Assembly (NCBI RefSeq): GCF_036226925.1
Contig: NZ_CP109031.1
Coordinates: 4,464,001-4,528,000, forward strand
Reading direction: 5' to 3'
Length of the DNA stretch: 64,000 nucleotides
From: Streptomyces sp. NBC_00659
Lineage (GTDB): Bacteria > Actinomycetota > Actinomycetes > Streptomycetales > Streptomycetaceae
The position numbers and the translations under genes were made by a program. Position 1 is the first letter of the stretch, and each line of letters starts with the position of its first letter. The notes below the pieces were generated by a model that was given only the letters and a program-made list of their open reading frames with translations, was not told where the DNA came from and ran no database searches. Below, one piece after another: positions 1-64,000 of this stretch.

Positions 1-2736
1 CAGGTCCGTGCGCAGGGCGGCGGCGCAGCTCGGTTCCAGGACGACGACCGGGAGGTCGTCCATGGCGAGGTAGGGCTCCATGAGGTCGAGGGTGCGGCGG
101 AGCACGGTGCGGGCGCGGTCGAGCTGGCCGGTCGAGACGTACGTCAGTCCGCAGCAGACGCGGTGGCGGCGGCGCGGGAGCAGTGTGCCGAGGCGGAGGG
201 GGCCCCGGGTCACGCCGTCGCCGACGGGCCCGTGCCTCCACACCGTCCTCGGGGGCAGCAGCACGGCCAGTCCCGCGGCCTCCAGGACCCTTACGGCCGC
301 GCGTCCCACGGAGGGTTCCAGGTGTTCGGTGAAGGTGTCCGGCCACAGGAGGACCGTCTTGCGGCCGAAGTCCGGGAACAGCGCGGGGGCGGGCCGCCCG
401 CCCCCGCGCCTCTCCCCGCCCGGTCCGCCCTGGGTGTCCTGTCCGCCCCGGCGCCGTTCACGCTCGCGCGCCCGTGCCCGGTCCCGGAACCGGGCCGACC
501 ACCACCGGCTGAACGTCTCCGGCGCCAGCCGCGGGATCTCCCGTCCGGGTGCGACACCGGCCAGGCGCTTGGCGACGGCGGCCAAGGGGCGCAGGGACGC
601 GAGGGAGTTGACGAGCCGGGCCGAGCGGGTACGGGTCACCGCCGCGAGCCAGAAGGGGAGCCGCCCCAGGGTGTAGTGCGCGGCGGGACGGCGGCGGCCC
701 GCGTAGTGGTGGTGGAGGAACTCCGCCTTGTAGGTGGCCATGTCGACGCCGACCGGGCAGTCGGACCTGCATCCCTTGCAGGACAGGCACAGGTCCAGCG
801 CGTCCCGGACCTCCGTCGAGCGCCACCCGTCGGTGACGATCTCGCCGGCGAGCATCTCGTGCAGCAGTCTGGCCCGCCCGCGCGTGGAGTGCGCCTCCTC
901 GCCGGTCGCCCGGAAGGAGGGGCACATGACCTCGGCGCCGCCCGGGACCGAGGCCGTACGGCACTTGGCGACACCCACGCAGCGGCGCACCGCCGCCGAG
1001 AAGTCGCCGCCGTCCGCCGGATAGCCGAACTCCACGTCCACCGGGCGCCGCGGCAGCACCGCGAACCGCAGGTTCTCGTCCAGCCGGTGCGGGCGCACGA
1101 GCATGCCGGGGTTGAGCAGGCCGCGGGGGTCCCAGAGGTCCTTCGCCCGTTCGAAGAGGCGGACCATCTCCGCTCCGTACATCGTGGGCAGCAGTTCGGC
1201 GCGGGCCTGTCCGTCGCCGTGCTCGCCGGACAGCGAGCCGCCGTGCGCGACGACGAGGCGGGCGGCCTCCTCCGAGAAGCGCCGGAAGCGGGTGACGCCC
1301 GCCGCGGTGATCAGGTCGAAGTCGATCCGGACGTGGATGCAGCCGTCGCCGAAGTGGCCGTACGGGGTGCCGTGCAGGCCGTGGGCGGCGAGCAGGGCCC
1401 GGAAGTCCCGCAGATACGCGCCGAGGCGGGCGGGCGGCACCGCGCAGTCCTCCCAGCCGGGCCAGGCCTCTTCGCCGAGCCCGCGGCCGGCGCCGAGCGG
1501 GGGCCGGGCCTCTTTGCCGCGGCCTGCTCCGAGCGGGGAGCGGTCCCCGGCGTACGGCATCCGGGTCGCCGTGCCGCTCGCGTCCTCCCGCAGCCGCCAC
1601 AGCGCCCGCTGCCCCGCCGGGTCGGTGACCACCAGGGCGTCCCCCACGTCCGCGGCCCGCACGATCGTGTCCGCACGCGCGCGGGCCTCCGCCGGCGATC
1701 CGCCGCCCGTCTCCACGAACAGCCAGGCCCCGCCGCGCGGCAGCCCCGCGTCGGCGGGCACGAGATCGGCGGCCATCCCCTCCACGGTCAGCGGCCCGTA
1801 CCCGAGCAGGCCGGCCGCGGCGTCCGCGGCGGCGCTCTCGTCGGGGTAGGCCAGGACGGCCAGCGCCCGTGCCCGGGGTGCCTCGACCAGGCGTACGACC
1901 GCCTCGGTGAGCAGACCCCAGGTGCCCTCGGAGCCGCAGAACGCGCGGGCCACGTCCGCGCCGCGTTCGGGCAGGAGCGCGTCGAGGGCGTACCCGGAGA
2001 TCCGCCGCGGCAGATCCGGGAAGCCGGTCCGCAGCAGCGCCAACTCGCTCTCGACCAGGGCCTTCAGCCCGTCCGGGGCGCCCTGCCAGTTCCGGCCGAG
2101 GCGGCGGGTGTCCCCGGCCGCGCCGACGACCGAGAGCTCCCGCACGTTGTCCGCCGTGGTGCCCCAGGCGACCGAGTGGGAGCCGCAGGAGTTGTTGCCG
2201 ATCATCCCGCCGAGGGTGCAGCGGCTGTGCGTGGAGGGGTCGGGGCCGAAGCGCAGTCCGTGCGGGGCGGCGGCTTCCTGGAGGCGGTCGAGGACGGCAC
2301 CGGGCTGGACGACGGCCGTGCGGGCGTCCGGGTCCAGCGCGAGGATCCGGTTCATGTGGCGGGTGAAGTCCAGGACGACGCCGGTGCCCGTGGCCTGTCC
2401 GGCGATCGAGGTGCCGCCGCCGCGCGCCACGACCGGCACCGCGTGGGCGCGGCACACGGCGAGCGCGGCGGCCACGTCCTCGGCGTCCCTCGGGGCCACC
2501 ACACCGAGCGGTACGCGCCGGTAGTTGGAGGCGTCCATGGTGGTCAGCGCCCGCGCCGTCGCGTCGAAGGAGACCTCGCCGCGCACGGCCCCCGCCAGGT
2601 CGGACCGGAGCTGACCGGCGGACCCCTCCGGCTGCCCCTCCGGCGACCCGTCCGGCTGCCCTGCGGGCCGTCCGTCCGGCCGTCCGCTCGGCCTTCCGTC
2701 CGGCTGTCCGTCCGGCCGTCCACCCAGTTCCGTCAT
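1..2736 (-). CDS. FAD-binding and (Fe-S)-binding oxidoreductase, C-terminus outside window
   Basis: The reading frame is open from an ATG at 2736 to the left edge, giving 912 codons with no stop. After a Gly/Pro/Asp-rich N-terminal tail (about residues 5-40) comes a PCMH-type FAD domain containing VVARGGGTSIAGQATG and the NNSCGS region. Then come Fe-S ligands (CVGVAKC near base 970; LCLSCKGCRSDCPV near 790-750), and near base 160 a cysteine-rich CCG motif (CCGLTYVSTGQ). This order matches the roughly 950-1000 residue D-lactate/glycolate dehydrogenase family fused to a GlpC-like module, which oxidises 2-hydroxyacids and passes electrons to the membrane. The substrate cannot be read from sequence. 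The longer open frames on either strand here are high-GC shadows. Confidence 0.88.
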   Translation of the reverse strand, partial: MTELGGRPDGQPDGRPSGRPDGRPAGQPDGSPEGQPEGSAGQLRSDLAGAVRGEVSFDATARALTTMDASNYRRVPLGVVAPRDAEDVAAALAVCRAHAVPVVARGGGTSIAGQATGTGVVLDFTRHMNRILALDPDARTAVVQPGAVLDRLQEAAAPHGLRFGPDPSTHSRCTLGGMIGNNSCGSHSVAWGTTADNVRELSVVGAAGDTRRLGRNWQGAPDGLKALVESELALLRTGFPDLPRRISGYALDALLPERGADVARAFCGSEGTWGLLTEAVVRLVEAPRARALAVLAYPDESAAADAAAGLLGYGPLTVEGMAADLVPADAGLPRGGAWLFVETGGGSPAEARARADTIVRAADVGDALVVTDPAGQRALWRLREDASGTATRMPYAGDRSPLGAGRGKEARPPLGAGRGLGEEAWPGWEDCAVPPARLGAYLRDFRALLAAHGLHGTPYGHFGDGCIHVRIDFDLITAAGVTRFRRFSEEAARLVVAHGGSLSGEHGDGQARAELLPTMYGAEMVRLFERAKDLWDPRGLLNPGMLVRPHRLDENLRFAVLPRRPVDVEFGYPADGGDFSAAVRRCVGVAKCRTASVPGGAEVMCPSFRATGEEAHSTRGRARLLHEMLAGEIVTDGWRSTEVRDALDLCLSCKGCRSDCPVGVDMATYKAEFLHHHYAGRRRPAAHYTLGRLPFWLAAVTRTRSARLVNSLASLRPLAAVAKRLAGVAPGREIPRLAPETFSRWWSARFRDRARARERERRRGGQDTQGGPGGERRGGGRPAPALFPDFGRKTVLLWPDTFTEHLEPSVGRAAVRVLEAAGLAVLLPPRTVWRHGPVGDGVTRGPLRLGTLLPRRRHRVCCGLTYVSTGQLDRARTVLRRTLDLMEPYLAMDDLPVVVLEPSCAAALRTDL

Positions 2737-2849
2737 GCCTCCAGGATGCCGCCGGGCACCGGCGGCGGCGCTGTGGCCAGACGCCCGAAAGACACCGATA
2801 TGCCGGGGCGATCATGAAACCGCTTCCCGAAGCCTCCCAATCGGATCAC

Positions 2850-2864
2850 GAACTCTCATATAGT
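2850..2864 (+). promoter_or_regulatory. candidate conservon promoter with a 13-mer shared with the amidase gene
   Basis: GAACTCTCATATA at 2850-2862 runs into a good -10 hexamer, TATAGT (2859-2864), about 100 nt before cvnA. The same 13-mer occurs at 46725-46737 upstream of the secreted amidase. The leader between here and cvnA has a 12-bp tandem repeat (GACCGAGGACAC, about 2906-2930). Confidence 0.45.
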
Positions 2865-2965
2865 GACGGCGAGTTGAGCATCGAGTGTCGCTTCTCGCCC
2901 AGGACCGACCGAGGACACGACCGAGGACACGTTCTCCCCCCAGGAACACGACCGAGGACCGATTG

Positions 2966-4753
2966 ATGACCCCGCCTCTGCCCTCCGGCGAACGACCCAC
3001 CCCCCGCACCATGGCGAAAGCCGTGCTGGCCGCCGCCGTCCCGGCCGCGGCCGCGGTGGTGGCCGCCGTCCTGCTCGCCCCCGAACCGGCCCGCGTACCC
3101 CTCGCCTGGGGCACCGGCGCCGCCGCGGTGCTGCTGTGCGCCGCCGTGGCGGTGGCCGCCCACGCCGTGCAGACCAGGCGCATCGCGCTGCGCCGCCTCG
3201 ACAGCGTGGCCAAGGACGCCGGCCGGCTCCTTCAGGAACGCGCCAGACTGGCGGAGGAGTTCGGCCAGGAGCGGGCCAGGCTCGTCGACGAGGCCGCCCG
3301 CGAACGCGCCCGCGCGGCCGAGACCGGGGCGCAGGAGCGGGCCCGTCTGACCGAGACGGCCGCCCGCGAACACGCCCGCCTCACCGAGGAGTTCACCAAG
3401 GAGAGGGAACTGCTCACCGGCGACCGCGCCCGGCTCACCGAGCGCAACGCCGAACTCTCCGAGCGCACCCGGCAGGCCGCCGCCGACCGCGCCGCCGCGA
3501 TCTCGGCGATCGCCAACGCGGCCGGACGCATGCAGGCGCTGTCCACCGGCATGCTGGCCGACCTGCGCGCGATGGAGGAGAGGCACTCCGACGAGGACGT
3601 CCTCGCGGACCTGCTCCACCTCGACCACCGCACCGCGCAGGCGGGCCGCCTCGCCGACTCCGTCGCCGTCCTGGCGGGCGCTCGCTCGGGGCGCCGCTGG
3701 GCCCGCCCGATCGTCATGGAGTCGATCCTGCGCGGCGCCATGGGCCGCATCGGCGGCTACCAGCGGGTGCGCGTCCACTCCGCCAGCGAGGTCGCCGTCG
3801 CCGGACACGCCGCCGAGGGCGTCATGCACGCACTGGCCGAACTCCTCGACAACGCCGCCAACTTCTCGCCGCCCACCGCCGAAGTGCATGTGTACGTCGA
3901 GGAGGTCCCCGCGGGTGTCATCGTCTCCGTCGAGGACAGCGGCCTGGTGATGGGAGACGTCCAGCTGCGCCGCGCCGAACGGGCCGTCACCGGCCCCGTC
4001 GGGCCCCGGTCCGGGCTCGGTGGCCTCACCGGCACCCGCCTCGGCCTCTCGGTGGTCGGCCGGCTCGCCCGCAAGCACGGCCTGAAGGTGTCCTTCCGGC
4101 CCTCCGCCCGCGGCGGCACCGGCGTGCTGGTCCTGATACCGCAGGACATCCTCACCCAGCCCAGCCTTCACCTCACCGCAGCGCCGCTGCCGGCCGGGGC
4201 CGAGCCCGTCCCCTCCGACCCGACCGCCGTCGACGGCCACACCACCGCGCCGAGGCCGCCCGACGGCCGGGAATCACCGGAGTCCCCGTGGTCCCCGCAC
4301 CCGCGCGAGTCCCGTACCTCCCAGGAATCCCCGGCGTCCCCCGTGTCGTACGCCGCCGCCCGCGCGGCCGGCGACCTCGACCCGGACCCCGTCCCGACCC
4401 ACGACTCGCCCCGGCACGAACAGGGCCTCCCGTCCACCGGCGGCCTGCCCAAGCGCCGCCGCGGACGCACCCTCGCCCACGCCGAGCGCAGCCGCTCACA
4501 CGTCACACCCCCGGCCGACCCCGAACCCCGTACCGGCGACGACCCCAAGATCCGGTCCGCCTCCCGCTTCGGCACCTTCCGCCAGGCGGTGCGCGGCACG
4601 GCACCGGGCGCCCCCGGACCCGTACCGGCCGACGATCCGCCCCGGACCGAAGCACCGGCACGGCCCGAGGACCACGCAACCGCGTCCACCAGTTCCCCCA
4701 CCACGACCCCCACCACCCCCACCGCGCTCCCGGAAGGCGACACCACCCCATGA
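2966..4753 (+). CDS. cvnA: conservon sensor-kinase-like membrane ATPase CvnA
   Basis: The protein has 595 residues. Two hydrophobic segments (about residues 15-33 and 40-60) precede a long charged coiled coil (about 65-190) rich in ERARL repeats. A dimerisation helix with LDHRTAQ follows, then a GHKL ATPase domain whose N-box ELLDNAANFSPP lies near residue 291, and a low-complexity Pro/Ser C-tail. Membership is clear because genes for roadblock, DUF742 and GTPase proteins follow with overlapping starts. In this family CvnA sits in the membrane and gathers CvnB-D into a G-protein-like complex. I chose ATG 2966 over GTG 2885 because the extra N-terminus is only repetitive Arg/Pro/Thr. The stop overlaps the next start (ATGA). 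Confidence 0.9.
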   Translation: MTPPLPSGERPTPRTMAKAVLAAAVPAAAAVVAAVLLAPEPARVPLAWGTGAAAVLLCAAVAVAAHAVQTRRIALRRLDSVAKDAGRLLQERARLAEEFGQERARLVDEAARERARAAETGAQERARLTETAAREHARLTEEFTKERELLTGDRARLTERNAELSERTRQAAADRAAAISAIANAAGRMQALSTGMLADLRAMEERHSDEDVLADLLHLDHRTAQAGRLADSVAVLAGARSGRRWARPIVMESILRGAMGRIGGYQRVRVHSASEVAVAGHAAEGVMHALAELLDNAANFSPPTAEVHVYVEEVPAGVIVSVEDSGLVMGDVQLRRAERAVTGPVGPRSGLGGLTGTRLGLSVVGRLARKHGLKVSFRPSARGGTGVLVLIPQDILTQPSLHLTAAPLPAGAEPVPSDPTAVDGHTTAPRPPDGRESPESPWSPHPRESRTSQESPASPVSYAAARAAGDLDPDPVPTHDSPRHEQGLPSTGGLPKRRRGRTLAHAERSRSHVTPPADPEPRTGDDPKIRSASRFGTFRQAVRGTAPGAPGPVPADDPPRTEAPARPEDHATASTSSPTTTPTTPTALPEGDTTP

Positions 4754-5157
4754 CCGGCACCATCACCGCCGACGAGAAGCTCACCTGGCTCATCGAGGGC
4801 CTCCTTGAGCGCACCCCGGGCGCACGGCACGCGCTCGTGCTCTCCCGCGACGGACTGAAGCTGTGCCGCACTCCGGAGCTGTCGGTCGACCAGGCCGACC
4901 AGCTCGCCGCCATCGCCGCCGGCATCCAGTCGCTGTCCCACGGCGCCTCCATGGAGTTCGGCGACGGCAGCGGGGGCGTGCGCTCGGCGATGGCCGAGTT
5001 CTACGGAGGGGTGCTGTTCATCGTGGAAGCGGGCGACGGCGCGCACCTCGCCGTCGTCACCGCCGAGGACGCCGACGCCGGACTGGTGGGACACAACATG
5101 AGCGAACTCGTGGAACAACTCGGCGAGCACCTGACCTCGCCGCCCCGGTCGTCATGA
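4750..5157 (+). CDS. cvnB: roadblock/LC7-domain protein CvnB
   Basis: This 135-residue protein consists almost entirely of one roadblock/LC7 domain, with the typical start (LTWLIEGLLER, then HALVLSRDGL) and the core LFIVEAGDGAHLAVV. Such proteins act as regulators or GTPase-activating partners of small G proteins; in conservons they bind the CvnD GTPase. It overlaps cvnA by 4 nt at its start and cvnC by 4 nt at its end, so translation of the three is probably coupled. Confidence 0.92.
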   Translation: MTGTITADEKLTWLIEGLLERTPGARHALVLSRDGLKLCRTPELSVDQADQLAAIAAGIQSLSHGASMEFGDGSGGVRSAMAEFYGGVLFIVEAGDGAHLAVVTAEDADAGLVGHNMSELVEQLGEHLTSPPRSS

Positions 5158-5510
5158 GCCGTCCTGGCAGGGACGACGCGCCCGACCGGCTGTACACCCT
5201 CACCGGAGGGCGCACCCGTTCCGGCCCCGACACCCCCTTCGACCTCGTGACACTGGTGGTCGCCGAGTGCGATCCGGCGGTGGGCATGCAGTCCGAGCAC
5301 GCCGCGATCCTGCGGATGTGCGAGCGGCCGACGGCCGTCGTGGAGATCGCGGCGGAGCTGGGACTGCCGGTGTCGATCACCCGCGTCCTGCTCTCCGACC
5401 TGCTCTCCACGGGCCGGGTCAGCGCCCGTCACCCGCACACCACTGTTCCCTCCGGTCTTCCCGATCCCGACATCCTGGAGCAGGTGCTCGTTGGACTCCG
5501 TAACCTCTGA
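5154..5510 (+). CDS. cvnC: DUF742 winged-helix protein CvnC
   Basis: This 118-residue DUF742 protein has a short N-terminal tail with LYTLTGGRT, a helical segment (AAILRMCERPTAVVEIAAEL) and a winged-helix part (ITRVLLSDLLSTGRV). ATG 5154 overlaps the cvnB stop. Conservon CvnC proteins join the membrane complex; their exact activity is unsettled. The frame stays open upstream, but that stretch only mirrors cvnB. The 3' end overlaps the cvnD start by 20 nt. Confidence 0.92.
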   Translation: MSRPGRDDAPDRLYTLTGGRTRSGPDTPFDLVTLVVAECDPAVGMQSEHAAILRMCERPTAVVEIAAELGLPVSITRVLLSDLLSTGRVSARHPHTTVPSGLPDPDILEQVLVGLRNL

Positions 5511-6129
5511 CGCTCGTGCGCCCCTGTCCGCGTCCGCCGACAACGGCCTCAAGATCGTGATCGTGGGCGGGTTCGGTGTCGGCAAGACGACCCTCGTCCG
5601 CTCGGTCAGCGAGATCCGTCCCCTCAACACCGAGGAGACGATGACGCAGGCCGGCGCGAGCGTCGACGACATCAGCGAGGTACGCGGCAAGTCCGCGACC
5701 ACCGTCGCCTTCGACTTCGGACGCATCACGCTGGACACGCACAACATCCTGTACCTGTTCGGCGCACCCGGACAGGAGCGGTTCTGGTTCCTGTGGGACC
5801 GGCTGTTCTCCGGAACGCTCGGGGCGATCGTCCTGGTGGACACCCGCCGCATCGACGAATCCTGGTACGCCATCGACCGGCTGGAGCACTACGGCACGCC
5901 CTTCATCGTGGCCTGCAACGACTTCGGCGGGCCCCCGCACACCCCCGCGCAGATCCGCGAGGCCCTCGACCTCGACCCGCACGTACCGCTGCTCGACTGC
6001 GACGCCCGCTCCCGGGAGTCCAGCAAGCAGGTGCTGATCACGCTGGTGGAGCACCTCCAGTCCCGCTACGCCCGTCACGGCGCCGAAGCCGCGGAAGGCG
6101 CCCTTCAATCACCGGAGCCCGCTCTGTGA
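5491..6129 (+). CDS. cvnD: conservon small GTPase CvnD
   Basis: The 212-residue ATP/GTP-binding protein has a P-loop (GGFGVGKTT, near residue 28), a switch/G3 region reading FGAPGQERFWFLWD and a degenerate G4 (CNDF instead of NKxD), as is common for bacterial CvnD/MglA relatives. The start is TTG at 5491 inside the end of cvnC; no better in-frame ATG or GTG precedes the P-loop. The stop overlaps the GTG of the following P450. It is the presumed nucleotide switch of the complex. Confidence 0.9.
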   Translation: MDSVTSDARAPLSASADNGLKIVIVGGFGVGKTTLVRSVSEIRPLNTEETMTQAGASVDDISEVRGKSATTVAFDFGRITLDTHNILYLFGAPGQERFWFLWDRLFSGTLGAIVLVDTRRIDESWYAIDRLEHYGTPFIVACNDFGGPPHTPAQIREALDLDPHVPLLDCDARSRESSKQVLITLVEHLQSRYARHGAEAAEGALQSPEPAL

Positions 6130-7346
6130 CCCCCGCCTCCGCCACCGCGCCCGTCCCCCTCGGCGGGCCGCGGTTCCAGACCGAACCCGCCGAGCTGTAC
6201 CGGGAGATGCGGCGCGACCACGGATCCGTCGTGCCGGTCGTCCTCGACGGCGACATCCCCGCCTGGCTCGTGCTCGGCTACCGCGAACTGCACCAGGTCA
6301 CCGGCGATCCCCAGCTGTTCAGCCGGGACTCGGACCTGTGGAGCCAGTGGGACCGCATCCCCGACGACTGGCCGCTGCTGCCGATGATCGGCCGCAAACA
6401 GCCCTCCATCCTGTACACCGTCGGCGAGCGCCACCGCGAGCGCGCCGCGATGATCAGCGACGCGCTCGAAGCCATCGACCCCTCCGAACTGCGCTCCCAG
6501 GCCGAGAAGTTCGCCGACGAGCTGATCGACGCGATCTGCCCCAAGGGCGAGACGGACCTCATCGGCGACTACGCGGCCCTGCTGCCCGTACGGGTCCTCG
6601 CGACGCTCTACGGCTTCGCGGACGAACAGGGACCCGGCCTGGTCACCGCCCTGAACGACATGATCAACGGGCGCGAGGGCGCGCTGGCCGGACAGCAGCA
6701 TCTGGCCTCTTCCATGGCCCGGTTGATCGCCGACCGCAAGGAAGCGCCCGCCGACGACGTCGTGTCCCGGATGCTCGCGAACACCGCGGGCTTCGACGAC
6801 ATGGAGATCGTCCAGGACCTCATGGTCATGATGGCCGCCGGCCACCAGCCCACGGCCGACTGGATCGGCAACTCGCTGCGCCTGATGCTCACCGACGAAC
6901 GGTTCGCCGCCTCCCTGTTCGGCGGCCGGCACAGTGTCGCCGAGGCCATGAACGAGGTCCTGTGGGAGGACACCCCCACCCAGAACGTGGCCGGACGCTG
7001 GGCCTCCCGCAACACCCAGCTCGGCGGCCGCCGCATCCGCGCCGGCGACCTGCTGCTGCTCGGCCTCCAGGGCGCCAACTCCGACCCCCAGGTCCGCACC
7101 GACAGTTCGGCCCTCACCGGCGGCAACAACGCCCACTTCTCCTTCGGTCACGGGGAGCACCGCTGCCCGTTCCCGGCACAGGAGGTCGCCGAGGTCATCG
7201 CGCGGACCGGCATCGAGATCGTCCTGGACCGGCTGCCGGACATCGACCTGGCGGTACCCGCCGACACGCTGACCCGGCGCCCCTCCCCGTGGCTACGGGG
7301 CCTGAACGAACTGCCGGTGCGGTTCACGCCCGTACCCGTCCTCTGA
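6126..7346 (+). CDS. cytochrome P450, CYP157-like, with an altered ExxR motif
   Basis: The 406-residue P450 begins at GTG 6126, overlapping the cvnD stop, so it belongs to the conservon. The heme loop FSFGHGEHRCP is intact with the ligand Cys at about 347. The K-helix, normally ExxR, reads E277-V-L-W280, so the invariant Arg is Trp. The I-helix reads AGHQPT, with Gln where Asp or Glu is usual. CYP157 enzymes of Streptomyces conservons are known to break ExxR in this way (EQSLW in CYP157C1), which supports the assignment. Substrate unknown; it could be catalytic, or structural/regulatory beside the next P450. Confidence 0.88.
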   Translation: MTPASATAPVPLGGPRFQTEPAELYREMRRDHGSVVPVVLDGDIPAWLVLGYRELHQVTGDPQLFSRDSDLWSQWDRIPDDWPLLPMIGRKQPSILYTVGERHRERAAMISDALEAIDPSELRSQAEKFADELIDAICPKGETDLIGDYAALLPVRVLATLYGFADEQGPGLVTALNDMINGREGALAGQQHLASSMARLIADRKEAPADDVVSRMLANTAGFDDMEIVQDLMVMMAAGHQPTADWIGNSLRLMLTDERFAASLFGGRHSVAEAMNEVLWEDTPTQNVAGRWASRNTQLGGRRIRAGDLLLLGLQGANSDPQVRTDSSALTGGNNAHFSFGHGEHRCPFPAQEVAEVIARTGIEIVLDRLPDIDLAVPADTLTRRPSPWLRGLNELPVRFTPVPVL

Positions 7347-7455
7347 GACACCGTTGCCACCCGGCCGGCGCACCCGCCCGGCCGGGGCCCGGGGCTGTCC
7401 CCATGCCCCGGGGAAGACGCGTCACCCCCACCCCAGCCCTTGGAGGCACCCCCGC

Positions 7456-8679
7456 ATGACCACCGGTACCGAAGAGACCCGCATAGTCCTGGACCCCTTC
7501 GTCACCGACCTGGACGGCGAGAGCGCCGCGCTGCGCGCCGCGGGACCGCTCGCCGCCGTCGAACTGCCCGGCGGTGTCCCGGTGTGGGCGGTCACCCACC
7601 ACGCCGAGGCGCGCGCCCTGCTCACGGACCCCCGTCTGGTGAAGGACATCAACGTCTGGGGCGCCTGGCAGCGCGGCGAGATCGCCCCCGACTGGCCGCT
7701 GATCGGGCTCGCCAACCCCGGCCGCTCCATGCTCACGGTGGACGGCGCGGACCACCGGCGGATGCGCACCCTGGTGGCACAGGCCCTGACACCGCGCCGC
7801 GTGGAGCAGATGCGGGAGCGGATCTCGAAGATGACGGAGAGTCTGCTCGACAACCTCACCGGGGACGTCGTCGACCTGAAGGCCGACTTCGCCTACCCCC
7901 TGCCCATGTACGTGATCGCCGACCTCATGGGCATCGAGGAGTCCCGGCTGCCGCGTCTGAAGGAGCTCTTCGAGAAGTTCTTCTCGACGCAGACCCCTCC
8001 CGCCGAGGTCATCGCGACCCTCACCGAGCTGGCCGGGATCATGGCGGACACGGTGGCGGCCAAGCGTGCCGAGCCGGGCGACGACCTGACCAGCGCGCTG
8101 ATCCTGGCCTCCGAGGACGGCGACCACCTCACCGACGCGGAGATCGTCTCCACCCTCCAGCTGATGGTCGCGGCGGGCCACGAGACGACCATCTCCCTCA
8201 TCGTCAACGCGGTGGTCAACCTGTCCGCCCACCCCGACCAGCGCGCCCTCGTCCTGTCCGGCGAGGCCGACTGGTCCGCGGTCGTCGAGGAGACCCTGCG
8301 CCACTCCACCCCGACCTCCCACGTCCTCATCCGCTTCGCCACGGAGGACGTCCCGGTCGGCGACAAGGTGATCCCGGCGGGCGACGCGCTCATCGTGTCG
8401 TACGGCGCGATCGGCCGCGACGAGAACGCCCACGGGCCCACCGCGGGCGAGTTCGACGTCAGCCGTACAAGCAAGAACCGTCACATCTCCTTCGGCCACG
8501 GGCCCCACGTCTGCCCCGGCGCGGCCCTGTCCCGCCTGGAGGCGGGCGTCGCCCTGCCCGCCCTGTACGAGCGCTTCCCCTCGCTGGACCTGGCCGTCCC
8601 GGTGTCGGAGCTCCGCAACAAGCCGGTGGTGACGCAGAACGACCTGTTCGAGCTGCCGGTCAAGCTCACCGCCGGATAA
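7456..8679 (+). CDS. cytochrome P450, CYP154-like
   Basis: The 407-residue soluble P450 has all canonical motifs: AAGHETT in the I-helix, ExxR as E279-T-L-R282, and the heme loop SFGHGPHVCPG with Cys near 353. It lies 109 bp after the CYP157-like gene; a TTGGAGG ribosome site precedes ATG 7456. Streptomyces conservons often end in a CYP157/CYP154 pair, and CYP154 members hydroxylate polycyclic or steroid-like substrates. The substrate here is unknown. A dedicated electron-transfer partner is not encoded nearby. Confidence 0.88.
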   Translation: MTTGTEETRIVLDPFVTDLDGESAALRAAGPLAAVELPGGVPVWAVTHHAEARALLTDPRLVKDINVWGAWQRGEIAPDWPLIGLANPGRSMLTVDGADHRRMRTLVAQALTPRRVEQMRERISKMTESLLDNLTGDVVDLKADFAYPLPMYVIADLMGIEESRLPRLKELFEKFFSTQTPPAEVIATLTELAGIMADTVAAKRAEPGDDLTSALILASEDGDHLTDAEIVSTLQLMVAAGHETTISLIVNAVVNLSAHPDQRALVLSGEADWSAVVEETLRHSTPTSHVLIRFATEDVPVGDKVIPAGDALIVSYGAIGRDENAHGPTAGEFDVSRTSKNRHISFGHGPHVCPGAALSRLEAGVALPALYERFPSLDLAVPVSELRNKPVVTQNDLFELPVKLTAG

Positions 8680-8698
8680 CCGGACCCCATGAGCCGCC

Positions 8699-8735
8699 GG
8701 CCGCGGGAGGGCCCGTGACGGGCCCTGCCGCGGCC
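8699..8735 (+). terminator. imperfect long hairpin ending the conservon
   Basis: AGGGCCCG (8708-8715) pairs with CGGGCCCT (8719-8726). After one G-G mismatch, GGCCGCGG pairs with CCGCGGCC on the outside. It sits 20 bp past the second P450 stop. Confidence 0.65.
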
Positions 8736-8774
8736 GCCGCCGTCAACACGCCCCGTCTCAGCCGACGGACGACG

Positions 8775-9930
<1,156 letters not shown>

Positions 9931-10046
9931 CCGGTCCCACGCGATCAGGGGCGTCCGGCGCGTGTGAGCGCGCAGGACGTCCCTTTCCGTTGTCCGGGTG
10001 AGCCGTGCGGGTGACAAGCGGCGCCTTCGGTGCCTGTATGGAAGAC

Positions 10047-10460
10047 ATGAGCAATGTCCCGGCTCCGAGCGCCGAGCTCGGACCGCTCGTCAAGCAGTAC
10101 GCCGTCCTGCTGACGAGCCACAAGAAGGACGGCACGGGCGTCGGCACCCCGGTGAACATCGCCGTCGAGGGTGACCACGCGTACTTCCGCACCCCGGGCA
10201 AGGCGTGGAAGGTCCGACGAATCCGCAACAACCCCGAGGTGGAGATCGCCCCCTCCACCCTCCGGGGCGCGCCCACCGGGCCCGAGTTCCACGCCCGCGC
10301 CCGGCTGATCGACCACGGGAGCGAGGAGGAGAAGCACGCGGCGAAGCTGCTGCGGCACAAGTACCCGTTCATGCACGGCGTCCTCGTACCGTTTGCCCAC
10401 AAGGTGATGCGGACGCCGACGATGCACTACGAGGTGCGCCCGCTCAAGGACGGGGAATAG
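10047..10460 (+). CDS. PPOX-class F420/flavin-dependent oxidoreductase family protein
   Basis: The 137-residue split-barrel protein contains VGTPVNIAVEGDHAYFRT and the typical WKVRRIRNNPEVEIAPS strand-turn of PPOX-class F420-dependent reductases. These small cytoplasmic enzymes use F420 or FMN to reduce or oxidise diverse substrates; the substrate here is unknown. GTGACA (10011-10016), an 18-bp spacer and TGTATG (10035-10040) lie so that ATG 10047 is 6 nt downstream, which favours this start over ATG 10038 or the farther ATG 10005. Confidence 0.85.
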   Translation: MSNVPAPSAELGPLVKQYAVLLTSHKKDGTGVGTPVNIAVEGDHAYFRTPGKAWKVRRIRNNPEVEIAPSTLRGAPTGPEFHARARLIDHGSEEEKHAAKLLRHKYPFMHGVLVPFAHKVMRTPTMHYEVRPLKDGE

Positions 10461-10488
10461 GGAGCGACGGCGGCCGTACAGGCAGGGG

Positions 10489-11490
10489 TCAGTCGCGGCG
10501 CAGCAGCCGCTTGAAGCCGAACACCACGGCGAAGAGGGCCGCGACCGCGATGGCGCCGATCTTCACCCCGCCACTCATCGTGCCGCCGCTTCCGCTCTCT
10601 GCTCCGGAACCGCCGTCCTTGGACGGCGACTTGGAGTCCGAGCCGCCGGCCCCGGGCGCGCTCTGGGGCTCCACACCGCTGTCCGCGCCCTCGCTGCCGT
10701 ACATGAGCTTCGATCCGTCGGTGGTGTAGGTGACGGACTCGCCCTGGCCCTGGAGGGGAACGTTCAGGCGGCCCGTCTTCTTGATCCGGCCGCCGTTCCA
10801 GTCGTAGGCGATCCCGCCGAAATAGCCGCGCACGGCGAGCTGCCGTCCGTCGGGGGAGAAAGCCCCGTCCGTGACCCACAGGTCGACGGTGGCGACGGGC
10901 TTGAACACGTTGGTCGCGGAGGCGCTGAGTTCGGCGGGGCCTTCGTAGAGGTGGCCGCCGTCCTCGTTCTTGTCGGCGATGTAGACGCGCCCCGTCTTGG
11001 GGTGCACCATCAGCGCCTCCGCGTTGCGGGGACCGTCCGAGTACTTCACGACGTACTGGGTGGCACGGATCGTCTGGTCCTTGAGGACCTTCGGCTCGGG
11101 GAGCTTGTAGATCCACACGTGGTCCCACGAGCCGCCGAGGTTGTCGCCGATGTCACCGACGTACAGGTCGCCGTCGGGGCCCAGGGAGATCGCCTCGACG
11201 TCCCGGGGCGCGCCGACCCCGCTCATGGTGACCGTGGCGACGGTCCGGCCCGTCTTGCTGTCGACCGCGTACAGGTAGGGCCCGTCGTCGCTGTCGTTGT
11301 GGGTCCAGTAGACGCCCGGGTGGACGCGTGAGGCGGCGAGACCGCTGGACTCCTTGATCCGGGGATCCTTGATGGTGAACCCACCGTCCCCGCCGTCGGC
11401 GAGAGCGGGCGCCGCCAGGGCGAGGACGAGGGCCGCTCCGGCAAAGGCTCCGGCGGCGGCTCCGGACACGAACGAGTGCGATCGGCGCAT
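10489..11490 (-). CDS. secreted, membrane-anchored beta-propeller-like protein
   Basis: The 333-residue protein starts MRRSHSF with a signal peptide (about 1-33, ending APALA). Next come repeated WD/NHL-like strands (DVEAISLGPDGDLYVGDIGDN, NAEALMVHPKTGRVYIAD, VTDGAFSPDGRQLAVRGY), a Gly/Ser/Pro linker (about 270-305), a single transmembrane helix (about 310-328) and a basic tail. This suits an extracellular propeller held at the membrane by its C-terminus. No LPxTG sortase motif is present. Longer in-frame starts upstream would precede the signal peptide and are unlikely. Function unknown. Confidence 0.85.
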   Translation of the reverse strand: MRRSHSFVSGAAAGAFAGAALVLALAAPALADGGDGGFTIKDPRIKESSGLAASRVHPGVYWTHNDSDDGPYLYAVDSKTGRTVATVTMSGVGAPRDVEAISLGPDGDLYVGDIGDNLGGSWDHVWIYKLPEPKVLKDQTIRATQYVVKYSDGPRNAEALMVHPKTGRVYIADKNEDGGHLYEGPAELSASATNVFKPVATVDLWVTDGAFSPDGRQLAVRGYFGGIAYDWNGGRIKKTGRLNVPLQGQGESVTYTTDGSKLMYGSEGADSGVEPQSAPGAGGSDSKSPSKDGGSGAESGSGGTMSGGVKIGAIAVAALFAVVFGFKRLLRRD

Positions 11491-11666
11491 GGCCCAAGCC
11501 TGCCATCCCACCGGCCCGTTCATGTGACCGGCGCCCGCCCGGACCCGCGCCGCCCGGCTCTCGCGCCCCACCCGGCCCCGTGCACCGCGCCGGACCGCCC
11601 GCGGGCGTGTCCAGCTTCACACCCCGGCGGCCCGTGGCGCCCGGACCGATCGTCCATGATGATCGG

Positions 11667-12350
11667 ATGCTCAGGTTCATGCCCGTCGGCGACTCCATGA
11701 CGATCGGTAGCGCGGGCGAACACACGTGGCGTTACCGGATGTGGCAGCACCTGCGCGCGACGTACGGGGGTCCGTTCAAGATCGTCGGCCCGCGCGAGAC
11801 GCTCTACGACAAGTCGACGGGCTTCCCCGACTCGCACGAGTACGCGGACCCGGAATTCCCCCGCGCCCACCTGGCCGGCTGGGGCGAGGGCTGGCTGCAC
11901 ATGGCCCCGATGATCCGCGAGACGGTCCGCGCGCAGCGCGCCGACGTCCTGCTGGTCTCGCTCGGCCTCATCGACCTCGGCTTCTACACCAACGCCGTGC
12001 AGACCGCCGACAACGTCCGTGCCTTCGTCGAGGAGGCCCGCGCCGCGAACCCGCGCGTCCGCATGGTCCTGCTCCCCGTGATACCGAACGTCCGCGCCGA
12101 GTCCGACGCCCCTTTCGCCGCCGAGGTGGCCGCCTTCAACGAGCTGCTCGCCAAGACGGTCGCCGACCTCGACGAACCACGCTCTCCCCTGCTGCTCGCG
12201 TCCCCGCCCCCCTCGTACGACATCACCTTCGACACGTACGACGGCACCCACCCGAACGCGAGCGGCGAACACAAGATCGCGGAGGGTTTCGCGGAGGCGA
12301 TGCACCAGGCCTGGGACCTGGGCGATCCGTACACGGCCGAACCGGCCTGA
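11667..12350 (+). CDS. SGNH/GDSL-family hydrolase
   Basis: The 227-residue protein has the block I Ser motif PVGDSMTIG near its start and the Asp/His motif DGTHPN near the end, the two ends of an SGNH active site. No signal peptide is evident, so it is probably a cytoplasmic esterase or lipase; the substrate is unknown. CATGAT (11655-11660) ends 6 nt before ATG 11667, fitting leaderless transcription. This start puts the catalytic Ser close to the N-terminus, as usual for the family. It is divergent from the propeller gene. Confidence 0.88.
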   Translation: MLRFMPVGDSMTIGSAGEHTWRYRMWQHLRATYGGPFKIVGPRETLYDKSTGFPDSHEYADPEFPRAHLAGWGEGWLHMAPMIRETVRAQRADVLLVSLGLIDLGFYTNAVQTADNVRAFVEEARAANPRVRMVLLPVIPNVRAESDAPFAAEVAAFNELLAKTVADLDEPRSPLLLASPPPSYDITFDTYDGTHPNASGEHKIAEGFAEAMHQAWDLGDPYTAEPA

Positions 12351-12437
12351 CCGAAAAGGGACGTTGCCCGGTCACGGTGCGTATCGTTGTACCGTGCGGC
12401 CGCGCCCGTCCAGGGGCAGCCGGGGAGGAGCGCCACG

Positions 12438-13031
12438 ATGACCGTCCTGGAGGACAGGATCGAGATGGCCGACGCCGACACCGACACCGAGGCTTTGGAC
12501 GAGTGGTTCCGACGTCTTGAGCGGATGCCTGTCCCCGAAGGATTCCGGGTCGAGATCGTCGGGGGCAACGTCCACATGACACCGCAGCGGAACACCCACT
12601 GGCAGATCATTCGCCAGATCCTGTGGGCGGTCGAAGACAGGTTCGGCAGGGAGACCAAGGTCTTCTCGGACGTCCGGATCGACTTCCCCGGCCACGAGAA
12701 CGGGTTCTGCCCAGACGTCGCCCTGCTCAAGGACACGGCGGAGCCGGACGGCGGGGGCCACTGGCGCTACCAGGACGTGGAGTTCGTCGCCGAGGTGATC
12801 TCCGAGGGCACCGCGGCCAACGACTACGGTCCCAAGAAGGCCGCCTACGCGATCGCCGAGGTATCCGTCTACCTGATCGCCGATCCCTACCAGCGCCGCT
12901 GCCACGTCTACACCCACCCCAAGGGCGACACCTACACGACAGAGACGAGGGTCGACTTCGGCGAGATCGTCGACCTCACGACGACCGCTCTCGGCCTCGC
13001 CCTGAAGACCGACGAGTTCCCGCGCGACTGA
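12438..13031 (+). CDS. Uma2-family (DUF820) putative endonuclease
   Basis: The 197-residue protein has the PD-(D/E)XK-type layout of the Uma2 family: FRVEIVGGNVHMTP, then FCPDVALL (PD), then EFVAEVISEG followed by KKAAYA. Families of these genes are expanded in Streptomyces and Cyanobacteria and their biological role is unclear. A strong ribosome site (GGGGAGGAG) precedes ATG 12438. It stands alone, with no toxin/antitoxin partner beside it. Confidence 0.88.
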   Translation: MTVLEDRIEMADADTDTEALDEWFRRLERMPVPEGFRVEIVGGNVHMTPQRNTHWQIIRQILWAVEDRFGRETKVFSDVRIDFPGHENGFCPDVALLKDTAEPDGGGHWRYQDVEFVAEVISEGTAANDYGPKKAAYAIAEVSVYLIADPYQRRCHVYTHPKGDTYTTETRVDFGEIVDLTTTALGLALKTDEFPRD

Positions 13032-13101
13032 CCACAGCCCCCACCACCTCACCCGGCCCGCTCTTGCCTAGAGCGCACTCCACGCCGTTGGCTGGTGAGT
13101 C

Positions 13102-14094
13102 ATGAAGTACACACAGCTCGGACGCACGGGGCTCAAGGTCAGCCGGCTCGTCCTCGGCACGATGAACTTCGGACCGCAGACGGACGAGGCCGACAGCCAC
13201 GCCATCATGGACGCGGCGCTCGACGCCGGAATCAATTACTTCGACACGGCGAATGTGTACGGCTGGGGCGAGAACAAGGGCCGTACGGAATCGATCATCG
13301 GCAACTGGTTCGCCAAGGGCGGCGACCGCCGCGACCGGACGGTCCTCGCCACCAAGGTGTACGGGAACATGGGCGCCGAGGGCGACCCGTGGCCCAACCA
13401 CGACAAGCTCTCCGCCCTGAACATCCGGCGCGCGGTAGAGGCGAGCCTGAAGCGGCTCCGGACCGACTACATCGACGTCTACCAGTTCCACCACGTCGAC
13501 CGGTCCACCCCCTTCGAGGAGATCTGGCAGGCGGTCGACGTCCTGGTGCGGCAGGGCAAGATCCTCTACGTGGGGTCCAGCAACTTCCCCGGTTACAAGA
13601 TCGCCCAGGCCAACGAGATCGCCGCCCGCCGGGGCGGGACCATCGGCCTGGTCAGCGAGCAGTGCCTCTACAACCTCGCCGAGCGCCGCGCCGAGATGGA
13701 GGTCGTCCCGGCCGCCGAGGAGTACGGGCTCGGCGTCATCCCCTGGTCGCCGCTGCACGGCGGACTGCTGGGCGGTGTGATCAAGAAGGAGGTCGAGGGC
13801 GGCCGCCGGGCGAGCGGCCGCTCCGCCGACGCCCTCGCCAACACGGCCGTACGCGCCCAGATCCAGTCGTACGAGGATCTGCTGGAGAAGCACGGTCTGG
13901 AGCCCGGAGAGGCCGCGCTGGCCTGGCTGCTGACCCGTCCCGGTGTCACCGGCCCCATCGTGGGCCCGCGCACCGCGGAGCAGCTCGAATCGGCGCTGCG
14001 CGCGCTGGAGCTGGAGCTGTCGGAGGAGGTCCTGGAGGGGCTCGACGAGATCTTCCCGGGCCCGGGCCCGTCCCCCGAGGCGTTCGCCTGGTAG
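13102..14094 (+). CDS. aldo/keto reductase
   Basis: The 330-residue (alpha/beta)8-barrel NADPH-dependent reductase has the full catalytic tetrad: Asp in NYFDTANVYG, Tyr in the same segment, Lys in VLATKV, and His in YQFHHVD. Start ATG 13102 gives the standard family N-terminus MKYTQLGRTGLKVSRLVLG. It resembles the voltage-channel beta-subunit-like AKR group. Substrate unknown. It is convergent with the small membrane gene at 14164; paired hairpins separate them. Confidence 0.93.
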   Translation: MKYTQLGRTGLKVSRLVLGTMNFGPQTDEADSHAIMDAALDAGINYFDTANVYGWGENKGRTESIIGNWFAKGGDRRDRTVLATKVYGNMGAEGDPWPNHDKLSALNIRRAVEASLKRLRTDYIDVYQFHHVDRSTPFEEIWQAVDVLVRQGKILYVGSSNFPGYKIAQANEIAARRGGTIGLVSEQCLYNLAERRAEMEVVPAAEEYGLGVIPWSPLHGGLLGGVIKKEVEGGRRASGRSADALANTAVRAQIQSYEDLLEKHGLEPGEAALAWLLTRPGVTGPIVGPRTAEQLESALRALELELSEEVLEGLDEIFPGPGPSPEAFAW

Positions 14095-14114
14095 CGGGGG
14101 CGGCGTCCAGCGGT

Positions 14115-14164
14115 GGCGGTCGCGATCAGCCGGCGACCGCCGCCGCCATGGCCACGGCGGTCGC
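14115..14164. terminator. three-armed, mutually exclusive hairpins between convergent genes
   Basis: GGCGGTCGC (14115-14123), GCGACCGCC (14133-14141) and CGGCGGTCGC (14155-14164) can pair first-middle or middle-last. The last pairing is a perfect 10-bp stem. The 21-bp sequence at 14135-14155 recurs at 14170-14190 inside the next gene's 3' end. Confidence 0.55.
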
Positions 14165-14250
14165 TATCTGACCGCCGCCGCCATGGCCACGACGAAGAAC
14201 ATCAGCACGAGCACACCGGCCATGATCCGGTTACGGGTCTTCGGGTTCAC
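14164..14250 (-). CDS. 28-residue single-helix membrane protein
   Basis: GTG 14250 opens a 28-codon frame: a basic start (VNPKTRNRIM), then one hydrophobic helix (AGVLVLMFFVVAMAAAV) and TAG. It begins 10 bp after the thpR stop on the same strand, so it is probably cotranscribed. The Lys/Arg-then-helix layout suits a small inner-membrane protein with its N-terminus inside. The evidence is codon layout, position and hydrophobicity only; I cannot name a family. Confidence 0.5.
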   Translation of the reverse strand: MNPKTRNRIMAGVLVLMFFVVAMAAAVR

Positions 14251-14260
14251 GCCACCGAGG

Positions 14261-14851
14261 TTAACGGGCCGCCGGACCGGTCCCGTCGCCCGCCCCCAGC
14301 GGGCAGCCGGCCACCGTTTCGTATCGGGGCTGCTCACCGGGCACTCCCGACGTCGGCAGGTTGCTGCGGACGAGACACAGCTCACCCACCGTCCAGGGCT
14401 TCCCGGCGAACGCGTCCAGCGCGGCGACGTACGGCTTGAAGTCCGCGGAGTCGCGGCTGCGGGCCACCGTGAGATGCGGCCGGTAGCGGCGGTGCTCCTC
14501 CATCTCGACGCCCGCCTTGCGGCCCGCCGCCTCCGCCCGGTCCGCCAGCAGCCGCATGGTCTGGATGTCCCCCGCCGCGCCCACCCACAGGGCACGCCCG
14601 CCGAAGTGCCCGCCGCCGCGCAGGGACAGCGGGAACGGGTCGGTGCGACGGGCGGCCCGCAGCAGCCGTTCTGTGAGGTCCGGGACGAGGTCGTCGGCGA
14701 CCTCTCCGTAGAACGCGAGGGTGAAGTGCCAGCCGGGGCGGCCCGTCCAGCGCAAGGCGTCCGCACCCGGCGTCCGCTGCAACGCGTCCACCGCAGGGGC
14801 CAGTTCACGCACCGCTCCGGCAGGGGGCAGTACCGCGGCGAAGAGTCTCAT
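14261..14851 (-). CDS. thpR: RNA 2',3'-cyclic phosphodiesterase (2H family)
   Basis: The 196-residue 2H phosphoesterase has two HxT motifs, His42-Phe-Thr and His126-Leu-Thr, each on a strand as the family requires. The N-terminus MRLFAAVLPP is typical. These enzymes open 2',3'-cyclic phosphate on RNA ends and were first called 2'-5' RNA ligases. The length matches the family. The small membrane gene follows it. Confidence 0.92.
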   Translation of the reverse strand: MRLFAAVLPPAGAVRELAPAVDALQRTPGADALRWTGRPGWHFTLAFYGEVADDLVPDLTERLLRAARRTDPFPLSLRGGGHFGGRALWVGAAGDIQTMRLLADRAEAAGRKAGVEMEEHRRYRPHLTVARSRDSADFKPYVAALDAFAGKPWTVGELCLVRSNLPTSGVPGEQPRYETVAGCPLGAGDGTGPAAR

Positions 14852-14944
14852 GGGGGCCAGCCTTCCAGGGAACGGCGATCAGCACACCGGAGTGCGTGAG
14901 GCGGCCGGCCGCGTGAGCCGGCCGACCGCCTCCGAACCACCTGG

Positions 14945-16309
14945 TCACACCGCGGTGGCGAGCCGTTCCTCGCTCCGCTCGCGCGGGACGAAGCGGATCC
15001 TGGGGCGGCCGTGATGCCACCCGAGGGAGACCCGCAGGCCGCCGAGGCGGGCCAGTACCAGACCGATCACCGTCGCCGCGGTCATCGAGACCAGCCCGCC
15101 GAGCGCGAAGCCCACCCGGGGACCGTAGACGTCGGTGACCCAGCCGATCAGCGGCGCGCCGAGCGGCGAGCCGCCCACGAAGACCATCATGAACAGCGCC
15201 ATGACCCGGCCGCGCATGGCCGGGTCGGTGGCCATCTGGACCGAGGTGTTCGCGGTGACGTTCACCGTCAGTCCGAAGATGCCGATCGGGACCATCAGGA
15301 GCGAGAACAGCCAGAGTGTGGGCGCCGTGGCGGCCACCACCTCCAGCGCGCCGAAAGCCACCGCGGCCGCGATCAGCACGCGCAGCCGGGCCGTGCCGCG
15401 CCGGGCCGCGAGCAGCGCTCCGGCCAGCGAACCCAGCGCTATCAGGGTGTTGAAGAGGCTGTAGGCCCCGGCACCCGAGTCGAAGATGTCGTCCGCGTAC
15501 GCCGACAGCCAGACGGGGAAGTTGAAGCCGAACGTGCCGATGAAGCCGACGAGGACGATCGGCCAGATCAGTTCGGGGCGCCCGGCGACATAGCGGAGGC
15601 CCTCGCGGAGCTGGCCCTTGGCGCGCGGCGCCCGCTCGACGACGTGCAGTTCACGGGACCGCATCAGCAGCAGGCTCGCCAGCGGGGCCACGAACGACAG
15701 GCCGTTCAGCAGGAAGGCCCAGCCGGTTCCCACGCCGGTGATCAGCAGGCCCGCGACGGCGGGTCCGACCAGGCGCGCGGACTGGAAGTTGGCCGAGTTC
15801 AGGCTGACCGCGTTCTGGAGCTGGCCGGGGCCGACCATCTCGGAGACGAAGGACTGGCGTGCCGGGTTGTCGACGACGGTGGCCATACCGACGGCGAACG
15901 CGGCGAGATAGACGTGCCAGACCTGGACGTGGCCGGAGAGGGTGAGGAAGGCGAGCGCCAGGCCGGTGAGGGCCATCGCCGTCTGGGTCACCAGCAGCGT
16001 GGGGCGCTTGGGAAGACGGTCGACGAGAACACCGCCGTACAGGCCGAAGAGCAGCATCGGCAGGAACTGCAGCGCGGTGGTGATACCGACCGCGGCGGAG
16101 GAGCCGGTCAGGCTGAGCACCAGCCAGTCCTGGGCGATGCGCTGCATCCAGGTGCCGGTGTTGGAGACGACCTGGCCCAGGAAGAACAGACGGTAGTTCC
16201 GGATCTTCAGCGAGCTGAACATCGAGGAGGAGCGGGGGGAGTCGCGGGCGGCTGGGGAGTCGTGGGTGGCTGGTGCGGGGGCGGAGTCTGCTCCGGGTCC
16301 CGTACTCAA
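14945..16309 (-). CDS. MFS transporter, enterobactin-exporter-like (MFS_3)
   Basis: The 454-residue protein has 12 predicted helices after a Ser/Ala/Pro-rich tail of about 28 residues. Family signatures include NYRLFFLGQVVSNTGTWMQRIAQDWL and the loop GGVLVDRLPKRP. MFS_3 proteins export siderophores, drugs or related small molecules; the substrate is unknown. It lies 235 bp behind a MarR-type gene on the same strand, suggesting a regulated efflux pair. Confidence 0.9.
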   Translation of the reverse strand: MSTGPGADSAPAPATHDSPAARDSPRSSSMFSSLKIRNYRLFFLGQVVSNTGTWMQRIAQDWLVLSLTGSSAAVGITTALQFLPMLLFGLYGGVLVDRLPKRPTLLVTQTAMALTGLALAFLTLSGHVQVWHVYLAAFAVGMATVVDNPARQSFVSEMVGPGQLQNAVSLNSANFQSARLVGPAVAGLLITGVGTGWAFLLNGLSFVAPLASLLLMRSRELHVVERAPRAKGQLREGLRYVAGRPELIWPIVLVGFIGTFGFNFPVWLSAYADDIFDSGAGAYSLFNTLIALGSLAGALLAARRGTARLRVLIAAAVAFGALEVVAATAPTLWLFSLLMVPIGIFGLTVNVTANTSVQMATDPAMRGRVMALFMMVFVGGSPLGAPLIGWVTDVYGPRVGFALGGLVSMTAATVIGLVLARLGGLRVSLGWHHGRPRIRFVPRERSEERLATAV

Positions 16310-16395
16310 AAGGGCTCGCCTCCAGTGCGATCGTGGACGTCGGCGTCATGGGGGGCGTCGGCGCTTGCGGGGAAGGGCGGACCCTCCGTTGCTCC

Positions 16396-16471
16396 GAGAC
16401 CGGCGATCCGAACCGAGATCGGTGATCCGAACCGAGACCGGCGATCCAGACCGAGATCAGCGATCCGAACC
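16396..16471. repeat. four tandem 19-bp repeats between the marR-like and MFS genes
   Basis: Units start at 16396, 16415, 16434 and 16453 with consensus GAGAYCGGYGATCCGAACC. A degenerate fifth unit begins at 16472, and a further related stretch lies near 16501. The spacing of 19 bp is exact. The repeats sit in the gap upstream of the exporter. They are not CRISPR because there are no spacers. Confidence 0.85.
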
Positions 16472-16544
16472 GAGACCGCTGGTCAGCGTCGTGACCGCCG
16501 GTGATCCGGACCGGGATCGGGGAGCGAAAGAGGGCCGCCGTCGG

Positions 16545-16982
16545 TCAGATGTGCGCGAGCTTCTCCAGGACGGGAGCGGCCTCGCGGAGCTTGGCCCATT
16601 CGTCCTCGCCGAGGGCCTCGACCAGTCCGGCAAGGAACGCGTTCCGCTTGCGGCGGCTCTCTTCGAGCATCGCCTCCGCCTTGTCGGTCTGCGTCACCAC
16701 CTTCTGGCGCCGGTCCTCGGGGTGCGGCTCCAGCCGGACGAGCCCCTTGGCTTCGAGCAGCGCGACGATGCGGGTCATCGACGGCGGCTGCACGTGTTCC
16801 TTGCGGGCGAGCTCGCCGGGCGTGGCGCTGCCGCAGCGGGCGAGGGTGCCGAGCACCGACATTTCGGTGGGGCTCAGCGACTCGTCGACACGCTGGTGCT
16901 TGAGTCGACGCGACAACCGCATCACTGCGGAGCGCAAGGCGTTCACGGCGGCCTCGTCGTCGCCATGGGTGAGGTCAGGCAT
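16545..16982 (-). CDS. MarR-family transcriptional regulator
   Basis: The 145-residue winged-helix protein contains LSPTEMSVLGTLARCG, the recognition helix ARKEHVQPPSMTRIVALLEAKGLV and the wing EDRRQKVV. It probably represses its own gene and the MFS exporter downstream. Its promoter is leaderless: TACGCT read on the minus strand (16990-16995) ends 7 nt before ATG 16982. A perfect inverted repeat covers the -35 and -10. Ligand unknown. Confidence 0.93.
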   Translation of the reverse strand: MPDLTHGDDEAAVNALRSAVMRLSRRLKHQRVDESLSPTEMSVLGTLARCGSATPGELARKEHVQPPSMTRIVALLEAKGLVRLEPHPEDRRQKVVTQTDKAEAMLEESRRKRNAFLAGLVEALGEDEWAKLREAAPVLEKLAHI

Positions 16983-17018
16983 GTTCTTTAGCGTAACTCA
17001 TTACCCTCGCTAAAGAAC
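16983..17018 (-). promoter_or_regulatory. marR promoter with perfect 11-bp inverted-repeat operator
   Basis: GTTCTTTAGCG (16983-16993) and CGCTAAAGAAC (17008-17018) are perfect inverted repeats 14 bp apart. On the minus strand TTGTTC (17015-17020) and TACGCT (16990-16995) would be -35 and -10 with a 19-bp spacer, so both arms cover promoter hexamers. Confidence 0.75.
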
Positions 17019-17055
17019 AATGGGGCCCCGTGAACCGCGCCATCCGACACGGGGA

Positions 17056-17071
17056 TCACTCATATGAGTGA
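17056..17071. promoter_or_regulatory. 16-bp perfect palindrome upstream of the ribbon-helix-helix gene
   Basis: TCACTCATATGAGTGA is fully self-complementary and AT-rich compared with its surroundings. It lies 55 bp before the RHH gene and 38 bp beyond the MarR operator, so it could serve as an operator for the RHH protein or for another dimeric regulator. Confidence 0.5.
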
Positions 17072-17125
17072 GATCGCACCGGAAAGTGACCCGATTCCGG
17101 TCGGGAAGAGGCGACCCTCGACTTC

Positions 17126-17308
17126 ATGGGGACCAGCGTGCTCAGCCTGCGTATCGACGGGGAGCTGCTCGACCGGCTCCGACAACATGCCGCGAAACGC
17201 GGAATGAGCGTCCAGGACTATGTGGTCCGGACGCTCATTCGCGACGACTTCGACGAGCGGTTCCAGACCGCCGTCGAGGAGACGGAGAAGTTCTACGGGG
17301 TCACGTGA
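17126..17308 (+). CDS. ribbon-helix-helix (CopG/Arc-like) protein
   Basis: The 60-residue protein has the RHH pattern: beta-strand TSVLSLRID, helix GELLDRLRQHAAKRGM, turn, and helix SVQDYVVRTLIRDD, with a short acidic C-tail. RHH dimers bind DNA through the strand, often as antitoxins or autorepressors. No toxin gene adjoins. GACCCT (17113-17118) lies 7 nt before ATG 17126 and may be a leaderless -10. It could bind the palindrome at 17056-17071. Confidence 0.8.
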   Translation: MGTSVLSLRIDGELLDRLRQHAAKRGMSVQDYVVRTLIRDDFDERFQTAVEETEKFYGVT

Positions 17309-17330
17309 CCCCCCGCACGGCCGGGGCCGC

Positions 17331-18782
17331 TCAGGTCAGGCCGAGGGCCGGCATGAGGTAGTAGAAGGTGAACACGGCCGACACCACGTACATGGCGACC
17401 GGGATGTCACGGCCGCGGCCCGCCGCCAGGCGCAGCACGACGAAGGTGATGAAGCCCATCCCGATGCCGTTGGTGATCGAGTAGGTGAACGGCATCATCA
17501 TCATCGTCACGAAGGCCGGGATGGCGATCGTGTAGTCCGCCCAGTCGATCTCCTTGACCGAGTGGGACATGATCAGGAAGCCGACCGCGATGAGCGCGGG
17601 GGTGGCCGCCTGGGACGGGACCATCGTGGCGACGGGGGTCAGGAACAGGGCGACGGCGAACAGCGCGCCGGTGACCACGTTCGCGAAGCCCGTACGGGCG
17701 CCCTCGCCGACGCCGGCCGTGGACTCCACGAAGCATGTGGTGGCCGAGGAGGAGGAGACGCCGCCCGCGGCGACGGCGACGCCGTCGACGAAGAGGACCT
17801 TGTTGATGCCGGGCATGTTGCCCTGCGCGTCCGTCAGCTTGGCCTCGTCGCTGATGCCCATGATCGTGCCCATCGCGTCGAAGAAGCACGACAGCAGCAC
17901 GGTGAAGACGAAGAGGATGCCGGTCAGCACGCCGACCTTGCCGAAGCCGCCGAAGAGGCTGAACTGGCCGATCAGACCGAAGTCCGGGCTGGCGACCGGG
18001 TTGCCCGGCCACTTCGGGGTGGTCAGACCCCAGGACGGGACGGTGGTGACGGCGTTGATGATCACCGCGGCGACCGTCATGGTGACGATCGAGATGAGGA
18101 TGGCGCCGGGCACCTTGCGCACGATCAGCGCGAGGGTGAGCAGGGTGCCGAGGACGAAGACCAGCACGGGCCAGCCGTGCAGGTGACCGTCGGTGCCGAG
18201 CTGGAGCGGGACGGTCGTCTGGGCGATGTCCGGGATGCGCGTGACGAAGCCGGAGTCGACCAGGCCGATCAGCATGATGAACAGGCCGATGCCGATCGCG
18301 ATGCCCTTGCGCAGGCCGAGCGGCACCGCGTTCATGACGCGCTCACGCAGACCGGTGGCGACCAGGAGCATCACGATGAAGCCCGCGAGGACCACCATGC
18401 CCATGGCGTCCGGCCAGGACATCCGGGGCGCGAGCTGGAGGGCGACGACCGTGTTCACGCCGAGGCCCGCCGCCAGCGCGATCGGCACATTGCCGATGAC
18501 GCCCATGAGGAGCGTGGTGAAGGCCGCGGTCAGCGCGGTCGCCGTCACGAGCTGCCCGTTGTCCAGGTGGTGCCCGTACATGTCCTTCGCGCTGCCCAGG
18601 ATGATCGGGTTCAGCACGATGATGTACGCCATCGCGAAGAAGGTGGCGAAACCGCCGCGGATCTCCCGCGGAAGGCTGGAACCCCGCTCGGAGATCTTGA
18701 AGAAGCGGTCGAGGGCGCTCTGCGCGGGCCGGGACTCCGGCTCCTGCGGGGCGGGGGCCTTGGTGGCGGCCGAGGTGGACAT
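17331..18782 (-). CDS. NCS2-family purine/xanthine-type permease
   Basis: The 483-residue polytopic permease belongs to the AzgA-like (guanine/hypoxanthine) branch of NCS2. Signatures include EIRGGFATFFAMAYIIVLNP, the GLGVNTVVAL region and the ESTAGVGEGARTG loop. It would import nucleobases in symport with protons. ATG 18782 is chosen because the ATG four codons upstream adds nothing conserved. It is convergent with the RHH gene, only 22 bp apart. Confidence 0.92.
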   Translation of the reverse strand: MSTSAATKAPAPQEPESRPAQSALDRFFKISERGSSLPREIRGGFATFFAMAYIIVLNPIILGSAKDMYGHHLDNGQLVTATALTAAFTTLLMGVIGNVPIALAAGLGVNTVVALQLAPRMSWPDAMGMVVLAGFIVMLLVATGLRERVMNAVPLGLRKGIAIGIGLFIMLIGLVDSGFVTRIPDIAQTTVPLQLGTDGHLHGWPVLVFVLGTLLTLALIVRKVPGAILISIVTMTVAAVIINAVTTVPSWGLTTPKWPGNPVASPDFGLIGQFSLFGGFGKVGVLTGILFVFTVLLSCFFDAMGTIMGISDEAKLTDAQGNMPGINKVLFVDGVAVAAGGVSSSSATTCFVESTAGVGEGARTGFANVVTGALFAVALFLTPVATMVPSQAATPALIAVGFLIMSHSVKEIDWADYTIAIPAFVTMMMMPFTYSITNGIGMGFITFVVLRLAAGRGRDIPVAMYVVSAVFTFYYLMPALGLT

Positions 18783-19020
18783 GCGGGTCCTCAAACGTGC
18801 GGGGGACGGGGAACATGATCGAGCCTGGTCAGTGATCGACCACCAGAAGGTTTCCCCCAGATCCCTTTTGGTGATTCATACGAATACAACTGGCCAGACT
18901 CGGACCGTTTCAGTATGAACATATGAGTCAGAAATCGCTATCTCCGCGCGTAGACCCTTGCCGCACAAGGGGAGGCCGGGTGCGGACACAACCGGTCGCC
19001 GACCCTCGTAAGCTGTGCAC

Positions 19021-19296
19021 ATGGCGAAGTGGACCCCCAAGCACGAGGCGCCGGAGCCCCTGGAGGGCCCCGTCGTCGCCACCATCACGGGCGGCACGAT
19101 CCTCTGGTTCGTCCTCTTCCTGGTGCAGCTGCCGTTCTACGGCTGGTTCGACGACCACGGACACCTGTGGTGGCTGTGGACCTGCCTGGCCGGCGCGGGC
19201 CTCGGCCTGATCGGCATCTGGTACGTCCGCAAGCGTGACGCCGCGATCAAGCGCGCCCGGACGGACGGCTCCCCCGCCACCCCCGTGACGGAGTAG
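19021..19296 (+). CDS. DUF2530 membrane protein
   Basis: The 91-residue protein has two helices (VVATITGGTILWFVLFLVQL; WWLWTCLAGAGLGLIGIWYV), an aromatic extracellular loop (FYGWFDDHGHLWW) and a basic C-terminus, the DUF2530 layout. TAAGCT (19009-19014) ends exactly 6 nt before ATG 19021, so the message is probably leaderless. Function unknown. Confidence 0.85.
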   Translation: MAKWTPKHEAPEPLEGPVVATITGGTILWFVLFLVQLPFYGWFDDHGHLWWLWTCLAGAGLGLIGIWYVRKRDAAIKRARTDGSPATPVTE

Positions 19297-19416
19297 GGGC
19301 CTGTAAGGGTCTTCTCCACCCAGGGCAGCATTGCCCGCCGCCTCCTCTCCTCCCCAAGTCGGAGGTTTGGCCCACTCGGCGGGTGAAGCCGCAAATCCGC
19401 ACGTACCGTCGAGGGC

Positions 19417-21816
19417 ATGACCCACACCGACGCGGACGCCGGACTCGATCCGGTTCACCCGGTGCCCATACCCGTCTCCCGGCGTGCCGAGGGGCTGTCG
19501 GCCGCCGAGGTGGCCGAGCGGGTCGCGCGCGGCGAGGTGAACGACGTCCCGGTGCGCAGCAGCCGCTCCGTCGGCGAGATCGTCCGGGCGAACGTGTTCA
19601 CCCGGTTCAACGCGATCATCGGAGTCCTCTGGCTGGTCATGCTGATCGTGGCGCCGTTCCAGGACAGCCTGTTCGGCTACGTGATCATCGCCAACACCGG
19701 GATCGGCATCATCCAGGAGTGGCGGGCCAAGAAGACCCTGGACTCGCTCGCGGTGATCGGCGAGGTGAAACCGACCGTCCGCAGGGACGGGGTCGCCGCC
19801 GAGGTGAGTTCCTCGCAGATCGTGCTCGGGGACCTCCTCGAGATCGGGCCGGGCGACAAGGTCGCCGTCGACGGCACCTGCGCCGAGGCCGACGGGCTGG
19901 AGATCGACGAGTCGCTGCTCACCGGCGAGGCCGACCCCGTGGTCAAGCACGCCGGCGACCCGGTGATGTCGGGCAGCTTCGTGGTCGCGGGCAGCGGCGC
20001 CTTCACGGCGACGAAGGTGGGCCGGGAGGCGTACGCGGCCCAGCTCGCGGAGGAGGCCTCGCGGTTCACGCTGGTCCACTCGGAGCTGCGCAGCGGTATC
20101 TCCACGATCCTCAAGTACGTGACGTGGATGATGATCCCGACCGCCATCGGCCTGATCATCAGCCAGCTCGTCGTCAAGCAGCACGGCTTCAAGGACTCCG
20201 TCGCGCGGACCGTCGGCGGGATCGTGCCGATGGTCCCGGAGGGCCTGGTCCTGCTCACCTCCGTCGCCTTCGCGATCGGCGTCATCCGCCTTGGCCGAAA
20301 ACAGTGCCTCGTACAGGAACTTCCCGCCATCGAGGGCCTCGCCCGCATCGACACCGTCTGTCTCGACAAGACCGGCACCCTCACCGAGGGCGGCATGGAC
20401 ATCACCGAGCTGCGGCCGCTGAACGGCGCCGACGAGTCGTATCTGCGCAAGGTCCTCGGCGCCCTCGGCGAGTCCGATCCGCGGCCGAACGCCTCCCTCC
20501 AGGCGATCATCGCCGCCTACCCGGACAGCGAGGAGTGGCGCTGCACCCAGTCCCTGCCTTTTTCCTCCGCCCGCAAATACAGCGGCGCCGGCTTCAGCGA
20601 GGGCAACGGCGAGTCGAGCACCTGGCTGCTCGGCGCCCCCGACGTCCTGCTGGCCCCGGGGGACGCGGCACTCGCCGAGACCGAGCGGCTCAACGAGGCG
20701 GGGCTGCGGGTGCTGCTGCTCGCGAGGACCACCAAGGACCTCGACGACGCCGGTGTCGCGGAGGCCGCCCGGCCCGCCGCCCTGGTCGTGCTGGAGCAGC
20801 GGCTGCGCCCGGACGCGGCCGACACCCTGCGCTATTTCGCCGATCAGGACGTCAAGGCCAAGGTCATCTCCGGCGACAACGCGGTGTCGGTGGGCGCGGT
20901 CGCCGGGAAGCTGGGGCTCACCGGCGAGGTCGTGGACGCGCGCCGGCTGCCGGACGAGCGCGAGGAGATGGCGAAGTCCCTGGAGAAGGGCACGGTCTTC
21001 GGGCGGGTCACCCCGCAGCAGAAACGGGACATGGTCGGCGCCCTGCAGTCGCGCGGGCACACGGTGGCGATGACCGGCGACGGCGTGAACGACGTCCTGG
21101 CCCTGAAGGACGCCGACATCGGGGTGAGCATGGGCTCGGGGTCCGAGGCGACCCGCGCGGTGGCCCAGATCGTGCTGCTGAACAACAGCTTCTCGACGCT
21201 GCCCTCGGTGGTCGGGGAGGGCCGCCGGGTCATCGGGAACATCACCCGGGTCGCGACGCTGTTCCTGGTGAAGACGGTCTACTCGGTGCTGCTGGCCGTC
21301 CTGGTGGTGTGCTGGCAGGTCGAGTACCCCTTCCTGCCGCGCCACCTGACCCTGCTGTCCACCCTCACGATCGGCGTCCCGGCGTTCTTCCTCGCCCTCG
21401 CCCCGAACAAGGAGCGCGCCCAGCCCCACTTCGTGCGGCGGGTGATGCGGTACTCGATCCCGGGCGGCGTCGTCGCGGGAGCGGCGACCTTCGCGATGTA
21501 CCTGATCGCGCGCCACTACTACACGGGAGAGGGCTCGCTGGAGGCGGAGACGAGCGCCGCGACACTGACGCTGTTCCTGGTCTCGATGTGGGTGCTCGCG
21601 ATCATCGCCCGGCCCTACACCTGGTGGCGGATCTGCCTCGTCGCCTCGATGGGCGGGGCGTTCCTGCTCGTGCTCGTGGTGCCGAGGCTCCAGCACTTCT
21701 TCGCGCTGAAGCTGGTCGGCACGACGATGCCGTGGGTCGCGGTGCTGATATCGGTGACAGCGGCGGCCGTCCTGGAGTTCCTGTGGAGACGGGTCGACCG
21801 CCGCGTGCCCGCGTAG
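19417..21816 (+). CDS. P-type cation-transporting ATPase, CtpE-like
   Basis: The 799-residue P2-type ATPase has the actuator motif LLTGEADP, the membrane motif PEGL (as in Ca2+ pumps), the phosphorylation site DKTGT, and the hinge GDGVNDV. There are eight to ten helices and no N-terminal metal-binding domain. Length and PEGL match mycobacterial CtpE, a Ca2+ uptake ATPase, so divalent cation transport is likely; the ion is inferred. TACCGT (19404-19409) lies 7 nt before ATG 19417, a leaderless pattern. Confidence 0.9.
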   Translation: MTHTDADAGLDPVHPVPIPVSRRAEGLSAAEVAERVARGEVNDVPVRSSRSVGEIVRANVFTRFNAIIGVLWLVMLIVAPFQDSLFGYVIIANTGIGIIQEWRAKKTLDSLAVIGEVKPTVRRDGVAAEVSSSQIVLGDLLEIGPGDKVAVDGTCAEADGLEIDESLLTGEADPVVKHAGDPVMSGSFVVAGSGAFTATKVGREAYAAQLAEEASRFTLVHSELRSGISTILKYVTWMMIPTAIGLIISQLVVKQHGFKDSVARTVGGIVPMVPEGLVLLTSVAFAIGVIRLGRKQCLVQELPAIEGLARIDTVCLDKTGTLTEGGMDITELRPLNGADESYLRKVLGALGESDPRPNASLQAIIAAYPDSEEWRCTQSLPFSSARKYSGAGFSEGNGESSTWLLGAPDVLLAPGDAALAETERLNEAGLRVLLLARTTKDLDDAGVAEAARPAALVVLEQRLRPDAADTLRYFADQDVKAKVISGDNAVSVGAVAGKLGLTGEVVDARRLPDEREEMAKSLEKGTVFGRVTPQQKRDMVGALQSRGHTVAMTGDGVNDVLALKDADIGVSMGSGSEATRAVAQIVLLNNSFSTLPSVVGEGRRVIGNITRVATLFLVKTVYSVLLAVLVVCWQVEYPFLPRHLTLLSTLTIGVPAFFLALAPNKERAQPHFVRRVMRYSIPGGVVAGAATFAMYLIARHYYTGEGSLEAETSAATLTLFLVSMWVLAIIARPYTWWRICLVASMGGAFLLVLVVPRLQHFFALKLVGTTMPWVAVLISVTAAAVLEFLWRRVDRRVPA

Positions 21817-21847
21817 GGCTACGTCACCTGATGGCTGTGCGTCCGGT

Positions 21848-21875
21848 CACTGCACGTCGACGTGGTCACCCGCAG
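21848..21875 (-). pseudogene. 3'-end relic of a fourth copy of the adjacent secreted-protein family
   Basis: Read on the minus strand the segment encodes GDHVDVQ followed by a stop. It matches the GDYVDVQ-stop end of the gene at 21932 at about 25 of 28 bases. It lies beyond that gene's terminator, where the 3' end of a further tandem copy would fall. Nothing else of a fourth copy remains before ctpE. Confidence 0.55.
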
Positions 21876-21881
21876 ACGAAA

Positions 21882-21905
21882 ATCCCCGGCCCTGGGGCCG
21901 GGGAT
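21882..21905 (-). terminator. terminator of the first secreted paralogue
   Basis: ATCCCCGGCCC (21882-21892) pairs with GGGCCGGGGAT (21895-21905). The same ATCCCCGGCC-type stem follows all three paralogues. Confidence 0.8.
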
Positions 21906-21931
21906 CTCCGCTGATGTCAAGCGATCAGGTG

Positions 21932-22783
21932 TTACTGCACGTCGACGTAGTCACCCGCGGCGCTGACGGCCGGGGTGGTCGAGGTGCCCGCGAAGCTGTA
22001 GCGGAAGTAACCGTCGACGGTGGCCGTCGTGGTGGTCTTCAGGTTGCCGGAGCTGTCCGTCTTGACCGTCTTCAGCGTGGTGTAGGTGCTGCTGGTCTTC
22101 TTGCGGAACTGCAGCTTCACCGGCTGGCCCGTGTAGCCGTGGTACTGGAGGTCGTCCCAGTTGGCGCGGGACAGCTTGCCGGTGACCGTGACGGTCTTGC
22201 CCTTCTTCACCGGCTCCGGCGCGGCGTTGACCGTCAGCGTGGAGGCGCGCTGCACCCGGGCGGTCTTGTAGGCGTCGATGATGGTGTAGTCACCGTCGTT
22301 GCCCATGGCGCCGGCCCACACCTTCCAGGTACCGGCCAGGATGTTGGCGTAGATGTTGTCGTTCGGGTCGGCGATGACCGTGACCTTGCAGGTCCCGGTG
22401 GTGGCGCCGGTGGCGGTGCAGGTGCCCATCTCGGCGTCCGGGACGATCGCGCCGTCGACGTTGTCCAGGTCCGAGCCGTGCCACAGCATGGCGTAGCCGT
22501 CGTAGATGCCGGTCGGGTCGGTGGCCGACACCGAGATGGTGAAGGTCTTCTTCTGGGTGGTGCCGACGACGATGTCCTTGCCGCTGTTCACGGTGACACC
22601 GGTGATCTTGGTGTCGCCGACGACCTCGTCCGCGGGCGTGGAGCCGGTGAACGGCGTGATCTTCGAGGTGGACGGCGTCATCGAGGCGAGCGACCCATGG
22701 CCGTCCGCCTGCGCGGCCGGCACAGCGAGAGCGGACAGAGCCAGGGCGCCGGAGACGGCGGCCACAGTGGCACGTATGCGCAT
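21932..22783 (-). CDS. secreted protein, tandem paralogue 1 of 3
   Basis: The 283-residue protein has a signal peptide MRIRATVAAVSGALALSALA ending AAQA (about 26). A variable domain with a C-x9-C pair (near residue 125) follows, then a C-terminal module of about 100 residues almost identical in the three neighbours (NAAPEPVKKGKTVTVTGKL, GYTGQPVKLQFRKK, then GNLKTTTTATVDGYFRYSFAG). That module looks like an all-beta, Ig-like extracellular fold. The start at MRIRAT is fixed by the shared N-terminus of all copies. I do not recognise a named family. Confidence 0.88.
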   Translation of the reverse strand: MRIRATVAAVSGALALSALAVPAAQADGHGSLASMTPSTSKITPFTGSTPADEVVGDTKITGVTVNSGKDIVVGTTQKKTFTISVSATDPTGIYDGYAMLWHGSDLDNVDGAIVPDAEMGTCTATGATTGTCKVTVIADPNDNIYANILAGTWKVWAGAMGNDGDYTIIDAYKTARVQRASTLTVNAAPEPVKKGKTVTVTGKLSRANWDDLQYHGYTGQPVKLQFRKKTSSTYTTLKTVKTDSSGNLKTTTTATVDGYFRYSFAGTSTTPAVSAAGDYVDVQ

Positions 22784-22861
22784 GCGTTCCCCACGTAAGG
22801 AGTGGGGCCCCGGCGATGCCAGTCCTGACAGTTCGTCACCACAGGGGCCCAAGTGATGGTG

Positions 22862-22912
22862 GAGTCTGATGACCCGGAAGAGAAGATCGCTCAGGACCAC
22901 CAATAGTTGTAC
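22862..22912 (-). promoter_or_regulatory. conserved promoter module of paralogue 1
   Basis: GTTGTAC (22906-22912) and GAGTCTGATGACCC (22862-22875) are separated by exactly 30 bp, as before the two other paralogues. On the minus strand GTACAAC reads first, then a GATCTT that could be the -10, then the palindrome-like box near the inferred transcription start, 79 bp before the gene. Confidence 0.65.
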
Positions 22913-22962
22913 GCCGGATGAATTTTTTTCTGCGGCCGTACGAGCGGGCAGGGACAGACAGG

Positions 22963-22991
22963 AATCCCCGGCCCGAGGAGGGCCGGGGATT
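22963..22991 (-). terminator. terminator of paralogue 2
   Basis: AATCCCCGGCCC (22963-22974) and GGGCCGGGGATT (22980-22991) form a perfect 12-bp stem with a 5-nt loop. Confidence 0.85.
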
Positions 22992-23069
22992 CAGGTCGGA
23001 TCAGGTGACCGGGTCACGCGACGGGATCACGGGACCGGATCAGGTGCGACCGCAGGCGGCGATCAGGTG

Positions 23070-23999
23070 CTACCGCACGTCGACGTAGTCACCCGCGGCG
23101 CTGACGGCCGGGGTGGTCGCGGTGCCCGCGAAGCTGTAGCGGAAGTAACCGTCGACGGTGGCCTTCGTGGTGGTCTTCAGGTTGCCGTGGCTGTCCGTCT
23201 TGATGGTCTTGACGGTGGTGTAGGTGCTGCTGTTCTTCTTGCGGAACTGCAGCTTCACCGACTGGCCCGTGTAGCCGTAGTAGTCGTGCAGCTCCCAGTT
23301 CGCGCGGGTGAGCTTGCCGGTGACCGTGACGGTCTTGCCCTTCTTCACCGGCTCCGGCGCGGCGTCGACCCTCAGCTTGGAGTAGCGCTGGAGCTTGCTG
23401 GTGGTGAGCGCGTCCTGGTCGATGTAGCCGACCTTGCTCAGGTCGGCGTCGTCGTCGCTCGGGTCGACCCCGTTGAAGGCGACCGCGAGGCCCATGGCCT
23501 TCCACGTGGTGGCGTCGGCGTTGACCAGTTCGTCGCCCGGGTAGATGTCGATGGTGCTCTTGCAGGTGGCGGTGGTCGACGAGGTGACGGAGCAGGACGG
23601 GAAGTCGTCACCGACCAGGACGCCGACCGGCTCGTCGAAGGAGCCGCGGTAGAGCTCGACGTCCAGGAAGAAGTCGTCGGCGGTGATGTCGACGGAGGCG
23701 CCGTGCTTGACGCTGAAGGTGACCGGGACGGTGACCTGGTTGGCGATACCGGCCACGATCGGCTTGCCGTTGTTGACCTTCACGTTCGAGAAGGAGAGGT
23801 CGAGGGCGTAGGGAGTGCCGGTGGTGGCGCCCGTGGATCCGGTGTACGCGGCCTTGCCCGAGGCGCTGCGGGCGGCATCCTGCACCTTGGCGATGTCCGC
23901 GCGGTGGTCGGTGGAGCCGGCGGCGTGGGCGCCCGGCGCGACGAAGGCGGAGAGAGCCAGGGCGCCGGAGACGGCGGCCACGGTGGCACGAAGACGCAT
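23070..23999 (-). CDS. secreted protein, tandem paralogue 2 of 3
   Basis: The 309-residue protein has the same signal peptide style (MRLRATVAAVSGALALSAF) and C-terminal beta module as its neighbours (KKGKTVTVTGKLTRANWELH, ending GDYVDVR). The middle differs and is about 30 residues longer, with its own C-x9-C pair (CSVTSSTTATC) and a stretch rich in Asp (DPSDDDADLS). Promoter and terminator are its own. Shared DNA at the 3' ends suggests recent duplication or gene conversion. Function unknown. Confidence 0.88.
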   Translation of the reverse strand: MRLRATVAAVSGALALSAFVAPGAHAAGSTDHRADIAKVQDAARSASGKAAYTGSTGATTGTPYALDLSFSNVKVNNGKPIVAGIANQVTVPVTFSVKHGASVDITADDFFLDVELYRGSFDEPVGVLVGDDFPSCSVTSSTTATCKSTIDIYPGDELVNADATTWKAMGLAVAFNGVDPSDDDADLSKVGYIDQDALTTSKLQRYSKLRVDAAPEPVKKGKTVTVTGKLTRANWELHDYYGYTGQSVKLQFRKKNSSTYTTVKTIKTDSHGNLKTTTKATVDGYFRYSFAGTATTPAVSAAGDYVDVR

Positions 24000-24076
24000 G
24001 CGATCCCCCAGTGAAGACAGGGCCCGGTTGTGGTCGTTCCTCACGGCTCGCGGTCACAGGGGCCCAGGTGATGGCG

Positions 24077-24127
24077 GAGTCTGATGACTCGTTGGGAAAG
24101 ATCGCCGGGGTGCTCGAATGGTTGCAC
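24077..24127 (-). promoter_or_regulatory. conserved promoter module of paralogue 2
   Basis: GTTGCAC (24121-24127), 30 bp, then GAGTCTGATGACTC (24077-24090), a perfect GAGTC-N4-GACTC inverted repeat, 78 bp before the start. On the minus strand GATCTT follows GTGCAAC by 17 nt. Confidence 0.7.
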
Positions 24128-24186
24128 GAGAGATGAAATCTTTGTGCGGTCCATACGGAGATCGGGACGGAGATCGGGACAAACAG

Positions 24187-24214
24187 AAATCCCCGGCCTA
24201 AAGGCCGGGGATTT
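24187..24214 (-). terminator. terminator of paralogue 3
   Basis: AAATCCCCGGCC (24187-24198) and GGCCGGGGATTT (24203-24214) form a perfect 12-bp stem with a TAAA loop. Confidence 0.87.
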
Positions 24215-24222
24215 CCGGTGAC

Positions 24223-24276
24223 ATCAGGTGGTACCGCGCGTTCAGGCGGTACCGCGTGTTCAGGTGTTACTGCACG
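24223..24276 (-). repeat. 18-bp tandem triplication of the paralogue-3 stop region
   Basis: Three 18-bp units start at 24223, 24241 and 24259 (TTCAGGYGGTACCGCGYG-like). The last one contains the gene's own GTGCAG-TAA end, so the stop-codon region has been copied twice into the 3' untranslated region. Confidence 0.7.
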
Positions 24277-25064
24277 TCGACGTAGTCGCCCCCGGCGCTG
24301 ACGGCCGGGGTGGTCGTGGTGCCCGCGAAGCTGTAGCGGAAGTAACCGTCGGCGGTGGCCGTCGTGGTCGTCTTCAGGTTGCCGGAGCTGTCCGTCTTGA
24401 CCGTCTTGAGCGTGGTGTAGGTGGTGCTGCCCTTCTTGCGGAACTGCAGCTTCACCGACTGGCCCGTGTAGCCCTGGTACTTGGCGTTGTCCCAGTTCGC
24501 GCGGGTCAGGGCGCCGGTGACCGTGACGGTCTTGCCCTTCTTGACCGGCTCGGGGGCGGCGTTGACCGTCAGCTTGGACAGACGCTGGACGTTCTTGGTG
24601 CCCAGGTCGCCCTGCCACTTGTCGTTGCCGCTGTCGTCGATGGCGAGCGCGCCGACCTTCCAGGCACCGGCCTGGGCGTCGGTCAGATCCACCTCGGCGG
24701 AGCCGGCCGGACGGAACTCGATCTTGGCCGTGCACTTGGCCACCGTGGAGGAGGAGGCGGTGCAGGTGCCGGGCTCGTCGCCGAAGACGACGTCGGTCGG
24801 CGAGGTGACCGAGGTGCCGCGGTAGAGCATCGGGCCGCTCGCGAAGGAGCTCAGGCTGACGCTGGAGGGGTGCGTCACCGTGTAGGTCGCGCTGATCGTG
24901 ACCTGCGCGGAGGCGCCGACCACGATGTTCTTACCACTGTTGATCACGACGCTGGAGAAGGTGACGCCGGACACCGAGTTGCCTGCGGCCTGCGCGGCCG
25001 GCACGGCGAGAGCGGAGAGGGCCAGGGCGCCGGTGACGGCGGCCACGGTGGCTCGTATGCGCAT
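24267..25064 (-). CDS. secreted protein, tandem paralogue 3 of 3
   Basis: The 265-residue protein is the shortest paralogue. The signal peptide is MRIRATVAAVTGALALSALA ending AAQA. A variable domain begins SGVTFSSVVINSGKNIVVG and carries C-x9-C (CTASSSTVAKC). The shared C-terminal module runs from LTVNAAPEPVKKGKT to GGDYVDVQ. The variable part recalls paralogue 1 (TGVTVNSGKDIVVG), which implies that the whole gene was duplicated. The paired cysteines suggest a disulfide outside the cell. Function unknown; a surface or matrix role is only a guess. Confidence 0.88.
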   Translation of the reverse strand: MRIRATVAAVTGALALSALAVPAAQAAGNSVSGVTFSSVVINSGKNIVVGASAQVTISATYTVTHPSSVSLSSFASGPMLYRGTSVTSPTDVVFGDEPGTCTASSSTVAKCTAKIEFRPAGSAEVDLTDAQAGAWKVGALAIDDSGNDKWQGDLGTKNVQRLSKLTVNAAPEPVKKGKTVTVTGALTRANWDNAKYQGYTGQSVKLQFRKKGSTTYTTLKTVKTDSSGNLKTTTTATADGYFRYSFAGTTTTPAVSAGGDYVDVQ

Positions 25065-25394
25065 GGGGTTCCCCAAGTGGAGAAAGGGGGTCCCGGCGGT
25101 GGTCGTTCCTCACGGCTCGTCGTCGGCACGGGACCCAAGTGATCGATGAGTCTGCTGACTCAAGAGATGAGATTAGTGAGGGGTGGGACTGGTTGTACGG
25201 GCGGGGTGAAGGAGTCGCAGTTTTTAGGTTCGCGTTACGCGGGGATGGCGAAACCCAGAGCACAGCCCGGCCCCGGAATTCCCGGGACCGGGCGAAACGC
25301 GCCGTCCGAAATACGGCGGAACCCGACCGGCCCGACCGCCCGGTCCGCCGTGAACAGTCGGCCGGGACGATCGGTCGGACCAGCGGTCACGGGG
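25065..25394. other. 330-bp gap holding the promoter of paralogue 3
   Basis: Apart from the promoter module at 25148-25198, I see no open frame with a ribosome site or known signature. The part from 25200 to 25394 is downstream of the large ATPase gene and holds no clear strong hairpin. Confidence 0.5.
25148..25198 (-). promoter_or_regulatory. conserved promoter module of paralogue 3
   Basis: GTTGTAC (25192-25198), 30 bp, then GAGTCTGCTGACTC (25148-25161), a perfect GAGTC-N4-GACTC inverted repeat, 84 bp before the start. The minus strand has TAATCT, a good -10, 16 nt after GTACAAC. Confidence 0.72.
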
Positions 25395-28300
25395 TCAGTC
25401 GAACCAGCGGTCCCGGGCCAGCTCCTCCGTGCGGGACGGGTCCTCGAGCAGGGCGGCCACCTCGAAGCGGCGCGGCCACTGGCCCGCCGACCAGGCGAGC
25501 CCGGCGGCGACACCCTCCAGGGTGGCGGCGTGCAGCACCCCGTCCCGGCTCCGGCGCCAGTCGAGTTCGGTTCCGTCGACCACGAGCTCCTCGTGCTCGA
25601 CGTACGAAGCGGGGGTCGCGGGGCCCAGCAGGACCCGTACGGACTCCGGTACGTCGTGCTCGGTGCCCTCCGAGGTCACCTCGCCGGTGACGGACTCACT
25701 GAGCCGCCGCACCTGGAACAGCTCGGCGAGCTCCGCGGCCCGTGACGGCGGCACCGGCAGCAGCGGCACCCCGTCGGTGAACGCCAGGAGATCCGGTGAG
25801 TCCACGACCATCGCGTCGGCCGCGTCCACGACCTTCACCTCGCCGTCCACGACCGCCCGCAGCTCGTCCGGCAGGGTCACGCGCTCGGGGTCGAGATCGG
25901 CCAACGCGCTGTACAGGGCGTGCAGTTGGGCTCCGGAGACCCGGCGTCCGGGGTCGGCGAGCCGGTCGAGCAGTTCGGCCGCGCCGCCCGGCTCGTCGAG
26001 CAGGGCTGCCACGGACGTACGGACACCGAGCGCCCGCAGGACCTGCTCGTCGTCGAAGCCGGTCGCGTCGGCCTCGTCGTACAGGCCGCGCAGCAGCGGA
26101 TCGCCGCCGGAGGCCAGTAGACCGGCCGGCCTGCGCCCGTCGAGCACCGGATGCCCGCGCAGCCACCACGCCGTGTACGGGCGGACGATCTCGTGCGTGC
26201 CGTCCGGAAGCAGGACGCGCACCTGCTGGATGATCGCGTCCCGCAGCGGCGGCTGGGCGAGCAGCGCCAAGGCCTCCGGCCACCGGTCGTCGTCCACCAG
26301 GTCCAGATCCCGTACGGCCACGATCTCGGTGGCGACGGGCGGCACCGGCGAGTCGGGCAGCCGGTCCAGGACGTCCTCGCACCACACGTCCACCGCGTCC
26401 AGCAGCCCCGCGTCGTCGGGTTCGGCGAAGTCCCCTTCGCGCGGCTCCAGTTCGTCCGGATCGAGGACGACGTCGGTGGCCCGCACCAGGGCGAAGCCGG
26501 CCAGCACGCCGCAGGCCGCGAGGGGCTGCTCGCCCCAGCGGTCGGCGAGCTCGGCGTCGACGAGGGCGAGTTCGTCCTCGCGCATGATCCGGGCGAACGG
26601 GCTGCCGGGAAGGACGAGTTCACCGGCGGGCACGAGCTCACCCTCCTCGTCCGGCAGGGCGAGAGCACCGAGCCAGGGCTCGTCGCCGGGTTCGAGCGCG
26701 GCGTCACGGACCAGCGCGAGAACGGTGTCCGCGAGCTCCTCCGCGTCCAGGGTGTCCTCGTCCCACGCCCCGCCCTCGTCGTCGAGCGAGGCGGCCACCG
26801 CGGCCCGCACCTGCGGGGTGGTGAGCACCGCGCGGGCCGAGGCCGGGAGAGCGCCCAGCTTCTCCAGCAGGGGGTGGGCCGCGTCCGGGTGCGCGACCTT
26901 GAGGCCGAGCCGGGCGAGCGTGCCGGGGGCCACCAGGGACCCCTCGGCGGTGGGCAGCAGGATCTGGCGGGGCCCGATCGTCGTACGGCCGTCGGCCAGC
27001 GGCACCGGCAGTCCCGACAGCCGGTCCGGGTCCACCCCGGCGAGGCTGTCGTACAGGCGGTACCACCACTCCGGGTCCTTCTCCAGGCCGGCCAGCCGGT
27101 CCACGGCCTCGGTGAGCGGCACCCGGGCGACGCCCAGCGTGCGCAGCTCCACCCGCCGTTCGAGCCCGGCCGGCAGCAGGCCGGTCAGCACCTCCGCGAG
27201 CACCCGGACGGTCTCGGCGCCCGCGCCCTCCACCACCTCGGCGTCGCGCGGCCGCAGGGCGGCGGGGTTCTCCGCGGGGCTGCTCCCGGGCCAGTCCTCG
27301 GGGGCGTCGACGTCCGGCAGCCGGGCCGGCGGGGTGGCGGGCGGCAGGAACGCGGTGCGCGGCAGCCGGTCCAGGATCGCCCGGCGCAGCGCTCCGTCGA
27401 GTTCGCCCTTGCCGAGCGGGCCGGGCACCAGGTCGATGATCCCGGTGTCCACCGGCCGCCAGTCGGCGAGGAGTTCGGCGTAGGCGTCGGCCGCGCGCTC
27501 CACCAGGAAGTCGGTCAGCGGGCCGGGGGCCGCGTGACGCCGGGTGGTGTCGAGGGGGAGCGAGGCGATGAGGAGCGCCGGGACGCCGAGGGCTTCGTCG
27601 CTCGGTGTCGGCGCGTGCACGACGGGGCTGGTCCTCGGGCGGGCCGGGGATCCCTCCGGGTCGACCGGGACGGCCCAGGTCACGGACCAGTGCGGGCGCA
27701 GCCGCTCCTCGACCGGGCGGCCGGCGAGCAGGGCGGGGTCGAGGGGGCCGTGCGCCGCGACGGTGCGGTAGCGGGTGGTGCCGTCGCGGGAGTCGTCGAT
27801 GAGGGCGCCGTGCTCGGCGGCGGTCCGGCGCAGGGTGCGGATCTCCGCGTCGCCGATCTCCACCACCACTTCCTCCAGGCCGGGAAGGGCCAGCAGGAGG
27901 GCGTCGTCGATGGTCCGCAGGAGGCGCTCGGCGAGATCCTCCGCGGCGGTGTCGCGCAGCGGCATGATCACGGCGGTGTCGTACGGGTCCGGGGCGGTGC
28001 CCTCGGCCGCGAACGGCAGCCTCAGCAGCGGCACATGGCCGTCCCGTCGGCGGATCTCGTCGCCGAGACCGGGGCTGTCCGCAGCGATGCCGGCGGCGAG
28101 GTCGTGGGCCTCGGCGAGCGCCCAGCGGACGCCGCCGTGCCGGCCGACGACGGCGGGCTCGTCGGTGACGGCGAGGACCGCGGCGAAGCCGACGCCGAAG
28201 CGGCCCACGGCGGTGTCGTGCGCGTCCCGCTTCGCGGAGGCCCTGAGGGTGGCGAGGGACTCGACGCCGGCCGCGTCGAGGGGGGCGCCGGTGTTGGCCG

Positions 28301-28556
28301 CCACCAGGACGCCGTCGCGGAGCGTGAGACGCAGCCGTCCCGGGGTGCCCGCGCGGGCCGAGGCGTCCGCGGCGTTCTGGGCGAGTTCCACGACGAGCCG
28401 GTCGCGGTACCCGCCGAGGACCAGGTCCTCCTCGGCGTTGGCGTCCTCGCGGAACCTGGCCGGGCTGGTCGCCCAGGCGTCCAGTACTCCGCGGCGCAGG
28501 CGGGCCGTGCCGAACGGGTCCGCACCCTCGGCAGCAGGCCGCACGAACTTACTCAC
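25395..28556 (-). CDS. giant sacsin/HSP90-type (GHKL) ATPase-domain protein
   Basis: The 1053-residue cytoplasmic protein has a Bergerat-fold ATPase at its N-terminus. ELAQNAADA (near residue 57) is the N-box, VLVAANTGAPL replaces the usual DxGxG, and GRFGVGFAAVLAV is the glycine lid. The rest, about 850 acidic residues rich in Leu, Asp and Glu, has no motif I recognise. This is the layout of sacsin N-terminal ATPase-like proteins, presumed chaperones of unknown client. GTG 28556 follows GGGAGAG at good spacing. It is 560 bp from DUF3027 on the same strand. Confidence 0.85.
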   Translation of the reverse strand: MSKFVRPAAEGADPFGTARLRRGVLDAWATSPARFREDANAEEDLVLGGYRDRLVVELAQNAADASARAGTPGRLRLTLRDGVLVAANTGAPLDAAGVESLATLRASAKRDAHDTAVGRFGVGFAAVLAVTDEPAVVGRHGGVRWALAEAHDLAAGIAADSPGLGDEIRRRDGHVPLLRLPFAAEGTAPDPYDTAVIMPLRDTAAEDLAERLLRTIDDALLLALPGLEEVVVEIGDAEIRTLRRTAAEHGALIDDSRDGTTRYRTVAAHGPLDPALLAGRPVEERLRPHWSVTWAVPVDPEGSPARPRTSPVVHAPTPSDEALGVPALLIASLPLDTTRRHAAPGPLTDFLVERAADAYAELLADWRPVDTGIIDLVPGPLGKGELDGALRRAILDRLPRTAFLPPATPPARLPDVDAPEDWPGSSPAENPAALRPRDAEVVEGAGAETVRVLAEVLTGLLPAGLERRVELRTLGVARVPLTEAVDRLAGLEKDPEWWYRLYDSLAGVDPDRLSGLPVPLADGRTTIGPRQILLPTAEGSLVAPGTLARLGLKVAHPDAAHPLLEKLGALPASARAVLTTPQVRAAVAASLDDEGGAWDEDTLDAEELADTVLALVRDAALEPGDEPWLGALALPDEEGELVPAGELVLPGSPFARIMREDELALVDAELADRWGEQPLAACGVLAGFALVRATDVVLDPDELEPREGDFAEPDDAGLLDAVDVWCEDVLDRLPDSPVPPVATEIVAVRDLDLVDDDRWPEALALLAQPPLRDAIIQQVRVLLPDGTHEIVRPYTAWWLRGHPVLDGRRPAGLLASGGDPLLRGLYDEADATGFDDEQVLRALGVRTSVAALLDEPGGAAELLDRLADPGRRVSGAQLHALYSALADLDPERVTLPDELRAVVDGEVKVVDAADAMVVDSPDLLAFTDGVPLLPVPPSRAAELAELFQVRRLSESVTGEVTSEGTEHDVPESVRVLLGPATPASYVEHEELVVDGTELDWRRSRDGVLHAATLEGVAAGLAWSAGQWPRRFEVAALLEDPSRTEELARDRWFD

Positions 28557-28892
28557 GGGTTCACTCTCCCTCTAGCCTGGCGCGACCGCGAATGCTGCAC
28601 CGGGTCGCGGCTTGAAGGTACCGCGCGCTGTCCCCCGCTCCGGGCGGGGTCCGCGTGCCGGTTCGCTGCGCTGGCGTCTGCGGGTCTCGGTCCGGTTCGG
28701 TGGGGGGGCGGCGCCGTGCCGGTACATCCGCCCGTCGCCGTTGGATCAGACGTGAGTTTTCCGGGGAGCCGCTGCTCGATCCGAACGTAAGCGACGGGCA
28801 TCCGATGTACCGGCACGGCCCCTCACGCCGGATCCCGGCTGCGGGTGCGAGATCCGGTCCGTACGGACCACTTTTGGCTGCGGGGGCAAGAT

Positions 28893-28937
28893 CCAGCCCC
28901 TCCGGCGTTTGAGGAGCGGGGTCTGGGGCGGAGCCCC
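28893..28937. repeat. 45-bp dispersed intergenic element, copy 1
   Basis: The element runs from CCAGCCCCTCCGGCGTTTGA through GAGCGGGGTC to GGGGCGGAGCCCC. It can fold into two adjacent hairpins (CCCCTCC...GGAGCGGGG and GGGGCGGAGCCCC). Two more copies are at 41436-41480 and 53057-53101, all on the plus strand of the window. Confidence 0.88.
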
Positions 28938-28974
28938 AGGTACGGGACGGGTAGGGGCGGAGGGGGCGAGAGAA

Positions 28975-29100
28975 GGCTGGGGGTACACCCGGCTGGGGGT
29001 ACACCCGTGCCGGGAACGGTGAGAGCACCGGTTCCTGGCCCCGGGACCAGTGAAAAGCACCGGTTCCAGGCCCCGGGGCCAGTGAAAAGCACTGGTCCCC
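28975..29100. repeat. 16-bp x2 and 32-bp x2.5 tandem repeats
   Basis: GGCTGGGGGTACACCC occurs at 28975-28990 and 28991-29006. A 32-bp unit beginning GCACCGGTTCC and ending AGTGAAAA occupies 29025-29056 and 29057-29088, with a partial third from 29089. They end just short of the DUF3027 stop. Confidence 0.8.
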
Positions 29101-29117
29101 CCGGACCCGGGTGAAAC

Positions 29118-30044
29118 CTACGAGTGGCCCAGTTCCGCCGTGGATTCGTCCGTGGTGGCCGGCACCGAGCCCGAGTCGGGGGACGGTCGGAGCGGGAAGG
29201 GGTCGACCTGGGTCTCGTCGATCACCGGAAGCGGCGGCCGCGGAGGCGTCGGCATGACCGCCGCCTCGGAGTGCCCACCGCACCCGTACGCGAGAGACAC
29301 CACACGCCCGTCCGCCGGCGAGAACTCATTCGCACAGACACCGAACGCCTGTCCGAGCGAGCCCCCGATACGGTTCAGGAAGCCACAGCTCACGCACGTC
29401 GCGGGCGCGGCCTGCGCCATCGCCGTCTTGGCGCCGTACGAGTCCTCCCAGCGGTCGGCCGCGACATGCAGCCCGTACCGGGAGAGCACCCGGGCCCGGC
29501 GCAGCCCCAGTTCCTCGGCCACGGCGGCGATCGAGCCCCGGCGCGGAGCCATCGGCAGGTTCGCGGGCGTTCCCGCGGTCACCTCCGCGTCCTCCGCCTC
29601 CACCAGCTCGGCCATGTCCTCGGAGACCGCGGAGTTCGGCGCGGGCTCGTCCTCGCCGGAGTAGCCCGGCTCCAGCCGCAGATCCTCGGCGTCCGTGGGG
29701 AGCAGGTCCCCCGGTCCCATGTCGCCGGGGCGGAGCCGCTCGCTCCACGGCACCCACTCGGGGGCCAGCAGAGCGTCCGTGCCGGGCAGCAGAACCGTCT
29801 CGTCAAGAGTGACGATCTTCGCCCGGGAGGCGCGGGCCACGGTCGACGCCCAGCGCCAGCCGCGGTACCCGGGTTCCTTGCACTCGAAGTAGTGCGTGAC
29901 AACGCGGTCCCCCTCGGAGACCAGCCCGAGGTGCTCGCCGACGACGCCGGGGTACGCGGCTTCCTCGGCGGCCGCGCGGGCGAGATCGACGGCCTCTGCG
30001 CACAGGCGGTCAGGGGTGCGGCTTCGCGTTGTCGCTGCGCTCAC
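29118..30044 (-). CDS. DUF3027-family protein
   Basis: The 308-residue protein is conserved in Actinobacteria as DUF3027. Features: an N-terminal domain with HYFECKEPGYRGWRWASTVAR, an acidic middle (about 150-190), then RRGSIAAVAEELGLRRARVLSRYG and a C-x2-C (CVSCGF) followed by VCANEF and YGCGGHSEA, which could bind metal. The C-tail is Pro/Asp-rich. GTG 30044 follows AGGAGAGAAG and is preferred to the distant ATG. Function unknown. Confidence 0.88.
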   Translation of the reverse strand: MSAATTRSRTPDRLCAEAVDLARAAAEEAAYPGVVGEHLGLVSEGDRVVTHYFECKEPGYRGWRWASTVARASRAKIVTLDETVLLPGTDALLAPEWVPWSERLRPGDMGPGDLLPTDAEDLRLEPGYSGEDEPAPNSAVSEDMAELVEAEDAEVTAGTPANLPMAPRRGSIAAVAEELGLRRARVLSRYGLHVAADRWEDSYGAKTAMAQAAPATCVSCGFLNRIGGSLGQAFGVCANEFSPADGRVVSLAYGCGGHSEAAVMPTPPRPPLPVIDETQVDPFPLRPSPDSGSVPATTDESTAELGHS

Positions 30045-30466
30045 AGGTATCGCTTCTCTCCTACGCCGTCTCACGGGTGCGCCATTCCTCCGGCGGGGGT
30101 GCGGACGGAGCGGACCGGTGGGCCGCGTCGACGTCCGCGCCCGATCGCACTCGGGCGCACCTACGCCATCCATTCTGCGGGATGGCCGAGAGGCGCGCGG
30201 CCGAGAACAATCGCCGCAGGCGCGTTACGCACGCTACCTTCTCCTGGCCCCTGGGCCCACACCGGCGGCCGTCTTCGGCGCTCCGCGCCGGGATCTTCGC
30301 CGCTCCACGGCTCCCGGACCCGGCCGCTCCGCAGCCCGTTCCCCGCCGCTCCACGTCAGAAGTTTCCCATCCGCCCACCCGTCTCGCCCAGTCCGATGGG
30401 CCCCACTCGGCACCCATACGCGCGGTAACCGCACTACGCACCCCGAAGTCGGGGCACTATGGCGGA
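30045..30466. other. 422-bp divergent intergenic region
   Basis: It lies between DUF3027 (leftward) and an MFS gene (rightward). I see no gene with a ribosome site or family signature; open frames here are shadows. The only site I can mark is CACTAT at 30455-30460, 6 nt before GTG 30467. Confidence 0.55.
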
Positions 30467-31891
30467 GTGGCGTCCGCAAGGTCACCCCAGGGAGCAACCG
30501 GTGTCGGTGGCTCCAAGGGGAACAACCGAAGTGGCGGATCGGGCCGGGTGACCGGATCCGTCCGTGCGGTGGGTCGTGCCCTGCACTTCCCGGTGACACG
30601 GACCGCCCGCGGCATCCGCAAGGCGACGCACGCGCACGGAGCGGGCGAGTCCGGCCTCGGGAAACTGATCGAACTGCACGCGGTGAACGGCGCGGGCGAC
30701 GTCATGATCACGGTGGCTCTGGCGTCCACCGTGTTCTTCTCCGTGCCGACCGACGAGGCCCGCGGAAGAGTCGCCCTCTACCTGGGCATCACCATGGCGC
30801 CCTTCGCCGTCCTGGCCCCCGTGATCGGCCCGCTGCTCGACCGTCTGCCGCACGGCCGGCGGGCCGCGATGGCGGGCTCGATGCTCGCTCGGGCCATGCT
30901 CGCCCTGATGCTGTCGGGCGCGGTCGTCACCGGCACCTTCGAGCTGTATCCCGCCGCGCTCGGCGTGCTCGTCGCCTCCAAGGCGTACGGCGTGGTGCGC
31001 AGCGCCGTCGTACCCCGGCTGCTGCCACCCACGTTCTCCCTGGTCAAGGCGAACTCCCGCGTCACTCTGGGCGGGCTCCTGGCCACCGGTGTGGCCGGGC
31101 CGATCGCCGTCCTGCTCCATTCGCTGGGGGCGCGCTATCCGCTCTACGGCGCCTTCACGATCTTCATCGCGGGCACGTTCCTGTCGTTCTCGCTGCCGCC
31201 CAAGGTCGACTCCGCCAAGGGCGAGGACACGGCGCTGCTCGCCGCCGACCCCGACCATCTGCACGGCCCGCGCCTGAAGAAACCCCCGCGCCCCGGGCTG
31301 CGGACCGTGGGGACGGCCGTCACCCACGCTCTGGGCGCCAACGCCTCACTGCGCTGTCTGTCCGGCTTCCTGATCTTCTTCCTCGCCTTCCTGCTGCGCG
31401 AGAGCCCGCTCACCGGCAAGACCGCCGCGGTCTCGCTCGGCCTGGTGGTCGTCTCGGCGGGAGTGGGCAACGCGATCGGCACGGCCGTCGGCGCCTGGCT
31501 GAAGCAGCGCTCCCCGGAGATCATCATCGTGACGGTGGTGGCGGTCGTGCTGGCCACCGCGATCACGGCGGCGCTCTTCTTCGGCACCCTGATGGTGGCG
31601 TGCCTCGCGGCGATCGCCGGCTTCGCCCAGGCCCTCGCCAAACTGTCCCTGGACGCCCTGATCCAGCGAGACGTCCCCGAACTTGTCCGGAATTCGGCCT
31701 TCGCACGCTCCGAGACGCTGCTCCAGATGGCCTGGGTGCTCGGCGGAGCCGTCGGTATCGCGATGCCGCTCAACGGCCCGCTCGGCCTCTCGGTGGCGGC
31801 CGGGATCGTGGCCGTGGGGTGGCTGACGACCGTGCGGGGACTGCTCCAGGTGGCACGGCGCGGCGGATCGGCCCGCGGTCACGTCTCCTGA
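30467..31891 (+). CDS. MFS transporter
   Basis: The 474-residue protein has about 12 helices after a Gly/Ser-rich N-tail of about 60 residues. Loop motifs such as GPLLDRLPHGRRAAMAG and SKAYGVVRSAVVPRLLPP mark it as major facilitator, of the type that often annotates as a fusion-free exporter. Substrate unknown. CACTAT ends 6 nt before GTG 30467, which supports this start over the far-upstream one at 30029. A lipoprotein gene follows 75 bp later. Confidence 0.88.
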   Translation: MASARSPQGATGVGGSKGNNRSGGSGRVTGSVRAVGRALHFPVTRTARGIRKATHAHGAGESGLGKLIELHAVNGAGDVMITVALASTVFFSVPTDEARGRVALYLGITMAPFAVLAPVIGPLLDRLPHGRRAAMAGSMLARAMLALMLSGAVVTGTFELYPAALGVLVASKAYGVVRSAVVPRLLPPTFSLVKANSRVTLGGLLATGVAGPIAVLLHSLGARYPLYGAFTIFIAGTFLSFSLPPKVDSAKGEDTALLAADPDHLHGPRLKKPPRPGLRTVGTAVTHALGANASLRCLSGFLIFFLAFLLRESPLTGKTAAVSLGLVVVSAGVGNAIGTAVGAWLKQRSPEIIIVTVVAVVLATAITAALFFGTLMVACLAAIAGFAQALAKLSLDALIQRDVPELVRNSAFARSETLLQMAWVLGGAVGIAMPLNGPLGLSVAAGIVAVGWLTTVRGLLQVARRGGSARGHVS

Positions 31892-31966
31892 GCCGCGCGG
31901 GGGCCACACACGGCACGCCGCACCCCACGTGGGGGCACCGGTGGGCCTGCCCGATAGCCTTCGGTC

Positions 31967-32473
31967 ATGACCTCCCTGCCCCGCGGCAGAGCCGCTAATG
32001 GACAACGCGCAGCGCGCCGTCGCCGCGCCGTCGCCACGGTCGGCGCCGTTTCCGCCGGACTCCTCGTCCTGTCCGCCTGTGACAAACCGACCCCGATGGC
32101 CACCGTCACGGTCGGCGACAAGTCGGTGAGCTCCGAGGCCGACTGCTACAACGACGGCGACGCCCTGAAGGCCACGGACCTGTCGGGCTGCCTGCGGTCC
32201 AAGGACATCAAGTCCATCACCGTCGACCCCGACGCGACCGTGCGGTTCGGCGTGGACCCGGACATCGCGGACAAAGGCTGGACGCTCCTGATGAACGGGC
32301 AGCAGCTGCTGCCCGAAACCACCAAGAAGACGTACCTGACGATTCCGGGCAGCGTCTTCTTCAACCAGCAGTACGGCGCCACCGGCAGCTCGACGCTCGT
32401 CTCCATCAAGGAGGGCAAGGCGACGGCCACCGGCCTGTGGTCCTTCAAGTTCAAGAAGGACACGGACAACTGA
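31967..32473 (+). CDS. DUF2771-like lipoprotein
   Basis: The 168-residue protein begins with a twin-Arg-rich basic N-region, a hydrophobic stretch (VATVGAVSAGLLVLSAC) and a lipobox LSAC, so Cys is the predicted lipidation site (near residue 38). The mature part is all-beta in character and carries a further Cys pair (DCYNDGDALKATDLSGC). TAGCCT (31955-31960) ends 6 nt before ATG 31967. The stop overlaps the long frame of mqnB. Function unknown. Confidence 0.85.
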   Translation: MTSLPRGRAANGQRAARRRRAVATVGAVSAGLLVLSACDKPTPMATVTVGDKSVSSEADCYNDGDALKATDLSGCLRSKDIKSITVDPDATVRFGVDPDIADKGWTLLMNGQQLLPETTKKTYLTIPGSVFFNQQYGATGSSTLVSIKEGKATATGLWSFKFKKDTDN

Positions 32474-32493
32474 TCGCCGCCGCCGGGCCGAGT

Positions 32494-33198
32494 GTGCTCG
32501 TGGCCACCGCCGTCCCCGCGGAGCGGGAAGCGGTGGCCGCGGCGTCGTCCGGCACGGCGCGGGAGATACGGCTCCCGGGGGCGACGCTCCACCGGACCGG
32601 CGGGCACGATCTGCTCGCCGCCGGTGTCGGCCCCGCGCTCGCCGCCGCCTCCGTCTCCGCCGCACTGACCGCCGCCGCCCTAGGCGGCACTCCCTACCGC
32701 CTCGTCGTCTGCGCGGGGATCGCCGGCGGCTTCCAGCCCGGCGCGCCCGTGGGATCGCTCGTGGTCGCCGACGACATCGTCGCGGCGGACCTGGGCGCCG
32801 AGGCGCCGGAGGGCTTCCTGCCGGTCACCGAGCTCGGCTTCGGGACCGTCAGCCACCGGCCCCCGAAATCACTCGTCCGAGAAGCCGCGGCCGTCACCGC
32901 CGCCCTCGTCGGAACAGTCCTCACGGTGTCGACCGTGACCGGCAGCGCCGCACGTGCCGCCGAACTGCGTGCCCGGCACCCGCGTGCCCTCGCCGAGGCG
33001 ATGGAGGGCTTCGGGGTCGCCGAGGCCGCCGCCGCCCACGGTGTGCCGGTGCTGGAGATCCGCGCGGTGTCCAATCCCGTCGGCCCGCGGGACCGCGCCG
33101 CGTGGCGCATCGGCGACGCCCTCGCGGCCCTCACGGGCGCCTTCGGGAAGCTGGGGCCCCTGCTGGAGAGTTGGAACCCTCATGAGCACACCGACTGA
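32494..33198 (+). CDS. mqnB: futalosine hydrolase
   Basis: The 234-residue nucleosidase fold begins VLVATAVPAERE, the usual MqnB N-terminus. It has CAGIAGGF, the phosphorylase-type glycine loop, and the catalytic-side segment EAMEGFGVAEAAA with VLEIRAVSNPVGPRD. It cleaves futalosine to dehypoxanthinyl futalosine and hypoxanthine in the alternative menaquinone route. GTG 32494 is chosen by family alignment; CTG 32470, overlapping the lipoprotein stop, is possible. It overlaps mqnD by 17 nt. Confidence 0.9.
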   Translation: MLVATAVPAEREAVAAASSGTAREIRLPGATLHRTGGHDLLAAGVGPALAAASVSAALTAAALGGTPYRLVVCAGIAGGFQPGAPVGSLVVADDIVAADLGAEAPEGFLPVTELGFGTVSHRPPKSLVREAAAVTAALVGTVLTVSTVTGSAARAAELRARHPRALAEAMEGFGVAEAAAAHGVPVLEIRAVSNPVGPRDRAAWRIGDALAALTGAFGKLGPLLESWNPHEHTD

Positions 33199-34045
33199 AT
33201 CCGCCGAAGCCCTGCGGATCGCCTACTCGCCCTGTCCGAACGACACCTTCGTCTTCGACGCCTGGGCACACGGCCGCGTCCCCGGCGCGCCCTCCCTCGA
33301 CGTGACCTTCGCGGACATCGACATCACCAACGGCATGGCCGAGCGCGGCGAGTTCGACGTGCTGAAGGTGTCGTACGCCGTGCTGCCGTACGTCCTCGAC
33401 GACTACGCGCTGCTGCCGTGCGGCGGCGCGCTGGGGCGGGGCTGCGGGCCGCTGGTGCTGACGAAGGAGGCCGGCACCGACTTGACGGGCCGCACGGTCG
33501 CCGTGCCGAGCGAGCGGTCGACGGCGTATCTGCTGTTCCGGCTGTGGGCGGCGGACACGGTTCCCGGCGGGGTCGGCGAGATCGTGGTCATGCCGTTCCA
33601 CGAGATCATGCCGGCCGTGCGGGACGGGAAGGTCGACGCGGGACTCGTCATCCACGAGGCGCGTTTCACGTACCAGAACTACGGGCTGCACAAGCTCGCC
33701 GACATGGGCGAGCACTGGGAGCACACCACGGGGCTGCCGATCCCGCTGGGCGCGATCATCGCCAGGCGGTCGCTGGGGGCCGAGCGGCTCCTGGAGCTCG
33801 CCGAGGCCGCCCGCGCCTCGGTCCGCGCCGCCTGGGACGACCCCGAGGCCTCCCGCCCCTACGTCCTGGAGCACGCTCAGGAAATGGACCCGGGCGTCGC
33901 GGACCAGCACATCGGCCTGTACGTCAACGAGTTCACGGCCGATCTGGGCGAGCCCGGATACGCGGCGGTCCGCGGGCTGCTCACGCGTGCGGCGGCCGAG
34001 GGGCTGGTACCGCCCCTCGGACCGGACGCGCTGGCGTTTCCCTGA
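33182..34045 (+). CDS. mqnD: 1,4-dihydroxy-6-naphthoate synthase
   Basis: The 287-residue periplasmic-binding-like fold starts with RIAYSPCPNDTFVFDAW, diagnostic for MqnD, and contains DVLKVSYAVLPYVLDDYALLP and GLVIHEARFTYQNYGL. It converts cyclic dehypoxanthinyl futalosine to 1,4-dihydroxy-6-naphthoate. Its ATG lies within the end of mqnB, so the two are coupled. mqnA and mqnC are not in the window, as expected where the pathway genes are scattered. Confidence 0.95.
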   Translation: MSTPTESAEALRIAYSPCPNDTFVFDAWAHGRVPGAPSLDVTFADIDITNGMAERGEFDVLKVSYAVLPYVLDDYALLPCGGALGRGCGPLVLTKEAGTDLTGRTVAVPSERSTAYLLFRLWAADTVPGGVGEIVVMPFHEIMPAVRDGKVDAGLVIHEARFTYQNYGLHKLADMGEHWEHTTGLPIPLGAIIARRSLGAERLLELAEAARASVRAAWDDPEASRPYVLEHAQEMDPGVADQHIGLYVNEFTADLGEPGYAAVRGLLTRAAAEGLVPPLGPDALAFP

Positions 34046-34114
34046 TGCCCGGCTCCCGCTCCGGAACCGGCCGGGTCCCTCAGGAACCCGGCGGCTCCGG
34101 CCGCTGACGGCCGG

Positions 34115-34498
34115 TCATACGTCGAGCTGGTCGGCGACCGCGCGCAGCAGGCCCGCGATCTTCTTGCCGGAGGTCTTGTCGGGGTAGCGGCCCTGTTCCA
34201 GGGTGGGCGTGATGTTCTCGAGGAGGGTCGTCAGGTCCTGCACGATGGACGCCAGTTCATCCGGTTTGCGGCGCTGGGCGGCCGCGACCGAGGGAGTCGG
34301 GTCCAAAAGGGTCACCGAGAGGGCCTGATCGCCGCGCTGACCGGCGACGACGCCGAACTCGACACGCTGGCCGGGCTTGAGGGCGTCTACTCCGGCGGGC
34401 AGGACCGAGGAATGGACGAAGACGTCGCCGCCGTCGTCGCGGGAGAGAAAGCCGAAGCCCTTCTCAGTGTTGAACCACTTGACTTTGCCGGTGGGCAC
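34115..34498 (-). CDS. cold-shock-domain protein with C-terminal extension
   Basis: Of 127 residues, the first about 67 form a cold-shock domain (TGKVKWFNTEKGFGFLSRDD with RNP1 KGFGFL, then RNP2 VFVHSS). A further 60-residue helical tail (DELASIVQDLTTLLENITPTL and GKKIAGLLRAVADQLDV) is absent from typical 67-residue Csp proteins. GTG 34498 follows GAGGA. A 197-bp region separates it from the divergent membrane gene. It should bind single-stranded RNA or DNA; the tail may mediate oligomerisation. Confidence 0.93.
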   Translation of the reverse strand: MPTGKVKWFNTEKGFGFLSRDDGGDVFVHSSVLPAGVDALKPGQRVEFGVVAGQRGDQALSVTLLDPTPSVAAAQRRKPDELASIVQDLTTLLENITPTLEQGRYPDKTSGKKIAGLLRAVADQLDV

Positions 34499-34695
34499 GT
34501 CTGTCCTCGTCCTCGTACTCGTCGGAAACTTCTCTGGGAACGTCTCGGGCGGTTGCAGGGGCAACTGCCCGGGAAACGCCTCTGGATAGCACTACAGCGG
34601 GTCAGCCGACCCGCCGGTACCAAGGCTAATGGTCCGTCGGCTCGTGACAAGACGTCGCTGGATTGTTCCTTCGCGCAGGGAACTACCCTGGTGGA

Positions 34696-34947
34696 GTGCG
34701 TGACAAAACCCAAGTGAATTCCCCCGAAGCCGGTGACAGGCTGATCCGTGCCGGTGCCATCGTGTTCTTCGTCGGAGCATTGGCCACTCTGGTCACCGTG
34801 GCCCCGCTGTTGCTCGGTACGAAACCTTTTCCGTTCTACATGTTCGGCTTGAGCATGCTCATGGGTGCCGGATTCCTGCTGGCCGGCGCGGGCGTGCTCC
34901 AGTCCGCCGCGCAGGGCCGCCGCCGGGCCCGCGCCGCCCGTTCCTGA
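34696..34947 (+). CDS. small two-helix membrane protein
   Basis: The 83-residue protein has two hydrophobic helices (AGAIVFFVGALATLVTVAPLLLG; FYMFGLSMLMGAGFLLAGAGV) and a basic tail. TTGTTC (34662-34667), a 16-bp spacer and TACCCT (34684-34689) end 6 nt before GTG 34696, an almost ideal leaderless promoter that fixes the start. Similar small proteins are common in actinomycetes; function unknown. Confidence 0.75.
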   Translation: MRDKTQVNSPEAGDRLIRAGAIVFFVGALATLVTVAPLLLGTKPFPFYMFGLSMLMGAGFLLAGAGVLQSAAQGRRRARAARS

Positions 34948-35078
34948 CGGCGGTCGTCCCGACGGTCGGTCCCGACGGTCGGCGGTCCTGAGGCCGCCGG
35001 TCCTGAGGCCGCCGGTCCTGAGGGCGGTCTCCCTGGCGGCGGCTGTTCCTGTGGGCCGGGGCCGGGTTCGGCGTGCCC

Positions 35079-35690
35079 TCAGCGGTGGTTCTCCAGCCAC
35101 GCCGGGAACTCCGTGAGGTCGCCGAGGACGACATCCGCGCCCGCCGCGCGCAGTTCCTCGGCGTCGCACGGCCCGGTCGCCACGGCCACGCTGTACGCCC
35201 GCGCGGTGCGCGCTCCGCGTACGTCGCCGATGTGGTCGCCCACGTACACGCTCGCGCCGTGCTCGCGCAGCGCGACCGCCTTCTGTTCGGCCCACAGGCC
35301 CCCGACGACGTCGTCCGCGTCGATGCCGAGGTGGTCCAGGTGCAGCCTGGCGTTGGGCTCCCACTTCGCGGTCACGACGACGGCGCGCCCGCCGGCCGCC
35401 CGCACCGCTGTGACGGCCTCGCGCGCGCCGGGCATCGCGAGCGAGCCGGTGATCGCGTGCTCGGGGTACATCGCGCGGTAGATGTCGGCCATCGCCGGTA
35501 TGTCCTCGGCCGGGAACCAGTGGGCGAGTTCCTCCTCCAGCGGGGGCCCGAGACGCGTGACCACGAGATCGGAGTCGATGTACGTCCCGGTCCGTGCCGC
35601 CATCGCCTCGAAGCAGGCGTGGATCCCGGGGCGGGAGTCGATCAGGGTCATGTCGAGGTCGAAGCCGACGGTCAGCGCTGGTGAGGTCAT
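35079..35690 (-). CDS. HAD-superfamily phosphatase
   Basis: The 203-residue phosphoglycolate-phosphatase-like HAD has motif I FDLDMTLIDS (nucleophile Asp and acid Asp), motif II VVVTAKW, motif III Lys near WAEQKA, and motif IV VGDHIGDVRGA. The cap is small and helical. CACAAT on the minus strand ends 7 nt before ATG 35690, which is preferred over ATG 35699 or the long repeat-encoded extension. Substrate unknown. Confidence 0.9.
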   Translation of the reverse strand: MTSPALTVGFDLDMTLIDSRPGIHACFEAMAARTGTYIDSDLVVTRLGPPLEEELAHWFPAEDIPAMADIYRAMYPEHAITGSLAMPGAREAVTAVRAAGGRAVVVTAKWEPNARLHLDHLGIDADDVVGGLWAEQKAVALREHGASVYVGDHIGDVRGARTARAYSVAVATGPCDAEELRAAGADVVLGDLTEFPAWLENHR

Positions 35691-35832
35691 ATGGGCCATT
35701 GTGCCCAGGTCGCCGGGGAACCGGTCCAGGCCTTTTCGCGCGGGCGCCTCGGGGTGCGCGCCTCTGGGTGCGGGTCCGGGGCGGGTGCGGGTCCGGGTGC
35801 GGGTCCGGGAAGGCCTCACGGGGCTCCGGAGG

Positions 35833-35892
35833 GCCTCTCCCGGGCGCCGGGCCCGCGTCGCTGCCTCTCCCGGACGCCGGTCCCGCGTCGCC
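35833..35892. repeat. two 30-bp imperfect tandem repeats
   Basis: Units at 35833-35862 and 35863-35892 (GCCTCTCCCGGRCGCCGGKC then CCGCGTCGCY) plus a partial third. Between 35760 and 35815 there are also runs of GGGTGCGGGTCC. Together they fill the gap between the HAD and membrane-protein genes. Confidence 0.7.
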
Positions 35893-35966
35893 GTCTCTCC
35901 CCCACCCCGCTCCCGGGCGCCCGGGAGCACGTCTCTCGCGGGCGCCTTCCGGAGCCGTGCCGGGCG

Positions 35967-36971
35967 TCAGCGGTTTCGCTGGGAGCGCCAGACCAGGTAC
36001 AGGGCCGAGGCGATCGCCGCGCCGCGGACGACGAAGGGCCAGGTCTGGGTCATCGCCTCGTTCATGTGGCCCTCGGCGACGGGCGTGCCCCAGCGGCCGT
36101 CCGAACGGCCCCAGAGCCAGACGATGCCGGCCGCGGCGGACAGGCCCGGCAGGACGAGGACGGCCCATTTCGACTCCGCCCGGGTCAGCCGGCGCGAGCC
36201 GTAGGCGATCAGCCAGCCGAGGCCGAGCGCGAACCAGTTGCCGAGGACCGCGCCGGCGACGAGGAGGGCGGCGGCGAGCAGGAGCAGCGGGTTGGTGTAG
36301 CCGCCGAGGCGCGGGAGGAGACGACGGGGCAGGCGGCGCAGGGCGCCGGCCCCGGCGGGCGGCTCGTCCTCGGGGGCCGGTGCCGTCTCCTCGGCCGGGT
36401 GCGCCTCGTCCGCGGGCCCGCCGTCCTTGTCCCCCGGGGGCGGCTTGAGCAGCTCGGGGATCTCCACGCCGCCGACGAACCCGGGCACGCTGTCGCCGAG
36501 CCCGAAGGGGCTGCCGGTGGCACGCCACCAGTCGGGCCGCGTCGCGCTGTCGCCCAGTTCGGACGCGCTCGCCAGATGGGGCGGGGACGGCGCGTCGGCC
36601 CCGGCGCTCTCGGCGGGCTCCCGGGCCGGGCGGGGGCGGGGGACGACGCGGCGCAGTCCCTTGGGGCGCGCCTCCGGTTCGGCGGCGGCACGCTGGGACG
36701 GCACGGCGGCCCAGGTCCGGGTGCCGGCCTCGGTGCCTCCGGTGCCCCCTCCGGCCGCCGCGACGATCGCGTCGGGGGTGCCGAGGCGGTCGAGGATGCG
36801 GCGGACCGCGGCGGGGGTGTCGGCGATGGCTCCGGCCCGGCGGCGGCCGATCTCCTCGCGCAGTTCCGTGACCAGCCGCATGCGGGTGGCCGACGGCAAC
36901 TGCCGCTGCTGGGCCAGGTCGCCGACCCGGCTCAGGTAGTCGAAGACCAGCTGGTCGCTCTCGATCCCCAC
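35967..36971 (-). CDS. membrane protein with HAAS-like N-terminal domain
   Basis: The 334-residue protein opens with a helical segment of about 75 residues (FDYLSRVGDLAQQRQLP, then RLVTELREEIGRR and RILDRLGTPDAIVAAAG) resembling the HAAS/permease-prefix domains that precede PadR-controlled membrane proteins. A disordered Pro/Ala/Glu linker of about 130 residues follows, then four or so helices. GTG 36971 follows GGAGGGG. No PadR gene is adjacent. Function unknown. Confidence 0.8.
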   Translation of the reverse strand: MGIESDQLVFDYLSRVGDLAQQRQLPSATRMRLVTELREEIGRRRAGAIADTPAAVRRILDRLGTPDAIVAAAGGGTGGTEAGTRTWAAVPSQRAAAEPEARPKGLRRVVPRPRPAREPAESAGADAPSPPHLASASELGDSATRPDWWRATGSPFGLGDSVPGFVGGVEIPELLKPPPGDKDGGPADEAHPAEETAPAPEDEPPAGAGALRRLPRRLLPRLGGYTNPLLLLAAALLVAGAVLGNWFALGLGWLIAYGSRRLTRAESKWAVLVLPGLSAAAGIVWLWGRSDGRWGTPVAEGHMNEAMTQTWPFVVRGAAIASALYLVWRSQRNR

Positions 36972-37165
36972 GAAGTCCCCTCCGGGGCGGGTGCGTTGGA
37001 TACCCCGTGGGGACGAAGGTACCGGTTTCCGGCGCGCGAAAGCGTCCGCTCCGGGGCTCGGCCTGCCGTACGACGTCCGCCGGCCCGGGAGATCGCGTGG
37101 CCTCCTGACGGTCCACCGGGCGGGGGCCGGGCCCGGCGGGCGTGCCACCCGCTACCGTTGACAGG

Positions 37166-39712
37166 ATGAGCCCCGAGACGACCGCCCCGCGGTCCCTGGC
37201 GGAAGCACTCCGCGCGCGGGACGACGCCTCGCTGTCCGCCCTCCTGCGGTCCCGGCCGGACCTGATCACCCCCGTCCCCACGGATCTCACCCAGCTCGCC
37301 ACGCGGGCGGGCACCCGGGCGTCGGTCGTACGTGCCCTGGAGCGTCTGGACCGGTTCACGCTCCAGACGGCGGAGGCGCTCGCGGTGGCGCGGGAACCGG
37401 CGACGTACGACGAACTGCTCGGGCTGCTGGCGGGCGACGACGGCGACCCGGCGGTCACGGCGGCCTTCCCGCACGCGCTCGGGACCTTGCGCGAGCAGGC
37501 TCTCCTGTGGGGGGCCGACGACCGCCTCCGGCTCGTGCGCACGGCACGTGAACTGCTCGCCCCGTCCCCGCAGCACCCGTCCCCGACGGGGCTAGGGCCG
37601 ACGGTCGGCGAGGCCACGGCCGGCATGTCGCCGGGGCGCATCCAGGAGATCGTGGCCGCGGCGGGGCTGGCGTCCACCCATGACTCCGTGTCGGCGGTGG
37701 CGTCGCTGAGCGGCCTGTTCGCCGACCGGAGCCGGATGTCGGCGCTGCTCGACGAGGCGCCCGCCGAGGCGGTGGGGGTGCTGGCCCGGCTGGTGTGGGG
37801 GCCGCCGTACGGGCAGGTGACGGCCGAACCGGCGGCGCATCTGCGCTGGCTGATCGGGCGGGGGCTGCTGCTGCCGACGGCACCGGGCACGGTCGTGCTG
37901 CCTCGGGAGGTCGCCCTGCATCTGCGGGCGGGCCGCGCGCACCGGGTGACGGAACCGGTGGCGCCCGCGGTCGAGGCCGCGACCAGCCACCGTCCACAGG
38001 CGGTGGACGCCGCCGCGGCCGGTCAGGCGTACACGACGCTGGCGACCGTCGAGGAGCTGCTGAAGGACTGGCACGAGGGCGGTCCCGCCGTGCTGCGCGC
38101 GGGCGGCCTGAGCGTGCGGGACCTGAAGCGGACGGCGGTGGCGCTCGACGTCCCCGAACCGGTCGCCGCCTTCTGGGTGGAACTCGCCTACGCGGCGGGC
38201 CTGCTGGCCTCGGACGGCGAGGCCGAGGAACGCTACGCGGCGACACCGGCGTACGACACGTGGATGGAGCTGCCCGCCGCGGAGCGCTGGGCGCGGCTCG
38301 CCTCGGCGTGGCTCGCGGCGACCCGCACGGCCGGTCTGGTCGGCGGACGGGACGCGAAGGACCGTACGCTCTCGGCGCTCGGCCCGGGCCTCGACCGCTC
38401 CGCGGCACCCGAGGTCCGCCACCGCGTCCTCGCCCTGCTCGCGGAGCTTCCCGAGGGCGTCTCCCCCGACACGGACTCGCTCCTCGCCCGGCTGTACTGG
38501 GAGCGGCCCTCGCGCAGTGTCCGGCCCGCTCCGGACGAGCTGCGGGCCCGGCTGGCCCGCTGGACGCTGTCCGAGTCGGAGCTGCTCGGGGTGACCGGCC
38601 GGGGCGCGCTGTCCGCGCAGGGGCGGGCGCTGCTGGGCCTGCCCGCCCCGGCGGGCGCGCGGGTGGCGGAGCCGTCCGGTCCGGGCGACAGACTTCCCGC
38701 GCCGCACAGGCGGCGCCCGCCGGTGACCGCCCCCGTACCGCACTCCCCCGCCGAGCAAGCCGCGGCGGCGGCCCGGGCCGCCGCGCTCCTCGCGCCGCTG
38801 CTGCCCGAGCCGCTCGACCACGTCCTGCTCCAGGCGGATCTGACGGCGGTCGCGCCCGGCCCGCTGGAGCGTCCGCTGGCCGACACGCTCGGGGTCCTCG
38901 CGGACGTCGAGTCCAAGGGTGGGGCGACGGTCTACCGCTTCACCCCGGCCTCGGTGCGCCGGGCGCTCGACGCGGGCCGTTCGGCGTCCGACCTGCACGC
39001 CTTCCTCGCCGCCCACTCCCGTACGCCGGTCCCGCAGCCGCTGGCCTATCTGATCGACGACATGGCGCGCCGGCACGGCCATCTGCGGATCGGGGCGGCC
39101 TCGGCGTACGTCCGCTGCGACGACGAGGCGGTACTCAACGAGATCCTCGCCGACAAGCGTTCGCAGGAGTTCGCGCTGCGGCGGATCGCGCCGACGGTGC
39201 TGGTCGCGCAGACCGACCCGGCGAGCCTCCTGACCGGTCTCAGGACGATGGGCTTCGCGCCGGCCGCCGAGTCGGCGGAGGGTGACGTGCTGATCAGCCG
39301 TGCGCACGCCCACCGCACCCCGCCGCGCACGGCGCCCGAGCCCGTCCCGGACGGTCCGCCGGTCCCCGACGCCACGCTCCTCGGTGCGGCGGTCCGCGCG
39401 ATCCGGGCCGGTGACCTCGCCTCCACGGCCCCGCGCAAGGACGACCCGGCCGCCGGCCGTCCCGGTAACGGCGCGCTGCCCCGCACCAGCTCCGCCGAGA
39501 CCCTCGCGACCATGCAGGCCGCCGTGATGACGGGCGAGGCGGTGTGGATCGGCTACGTCAACGCCGAGGGGTCGGCCAGCCAGCGCGTCATCGCCCCCAT
39601 CCGGGTCGAGGGCGGCTTCGTCACGGCGTACGACCACACGGCGGACGAGGTCCGCACCTATCCGCTGCACCGGGTCACGGGGGTCGCGGAGCTGGCCGAC
39701 GACCAGCCGTGA
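37166..39712 (+). CDS. helicase-associated (Helicase_C_3-like) protein with C-terminal WYL-like domain
   Basis: The 848-residue protein is the standard actinobacterial partner upstream of XPB. The middle region (VLLQADLTAVAPGPLERPLA and LHAFLAAHSRTPVPQPLAYL) matches the Helicase_C_3/XPB-N-like domain. I find no Walker A (GxGKT) anywhere, so it is not a motor by itself. The end (VWIGYVNAEGSASQRVIAP, then YDHTADEVRTYPLHRVTGV) looks like a WYL ligand/DNA-response domain. TACCGT (37153-37158) is 7 nt before ATG 37166. It probably works with the XPB helicase 82 bp downstream. Confidence 0.85.
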   Translation: MSPETTAPRSLAEALRARDDASLSALLRSRPDLITPVPTDLTQLATRAGTRASVVRALERLDRFTLQTAEALAVAREPATYDELLGLLAGDDGDPAVTAAFPHALGTLREQALLWGADDRLRLVRTARELLAPSPQHPSPTGLGPTVGEATAGMSPGRIQEIVAAAGLASTHDSVSAVASLSGLFADRSRMSALLDEAPAEAVGVLARLVWGPPYGQVTAEPAAHLRWLIGRGLLLPTAPGTVVLPREVALHLRAGRAHRVTEPVAPAVEAATSHRPQAVDAAAAGQAYTTLATVEELLKDWHEGGPAVLRAGGLSVRDLKRTAVALDVPEPVAAFWVELAYAAGLLASDGEAEERYAATPAYDTWMELPAAERWARLASAWLAATRTAGLVGGRDAKDRTLSALGPGLDRSAAPEVRHRVLALLAELPEGVSPDTDSLLARLYWERPSRSVRPAPDELRARLARWTLSESELLGVTGRGALSAQGRALLGLPAPAGARVAEPSGPGDRLPAPHRRRPPVTAPVPHSPAEQAAAAARAAALLAPLLPEPLDHVLLQADLTAVAPGPLERPLADTLGVLADVESKGGATVYRFTPASVRRALDAGRSASDLHAFLAAHSRTPVPQPLAYLIDDMARRHGHLRIGAASAYVRCDDEAVLNEILADKRSQEFALRRIAPTVLVAQTDPASLLTGLRTMGFAPAAESAEGDVLISRAHAHRTPPRTAPEPVPDGPPVPDATLLGAAVRAIRAGDLASTAPRKDDPAAGRPGNGALPRTSSAETLATMQAAVMTGEAVWIGYVNAEGSASQRVIAPIRVEGGFVTAYDHTADEVRTYPLHRVTGVAELADDQP

Positions 39713-39794
39713 CCGCCCGCCGGTAGGGCACACTGGACGTTTGGCCAAGCATCCGCGCCGGGTGCCGCCACGTGCCACGCAGAAAGGGACGCGT

Positions 39795-41432
39795 GTGAAC
39801 GGACCGCTCATCGTCCAGTCCGACAAAACGCTTCTGTTGGAAGTCGATCACGAGCGGGCCGACGCCTGCCGTCGGGTCATCGCCCCCTTCGCCGAGCTGG
39901 AGCGGGCGCCCGAGCACATCCACACCTACCGGGTGACGCCGCTCGGCCTGTGGAACGCGCGGGCCGCCGGGCACGACGCCGAGCAGGTCGTGGACGCGCT
40001 GGTGGAGTTCAGCCGCTATCCGGTCCCGCACGCGCTGCTCGTGGACATCGCCGAGACGATGGACCGCTACGGACGCCTCACGCTGAGCAAGCATCCGGCC
40101 CACGGGCTCGTCCTGACCACCACCGACCGGCCCGTCCTCGAAGAGGTGCTGCGCTCCAAGCGCGTCGCGCCGCTCGTCGGCAACCGGATCGACCCGGACA
40201 CCGTGGCCGTGCACCCCTCCGAGCGCGGCCAGATCAAGCAGACCCTGCTGAAGCTCGGCTGGCCGGCCGAGGACCTCGCCGGGTACGTGGACGGCGAGGC
40301 GCACGCCATCGAGCTCGACGAGACCGGCTGGGCGCTGCGGCCCTACCAGCGGCAGGCCGTGGAGAACTTCTGGCACGGCGGGTCCGGGGTGGTCGTGCTG
40401 CCCTGTGGCGCGGGCAAGACGCTCGTCGGAGCCGGTGCCATGGCGCAGGCCAAGGCGACCACGCTCATCCTCGTCACCAACACCGTCTCCGCCCGGCAGT
40501 GGAAGCACGAGCTGGTGAAGCGGACCTCGCTGACCGAGGACGAGATCGGCGAGTACAGCGGCACCCGCAAGGAGATCCGCCCGGTCACCATCGCCACCTA
40601 CCAGGTGCTGACGACCCGGCGGAAGGGCGTCTACCCGCACCTGGAGCTCTTCGACTCCCGCGACTGGGGCCTCATCCTCTACGACGAGGTCCACCTGCTG
40701 CCCGCCCCGGTCTTCAAGTTCACCGCCGACCTCCAGGCCAGGCGCCGGCTGGGGCTGACCGCCACGCTGGTGCGCGAGGACGGGCGCGAGTCGGACGTCT
40801 TCTCGCTCATCGGGCCCAAGCGGTTCGACGCGCCCTGGAAGGAGATCGAGGCGCAGGGCTACATCGCGCCGGCCGACTGTGTCGAGGTGCGGGTGAACCT
40901 CACCGACTCCGAGCGGCTCGCGTACGCCACCGCCGAGAACGAGGAGAAGTACCGCTTCTGCGCCACCACCGCGACCAAGCGGAAGGTGACCGAGGCGCTG
41001 GTCCGCCGGTTCGCGGGTCAGCAGATCCTCGTGATCGGCCAGTACATCGACCAGCTCGACGAGCTGGGCGAGCATCTGAACGCGCCCGTCATCAAGGGCG
41101 AGACCAGCAACGCCCAGCGGGAGAAGCTGTTCGACGCCTTCCGGCAGGGCGAGATCAGCGTGCTCGTCGTGTCCAAGGTCGCCAACTTCTCCATCGACCT
41201 GCCGGAGGCCACGGTGGCCATCCAGGTCTCGGGCACCTTCGGCTCCCGCCAGGAGGAGGCCCAGCGTCTGGGCCGCGTCCTGCGCCCGAAGGCCGACGGC
41301 CACCAGGCCCACTTCTACTCCGTGGTCGCCCGCGACACGATCGACCAGGACTTCGCAGCCCACCGCCAGCGCTTCCTGGCGGAACAGGGCTACGCCTACC
41401 GAATCATGGACGCCGACGAAATCCTGAACTAG
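39795..41432 (+). CDS. XPB/Rad25-family DNA repair helicase
   Basis: The 545-residue SF2 helicase has motif I LPCGAGKTLVG, motif II as YDEVHLLPA (DEVH), motif III GLTATL, motif V-like SKVANFSIDLPEA and motif VI QRLGRVLRPK. The N-terminal domain (QSDKTLLLEVDHERADACR) is the XPB damage-recognition-like part. It is a 3'-5' DNA translocase; bacterial XPB roles are not settled. GTG 39795 follows AAAGGG. CACACT lies 6 nt before TTG 39741, an alternative leaderless start in frame. Confidence 0.93.
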   Translation: MNGPLIVQSDKTLLLEVDHERADACRRVIAPFAELERAPEHIHTYRVTPLGLWNARAAGHDAEQVVDALVEFSRYPVPHALLVDIAETMDRYGRLTLSKHPAHGLVLTTTDRPVLEEVLRSKRVAPLVGNRIDPDTVAVHPSERGQIKQTLLKLGWPAEDLAGYVDGEAHAIELDETGWALRPYQRQAVENFWHGGSGVVVLPCGAGKTLVGAGAMAQAKATTLILVTNTVSARQWKHELVKRTSLTEDEIGEYSGTRKEIRPVTIATYQVLTTRRKGVYPHLELFDSRDWGLILYDEVHLLPAPVFKFTADLQARRRLGLTATLVREDGRESDVFSLIGPKRFDAPWKEIEAQGYIAPADCVEVRVNLTDSERLAYATAENEEKYRFCATTATKRKVTEALVRRFAGQQILVIGQYIDQLDELGEHLNAPVIKGETSNAQREKLFDAFRQGEISVLVVSKVANFSIDLPEATVAIQVSGTFGSRQEEAQRLGRVLRPKADGHQAHFYSVVARDTIDQDFAAHRQRFLAEQGYAYRIMDADEILN

Positions 41433-41435
41433 GTT

Positions 41436-41480
41436 CCAGCCCCTCCGGCGTTTGAGGAGCGGGGTCCGGGGCGGAGCCCC
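41436..41480. repeat. 45-bp dispersed intergenic element, copy 2
   Basis: One base in 45 differs from copy 1. It begins 4 bp after the XPB stop, so it may act as the transcription terminator of that gene, using its GGGGCGGAGCCCC hairpin. Confidence 0.88.
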
Positions 41481-41575
41481 GGGGGTGGGCAAGTCAAACG
41501 GGGCCGAGCCGTCTGCCGGCGGGACCGGACCGGGGTGCCGGAGCCGGTCCCCGGCAAAGGAAGCGGGCGTACACG

Positions 41576-41770
41576 TCAGTGGCGCCGTACGCCCGCTTCT
41601 TCGCCGTATTCGCCGAGCAGGACGACCCCGATGGCCGCGCGCCCGAACACCTTGACGGCCTTCAGTGCGTCGCCGAGGCGATGGCGGTGGTCGACGGAAG
41701 TGACGGCCGTCGCGCCGTGCGCGACGGACCCGGGATGGGCAGGACCTGGGATGAAAGTGGCTGCGCTCAT
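41576..41770 (-). CDS. small hypothetical protein, 64 residues
   Basis: The frame from ATG 41770 encodes a His/Val/Ala-rich N-part (HPGSVAHGATAVTSVDHRHR) and a helical, hydrophobic C-part (LGDALKAVKVFGRAAIGVVL, then GEYGEEAGVRRH). The protein looks compositionally normal, unlike the shadow frame on the other strand. GGAGG precedes ATG by only one base, so the ribosome site is doubtful. No partner gene. I cannot assign a family. Confidence 0.45.
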   Translation of the reverse strand: MSAATFIPGPAHPGSVAHGATAVTSVDHRHRLGDALKAVKVFGRAAIGVVLLGEYGEEAGVRRH

Positions 41771-42202
41771 ACCTCCATGGTGCGACTGCCCCGACCCGAA
41801 CGGCGTCGGTCTCCGGACCGAACCCCACCCACCCCCAGGTACGGCTCCGGACGGTCCGCCCTCCGCCTCACGACGGACCCCGCCCCCTAGGGACTCAGGG
41901 GCCGGACCCTGACACGCCAGGCGGGTACCGGAAGGACGCGGCGCTCGGGCACCGGGAAAACCATTGGCCCCGGCATCCATCCTTCGCCTAGAATCTTCGG
42001 TCTTGCCCGCCTCCCTTCACGGAGTGCCGCCGCCCGGCCGGAAACCGGACGGCACCCGGAATCACCACGGATTCCGCAGGGATTCCCGACGGATTCCCGA
42101 CGAAATCCGCAGCGATTCACGATCTGCATCATCGCGCAGCACTGCCAGAGCGCCGCGGTACTCCCGCAGCACCCCCACGCAGGTTTCCGGAGGCAATTCC
42201 CC
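41771..42202 (+). other. gene-free region with the helR promoter and leader
   Basis: TTGGCC (41964-41969), a 19-bp spacer and TAGAAT (41989-41994) form a plausible promoter. This gives a leader of about 200 nt before GTG 42203. The stretch 41781-41960 shows nothing I can name. Confidence 0.55.
42070..42124 (+). repeat. five tandem 11-bp units in the helR leader
   Basis: Units begin at 42070, 42081, 42092, 42103 and 42114. The second and third are identical (GATTCCCGACG) and the others differ at 2-6 positions. They lie between the inferred transcription start and the start codon. Confidence 0.7.
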
Positions 42203-44272
42203 GTGTCCCCCCTGTCCGACGGTCCGGCCGGCGTCCCGACCGATTCCGACGATCCCCTCTCCCGCGAGCGCTCCCACCTCGCCCGGTCCCGTTCCGCGCT
42301 CCGCGCGATGCGCGAGGACGCGGAGAACCTCGACATCCGCGACGTCACCGCGAACTGGGTGAACGCCGAGGTGCTGCACCGGCAGATCGCCGAGCGCATC
42401 AAGGCCCTCGCCGACCTCAGCCACACCCCGCTGTTCTTCGGGCGGCTCGACTATCTGCACGCCCCGGGCTCCGACCTGGCGGAGGGCGCCGAGGGCGAGC
42501 GGTTCTACATCGGGCGCCGCCATGTCCACGACGACGACGGCGACCCGATGGTCATCGACTGGCGCGCGCCGGTGTCCCAGCCGTTCTACCGGGCCTCCAA
42601 GAAGGACCCGATGGACGTCGGGCTGCGCCGCCGCTTCGGCTACACCGGCGGCGACCTCACGGCCTACGAGGACGAGCACCTGTCCGACCCGGCCGAGGCG
42701 GCGTCCACCAGCAAGCTGCTCCAGCAGGAGATCGAGCGCCCGCGCGTCGGCCCGATGCGCGACATCGTGGCGACCATCCAGCCCGAACAGGACGAGATCG
42801 TACGGTCCGGGCTGTCCGGTTCGGTCTGTGTGCAGGGAGGTCCCGGCACCGGAAAGACCGCCGTCGGCCTGCACCGGGTCGCGTATCTGCTGTACGCGCA
42901 CCGGGAGCGGCTCGCCCGCACCGGCACCCTGGTGATCGGACCGAACAAGTCCTTCCTGCACTACATCGAGCAGGTCCTCCCCGCGCTCGGTGAGCTGGAG
43001 GTCAGGCAGGCGACCGTCGACGACCTCGTCGCGCATGTCGAGGTGCGCGGGAGCGACGACGCGGCCGCGGCCGTGATCAAGGGCGACGCCCGGATGGCCC
43101 AGGTGCTGCGCCGGGCCGTGCGCTCGCATGTGACCGTCCCGGCCGAGCCGGTGGTGGTGGTCAGGGGGTCCCGGCGCTGGCGCGTCCCGGCGTACGAACT
43201 GGAGGAGATCGTCCGGGAGCTGCTCGACCGCGACATCCGGTACGGCGCAGCCCACCAGGCCCTTCCGCAGCGCATCGCGCATGCCGTGCTGGTCCAGATG
43301 GAGCGCTCCGGGGAGGCGCCGGACGACCGGGTGCAGGACGCCGTGGCCCGCAACCCCGCGGTGAAGGCCGCCGTGAAGGCGATCTGGCCGCAGGTCGACC
43401 CCGCGAAGCTGGTGCTCCGGCTGCTGACCGACGCGGAGTTCCTCGCCGCGCACGCGGAGGGGCTGCTGGACGAGGGTGAGCAGAAGGAGATCCTCTGGGC
43501 GAAGCCGGTGCGCAGCGTGAAGAGCGCGAAGTGGTCGGCCGCCGACGCCGTGCTGATCGACGAGGCCACGGATCTCGTCCAGCGCACGCACTCCCTCGGG
43601 CACGTGGTGCTCGACGAGGCGCAGGACCTCTCCCCGATGCAGTACCGCGCGGTGGGCCGGCGCTGCACGACGGGGTCGGCGACCGTGCTCGGGGACCTGG
43701 CGCAGGGGACGACCCCGTGGGCGACGCGGAGCTGGGCGGAGGCCCTCGGGCATCTGGGCAAGGGGGACGCGGTCGTCGAGGAGCTGACCGCGGGTTTCCG
43801 TGTCCCCACGGACGTCATCACCTACGCCTCCCGGCTGCTGCCGCACATCGCGCCCGGTCTCGCGCCGGTCGCCTCGGTGCGTGAGAACCCGGGCTTCTTC
43901 GAGGTGCGCGCGAGCACGGCGGACGCCGAAGTCCTCGGTGCGGTGGAGGAGTTGCTGGGCCACGAGGGGTCGGTCGGGCTGATCGCCGCCGACGCCCGCA
44001 TCCCCGTGCTCGCCGAGGCGCTGACGGCGGCCGGGCGGACGTATCTCGGTCCGGGCGAGGAGACGACGGCCGAGACCCGGCTGACGCTGGTGCCGGCCTC
44101 GCTCGCCAAGGGCCTGGAGTACGACTACGTGGTCCTGGACGAGCCGCGGGCCGTCGTCGACGGCGAGCCCGACGAGCGCACCGGGCTGCGCCGTCTGTAC
44201 GTGGCGCTCACCCGTGCGGTCTCGGGGCTGGTCGTGACCCACGCGGCACCGCTCCCGGCCGAACTGGGCTGA
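42203..44272 (+). CDS. helR: HelR/HelD-like RNA polymerase recycling ATPase
   Basis: The 689-residue UvrD-like protein has an N-terminal coiled region (SRERSHLARSRSALRAMRED), the RNAP-contacting insert typical of HelD/HelR, Walker A QGGPGTGKTAVGLHR, Walker B VVLDEAQDLSPMQ, and C-terminal motifs EYDYVVLDEP and RRLYVALTRA. HelR of Streptomyces venezuelae displaces rifamycin from RNA polymerase and recycles stalled complexes; HelD is the general relative. The exact subtype is inferred. GTG 42203 follows GGAGG at 9 nt. Confidence 0.85.
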   Translation: MSPLSDGPAGVPTDSDDPLSRERSHLARSRSALRAMREDAENLDIRDVTANWVNAEVLHRQIAERIKALADLSHTPLFFGRLDYLHAPGSDLAEGAEGERFYIGRRHVHDDDGDPMVIDWRAPVSQPFYRASKKDPMDVGLRRRFGYTGGDLTAYEDEHLSDPAEAASTSKLLQQEIERPRVGPMRDIVATIQPEQDEIVRSGLSGSVCVQGGPGTGKTAVGLHRVAYLLYAHRERLARTGTLVIGPNKSFLHYIEQVLPALGELEVRQATVDDLVAHVEVRGSDDAAAAVIKGDARMAQVLRRAVRSHVTVPAEPVVVVRGSRRWRVPAYELEEIVRELLDRDIRYGAAHQALPQRIAHAVLVQMERSGEAPDDRVQDAVARNPAVKAAVKAIWPQVDPAKLVLRLLTDAEFLAAHAEGLLDEGEQKEILWAKPVRSVKSAKWSAADAVLIDEATDLVQRTHSLGHVVLDEAQDLSPMQYRAVGRRCTTGSATVLGDLAQGTTPWATRSWAEALGHLGKGDAVVEELTAGFRVPTDVITYASRLLPHIAPGLAPVASVRENPGFFEVRASTADAEVLGAVEELLGHEGSVGLIAADARIPVLAEALTAAGRTYLGPGEETTAETRLTLVPASLAKGLEYDYVVLDEPRAVVDGEPDERTGLRRLYVALTRAVSGLVVTHAAPLPAELG

Positions 44273-44323
44273 CCGGCCGAGCGGACGGCCCCCGCCCGGG
44301 CCCGCGCCCTCGCCCCACACGCC

Positions 44324-44355
44324 GACGGCCCCCGGCACGTACGCCGGGGGCCGTC
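44324..44355. terminator. bidirectional terminator between helR and the protease gene
   Basis: GACGGCCCCCGGC (44324-44336) and GCCGGGGGCCGTC (44343-44355) form a perfect 13-bp stem with a 6-nt loop between convergent genes. Confidence 0.85.
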
Positions 44356-44374
44356 CGCCGTGTGACGCGAGGCC

Positions 44375-45589
44375 CTACCTGAACTTCCTGCTGGTGGCCA
44401 GGTAGACCTGCTTGGCGTTCTCACCGAGGCGGGGCCCGGTGATGAACGTCTTGCGGTCGCTCAGCGAGTTGTTGGAGACCAGATAGGTCCGGCCGTTGTG
44501 GCTCATGAACCAAGGCCCTCCGGACGCACCGCCGTTCATGGTGCAGCCGATCATGAACTGGGCGGGGACGTTGCTCGCGAGCACGAACCGCTTCGTGGCG
44601 CCGTGGCAGTCGTACATCTTCGAGCCGTCGTAGGGCGACTCGGCCGGGTAGCCGCGGACCTTCATGGACGTGACCTTGTTGGCGGCCGGAGCGCCGAACC
44701 ACACCGGCAGCGCCGAACCGAGCTGCTCCTGAAGGGACTTGCCGCCCTTCTCGGGCTTGACGTGAAGCACGGCGTAGTCGTATCCGGAGGCCGCGTTGCC
44801 CGTGTGGCCGCCGCCCTTCATCCACTGGGACGAGGTGGTGGCCCAGTCGGCCCACCAGATGCCGTACGGCGAGACGGACTTGGCGCGCGGGTCGGTGATC
44901 TGACGGCTGCTCAGGCTCGCGCTGTTGTTGTACGAGGGGACGAAGGCGATGTTGCGGAACCAGCCGCCGCCCTTGCCCGCGTGCACGCAGTGGCCCGCGG
45001 TCCACACCAGGTTGGACTTGCCGGGGTGGGCCGGGTCGGTGACGACGGCGGCCGAGCAGACCATGCTGCCCTGGGGCGAGGAGAAGAACATCTTGCCGAC
45101 GGGCGGCGCGTAGCGGTGATAGGTGCCCTTGACCTTGGCGGCGGTCTGCTTCTTCACCTTGCCGTCGGGCAGGTAGGAGGTGGCACCGCTGCCCGAGCCC
45201 GAACTGGTGCTGCCCGCCTGGGCGACCGGGATACTGGCCTTGGCCTCGGCCATCTTCTCCGGGGACCAGAAGTCCTTGATGTACGGGTTGGCGAAGTCCT
45301 CGGCCTTGGAAGCCCAGTTGCTGTAGTCCTTCCACCCCCCGAGCCTCCACTTGTCCAGGGCGGCGCCACTGAGTTCGGTGGGAATGCCCGCGGGCAGCTT
45401 GTAGCCGCCGAGCGAGAGGGAGCCGTCGTCCTGACCGGTGTCGACGCCCTTGTCGGCCTGGGCGGACGACGTGGGCTCGGCGACGGCCCCCTCGTCGTCC
45501 TTCTTGCTGTCACAGGCCGTGGTGGTGATCATGACGGCCGCGATCACGGCCGCGGCCGCCGCGAGCGTGCGGCTGCGTATGGATGGCAT
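44375..45589 (-). CDS. secreted trypsin-like serine protease
   Basis: The 404-residue protein has an N-terminal signal (RTLAAAAAVIAAVMITTTAC). The Cys may be lipidated, but TTAC departs from a canonical lipobox. A linker of about 110 residues precedes the catalytic domain: WTAGHC (His), YDYAVLHV (Asp) and GASGGPW (Ser), the chymotrypsin-fold triad, close to V8/glutamyl-type secreted peptidases. Cys pairs such as DCHG and GCTMNGG may form a disulfide. Probably extracellular; specificity unknown. Confidence 0.92.
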   Translation of the reverse strand: MPSIRSRTLAAAAAVIAAVMITTTACDSKKDDEGAVAEPTSSAQADKGVDTGQDDGSLSLGGYKLPAGIPTELSGAALDKWRLGGWKDYSNWASKAEDFANPYIKDFWSPEKMAEAKASIPVAQAGSTSSGSGSGATSYLPDGKVKKQTAAKVKGTYHRYAPPVGKMFFSSPQGSMVCSAAVVTDPAHPGKSNLVWTAGHCVHAGKGGGWFRNIAFVPSYNNSASLSSRQITDPRAKSVSPYGIWWADWATTSSQWMKGGGHTGNAASGYDYAVLHVKPEKGGKSLQEQLGSALPVWFGAPAANKVTSMKVRGYPAESPYDGSKMYDCHGATKRFVLASNVPAQFMIGCTMNGGASGGPWFMSHNGRTYLVSNNSLSDRKTFITGPRLGENAKQVYLATSRKFR

Positions 45590-45844
45590 GAAGCCTGGTC
45601 CCCCTGATGCTGCTGTGCTGCCGCACCGCTTTCGCCGGCACGCACATATGTGTGATTGTCATGCCCCGGCCGATCGGGGCACGACCAAATATGCACGCAA
45701 AAGGCTGCTCGGTGATCGCCGTGCGCCTCTCACAACACAACAACTACGTGGCGGAGATGGATCCGTGACCTGCCGGTCCGGATCGCCCGCACCTGACCGG
45801 AACGCGGGACCGACGCGCCGGACCCGCCCCGTGGAACCAGCCGC
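45590..45844 (-). promoter_or_regulatory. leader/promoter region of the protease
   Basis: It holds a 10-bp palindrome CACATATGTG (45643-45652) and a 7-bp hairpin TGCCCCG/CGGGGCA (45662-45681). The stretch 45685-45760 is AT-rich with several short GTTG/TTGTG motifs. It is likely promoter DNA, but I cannot fix the hexamers. Confidence 0.35.
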
Positions 45845-46549
45845 CTACGCGTCGACGGCCGTCCGCCACGCCCGTACCGACTCCGCGGAGACCGGCCCCG
45901 CCCAGCCCCCGGGACGTGCGGCACCGCCGATGTGGAAGGCGTCGAGGCCCGCCGCGCGCAGCCGCGGCAGATGGTCGAGGCGCAGACCGCCGCCGACCAT
46001 GATCCGCGGCTCGTACCCCGGCTCCCCGTGGCGGGCACCCTCGGCCGTGAGGACGGGGAGTCCGCCGTCGACGCCCGTCGGGGACCCGGCGGTCAGATAG
46101 GCGTCGAGACCGGGCAGGTCCGCGAGCTGCTTGCGCAGGGCGTCACGGTCGGCGGCGCGGTCGATCGCGCGGTGGAACGTCCAGCGGCAGCCGTCCAGTT
46201 CGGCGACGATCCGCTCCAGGGCGGCCAGGTCGGGGCCGCCGTGCTCGTCGAGGAAACCGAGGACGAACTCGTCCGCGCCCGCGTCCCGCAGCCCGCCCGC
46301 GGCCCGCACGAGAGCGTCGACGCCCGCCGCGCCGCCGGCCGAGAAGCCGTCGGACAGGCGCAGCATCACGCGCAGCGCGATGTCGACGGAAGCACGGATC
46401 CCGGCGAAGGTCTCCACCGACGGGGTCAGCCCGTCGGCCGCCATGTCCGCGACCAGCTCCAGCCGGTCCGCCCCGCCGGCCTGAGCGGCGACCGCGTCCT
46501 CCACGCCGAGGGCGATCACCTCCAGGACTGCGCTCTTCCGCTCACTCAT
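45845..46549 (-). CDS. cutC: CutC-family copper homeostasis protein
   Basis: The 234-residue TIM-barrel protein has family motifs GADRLELVADMAADGLTPS, DGFSAGG and TFHRAIDRAADRDAL, then RIMVGGGLRLD and FHIGGAARP. CutC is linked to copper handling in bacteria, though its biochemical activity is not defined. The ATG is preceded by GGAGAAGAGG. A sequence close to a DasR-type operator lies 25 bp upstream. Confidence 0.9.
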   Translation of the reverse strand: MSERKSAVLEVIALGVEDAVAAQAGGADRLELVADMAADGLTPSVETFAGIRASVDIALRVMLRLSDGFSAGGAAGVDALVRAAGGLRDAGADEFVLGFLDEHGGPDLAALERIVAELDGCRWTFHRAIDRAADRDALRKQLADLPGLDAYLTAGSPTGVDGGLPVLTAEGARHGEPGYEPRIMVGGGLRLDHLPRLRAAGLDAFHIGGAARPGGWAGPVSAESVRAWRTAVDA

Positions 46550-46574
46550 CGGACCTCTTCTCCTGGGCCGCTAT

Positions 46575-46586
46575 AGGTCTAGTCCA
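46575..46586. promoter_or_regulatory. DasR-like operator candidate upstream of cutC
   Basis: AGGTCTAGTCCA matches the core of the dre consensus TGGTCTAGACCA at 10 of 12 positions. It is in the cutC promoter interval and may also affect the divergent amidase. Confidence 0.4.
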
Positions 46587-46724
46587 ATCAAACAGTACGC
46601 GGGCGGGAGCGGAGGCGCGAGAAGATCACGGCGAACGAAGGGGAGGTCGCGGCGGTTTCCGGCCCGGACCCCTCCCGGAACCCCGGGCCCGCGGGCCCGA
46701 CTCCGCCCCGTTCCGGCCATAGTT

Positions 46725-46737
46725 GAACTCTCATATA
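46725..46737 (+). promoter_or_regulatory. GAACTCTCATATA motif upstream of the amidase
   Basis: A 13-mer identical to that upstream of the conservon (2850-2862), 52 bp before GTG 46789. A perfect repeat/palindrome CGGGCCCGCGGGCCCG sits at 46684-46699 nearby. Confidence 0.4.
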
Positions 46738-46788
46738 CCCTCCCCCATACATGGAGATCATGTAAAGGTCGCGTGAAAGGGTGGGGCA

Positions 46789-49269
46789 GTGCGACGACGC
46801 GGATGGGGTGCGGCCGTTCTGGCGGTCGCGGTGGTGTCCGGGACACTGGTCGTCCAGGGGGCGGGCGGCGGGGACGCGGGCGGCTCCGGAGGCGACGGGA
46901 GGTCCGGGCCGATCCGGACCGGTTCGGCCACCGCCGCGCTGACGGTGGCCGACGGTGGCACGTCCGCCCGGCTGGACCGGCGGGACACCGCGCCCTTCAG
47001 CATGCTCGGCATCACCTGGGCCGAGGCGTCCACACGGGTGAGCGGCACCATCGAGGTCCGGACCCGGGACACGGCGCGTCACACGTGGTCGACGTGGCTG
47101 CGGCTGGACGGTGACAGCGGCGAGGGCGAGCGGGGCGCGTCCCGCGGCGGCACCACGCCCGCGTGGGTGGGCCCGTCCGACGGGGTCCAGGTGCGGATGT
47201 CGAGCGGTGCGTCGCGGCGGCTGCCCGAGGGCCTCCGGCTGGACATGATCGACCCCGGCGGTACGACCTCGGCGATGGAGCCCGCCGGGTTCCTGATGGA
47301 CCCGGTCGACCCGACCGGCGAAGCCGACCCGACCGGCCCGGCGGACGCGACCGGCACGGCGGACGCGACCGGTCCAGCCACGACGGACGCCCCCGCGGAC
47401 ACCGCCTCTCCCGACCCGTCCTCGACCCGGACCTCCGGGCCCTCGTCCGGTCCGACGGACTCCGCCGAACCCACGCGGACGCAGACGCAGCCGTCCACCG
47501 GGAGCGCGAGTCCTTCCCCGACCGTCTCCGCGCCGGACCCGGCCTCGCCGACCGCGACCGTGCCCCCGGCCCCGCCGTCCACCGCGCCCCGCCCGCCGAT
47601 CACCTCGCGGGAGGGCTGGGGCGCCGACGAGTCCATCAGCCCCGAGGAGCCCGGCTATCTGCCCGGAGGGAGGATCAAGGCGGTGGTGCTGCACCACACC
47701 GCCACCTCCAACGACTACACCTGCGCCGAGGCCCCTGCCCTCATCCGGGCCGTCTACGCCTACGACGTACAGCAGTTGACCTGGAAGGACATCGGCTACA
47801 ACTTCCTCGTCGACAAGTGCGGCACGATCTACGAAGGCCGCAAGGGAGGCGTCGACCGGCCCGTGATGGGCGCGCACGCCTACGGCTTCAACTCCGAGAC
47901 CACGGGCATCGCCGTCATCGGTGACTACAGCGGCATCGCCCCCTCGAAAGAGGCGATGACCTCGGTCGCCCGGCTCGCCGCGTGGAAGCTCGGCCAGTAC
48001 GGCGTCGACCCGACGGGCACCACCACCCTCACCGCGGGCGCGAGCGGGCCGAACTACTTCCGCCAGACCTGGGACGCGGGCACCAGGATGACCCTCCCCG
48101 TCATCCACGGCCACCGCGACGGCTACAACACCGTGTGCCCGGGCGACGCGTACTACGCCATGCTGCCCACGGTCCGCGCCTGGGCGGGCGGGACGGTCGA
48201 AGGGCTCAAGCTCGACTCGGTCACCGGTACCGGCGTGTCCGGCACCACCGTCCTCACCGACACCGCCGTCACCGTGAAGTGGTCGGCCTCGACCCCGGCC
48301 GCCCTGGTCAGGCAGTACGACGTCCTGGTCGACGGCGAGGTCGCGGCCACCGTCGCCGGCACCGCCTCCTCCGCCGAGGTGAACCTGGCCCCGGGTACCC
48401 ACAAGGTCTCGGTCCGGGGAGTCCACCAGTCCGGCCGGACCGCGATCACGGAGGACGTCACCGTCCTCGCCGATCCCGCCCCGGCCCTCACGCCCCCCGC
48501 CGCGACCACCACACCCACGGCCAAGGCCACCACCCCCGCCGCGACCGTCTCACCCACCTCACCCGCCTCACCCACCGCGAAGGCGACCACCCCCACCCCG
48601 ACCGCCTCGCCCACCACGAAGGCCCCCACCCCCGCCGACACCACGCCGCCGGTCTTCTCCACCCAGCCGAATCTCGCCCTGCGCACCGGCACGGTGAGCA
48701 CCACGGCCGTCCCGCTCACCCTGAAGTGGAAGGCCACCGACACGAAGGAACTGAAGGAGGTCCGCCTCACCGCCCCGGTCGCCAGGACGTACGGCCCGAC
48801 GGTCACGAGCGCGAGCCTCACCGCCAAGTCCGGTGTGGCCACGACCTGGAGGATGACGGCGTACGACCGGGCCGGCAACGCCCGCTCGGCCTCCGTGAGC
48901 GGCACCCCCGTGATCCTCCAGGAGAGCGCGGCCACCAGAACCGGCACCTGGACGTCCAAGTCGTCGAGCGGCTACCTGGGCGGCAAGTCGTACAGCAGCT
49001 CCACGAAGAGCTCCTCGCTGACCTGGACCTTCACCGGACGCTCGGCGGCCCTGGTGGTCTCGCGCGCCGCGACCTCCGGTCAGGTGTACGTCTACGTCGA
49101 CGGCAAGAAGACCGCCACCGTGGACCTGAGGACGACGACCACCAAGTACCGCGACGCGATCTGGGCGACGACCTGGACCGCCGCCGCCAAACACACGGTG
49201 AAGCTCGTGGTCGTCGGCACCGGCGGACGGCCCACGGTCACGACCGACGGACTCGTGTACCTCAAGTAG
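46789..49269 (+). CDS. secreted PGRP-type N-acetylmuramoyl-L-alanine amidase
   Basis: The 826-residue secreted protein has a signal peptide, a beta-rich N-domain (about 45-145), a Ser/Thr/Pro/Asp linker (about 165-265) and a peptidoglycan-recognition amidase domain (SREGWGADESI to near 465). Zinc-site residues are visible in VVLHHTAT, DIGYNFLVDKCGTIYEGR and VIHGHRDGYNTVCPGD. An Ig-like domain, a second Thr/Pro-rich linker and a C-terminal beta-sandwich (VYVYVDGKKTATVDL) follow. It would cut the MurNAc-L-Ala bond. The repeats AKATTP and DATG make the linkers slippery. Confidence 0.92.
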   Translation: MRRRGWGAAVLAVAVVSGTLVVQGAGGGDAGGSGGDGRSGPIRTGSATAALTVADGGTSARLDRRDTAPFSMLGITWAEASTRVSGTIEVRTRDTARHTWSTWLRLDGDSGEGERGASRGGTTPAWVGPSDGVQVRMSSGASRRLPEGLRLDMIDPGGTTSAMEPAGFLMDPVDPTGEADPTGPADATGTADATGPATTDAPADTASPDPSSTRTSGPSSGPTDSAEPTRTQTQPSTGSASPSPTVSAPDPASPTATVPPAPPSTAPRPPITSREGWGADESISPEEPGYLPGGRIKAVVLHHTATSNDYTCAEAPALIRAVYAYDVQQLTWKDIGYNFLVDKCGTIYEGRKGGVDRPVMGAHAYGFNSETTGIAVIGDYSGIAPSKEAMTSVARLAAWKLGQYGVDPTGTTTLTAGASGPNYFRQTWDAGTRMTLPVIHGHRDGYNTVCPGDAYYAMLPTVRAWAGGTVEGLKLDSVTGTGVSGTTVLTDTAVTVKWSASTPAALVRQYDVLVDGEVAATVAGTASSAEVNLAPGTHKVSVRGVHQSGRTAITEDVTVLADPAPALTPPAATTTPTAKATTPAATVSPTSPASPTAKATTPTPTASPTTKAPTPADTTPPVFSTQPNLALRTGTVSTTAVPLTLKWKATDTKELKEVRLTAPVARTYGPTVTSASLTAKSGVATTWRMTAYDRAGNARSASVSGTPVILQESAATRTGTWTSKSSSGYLGGKSYSSSTKSSSLTWTFTGRSAALVVSRAATSGQVYVYVDGKKTATVDLRTTTTKYRDAIWATTWTAAAKHTVKLVVVGTGGRPTVTTDGLVYLK

Positions 49270-49283
49270 TCGTCCGGCCGGTC

Positions 49284-49311
49284 AGGGCCACCGCGCCGGT
49301 GCGGTGGCCCT
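49284..49311. terminator. terminator between convergent amidase and 49379 gene
   Basis: AGGGCCACCGC (49284-49294) and GCGGTGGCCCT (49301-49311) form a perfect 11-bp stem with a GCCGGT loop. Confidence 0.85.
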
Positions 49312-49378
49312 GTCGGCCGGATCCGTCGCGCTCGCCGAGGATCCGTTCCGCGGTTCGACCGACGGCTCAACCGACGGC

Positions 49379-50056
49379 TCAACCGAACAGATTGAGCTCT
49401 TCCTCCCGCACCCCCACCAGCTCGTACACCGTCGTCTTCGGGACCGGCCGCCCCGAGAAGAGCCGTACGAGGGTCGCGGCGTCGCCGATGTAACGGGCCG
49501 GGGGACGGTCGCCGGGGACGCCGCCCAGGCGCAGCGGGTCGTCGAGATGGTCGAGGTCGGCGTGCAGCGGGACCCCGTCGCTCACGCGGCTGAAGCGGAC
49601 CAGGAGCGCGAGGGCGTGCGGGAGCCCCTCCCCCTCGTAGGCGCCCGGTTCGCCGAACGCCTCGCGCACGTCTCCGGCGTGGATCCACTCGCCGAGCGCG
49701 ACCGCGTCGAGCATGCCCCGGGTACGGGCGATCGCCGGGCCCACCTCGGTCATCCCGTGTTCCAGCTCGTCGATGACCCGCGCCGTCGTCCAGTCGGCAC
49801 GCTCGGCGATGTCTCGGTCGTTGACCTCGGCCTCGAACACCCCTGGTTCGAAGCGGCGCTCGACGACCCGTGTCAGCACGGCCGAGCAATGCGCCAGCAG
49901 GTCCCGCACCGTCCACGCCGGACACCCTGCCGTCAGGCGGGCGAAGTCGTCCTCCGGGCGGGCCCGCAGCAGCGGGATCAGCGCGTCGCGCTCGGTGCGC
50001 AGGAGCAGACCGGGCAGTTCCGGGTCCCGTACATCGTGTGCGTCTTGAGGAATCAT
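49379..50056 (-). CDS. maleylpyruvate-isomerase-family (DinB-fold) protein
   Basis: The 225-residue protein of the TIGR03083 type starts LLLRTERDALIPLLRA, then CPAWTVRDLLAHCSAV, with His in LGEWIHAGDVREAFG. These are the DinB-helix histidines used for metal and mycothiol chemistry in this group. The C-domain (RYIGDAATLVRLFSGRP) is an SCP2-like part. It is an enzyme of unknown substrate, probably cytoplasmic and mycothiol-linked. A 90-bp palindromic element ends close to its start. Confidence 0.88.
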   Translation of the reverse strand: MIPQDAHDVRDPELPGLLLRTERDALIPLLRARPEDDFARLTAGCPAWTVRDLLAHCSAVLTRVVERRFEPGVFEAEVNDRDIAERADWTTARVIDELEHGMTEVGPAIARTRGMLDAVALGEWIHAGDVREAFGEPGAYEGEGLPHALALLVRFSRVSDGVPLHADLDHLDDPLRLGGVPGDRPPARYIGDAATLVRLFSGRPVPKTTVYELVGVREEELNLFG

Positions 50057-50065
50057 GACTCCACG

Positions 50066-50155
50066 CTAGGGCCTGTCCGGTCGGTCACGGTGGAGGATGC
50101 CGACGGCCCCTGGTGGACCCCGCGTCTCCGCCGTGATCGACCGGACAGGTCCTAG
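50066..50155. mobile_element. 90-bp near-perfect inverted repeat, MITE-like
   Basis: The 30-bp left arm (50066-50095) starts CTAGGGCCTGTCCGGTCG. The right arm (50126-50155), read backward, starts CTAGGACCTGTCCGGTCG. About 27 of 30 positions match. The 30-bp centre is not symmetrical. It has no coding capacity, has CTAG at both ends, and sits alone between two genes. Confidence 0.6.
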
Positions 50156-50158
50156 GGG

Positions 50159-51190
50159 CTACCCGCGCAGTTCGAAGGAGATGTGCGGGGACAGCGCGCG
50201 GAGGAAGTCCCGGGCGTCGAAGATCTCGCCGGCGGAGGCGACGCCGACCGTCCTGGTGCGTCCCGTCAGGATGCGGTCGAGTGCCTCCACCACGAGCGGC
50301 GCGGTGACGGCGTAGATGTCCTGGCCCCGTGCCACGGCACGCCGTTCGGCGCCGCCGGAGCGCACCACGACGTCGACGAGGAAGGTCTGCCCGGACCGCC
50401 CGCGCTCGTCGGCCGGGCTCGGAGCGGGGGTGTCCGGGGCCGCCAGTTCCCCGGCCGCCTCGACGGTCATGTAGGTGCACACCTCGGAGACGGCGAGGTG
50501 GCTGGGCACGGTGACCACGTCGGCCATCGAGAACTCCCCGAGAACGGCACGCGGGCCCATCGGCTCGGGGAACGGCCACTCCAGGGTGGGCAGGGCGTCC
50601 TCGACGTACTCCAGCCGCCCTTCGGTGTAACGGACGCGCCGGCCGCCGCGCCGCTCCCGGGAGACCGCGCCCGCGGCGCGCGTCCCGGCGGTGGGGTGCC
50701 AGCCGCTCAGCCCGTACGCGATGTGCGCCTCGTCGGCCGCCGTCCACTCGCCCATCGCGGCGGTGACCAGCAGGTCGCCGAAGCCGCCGTAGAAGGCCAT
50801 CGCGGGGACGATCACCGTTCCCGCGGCCTCGGCCGGCTCCGCGAAGTGCGCGAACGTGTCGAGGTTGGCCTCGATCTCGGCCGCCACGTCCACGTACGGG
50901 ATCCCGGCGCGCAGGGCCGCCTCGATCACGGGGCCGGCCGTCGTGGCGAACGGCCCGGCGCAGTTGACCACCGCCGCGGCGCCGGTCAGCGCCTGGTCGA
51001 GGGACGCCGGGTCGTCGACCGTGGCCGGCCGGACGTCCAGGCCCGGCCACGAGGCCGCCAGTTCCTTCAGCTTCCCGGCGTCCCGGCCGGAGAGGACCGG
51101 CGTGAACCCGCGCTCCAGCAGTTCGGCCACCACGAACCGGCCGGTGTGCCCGTACGCGCCGAACACCGTCACTGCCTGCCCCGACTCCAT
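50159..51190 (-). CDS. saccharopine-dehydrogenase-like NAD(P)-binding protein
   Basis: The 343-residue protein has a Rossmann nucleotide site (VTVFGAYGHTGRFVVAELLERG) and the loop VVNCAGPFATTAGPVIEAAL of the trans-acting enoyl reductase/saccharopine reductase-like group. It reduces an unknown carbonyl or enoyl substrate. ATG 51190 follows GGGGGAGAA. It is divergent from an AraC regulator, with 110 bp between starts, so it is a likely target. Confidence 0.88.
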   Translation of the reverse strand: MESGQAVTVFGAYGHTGRFVVAELLERGFTPVLSGRDAGKLKELAASWPGLDVRPATVDDPASLDQALTGAAAVVNCAGPFATTAGPVIEAALRAGIPYVDVAAEIEANLDTFAHFAEPAEAAGTVIVPAMAFYGGFGDLLVTAAMGEWTAADEAHIAYGLSGWHPTAGTRAAGAVSRERRGGRRVRYTEGRLEYVEDALPTLEWPFPEPMGPRAVLGEFSMADVVTVPSHLAVSEVCTYMTVEAAGELAAPDTPAPSPADERGRSGQTFLVDVVVRSGGAERRAVARGQDIYAVTAPLVVEALDRILTGRTRTVGVASAGEIFDARDFLRALSPHISFELRG

Positions 51191-51300
51191 GGGTTCTCCC
51201 CCGTGCTCGAAGTGAACTGCCTTGATCCGTAAGGACATCCTGGCGAGAACGGGCGCCCCGCACGAGTGTCCGGAACGCCAGGCCCCATACAATTCCGGAC

Positions 51301-52407
51301 ATGACTTCTGTCGCGCTGGCCGTCACCGACGGGATGCTGCACTTCGAACTGGCCCTGGCCTGCGAGGTCTTCGGCTCCGCTCCGGACGCCGTGCGGGTGC
51401 CCTGGTACGACCTCGCGCTCTGCGGGCCGAAGGCGGTGCGCGTCGGACCGTTCCGGCTGGAGCCCGACCGCGGCCTCGACCGGCTCCCGTACGCCGACAC
51501 GGTGATCGTCCCGGGCTGGGCCGACATCGACCGGGAGCCGCCCGCCGCCCTCGTCGACGCGGTCCGTGCGGCCCACGAGGCGGGCGCGCGCGTGGCCTCC
51601 CTGTGCACCGGCGCGTTCGTCCTGGCCGCCGCCGGGCTGCTGGACGGGAAGCGCGCGACCACGCACTGGGCGCACACCCGGACCCTGGCCGCCCGCCATC
51701 CCCGGGTGCTGGTGGACCCGGACGTCCTGTACGTGGACGACGGCAGCGTGCTCACCTCTGCCGGCAAGGCCGCCGCCATGGACCTGTGCCTGCACCTCGT
51801 CCGCCTCGACCACGGCTCCTCGGTCGCCAACACCGTCGCCCGCAACCTGGTCGTGCCCCCGCACCGGGACGGCGGCCAGGCCCAGTTCGTCAGCACGCCG
51901 GTGCCCGCACCCGACCACCATCCGCTCGCCGAGCTGTTCCCCTGGGTCATCGAGCGGCTGGACCGTCCGCTGACCGTGGAGGACCTGGCCCGCCAGGCGC
52001 GGATGAGCTCACGCAACCTGGGCCGCCACTTCAGGTCGGTGACCGGCACCACCCCGCTCCAGTGGCTGCTGACCCAACGGATCCGCCATGCGCAGGAGTT
52101 GCTGGAGACCACCGACGCGGGCGTCGACGCCGTCGCGGCGGCCACCGGCATGGGAACCGGGACGACACTGCGCCGGCACTTCAACCGCACGGTGGGCGTG
52201 CCCCCGGACGCCTACCGCCGCACCTTCCGCGCACGGACCCGCCCCGGCCCTGTCCCCGGCCCCGCGCCCGCGCCTTCGCCTTCGCCTTCGCCTTCGGACA
52301 GCACCACGACGGGGACCGATCCGGGCACCACGACGGGGAGCCCCGGGGCGGGGACAATGGCGGCATGGCAGCAGAGAGCAACCGCCACCCGGCCCACCCG
52401 GAGCTGA
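51301..52407 (+). CDS. GATase1-like/AraC-family transcriptional regulator
   Basis: The 368-residue protein has an N-terminal DJ-1/PfpI-like domain (about 1-190, with ASLCTGAFVLAAAGLLDGK) and a C-terminal AraC double HTH (LTVEDLARQARMSSRNLGRHF, then VDAVAAATGMGTGTTLRRHF). A low-complexity Pro/Ser tail follows, encoded by CCTTCG repeats. TACAAT (51288-51293) lies 7 nt before ATG 51301, a leaderless promoter. It probably controls the divergent reductase gene. Confidence 0.92.
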   Translation: MTSVALAVTDGMLHFELALACEVFGSAPDAVRVPWYDLALCGPKAVRVGPFRLEPDRGLDRLPYADTVIVPGWADIDREPPAALVDAVRAAHEAGARVASLCTGAFVLAAAGLLDGKRATTHWAHTRTLAARHPRVLVDPDVLYVDDGSVLTSAGKAAAMDLCLHLVRLDHGSSVANTVARNLVVPPHRDGGQAQFVSTPVPAPDHHPLAELFPWVIERLDRPLTVEDLARQARMSSRNLGRHFRSVTGTTPLQWLLTQRIRHAQELLETTDAGVDAVAAATGMGTGTTLRRHFNRTVGVPPDAYRRTFRARTRPGPVPGPAPAPSPSPSPSDSTTTGTDPGTTTGSPGAGTMAAWQQRATATRPTRS

Positions 52408-53045
52408 CGAAGCGCTGGGCGGACACCGTCCTGGCCGCACGTGAGGGCGAGGGCTCCGGCCCCGCGCCGGAGCCCTACGCGGCCGACCTCCTGGCCCGCT
52501 GGGCCGAACCCCGGCGCCGGTACCACACCACCGACCATCTCCTCGCGGTCCTCGGCCACATCGACGTGCTGGAGGCCCACGGGGAGCGCGCCGGCGATCC
52601 GGACGCCGTACGCCTGGCCGCCTGGTTCCACGACGCCGTGTACCTCCCGGACCGTTCGGAGAACGAGGAGCGCTCCGCCCGGCTCGCCGAACGCGCGCTG
52701 GCCGAACTGGGCGTCGACCCGGACCGCACCGCCGAGGTCGCCCGGCTCGTCCGGCTCACCGTCTCCCACGACCCCGCCGACCACGACACCGACGGCGCCG
52801 TCCTGTGCGACGCGGATCTCGCGATCCTGGCCTCGCCCCCGGCCGCGTACGCCGCCTACACCGCCGCCGTCCGCGAGGAGTACGCCTTCGTCCCCGACGA
52901 CGCCTTCCGCGTGGGCCGCGCGGCCGTCCTGCGTCAACTCCTGGACCTGCCAAGGCTGTTCAGGACTCCGTACGGCGAACGTGTCTGGGCGGCACCGGCC
53001 CGCCGGAACATGGAGGACGAACTGGCGTCGCTGACGGAGGCCTGA
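52365..53045 (+). CDS. HD-domain (metal-dependent phosphohydrolase-like) protein
   Basis: The 226-residue protein contains RRYHTTDHLLAVLGHID and AAWFHDAVYLPDRSENEERSA, the HD motif of a small phosphohydrolase, plus LCDADLAILA near residue 150. GACAAT (52353-52358) ends 6 nt before ATG 52365, so its promoter and start lie inside the 3' end of the AraC gene (43 bp overlap). Substrate unknown; a nucleotide or nucleoside is typical. Confidence 0.88.
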   Translation: MAAESNRHPAHPELTKRWADTVLAAREGEGSGPAPEPYAADLLARWAEPRRRYHTTDHLLAVLGHIDVLEAHGERAGDPDAVRLAAWFHDAVYLPDRSENEERSARLAERALAELGVDPDRTAEVARLVRLTVSHDPADHDTDGAVLCDADLAILASPPAAYAAYTAAVREEYAFVPDDAFRVGRAAVLRQLLDLPRLFRTPYGERVWAAPARRNMEDELASLTEA

Positions 53046-53056
53046 CGGGCGAGGTT

Positions 53057-53101
53057 CCGGCCCCTCCGGCGGATGAGGAGCGGGGTCCGGGGCGCAGCGC
53101 C
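53057..53101. repeat. 45-bp dispersed intergenic element, copy 3 (diverged)
   Basis: Matches the other copies in GCCCCTCCGGCG and GATGAGGAGCGGGGTCCGGG but has compensatory change in the second hairpin (GGCGCAGCGCC instead of GGGCGGAGCCCC). It starts 12 bp after the HD gene. Confidence 0.82.
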
Positions 53102-53223
53102 GGGTCCGGGGAGGGGCGAGGGGGCCGAAGAGGGCCGAGGGGTATGCGGAAGGCCGAGGGGTACGGGGGAGGGCCGAGGGAAACGGGTTCGACTGCGGGC
53201 TCCGGACCACGTACCAAGGAGCC

Positions 53224-54492
53224 ATGCCTCCGAGCCCCGGCCCCCTGACGCCGGACATACCCGCCGCCGCCCGGGCCTTCGCCCCCGGCTCCGCCCCGGA
53301 CGTCACCCCGGACGTCACCCCGGCCACCGGCCGGCCCCGTATGCCCCTGTCCGTCTACGTCCTCGCCCTGTGCGTCTTCGCCCTCGGCACCAGTGAGTTC
53401 ATGCTGTCCGGGCTGCTGCCGTCCATCGCGAAAGACCTGGGCGTGACGATCCCGCGGGCGGGACTGCTGATCTCGGCGTTCGCGATCGGCATGGTCGTCG
53501 GCGCGCCGCTGCTCGCCGTGGCCACGCTCCGGCTGCCGAGGCGGACCACCCTCGTCGCCCTGATCTCGGTCTTCGGGCTCGGCCAGGTGGCGGGAGCGCT
53601 GGCGCCGGACTACGCCGTGCTCTTTGCCTCACGTGTCGTCAGCGCCCTGGCCTGCGCGGGCTTCTGGGCGGTCGGCGCGGCCGTGGCCGTCGCGGCGGTG
53701 CCGGTGACCTCACGGGCGCGGGCGCTGGCCGTGATGATCGGAGGCCTGTCGATCGCGAACGTGCTGGGCGTGCCCGCGGGCGCCTTCCTCGGCCAGGGAC
53801 TCGGCTGGCGGGCCGCCTTCTGGGCCGTCGGAGCGGCGTCCGTCGTCGCGCTCGTGGGCATCGTGACCCTCGTCCCGCCCATCGCGCCCCCGGACGTGCG
53901 ACCGCGGATCCGGGGAGAGCTGCTCGTCTACCGCGACCGGCGGGTCTGGCTGTCCGTCGGCACGATCGTGCTCGCCGCGGCCGGTGTCTTCTGCGCCTTC
54001 AGCTATCTCGCCCCGCTGCTCACCGAGGTCGCCCATCTCCAGGAGCGCTGGGTCCCGACCGTGCTGGCGCTGTTCGGCGCAGGCGCGATCATCGGGACGA
54101 CGCTCGGCGGGCGGTTCGCCGACGCGTATCCGTTCGAGGTCCTGCTCTGCGGCATGGCGGCGGACATCGTCGTCCTCGTCGCGTTCGCCCTTCTCGGGCG
54201 GTACGCCGTCGCGGCCGTCCTTCTCTCCTTCCTCCTCGGGATCGCCTGCTTCAGCACCGCCCCGGCCCTGAACGCCCGGATGTTCCAGGTCGCGGCGGCC
54301 GCCCCGACCCTGGCTGCCGCCACCACCACCGCCGCCTTCAACCTGGGCAACACCGCAGGTCCCTGGCTCGGCGGGGCCGTCATCGACGCGGGGCTCGGAT
54401 ACCCGGCCACCGCCTGGGTGGGCGCGGCACTGACGGCCGCCGCCGTCTGTCTGACCCTCGTGGCCAGGAAACCCGTACGCTCCCAGGGATGA
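53224..54492 (+). CDS. MFS drug exporter, chloramphenicol-resistance (Cmx/CmlR) type
   Basis: The 422-residue 12-helix protein has VYVLALCVFALGTSEFMLSG and ISAFAIGMVVGAPLLAVATL, close to Cmx/Cml exporters of actinomycetes. Chloramphenicol export is inferred by resemblance only. AAGGAG is 3 nt before ATG 53224, close for a ribosome site; ATG 53341 (MPLSVYV) is the family-like start and is possible. It is followed within 20 bp by the DinB-GNAT gene. Confidence 0.85.
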   Translation: MPPSPGPLTPDIPAAARAFAPGSAPDVTPDVTPATGRPRMPLSVYVLALCVFALGTSEFMLSGLLPSIAKDLGVTIPRAGLLISAFAIGMVVGAPLLAVATLRLPRRTTLVALISVFGLGQVAGALAPDYAVLFASRVVSALACAGFWAVGAAVAVAAVPVTSRARALAVMIGGLSIANVLGVPAGAFLGQGLGWRAAFWAVGAASVVALVGIVTLVPPIAPPDVRPRIRGELLVYRDRRVWLSVGTIVLAAAGVFCAFSYLAPLLTEVAHLQERWVPTVLALFGAGAIIGTTLGGRFADAYPFEVLLCGMAADIVVLVAFALLGRYAVAAVLLSFLLGIACFSTAPALNARMFQVAAAAPTLAAATTTAAFNLGNTAGPWLGGAVIDAGLGYPATAWVGAALTAAAVCLTLVARKPVRSQG

Positions 54493-54512
54493 TCCGTCCT
54501 ATTCTCGGCCGC

Positions 54513-55619
54513 ATGACAGACATGGGCGGGGATCAGATCGAGGAAGCCGTCGCGAGCTGTGCCGCGCTGCTGCGGGCGGCGGCCGGACGTGACTGGGACG
54601 GCGTACGGGCGGGACGGCTGGAGTGGAGCTGCCGGCGGACCGCCGAACACATCGCGAGTGATCTCATCGCGTACGCCGGGCAGTTGGCCGGGCGGGCCGG
54701 CACGGCGTACGTGCCGTTCAAGATCGCGGTGGACGAGGGCACCGGCGACGCTGGGGTCGTCGACGTGATCGAGACGACCGGCGCCCTGCTCGCCGCCGCC
54801 GTCCGCACGACCCCGCGCGAGGTGCGCGCCTTCCACCCGTACCCGTTCCGCAGCGCGAACCGCGAGGGCTTCGCCGCGATGGGGGTCGCCGAGGTCCTGC
54901 TGCACACGCACGACATCGCCGAGGGCCTCGGCCTGCCGTACGAGCCGCCGGCCGAGCTGTGCGCCCGGGTCCTCGCCACGATCTTCCCGCACGTGCGCCC
55001 CGAGCCCGACGCCCCGTGGAGCACGCTCCTGTGGGCCACCGGGCGCGGCGACCTGCCCGGCCGGGAACCGCTCACCGAGTGGCGCTGGAACAACAACCTG
55101 GTGATCGACACCGAGCGGCTCACCCTCGAGGGGGTCACCCCGGCCGCCGCGGCCGATCTGCACACGGGCGGCACCGGCGGCTTCGAGTGGATCGAGGGCG
55201 GCCCCTTCGAGGGCACCCGGGACGCCTCCGGGATGGCCGTGAGCGCCTACGAGAAGGGGCTGCACCGGCCGGAGTGGGGGATATTCGTGCTCGTGCGGCG
55301 CGAGGACGGGCGGGCGGTCGGCGCGATGGGCTTCCACGGCGCGCCCGACGAGAAGGAGCGCGCCGAGGTCGGCTACGACCTCGCGGAGAACGCCCGCGGC
55401 CAGGGGTACGCCACCGAGGCCCTGCGCGCCCTGGCCGAGTACGCCCTCGCCCGCGACGACGTCAAGCTCCTGTTCGCGACCATCGACCAGGACAACGCTT
55501 CCTCCCAACGCGTGGTCGCCCGCGCCGGATTCACCCTCGTGAGCGAGGACCTTGAGCAGTTCGGCGACGAACTGAACGACGGGGAGGGGTCGTTGCGGCT
55601 GTACGCCCGCGACAGCTGA
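54513..55619 (+). CDS. fusion of DinB/maleylpyruvate-isomerase-like domain and GNAT acetyltransferase
   Basis: The 368-residue protein has two parts. Residues 1-200 resemble a DinB/TIGR03083 protein (CAALLRAAAGRDWDGVRAG, TAEHIASDLIAYAGQLA, EVLLHTHDIAEGLGLPYEPP). Residues 205-368 are a GNAT (LTLEGVTPAAAADLH, AEVGYDLAENARGQGYATEAL with the AcCoA loop, NASSQRVVARAGF). TATTCT (54500-54505) is 7 nt before ATG 54513, fixing the start. The combination of a thiol-type and an acetyl-transfer domain is unusual; substrate unknown. Confidence 0.88.
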   Translation: MTDMGGDQIEEAVASCAALLRAAAGRDWDGVRAGRLEWSCRRTAEHIASDLIAYAGQLAGRAGTAYVPFKIAVDEGTGDAGVVDVIETTGALLAAAVRTTPREVRAFHPYPFRSANREGFAAMGVAEVLLHTHDIAEGLGLPYEPPAELCARVLATIFPHVRPEPDAPWSTLLWATGRGDLPGREPLTEWRWNNNLVIDTERLTLEGVTPAAAADLHTGGTGGFEWIEGGPFEGTRDASGMAVSAYEKGLHRPEWGIFVLVRREDGRAVGAMGFHGAPDEKERAEVGYDLAENARGQGYATEALRALAEYALARDDVKLLFATIDQDNASSQRVVARAGFTLVSEDLEQFGDELNDGEGSLRLYARDS

Positions 55620-55703
55620 GACCGTCGGAGTGTCCCGGCGCGCCTCCGCCCGTACGCTGGCCCGCACTCCGTCGGCCTCCCCGCGCGAGCGGGTCTCCTC
55701 CGG

Positions 55704-55967
55704 TCACCGCGCGCGCTTGCGCCGTCGCAGCCCCGCCCCGTGCAGCAGCCGTACGACCTCACGGCTGCTGACCTCCACCGCGCCGGCGGCGACCGCGTCG
55801 GCGTAGCGGTGCGAGGGGATGTCGTAGTGGTCGCGCTCGAAGGCCCGCGGGGGCGCGCCCAGCCGGTCGGCGAACGCATGGAGTTCGTCGTAGGAGACAT
55901 CGCTGATCAGGTGGGACCACACCCGGCCGTGGCCCGGCCAGGTGGGCGGATCGATGTACACGGTCAC
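55704..55967 (-). CDS. DUF4031-family protein
   Basis: The 87-residue protein begins VTVYIDPPTWPGHGRVWSHL and contains FERDHYDIPSHRYADAVAAG, the signature of DUF4031. GTG 55967 overlaps the stop of the upstream gene (GTGA), so it is translationally coupled. It ends in a basic tail (LRRRKRAR). Function unknown. Confidence 0.88.
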   Translation of the reverse strand: MTVYIDPPTWPGHGRVWSHLISDVSYDELHAFADRLGAPPRAFERDHYDIPSHRYADAVAAGAVEVSSREVVRLLHGAGLRRRKRAR

Positions 55968-56359
55968 GAGGGCGGATTCGTGCCGGTCGCCGAGCCGAGG
56001 GCGCCCACCGGGGAGATCTTCACGCCCGCCTGGTGGCACACCCAGTGCGGGTCGGGGCCCAGCTCGGGCTCCACCTCCAGGGCGTGCGGGTCGCCGCTGG
56101 AGCACACCGGGCACAGCGGCCACCGTCCGTGCCGCTCCAGGATCGCGTCCTGCACGTCCTGGGCGACGAGCCCGGCGACGAACCCGGCGCCTTCCGGCCA
56201 CTGCTCGACCCACCAGCGGCGCTGCACCACCGAGTCCTCGACCAGGGAGACGACGTCCGCCTCGGCCACCTGGCCCGCGATCAGGTCGGCGAGCACACGG
56301 GCGCGCGCCGCGTGCAAAGCCTGCTCCAGGGGGTTGAGGGGGTTGCCGGTGGGGTCCAT
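55964..56359 (-). CDS. hypothetical protein with zinc-type cysteine/histidine cluster
   Basis: The 131-residue protein is helical at first (LNPLEQALHAARARVLADLI), then has CPVC (near 97) and PHWVCHQAG, which could form a zinc site. CACAAT on the minus strand ends 6 nt before ATG 56359. It is the first gene of a two-gene unit with DUF4031 and is divergent from the MurR/RpiR gene, 56 bp away. Confidence 0.8.
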   Translation of the reverse strand: MDPTGNPLNPLEQALHAARARVLADLIAGQVAEADVVSLVEDSVVQRRWWVEQWPEGAGFVAGLVAQDVQDAILERHGRWPLCPVCSSGDPHALEVEPELGPDPHWVCHQAGVKISPVGALGSATGTNPPS

Positions 56360-56378
56360 GTCCTCATTGTGCGCACCC

Positions 56379-56442
56379 TTGACCGTATGCCCCAATGGAA
56401 AATATCTTTCATGGTGTGACCCATGACGTGAAGGAAATTTTC
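56379..56442 (+). promoter_or_regulatory. rpiR-type promoter with two operator-like boxes
   Basis: TTGACC (56379-56384), an 18-bp spacer and TATCTT (56403-56408) end 7 nt before GTG 56416. Box 1, GAAAATATCTTTC (56398-56410), covers the -10. Box 2, GAAGGAAATTTTC (56430-56442), read in reverse matches box 1 at 11 of 13 positions and lies just inside the gene. Their centres are 32 bp apart, about three helical turns. Confidence 0.72.
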
Positions 56443-57336
56443 GCGGGTGAGGCACCGCCCGCCCCCGCGGCCCTCGCGGCCAAGGTGCGGACCCTCGCTC
56501 CCTCGATGACACGCTCCATGCAGCGGGTCGCCGAGGCCGTCGCCGCTGACCCGGCCGGCTGCGCGGCCCTCACGGTCACCGGACTCGCCGAGCTCACCGG
56601 CACCAGCGAGGCCACGGTCGTGCGCACGGCCCGCCTCCTCGGCTACCCCGGATACCGCGACCTGCGCCTCGCGCTCGCCGGGCTCGCCGCGCAGCAACAG
56701 TCGGGCCGGGCCCCCGCCGTCACCGCCGACATAGCGGTCGACGACCCCATCGCCGACGTCGTCGCCAAGCTCGCCTACGACGAGCAGCAGACCCTCGCCG
56801 ACACCGCCGCCGCGCTCGACACGGTCCAGCTCGGCGCCGCCGTCGCCGCCATCGCCACCGCCCGCCGCGTCGACATCTACGGTGTCGGCGCGTCCGGGCT
56901 CGTCGCCCAGGATCTCCTGCAGAAACTCCTGCGGATCGGGCTCATGGCCCACGCGCACAGCGACCCGCACCTCGCGGTGACGGGCGCGGTGCAGCTGCGC
57001 GCCAAGGACGTGGCGATAGCCATCACGCACTCCGGCTCGACCGGCGACGTCATCGAACCGCTGCGGGTCGCCTTCGAGCACGGGGCGACGACGGTGGCGA
57101 TCACCGGCCGCCCGAGCGGACCGGTCGCGCAGTACGCCGACCACGTCCTCACCACCTCGACCGCCCGGGAGAGCGAGCTGCGCCCGGCGGCCATGTCGTC
57201 GCGCACCAGCCAGCTCCTGGTGGTGGACTGTCTGTTCGTGGGGGTGGCCCAGCGCACCTACGAGACGGCGGCGCCCGCGCTGTCCGCCTCGTACGAGGCC
57301 CTGGCGCACCGCCACTCCCCGCGCGGCGGCCGCTAG
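56416..57336 (+). CDS. MurR/RpiR-family transcriptional regulator
   Basis: The 306-residue protein has an N-terminal HTH_6 domain (LTVTGLAELTGTSEATVVRTARLL) and a C-terminal SIS domain (VDIYGVGASGLVAQDLLQKL, AIAITHSGSTGDVIEPLRVA). These proteins sense sugar phosphates. With murQ and a PTS gene downstream, MurNAc-6-phosphate is the likely ligand. GTG 56416 is preferred over ATG 56395 because the leaderless -10 ends 7 nt before it and the upstream part would overlap the operator. Confidence 0.92.
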   Translation: MTHDVKEIFAGEAPPAPAALAAKVRTLAPSMTRSMQRVAEAVAADPAGCAALTVTGLAELTGTSEATVVRTARLLGYPGYRDLRLALAGLAAQQQSGRAPAVTADIAVDDPIADVVAKLAYDEQQTLADTAAALDTVQLGAAVAAIATARRVDIYGVGASGLVAQDLLQKLLRIGLMAHAHSDPHLAVTGAVQLRAKDVAIAITHSGSTGDVIEPLRVAFEHGATTVAITGRPSGPVAQYADHVLTTSTARESELRPAAMSSRTSQLLVVDCLFVGVAQRTYETAAPALSASYEALAHRHSPRGGR

Positions 57337-57565
57337 CCGCACCGCACGACCGGCGGGCCCGGGACCCGGGGTCCAGGGCCGCGGCACCGACCGGCGGAGC
57401 TGGAGCCGGTGCCACGGGACACCCCGGGAACTTGAATCAGCAGGGAGAGCGCGGTCCCGCGGGCGGCTGTCGGCGCCCGCGCGGCGGTGCCGCGCGTCGT
57501 CCCGGCCCGCGCCCCGCCCCCGGGGCCGCGGATACGACACCTCACCGGAAAGAGCCGACCCTGTC

Positions 57566-58501
57566 ATGACCTCCATGCCCAACTACGGCGATCTTCGAGC
57601 AGAGTTGGAGACGCTGACCACCGAGGCGTTCCGCCCCGAACTGTCCGACATCGACCGCCTGTCCACGCTGGAGATCGCGCGGCTCATGAACGGCGAGGAC
57701 ATGACGGTGCCGGCGGCCGTCGCCGCGCAGCTCCCGCTCATCGCCGCCGCGATCGACGGCATCGCGGAGCGCATGGCCCGCGGCGGCCGCCTCGTCTACG
57801 CGGGCGCCGGCACCGCGGGCCGCCTCGGCGTTTTGGACGCCTCGGAGTGCCCGCCCACCTTCAACACCGATCCCTCCCGGGTCGTCGGCGTGATCGCGGG
57901 CGGCCCGACCGCCATGGTCACCTCGGTCGAGGGCGCCGAGGACTCCCGGGAACTCGCGGCGGCCGACCTGGACGCGCTCGCCCTGACGGCCGACGACACC
58001 GTGGTCGGCGTCTCCGCCTCGGGCCGCACCCCGTACGCCGTCGGCGCGGTCGAGCACGCCCGCAAACAGGGCGCGCTCACGATCGGCCTGTCCTGCAACG
58101 CGCACAGCGCGCTCGCCTCCGCCGCGGACCACGGCATCGAGGTCGTGGTCGGCCCCGAACTGCTCACGGGCTCCACCCGGTTGAAGTCCGGCACCGCGCA
58201 GAAGCTCGTCCTCAACATGCTCTCGACGATCACGATGATCCGGCTCGGCAAGACGTACGGGAACCTGATGGTCGACGTACGGGCCTCGAACGAGAAACTG
58301 CGAGCCCGCTCCCGCCGCATCGTCGCCCTCGCCACCGGGGCCTCCGACGAGGAGATCGAGCGCGCGCTCGCCGCCACCGACGGCGAGGTGAAGAACGCCA
58401 TCCTGACGATCCTCGGCGGCGTCGACGGGCCCACCGCCGCCCGCCTTCTGGAGGACTCGGAGGGCCATCTGCGCGCCGCGCTGGCGGCTTCGGCCGACTG
58501 A
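57566..58501 (+). CDS. murQ: N-acetylmuramic acid 6-phosphate etherase
   Basis: The 311-residue SIS-fold lyase cleaves the lactyl ether of MurNAc-6-P to GlcNAc-6-P and D-lactate. Signatures: GRLVYAGAGTAGRLGVLDASECPPTF, VSASGRTPYAVGA, and LKSGTAQKLVLNMLSTITMIRLGKT near the end. It has the family length. It is 229 bp after the regulator, with a weak hairpin (GGCACCG/CGGTGCC, 57383-57413) between, and 16 bp before the PTS gene. Confidence 0.96.
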   Translation: MTSMPNYGDLRAELETLTTEAFRPELSDIDRLSTLEIARLMNGEDMTVPAAVAAQLPLIAAAIDGIAERMARGGRLVYAGAGTAGRLGVLDASECPPTFNTDPSRVVGVIAGGPTAMVTSVEGAEDSRELAAADLDALALTADDTVVGVSASGRTPYAVGAVEHARKQGALTIGLSCNAHSALASAADHGIEVVVGPELLTGSTRLKSGTAQKLVLNMLSTITMIRLGKTYGNLMVDVRASNEKLRARSRRIVALATGASDEEIERALAATDGEVKNAILTILGGVDGPTAARLLEDSEGHLRAALAASAD

Positions 58502-58517
58502 CCAGCACGCTCGGGGA

Positions 58518-60068
58518 GTGAGCACACCGGACTCCATCACAGCGGCGGCCATCCTCCCCCTCGTGGGCGGACCCGCGAACGTCCTCACCGTCGCCCACTG
58601 CATGACCCGGCTCCGGCTGGGTCTGCGGGACGGCGGTCTGGTGGACGAGGCGGGCCTGCGGGCCCTTCCCGCCGTCCTCGGCCTGGTCGCGGACGGCGGC
58701 TCGTACCAGATCGTGCTGGGCCCCGGCACGGTCGCCCGGGTGACGCCCGCCTTCGAGGCGCTGCTGGCGAGCGCTCTGTCACCCCTCGCCCCGCCCGGCG
58801 CGGACCCGGCCACCGCTCCGGCCACCACGCCGGGTGCCGAACCGGGTGCCGAAGCGGGTGCCGAACCGGCGACCACCGCGGACCGGCTCGCCCTGCGCGG
58901 CGCCGAGCTGCGGGCCTCCCGGTCCCGCCGCAACGCCACCCCCTTCAAGCTGTTCCTGCGGCGCGTCGCGGACGTCTTCGTGCCCCTGATCCCCGCCCTG
59001 ATCGGCTGCGGGGTCATCGCCGGCCTCAACGGCCTGCTGATCAACCTCGGGGTACTGAGGGGTCTGACCCCCGCACTGACCGCCATCGCCGCCGGGTTCA
59101 TGGCGCTGATCGCCGTCTTCGTGGGATTCAACACGGCCAAGGTGTTCGGCGGCACCCCGGTCCTGGGCGGCGCGGTGGCCTCGGTCGTCGTGTACGCGGG
59201 GGTCGCCAAGGTGACCGTCCTCGGGGTGACGCTCGCCCCCGGCCAGGGCGGTGTCCTCGGCGCCCTGGCCGCGGCCCTGCTCGGGACGCACGTGGAGAAG
59301 TGGTGCCGCCGCTGGGTCCCGCCGACCCTGGACGTCCTGGTCACCCCCACCCTCACCGTGCTGCTGACCGGCCTGGTCACGCTGTACGCGCTGATGTACG
59401 CGGCCGGTGAGCTCTCCGCCGCCATCGGCACCGCCGCCGCCTGGCTGCTCTCCACCACCGGCGCCCTCGCCGGGCTCGTCCTCGGCGCCTTGTTCCTCCC
59501 CCTGGTGATGCTGGGCCTGCACCAGGCCCTCATCCCCGTCCACACCACGCTCATCGAACAGCAGGGCTACACCGTCCTGCTGCCCGTGCTCGCCATGGCG
59601 GGCGCGGGCCAGGTGGGCGCCGCCCTCGCGGTCTACGTCCGGCTGCGCCACGACACCTCGATCCGTACGACGATCAGATCGGCGCTCCCGGCCGGACTCC
59701 TCGGCGTCGGCGAGCCCCTGATCTACGGCGTCTCCCTGCCCCTCGGCCGCCCCTTCGTCACGGCCTGCGCGGGCGGCGCGGCGGGCGGCGCCTTCATCGG
59801 CTTCTTCTCGATGCTGGGCGACCACGTCGGCTCGACGGCCATCGGACCCTCCGGCGTGGCCCTGTTCCCGCTGCTGTCCGGCAACCGGGGCCTCGCCGTC
59901 ACCGCGGCGATCTACGCGGGCGGCCTGCTGACCGGGTACGCCGTCGGGTTCGCGGCCACCTACTTCTTCGGCCTCGGCGGCGCCCTCCGAAACGGTCCCG
60001 ACGGCGGACTCGACCGTGACACCGGCGGCACGTCACCGGCCCGCCGGTCGGAACAGGCCGCCGTGTAG
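58518..60068 (+). CDS. PTS transporter, EIIB-EIIC fusion (MurNAc/GlcNAc type)
   Basis: The 516-residue protein has an EIIB domain (VAHCMTRLRL; phosphorylatable Cys28), an Ala/Pro/Gly linker (about 92-120) encoded by repeats, then an EIIC of about ten helices with the substrate loop GVGEPLIYGVSLPLGRPFVTA. It imports and phosphorylates a sugar. Position beside murQ points to MurNAc; GlcNAc or a related sugar is possible. EIIA is not fused, so a separate EIIA is needed. GTG 58518 is 16 bp after murQ. Confidence 0.9.
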   Translation: MSTPDSITAAAILPLVGGPANVLTVAHCMTRLRLGLRDGGLVDEAGLRALPAVLGLVADGGSYQIVLGPGTVARVTPAFEALLASALSPLAPPGADPATAPATTPGAEPGAEAGAEPATTADRLALRGAELRASRSRRNATPFKLFLRRVADVFVPLIPALIGCGVIAGLNGLLINLGVLRGLTPALTAIAAGFMALIAVFVGFNTAKVFGGTPVLGGAVASVVVYAGVAKVTVLGVTLAPGQGGVLGALAAALLGTHVEKWCRRWVPPTLDVLVTPTLTVLLTGLVTLYALMYAAGELSAAIGTAAAWLLSTTGALAGLVLGALFLPLVMLGLHQALIPVHTTLIEQQGYTVLLPVLAMAGAGQVGAALAVYVRLRHDTSIRTTIRSALPAGLLGVGEPLIYGVSLPLGRPFVTACAGGAAGGAFIGFFSMLGDHVGSTAIGPSGVALFPLLSGNRGLAVTAAIYAGGLLTGYAVGFAATYFFGLGGALRNGPDGGLDRDTGGTSPARRSEQAAV

Positions 60069-60114
60069 GACCTGTCCCAGCCGCGCTGTCGGTGGCGCAT
60101 GCGAGGCTGGGAGC

Positions 60115-60702
60115 ATGAACCACGCACAGCTGACCGAACTGGGCCGCGCCCTGCGGCTGCTCGGGGAGCACGGCGACGCCCTGAGCACCGACACCCCCGA
60201 CGCCAAGCTGCACGAGGTCAAGGCGGACCTGAAGCGGGCCCTGAGCCTGCTCGACGAGACGGTGGCGACGGCCAAGCCGACCACCCGCTGCTCCGAGCAT
60301 CCGAACGGCCCGGTGGACGAGAGCGCCCCGGACCGCTGTCTGCTCTGCGAGACCCGCCGCCGCACCGCCCGCCGCACCGAGGTCAACGACGCGTACCCGC
60401 ACGGCCGGCCACTCGCCCCGGACGAACTGCCCGACCGCACGATGTCCCGCTACGGAGTGCGCGGCGACCGCCCCCAGCCCCAGCAGCGCTGGCTCCCGGA
60501 GGTCTGGAACGGCCAGACGTGGCTCCTGTGCGGCACGCCTCGCCGCGACCGCCAGGAGGCCGAGCGCTACCTCGCCGCCGAGCGCCGGGCCCCCCGCCCC
60601 GGCATGGCCTACCGCCTCGTCCACGAGTTCACGGACTACGAGGTGCTCCGCATCTGGGGCACCCCGGTCAAGGTCGACATCGAGCCGATGGGGAACCTTT
60701 AG
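60115..60702 (+). CDS. hypothetical protein with CxxC/Cys cluster
   Basis: The 195-residue soluble protein has a helical N-half (LTELGRALRLLGEHGDAL, EVKADLKRALSLLDETVATA), then CSEHPNGPVDESAPDRCLLCETRR, a probable zinc site, then a C-half (PEVWNGQTWLLCGTPRRDRQEAERYL). GAGGCT (60103-60108) ends 6 nt before ATG 60115. I do not recognise a family. Confidence 0.8.
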   Translation: MNHAQLTELGRALRLLGEHGDALSTDTPDAKLHEVKADLKRALSLLDETVATAKPTTRCSEHPNGPVDESAPDRCLLCETRRRTARRTEVNDAYPHGRPLAPDELPDRTMSRYGVRGDRPQPQQRWLPEVWNGQTWLLCGTPRRDRQEAERYLAAERRAPRPGMAYRLVHEFTDYEVLRIWGTPVKVDIEPMGNL

Positions 60703-60729
60703 GCAGCCCGGGGGGCCTTCAGGCAGGCT

Positions 60730-60751
60730 GGGGGCCCGAAAGCGGGCCCCC
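60730..60751. terminator. terminator between convergent small genes
   Basis: GGGGGCCCG (60730-60738), loop AAAG, CGGGCCCCC (60743-60751): a perfect 9-bp stem. Confidence 0.85.
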
Positions 60752-60766
60752 TCCCCGGCTCCCTGG

Positions 60767-60979
60767 TCAGGGCAGCCGCCCCTCCGCGTTGAGCCGCCGC
60801 ACGCGGGCCCGCAGCACCTCCCCCGGCGGTGCCTCACCGAGTGCCTCGGACGGACAGTCCCACTCGATCCCCCCGCCGGGCGGCCGCAGTTGCACGAGGC
60901 CGCCCTCGCGCCCCATCACCTGCCCGAGCCGCCCGTCCCGCACGTCGATTGCGTACTCCTCACCCGACGTCGCCTCCAT
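60767..60979 (-). CDS. small hypothetical protein next to HTH/DUF397 genes
   Basis: The 70-residue protein from ATG 60979, after GAAAGG, reads EEYAIDVRDGRLGQVMGREGGLVQLRPPGGG and EWDCPSEALGEA. This small protein, with its central WDCP, is often found beside Scr1-type HTH and DUF397 genes in Streptomyces. It is divergent from the HTH gene. Function unknown; it may share the regulatory unit. Confidence 0.75.
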   Translation of the reverse strand: MEATSGEEYAIDVRDGRLGQVMGREGGLVQLRPPGGGIEWDCPSEALGEAPPGEVLRARVRRLNAEGRLP

Positions 60980-61094
60980 CGCACCGAACCTTTCACGCTG
61001 AGTGTTCGCTTTCACCACCCAGCGTGGCCATCGTCCCCCTAGCCTGGGAAGGGACGCCGGTCCAACAACCCCACCTGTGTGACAGGGAGTCGCG

Positions 61095-61937
61095 ATGCCG
61101 GGCCCCAAGGACCTCGATCCGTCCACCTCCCCCCGCGCGATGATCGGCGCCGAGCTGCGGCACGCCCGCGAGAACGCCGGCCTCAGCCAGGCCGAACTGG
61201 GCGAGCCCCTCTTCGTCAGCGGTTCCTTCATCGGCCAACTGGAGTCGGGGACGCGCCGCTTGCAGCTCGAATACGCCGTCCGGATAGACGAGATCCTCGG
61301 GACGAAGGGCTTCTTCGAGCGCAACTGCAGGGCCCTGGCCAGGTCGAAGTACCCGGACCACTTCGTGGAGGCGGCGGAGGCGGAGGCGGTTGCCACGGGG
61401 ATCAGGCACTACCTCCCTCTGCTCATCCCCGGCCTGCTGCAGACCCCGGCATATGCGGCAGCCCTGTTCCGTACCTACCGGCCGACCGCCTGCGACGCGG
61501 AAATCGAGGAGCTGGTGGCGACCCGCATGGAGCGCACCCACCTCCTGGACCATCCAACAACCCCCCTGTTGTGGGTGATCCTGGACGAGGCCGCGATTCA
61601 CCGGCCGGTCGGCGGGCCTGCAACGATGGCGATGGCCCTCCGCCATACGGCGGACCTTGCACACCGCCACCGAGTCATCCTGCAGGTCCTGCCGTTCGCC
61701 GCCGGTGCGCATGCCGGGATGGGCGGCTCCTTGAAGCTCATGGAGTTCAGAGACGCTCCCCCGCTCTGCTTCATCGAGGGGGTCGACATGGGGAAGCTGG
61801 TGGACGACCCGGCGACGGTGGCACGCCACAACCTCACGTTCAACCTTCTCCAGGCAGCAGCCCTCTCGCCTCAGGATTCCCTGGCCCTGCTTGAGACGGT
61901 GACTCATGCTTACGAACATGGAGAACAACACCCCTGA
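61095..61937 (+). CDS. XRE-family regulator with Scr1/DUF5753 domain
   Basis: The 280-residue protein has an N-terminal HTH (ELRHARENAGLSQAELGEPLFVSGSFIGQLESG) and a C-terminal DUF5753 domain (LLIPGLLQTPAYAAALF, TTPLLWVILDEAAIHRPVGG, and ending near LTFNLLQAAALSP). Pairs of this kind with DUF397 are abundant in Streptomyces and affect development and antibiotic production. AGGGAG precedes ATG 61095. Confidence 0.93.
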   Translation: MPGPKDLDPSTSPRAMIGAELRHARENAGLSQAELGEPLFVSGSFIGQLESGTRRLQLEYAVRIDEILGTKGFFERNCRALARSKYPDHFVEAAEAEAVATGIRHYLPLLIPGLLQTPAYAAALFRTYRPTACDAEIEELVATRMERTHLLDHPTTPLLWVILDEAAIHRPVGGPATMAMALRHTADLAHRHRVILQVLPFAAGAHAGMGGSLKLMEFRDAPPLCFIEGVDMGKLVDDPATVARHNLTFNLLQAAALSPQDSLALLETVTHAYEHGEQHP

Positions 61938-62133
61938 TCGCGAACCACGTTCGGCGGTCTGGCGAAAGTCGAGCCACAGCGCAGGCGACGGCGGCGACTG
62001 CCTGGAAGTTGCCCTCGCTGCGGGCCACCCCACTCACATCCCCGTCCGGGACTCCAAGAAGCCCGGTTCCGTGATCACCTTCGGGGCCGCCGCCTGGGGC
62101 GCCTTCGTGGGCCACCTCGGTACCACCGGCTGA
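61906..62133 (+). CDS. DUF397-domain protein
   Basis: The 75-residue protein has the DUF397 core VWRKSSHSAGDGGDCLEVA and VRDSKKPGSVITFGAAAWGAF. It overlaps the HTH gene by 32 nt; ATG 61918 (MENNTPD) is an alternative start. DUF397 proteins work with the adjacent HTH regulator, likely as its partner or inhibitor. Confidence 0.9.
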   Translation: MLTNMENNTPDREPRSAVWRKSSHSAGDGGDCLEVALAAGHPTHIPVRDSKKPGSVITFGAAAWGAFVGHLGTTG

Positions 62134-62161
62134 CCGGCGCGGAGCGCGAGGCGCGAAAAAA

Positions 62162-62195
62162 GGGACGGCGCCCGCGTCGCGGCGGGCGCCGTCCC
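62162..62195. terminator. strong bidirectional terminator
   Basis: GGGACGGCGCCCGC (62162-62175) and GCGGGCGCCGTCCC (62182-62195) form a perfect 14-bp stem. A GAAAAAA tract at 62154-62160 gives a U-run on the leftward transcript of the reductase gene. Confidence 0.9.
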
Positions 62196-62230
62196 TCCCC
62201 CGTTCCCCCCGTCACCGGGAAGCTGTCAGC

Positions 62231-63352
62231 TCAGCTGAGGGAACCCAGCGCCGCCGCGTCGTACGGGGCCAGGTCCTCGAAGCGGCCGGCCAGGACCTTC
62301 GCCGCCCACTCGGGGTCCTGGAGCAGCGCGCGGCCGACGGCGACGAGGTCGAACTCGTCGCGCTCCATGCGGTCGAGGAGGTCGTCGATGCCCTTGACCG
62401 GGGAGCCCTCGCCCGCGAAGGCCTTGATGAAGTCGCCGTCCAGGCCGACCGAACCGACGGTGATGGTGGGCTTGCCCGTCAGCTTCTTCGTCCAGCCGGC
62501 GAGGTTGAGGTCGGAACCGTCGAACTCGGGCACCCAGTAGCGGCGGGTGGAGGCGTGGAAGGAGTCCACTCCGGCCGCGGCGAGCGGGGCGAGGATCGCC
62601 TCCAGCTCCTCCGGGGTCTCCGCGAGCCGGGCGTCGTACGCCTGCTGCTTCCACTGCGAGTAGCGGAAGATGACGGGGAACTCGGGCGAGACGGCGGCAC
62701 GCACCGCGGCGACGATCTCCGCCGAGAACTTCGTACGGGCCACCGGGTCGCCGCCGTACGCGTCCTCGCGCCGGTTGGTGCCGGCCCAGTGGAACTGGTC
62801 GAGCAGGTAGCCGTGGGCGCCGTGCAGTTCGACACCGTCGAAGCCGATGCGCTCGGCGTCGGCGGCGGCCTTGGCGAACGCCTCGATGACGTCGTCGAGG
62901 TCCTGCTGGGTCATGCTCTTGCCGGTGACCTCGGCGCCCTCCTTGTAGAGGCCGGAGGGGCCGACGGGCGGGGCGTCCGTGAAGGGCGGCTCGCCCGTCT
63001 TGCGGACCATGCCGATGTGCCAGAGCTGCGGGACGATCGTGCCGCCCGCCGCGTGCACGGCGTCGGCGACCTTCGCCCATCCGGCGAGCTGCTCATCGCC
63101 GTGGAAGCGCGGCACCGCGTCGCTCTGTCCGGCCGAGTCGTGGCCGACGTAGGTGCCCTCGGTGACGATCAGGCCGACGCCCGCGGCGGCGCGGCGGGAG
63201 TAGTAGCCGACGACGTCCTCCCCCGGTACACCGCCCGGCGAGAACATCCGGGTCATCGGGGCCATGGCGATCCGGTTCGGGACGGTCAGGCCGTTGATCG
63301 AGACGGGACGGGACAGGATCTCGGCTGCGCGGGTCGCGGCGTCAGTGGTCAC
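62231..63352 (-). CDS. old yellow enzyme family NADH:flavin oxidoreductase
   Basis: The 373-residue FMN-dependent TIM-barrel protein has NRIAMAPMTRMF, the substrate motif HGAHGYLLDQFHWAGTNRR and the FMN-phosphate region VAVGRALLQDPEWA. It reduces activated alkenes. GTG 63352 follows GAGGAG. The mapped promoter has a palindrome in its spacer, so a small-molecule repressor is probable; no regulator gene is adjacent. Confidence 0.94.
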   Translation of the reverse strand: MTTDAATRAAEILSRPVSINGLTVPNRIAMAPMTRMFSPGGVPGEDVVGYYSRRAAAGVGLIVTEGTYVGHDSAGQSDAVPRFHGDEQLAGWAKVADAVHAAGGTIVPQLWHIGMVRKTGEPPFTDAPPVGPSGLYKEGAEVTGKSMTQQDLDDVIEAFAKAAADAERIGFDGVELHGAHGYLLDQFHWAGTNRREDAYGGDPVARTKFSAEIVAAVRAAVSPEFPVIFRYSQWKQQAYDARLAETPEELEAILAPLAAAGVDSFHASTRRYWVPEFDGSDLNLAGWTKKLTGKPTITVGSVGLDGDFIKAFAGEGSPVKGIDDLLDRMERDEFDLVAVGRALLQDPEWAAKVLAGRFEDLAPYDAAALGSLS

Positions 63353-63409
63353 GTGGGGGCTCCTCGAAGAGGTGGTCGGTATGACGTCGAGCGGTCTGCG
63401 AAGCAGGAG

Positions 63410-63438
63410 ATTCCATGCGGTATGTGCACATGCATCAA
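63410..63438 (-). promoter_or_regulatory. promoter of the old yellow enzyme gene with spacer palindrome
   Basis: On the minus strand TTGATG (63433-63438) and TGGAAT (63410-63415) are 17 bp apart. The perfect 10-bp palindrome ATGTGCACAT (63422-63431) lies in the spacer. Confidence 0.6.
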
Positions 63439-63567
63439 CTGCTCGTCAGCGTCAACCTCCGCACCGGGCGGGGCATTCCGCCGTACCCGCGCCCACCCCT
63501 GTGATCCGGGCCACGTCGTGGACCCGGCGCATCCCGGGGAGCCGTCCGGGAGTCGTCCGGGAAACGC

Positions 63568-63608
63568 CCGAGGGCGGCACCCCCCTTGCGGGAAGGTGCC
63601 GCCCTCGG
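63568..63608 (-). terminator. groL terminator
   Basis: CCGAGGGCGGCACC (63568-63581) and GGTGCCGCCCTCGG (63595-63608) form a perfect 14-bp stem, about 30 bp past the groL stop. Confidence 0.88.
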
Positions 63609-63639
63609 AACGTCAGGACGGTTGATCGACCGGGGTCGA

Positions 63640-64000
63640 TCAGAAGTCCATGTCACCGCCCGGCATGCCGCCCGGAGCACCGCCGGCAGCGGCCTTCTCC
63701 GGCTTGTCGGCGATGACGGCCTCGGTGGTCAGGAACAGCGCGGCGATGGAGGCGGCATTCTGCAGGGCAGAGCGCGTCACCTTCGCCGGGTCGATGATGC
63801 CTTCGGCGATCATGTCGACGTACTCACCGGTCGCGGCGTTCAGGCCGTGGCCGACGGGCAGGTTGCGCACCTTCTCGACGATGACGCCACCCTCGAGACC
63901 ACCGTTGACGGCGATCTGCTTGAGCGGGGCCTCCAGGGCGAGACGCACGGCGTTGGCGCCGGTCGCCTCGTCACCCGTGAGCTCGAGCTTCTCGAAGACC
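63640..64000 (-). CDS. groL: 60-kDa chaperonin GroEL, 3' end only
   Basis: 120 codons are visible (119 residues plus stop): [19 protein letters not shown], then [12 protein letters not shown] and the Gly/Met C-terminal tail [14 protein letters not shown] typical of GroEL. The 5' part is beyond the right edge. The Gly-Gly-Met tail distinguishes it from His-rich GroEL1-type copies of actinobacteria, so it is probably the housekeeping copy. Confidence 0.95.

Follow-up and report, generated by a model that had tools for sequence, protein, structure and literature searches.

Introduction

Stem-loops at the 5' end of mRNA, of the type found on ompA, stabilise the transcripts that carry them. The genes described here resemble ompA in that a stem-loop is predicted at or near the 5' end of the mRNA of an exported protein, but differ in that the hairpin has a conserved ANCA loop and conserved stem letters, and is tied to one gene family. 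The second kind of control that is relevant here is transcription by ECF sigma factors. The published promoters of sigma-E (SCO3356) of Streptomyces coelicolor contain AAC in the -35 and TC in the -10 element, mostly arranged as AAC-N18-GTC, and its targets belong to the cell envelope and include LytR-CpsA-Psr proteins and PBPs (PMC6767563). The promoter list in Table 1 of that paper holds four ACAACC entries (sco1755, sco4468, sco5039 and sco7657), as well as the sco4263 promoter, which reads CACCACCGTTCAC...CGTCTG; both sco4263 and sco7657 depend entirely on sigma-E (PMC6767563). Another ECF sigma factor of S. coelicolor, sigma-U, has a regulon with several secreted proteins (cited in PMC6295645).

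Here, we analysed a window, i.e. the whole stretch of 64,000 nucleotides, of the genome of Streptomyces sp. NBC_00659, in which three tandem genes (g1, g2 and g3) are each preceded by a promoter-like element and an inverted repeat. The window sites have the AAC-N18-RTC spacing of the published sigma-E promoters, and the sco4263 promoter is close to the consensus of the family promoters; however, the published -35 elements are mostly GGAAC-like, by eye no promoter in the list has the full ACAACC-n-TTC of the family promoters, and a hairpin is not mentioned in the published promoter description (PMC6767563).

Results

Three tandem paralogues

The genes are located in the window as follows:

21932..22783, minus strand: g1, secreted two-Ig-domain protein, 283 aa, ATG at 22781-22783 (ORF, alignment)
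23070..23999, minus strand: g2, paralogue of g1, 309 aa, ATG at 23997-23999 (ORF, alignment)
24267..25064, minus strand: g3, paralogue, 265 aa, ATG at 25062-25064 (ORF, alignment, AlphaFold model)

The protein alignment upholds what the original prediction had said of the products: they have a common start (MRxRATVAAVxGALALSA), a C-x9-C pair (C123/C133 in g1) and near-identical last ~100 residues. Both cysteines are invariant across 37 aligned relatives, and in the AlphaFold model (mean pLDDT 83.4) g3 forms two beta sandwiches. The Pfam domain DUF5707 (PF18968) is matched by 24 of the 37 relatives at E <= 0.01 (best 3.8e-19). Against the Pfam gathering score of 26.8, g1 remains just below (1.2e-5, 25.5 bits) and g3 far below (11.4 bits), and the Pfam search of g2 returned neither a DUF5707 match nor any family above its own cut-off. 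The wider family is thus homologous to the Pfam domain, but its C-terminal Ig-like module lies outside that domain. Tandem copies are frequent, with at least two family ORFs on the same strand in 50 of 79 loci. These data support the view that g1-g3 are paralogues, that their family is diversifying and probably extracellular, and that one control module serves all three.

A predicted promoter and a repeat at a fixed distance

The elements of the module, the promoter parts being predicted, and the intergenic repeats are:

22906-22912, minus strand: g1 -35 element GTACAAC, ECF-type promoter (pattern search, alignment A3)
22883..22887, minus strand: g1 -10 element ATCTT (columns 27-31 of A3)
22862-22875, minus strand: g1 hairpin P1, GGGTC-ATCA-GACTC, one G.U (pattern search, pairing analysis)
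24121-24127, minus strand: g2 -35 element GTGCAAC (pattern search, alignment A3)
24098..24102, minus strand: g2 -10 element ATCTT (alignment A3)
24077-24090, minus strand: g2 hairpin P1, GAGTC-ATCA-GACTC (pattern search, pairing analysis)
25192-25198, minus strand: g3 -35 element GTACAAC (pattern search, alignment A3)
25169..25173, minus strand: g3 -10 element ATCTC (alignment A3)
25148-25161, minus strand: g3 hairpin P1, GAGTC-AGCA-GACTC (pattern search, pairing analysis)
21882..21905, no strand assigned: terminator-like GC-rich inverted repeat after g1, without a U tract (read from the sequence)
22963..22991, no strand assigned: GC-rich inverted repeat between g2 and g1 (read from the sequence)
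24187..24214, no strand assigned: GC-rich inverted repeat between g3 and g2 (read from the sequence; overlapped by a sub-threshold Rfam match, rnk_pseudo)

None of these three GC-rich repeats scored as a terminator. The claim that GTRCAAC and the inverted repeat are exactly 30 bp apart before each gene was borne out at all three sites, in a search for GRGTC-N4-GACTC that allowed 22-38 bp, and -10-like letters follow GTRCAAC as had been predicted. Two details need amendment: the repeat ends 78 bp (g1), 77 bp (g2) and 83 bp (g3) from the ATG, the second value falling outside the range of 78-84 bp that had been given, and only g2 and g3 have GAGTC-N4-GACTC in its exact form, because the g1 repeat, GGGTC/GACTC, has one G.T.

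In its own genome (9.66 Mb), the module pattern has three matches vs none for the reversed control, and hence is not a product of chance. The covariance model R1, whose training rows include the three window sites, gave four hits in this genome (64.4, 53.9, 49.5 and 41.1 bits; the next only 22.9), so that the only other site in the score range of g1-g3 is a decayed fourth copy. Of 392 Streptomyces genomes, 102 contain a slightly looser pattern; the control columns are zero. The module is bound to the family, as had been proposed, and not scattered at random positions genome-wide: of the 30 loci examined among those found by the DNA pattern, 29 have a family gene, and promoter and hairpin lie upstream of the DUF5707-related family in all 27 strong model hits whose locus was examined (39 strong hits in total). 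The pairing of promoter and hairpin hence recurs in many Streptomyces, nearly always before one protein family.

The predicted promoter is shared with other envelope genes

The module consists of two separable things, a promoter and a repeat. The former, GTRCAACC-n-TTC followed by RTCT, is best read as a predicted ECF-sigma-type promoter with the geometry AAC-18 nt-RTC; the AAC of the -35 is present at all three window sites, and no sigma-70-type promoter was found across 21700-25400. The consensus of the aligned promoters is GTACAACCnTTC. In A3, whose 58 promoter rows were selected for CAAC, T28 and C29, which were no part of the row selection, are invariant (58/58). The letters before CAAC are G in 56, T in 49 and A in 52 rows, and those after C-n are T in 56, T in 56 and C in 51. 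A search for CAACCNTTCN{12,14}GTCT in the own genome returned six matches, all with a spacer of 13 (control, 0), and ACAACCNTTCN{13}GTCTG returned 34 matches in 28 of 121 genomes (control, 0). The window promoters deviate from the consensus (g1, CAACTATTG; g3, CAACCAGTC; -10 ATCTT or ATCTC instead of RTCTG), and their scores with a promoter-only model are modest (26.9, 26.4 and 19.3 bits). Weak matches of the models also occur upstream of a RecD2-type helicase gene and of family-less ORFs.

Among 30 promoter-only loci examined, 16 belong to the family and 14 do not. The full five-pair stem is in register in 11 of the 16 family loci vs none of the 14 others, and in nine of these 14 the promoter without repeat lies upstream of envelope or secreted-protein genes (FG-GAP, Stealth, PBP, GH26).

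The repeat behaves as an RNA hairpin

Several observations favour a 5' RNA hairpin over a DNA operator. The stem co-varies over 134 distinct sites (GAGTC/GACTC, GAGCC/GGCTC, GGGTC/GACCC, AAGCC/GGCTT), its mismatches being ten G.U and no A.C (nine and none among the 104 sites from protein-found loci and the window only), and the loop is ANCA at 97 of the 134. The 12-pair structure has 73.1% of cells paired vs 68.6 after shuffling and 18-40 when slid, every slide being lower. Covariation is 0.220 vs 0.152 in shuffles (reached by 0/500). For compensatory changes, three of five shuffle measures were at 0/500 and two were no better than chance (383/500 for pairs changed, 207/500 for pair types). 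The protein tree contains 18 stem-type changes; on it, independent pairs for columns 42/49 changed in the same direction in 5.5 of 7 on average, with none opposite (median p 0.03; 5.2/7 and p 0.06 with the traits exchanged), and the result for columns 40/51 was not significant (2/4).

It should be noted that rows of A3 had to have at least four of five pairs and a C-G closing pair, and that 18 of 82 upstream regions contain no such site. Fewer than four stem pairs in register are present at 14 of 73 promoter-core sites; most of these re-pair by eye through a shift or a 5-base loop, and no such re-pairing is seen in L059, L091, L109 and L123.

A dimeric repressor or activator bound to the repeat as an operator over the start site, with GTRCAAC as the -35 or a second binding site, would account for the fixed 30-bp distance and for a near-palindrome with highly conserved letters. 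It would also fit the outer arms, which pair in many relatives (0/5000 swaps equally good), are unpaired in g1-g3 and have mismatches without wobble bias (23 G.U and 28 A.C, columns 30-34), and the extension of the repeat into the -10 in L062, L105 and L210, where the transcript cannot contain it if the -10 is right. We nevertheless consider an operator unlikely: the stem letters change together solely via G.U, the ANCA loop is conserved although asymmetric, and the full repeat is missing from all 14 other loci with the promoter. Moreover, tandem copies within one locus carry different pair types (e.g. L050, L071, L088, L112, L154), which a single operator-binding protein would hardly tolerate. 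The original prediction had left operator and 5' RNA hairpin near the presumed start side by side; the hairpin is now favoured and the operator disfavoured. Its distance of a few nucleotides from the mRNA 5' end follows only from the predicted position of the -10.

The leader downstream of the hairpin

Two further elements were recognised in the g1 leader:

22804..22850, minus strand: g1 second leader stem P2, GGGCCCC (22844-22850) with GGGGCCCC (22804-22811) (arm energies)
22786..22792, minus strand: g1 Shine-Dalgarno-like GGGGAAC preceding the ATG (alignment A5)

Over 34 leaders, the P2 arms pair better with their own partners than when swapped (-21.1 vs -17.7; 0/5000 swaps as good), and in the Shine-Dalgarno-like element GGG and A are invariant over the 34 rows of A5. 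Two co-varying stems, a conserved loop, conserved letters past P1 (GATCACTTGGG) and a CUCC stretch directly preceding GGGGA in many long leaders are features expected of a riboswitch or thermosensor in which P1 and P2 gate access to GGGGA. Such a ligand- or temperature-sensing leader seems slightly less probable still than an operator, as P2 is missing from 14 of 64 leaders, all of them short, a typical aptamer is larger than P1 alone, and a hairpin over the ribosome site is not consistently predicted. Rfam searches gave no match above the gathering threshold in six relatives, and in the window region all matches stayed below it.

A processing site, e.g. for RNase III, within a module merely inherited through tandem duplication would agree with the frequency of tandem copies and with the leaders of g1-g3, which are similar along their whole length. 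We regard this as improbable, and as the least likely of the explanations weighed, since the P1 stem is retained across the genus where the remaining leader diverges and RNase III does not require conserved loop letters.

Discussion

Starting from the observed promoter geometry, its sharing with envelope genes, the family specificity and the wobble-only co-variation of the stem, we favour, with a probability of roughly 0.7, a reading in which an ECF-sigma promoter for each gene is combined with a 5' hairpin acting post-transcriptionally, and sigma-E or a relative is the activator. Each gene would have its own promoter (-35 GTRCAACC-n-TTC, -10 RTCT), and an RNA stem-loop, GRGYC-ANCA-GRCYC, would be located at, or a few bases from, the 5' end of the transcript. 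In long leaders, including those of g1-g3, this would be followed by a long-range second stem (TTGGGYCCC...GGGRCCC) and the GGGGA ribosome-binding site. The genes would be activated together by an ECF sigma factor of the envelope-stress response, perhaps sigma-E or a relative, and the hairpin would act after transcription, most likely by ompA-like protection of the mRNA 5' end or by setting translation, so that a burst of Ig-like secreted proteins would persist.

The co-regulation that had been proposed, through a regulator left unnamed, agrees with the common module; because GTRCAAC is best read as an ECF-type -35 common to other envelope genes, a sigma factor is the most probable regulator. 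Sigma-E itself is one candidate; the other is the product of a SigE-family ECF gene, adjacent to ask-asd, that has a similar conserved promoter of its own. The sigma-U regulon is alike in combining an ECF sigma factor with secreted proteins, and serves as a lead only (PMC6295645). In agreement with the view that no such system had been described, we found none with this promoter-plus-hairpin architecture in the literature or in Rfam, though each half is of a known kind. A bolder and, to us, rather doubtful extension is that the ANCA-loop 5' hairpin, with its optional second stem, represents a new cis-RNA class. Throughout Streptomyces it would be firmly coupled to a single ECF promoter and a single family of secreted Ig-like proteins, and would either be recognised by a dedicated RNA-binding protein or block a nuclease, giving an envelope-stress regulon a built-in post-transcriptional layer.

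In summary, an anonymous repeat becomes a testable two-layer control element of many Streptomyces, with two sigma factors named as candidates, and the promoter signature allows further envelope and secreted members of the ECF regulon to be listed from sequence alone. Control by a conserved RNA hairpin bound to one secreted-protein family would, if true, be uncommon, and high-level secretion in Streptomyces could make use of the element.

A proposed promoter-hairpin module upstream of three tandem paralogues

The module lies upstream of three genes in the window, which covers positions 4464001-4528000 of a 9.66-Mb chromosome:

21932-22783, minus strand: g1, paralogue of g2 and g3
23070-23999, minus strand: g2, paralogue of g1 and g3
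24267-25064, minus strand: g3, paralogue of g1 and g2

In agreement with the original prediction, a spacing of exactly 30 bp separates GTRCAAC from a GRGTC-N4-GACTC repeat upstream of each gene. The three proteins begin alike with what resembles a signal peptide, contain a C-x9-C pair and end in about 100 residues that are nearly identical. The combined pattern has three matches in the own genome and none in the control. A covariance model of promoter and hairpin (R1) was derived from 82 upstream regions (79 found through their proteins, plus the three of the window), of which 64 contained a site, selected by an ANCAAC-like word, at least four of five pairs, a C-G closing pair and a loop of 4; the 58 with the commonest spacing were used (alignment A3). 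In the own-genome search with R1, the three window sites reached 64.4, 53.9 and 49.5 bits, a fourth site (314483-314544) 41.1 bits and the next-best only 22.9. The fourth site belongs to a decayed fourth copy of g2 (L009, L127; chromosome positions 313487-314544), which has an in-frame stop and retains the module with the same 30-bp spacing. Five further, diverged paralogues (L007, L008, L010-L012) lack both GTNCAAC and the repeat over 600 bases.

The presence of GC-rich inverted repeats between the genes and after the cluster suggests that g1, g2 and g3 are separate transcription units; a simple scan detected no terminator with a U tract at these genes. Directly upstream of the cluster is a gene for a 1053-residue protein (25395-28556), which we take to be sacsin/HATPase-like; downstream are a P-type cation ATPase-like gene (19417-21816) and a permease-like gene (17331-18794), both named by eye only. 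Of 79 related loci, 72 have the C-terminal RDRWFD-stop of the 1053-residue protein upstream, so the surroundings of the family are conserved.

The repeat as a probable RNA hairpin

The repeat had been proposed to act either as an operator or as a 5' RNA hairpin. Its five inner pairs (P1) are standard in all 58 rows of A3. For a 12-pair structure, the cells paired, the cells changed on both sides and the covariation score exceeded all 500 shuffles; the number of pairs changed did not (383/500), nor did the pair types (207/500). Among 134 distinct sites, collected with a regular expression admitting G.U and A.C alike and excluding loci L015-L044, P1 mismatches were 10 G.U versus 0 A.C; this set includes loci found by R1, which favours pairing, and the 104 sites from protein-found loci and the window only gave 9 G.U and 0 A.C. 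The 16 sites at promoter-only loci had no mismatches. P1 copies that share a locus differ in pair type, and a quick protein tree built for the A3 rows shows 18 switches of stem type. For columns 42/49, an average of 5.5 of 7 independent pairs changed in concert and none in opposition (median p 0.03; 5.2 of 7 with the traits exchanged, p 0.06); for columns 40/51, 2 of 4 did so. An ANCA loop is present in 97 of the 134 sites (AACA 49, ACCA 17, ATCA 16, AGCA 15). The covariation, the G.U-only mismatches, the mixed pair types and the ANCA loop are more readily explained by a stem in the sense-strand RNA than by a DNA operator; of the two options proposed, the hairpin is favoured.

Outer arms (TGRTC...GAYCA) are paired in many relatives and absent from g1-g3. 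Their mismatches (28 A.C, 23 G.U) show no G.U excess, and in a few loci (L062, L105 and, by eye, L210) they take in the -10 itself; they may be partly a DNA-level or lineage signal. Inverted repeats including or reaching the -10 and a downstream complement are present in the promoter regions of L210, L062, L105 and L047, that of L210 preceding a GH26 protein gene and not a family gene, and a purely RNA-level hairpin does not account for them.

A second stem, in which TTGGGYCCC pairs with the stretch preceding the ribosome-binding site, is found in the long leaders (50 of 64) and is missing in the 14 short ones. In 34 aligned leaders, own arms paired better than swapped arms (0 of 5000 permutations, with kinship left in).

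The predicted promoter and its distribution

In the 58 ungapped rows of A3, CAAC, itself a selection criterion, is preceded by G, T and A in 56, 49 and 52 rows, respectively, and in most rows followed by C-n-TTC; RTC lies 18 bases after AAC, with T and C invariant. The geometry is that of the AAC-18-GTC sigma-E promoters listed for S. coelicolor (PMC6767563), four of which contain ACAACC, while sco4263 has CACCACCGTTCAC; by eye the full ACAACC-n-TTC occurs in no promoter of that list. Two positions about 17-18 bases upstream of CAAC are A in 43 and 45 rows, possibly an UP element.

The module pattern GTRCAACN{28,32}GNGTCANCNGAYTC is present in 102 of 392 Streptomyces genomes. As for whether it precedes only this family, 29 of the 30 pattern loci examined carry a family gene (28 by the script rule, plus L026, which the rule missed, its -10 being CTC), L016 being the exception. 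With R1, 37 of 61 genomes matched at E <= 0.01, where matches near the limit are background; at E < 1e-6 there were 39 matches in 27 of the 61 genomes. Loci were examined for 27 of these 39, and each has a family gene (25 identified by the rule, the other two being L154 and L156). The three weaker loci examined (L170-L172) have other genes downstream.

The promoter alone, CAACCNTTCN{12,14}GTCT, has six own-genome sites versus none in the control, all with a spacer of 13 although 12-14 was permitted. They precede genes for an AMIN-like secreted protein (L173), two signal-peptide-like proteins of no family (L175/L213, L176), a glycosyltransferase (L178) and two ORFs of no family (L174, L177). 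The pattern ACAACCNTTCN{13}GTCTG was matched 34 times, in 28 of 121 genomes, and never in the control; the 30 loci examined comprise 16 family genes and 14 others, namely five FG-GAP proteins (L192, L211, L216, L217, L218), two Stealth proteins (L195, L201), a PBP transpeptidase (L198), the GH26 protein (L210) and five without a Pfam family (L194, L202, L206, L213, L220). In L192 and L217, a short palindrome, CGAGTGGCCACTCG, follows just after the promoter, nearly at the place of the family hairpin. Weaker model matches, several of which deviate from the promoter pattern, precede genes for LytR-CpsA-Psr proteins (L133 in the own genome, L172 in a relative), a D-Ala-D-Ala carboxypeptidase (L134), an FG-GAP protein (L138) and a RecD2-type helicase (L135). 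Given these envelope and secreted genes, the -35/-10 pair resembles an ECF promoter for the cell envelope, of wider use than this family.

Candidate sigma factors

Sigma-E itself is a possible, if rather unlikely, regulator of the family promoters, proposed because the similar sco4263 promoter is fully sigma-E controlled, according to PMC6767563. When the 600 bases upstream of region 2 were scanned for all 66 sigma-factor matches of the genome, the best score was 4.8 (gene at 5219234) versus 0.9 for the best reverse-strand control; this match is weak, since family promoters score at least 18.5 and other envelope matches 14-21. The gene encodes a SigE-family ECF (TIGR02983), overlaps in its codons with a following gene for a 376-residue protein with one likely membrane segment (by eye), and is preceded by a presumably aspartokinase-like gene. 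Orthologs exist in 40 of 41 genomes, and all 30 examined share an upstream YACAACCC with a GTC after it at AAC-18 nt. We consider this ECF a doubtful regulator of the family, because its own promoter lacks both TTC and RTCTG.

Implications for the protein family

The protein model consists of two beta sandwiches (mean pLDDT 83.4), for which structure searches returned generic Ig and FnIII matches; DUF5707 matches 24 of 37 relatives. From the signal peptide and the kinds of genes sharing the promoter, we infer an extracellular or wall-associated role. Judged from sequence comparison, the module is an ECF-type promoter joined to a putative conserved RNA hairpin, the combination being specific to one secreted Streptomyces family. 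Each of its parts is of a known kind; what is new is their assembly.
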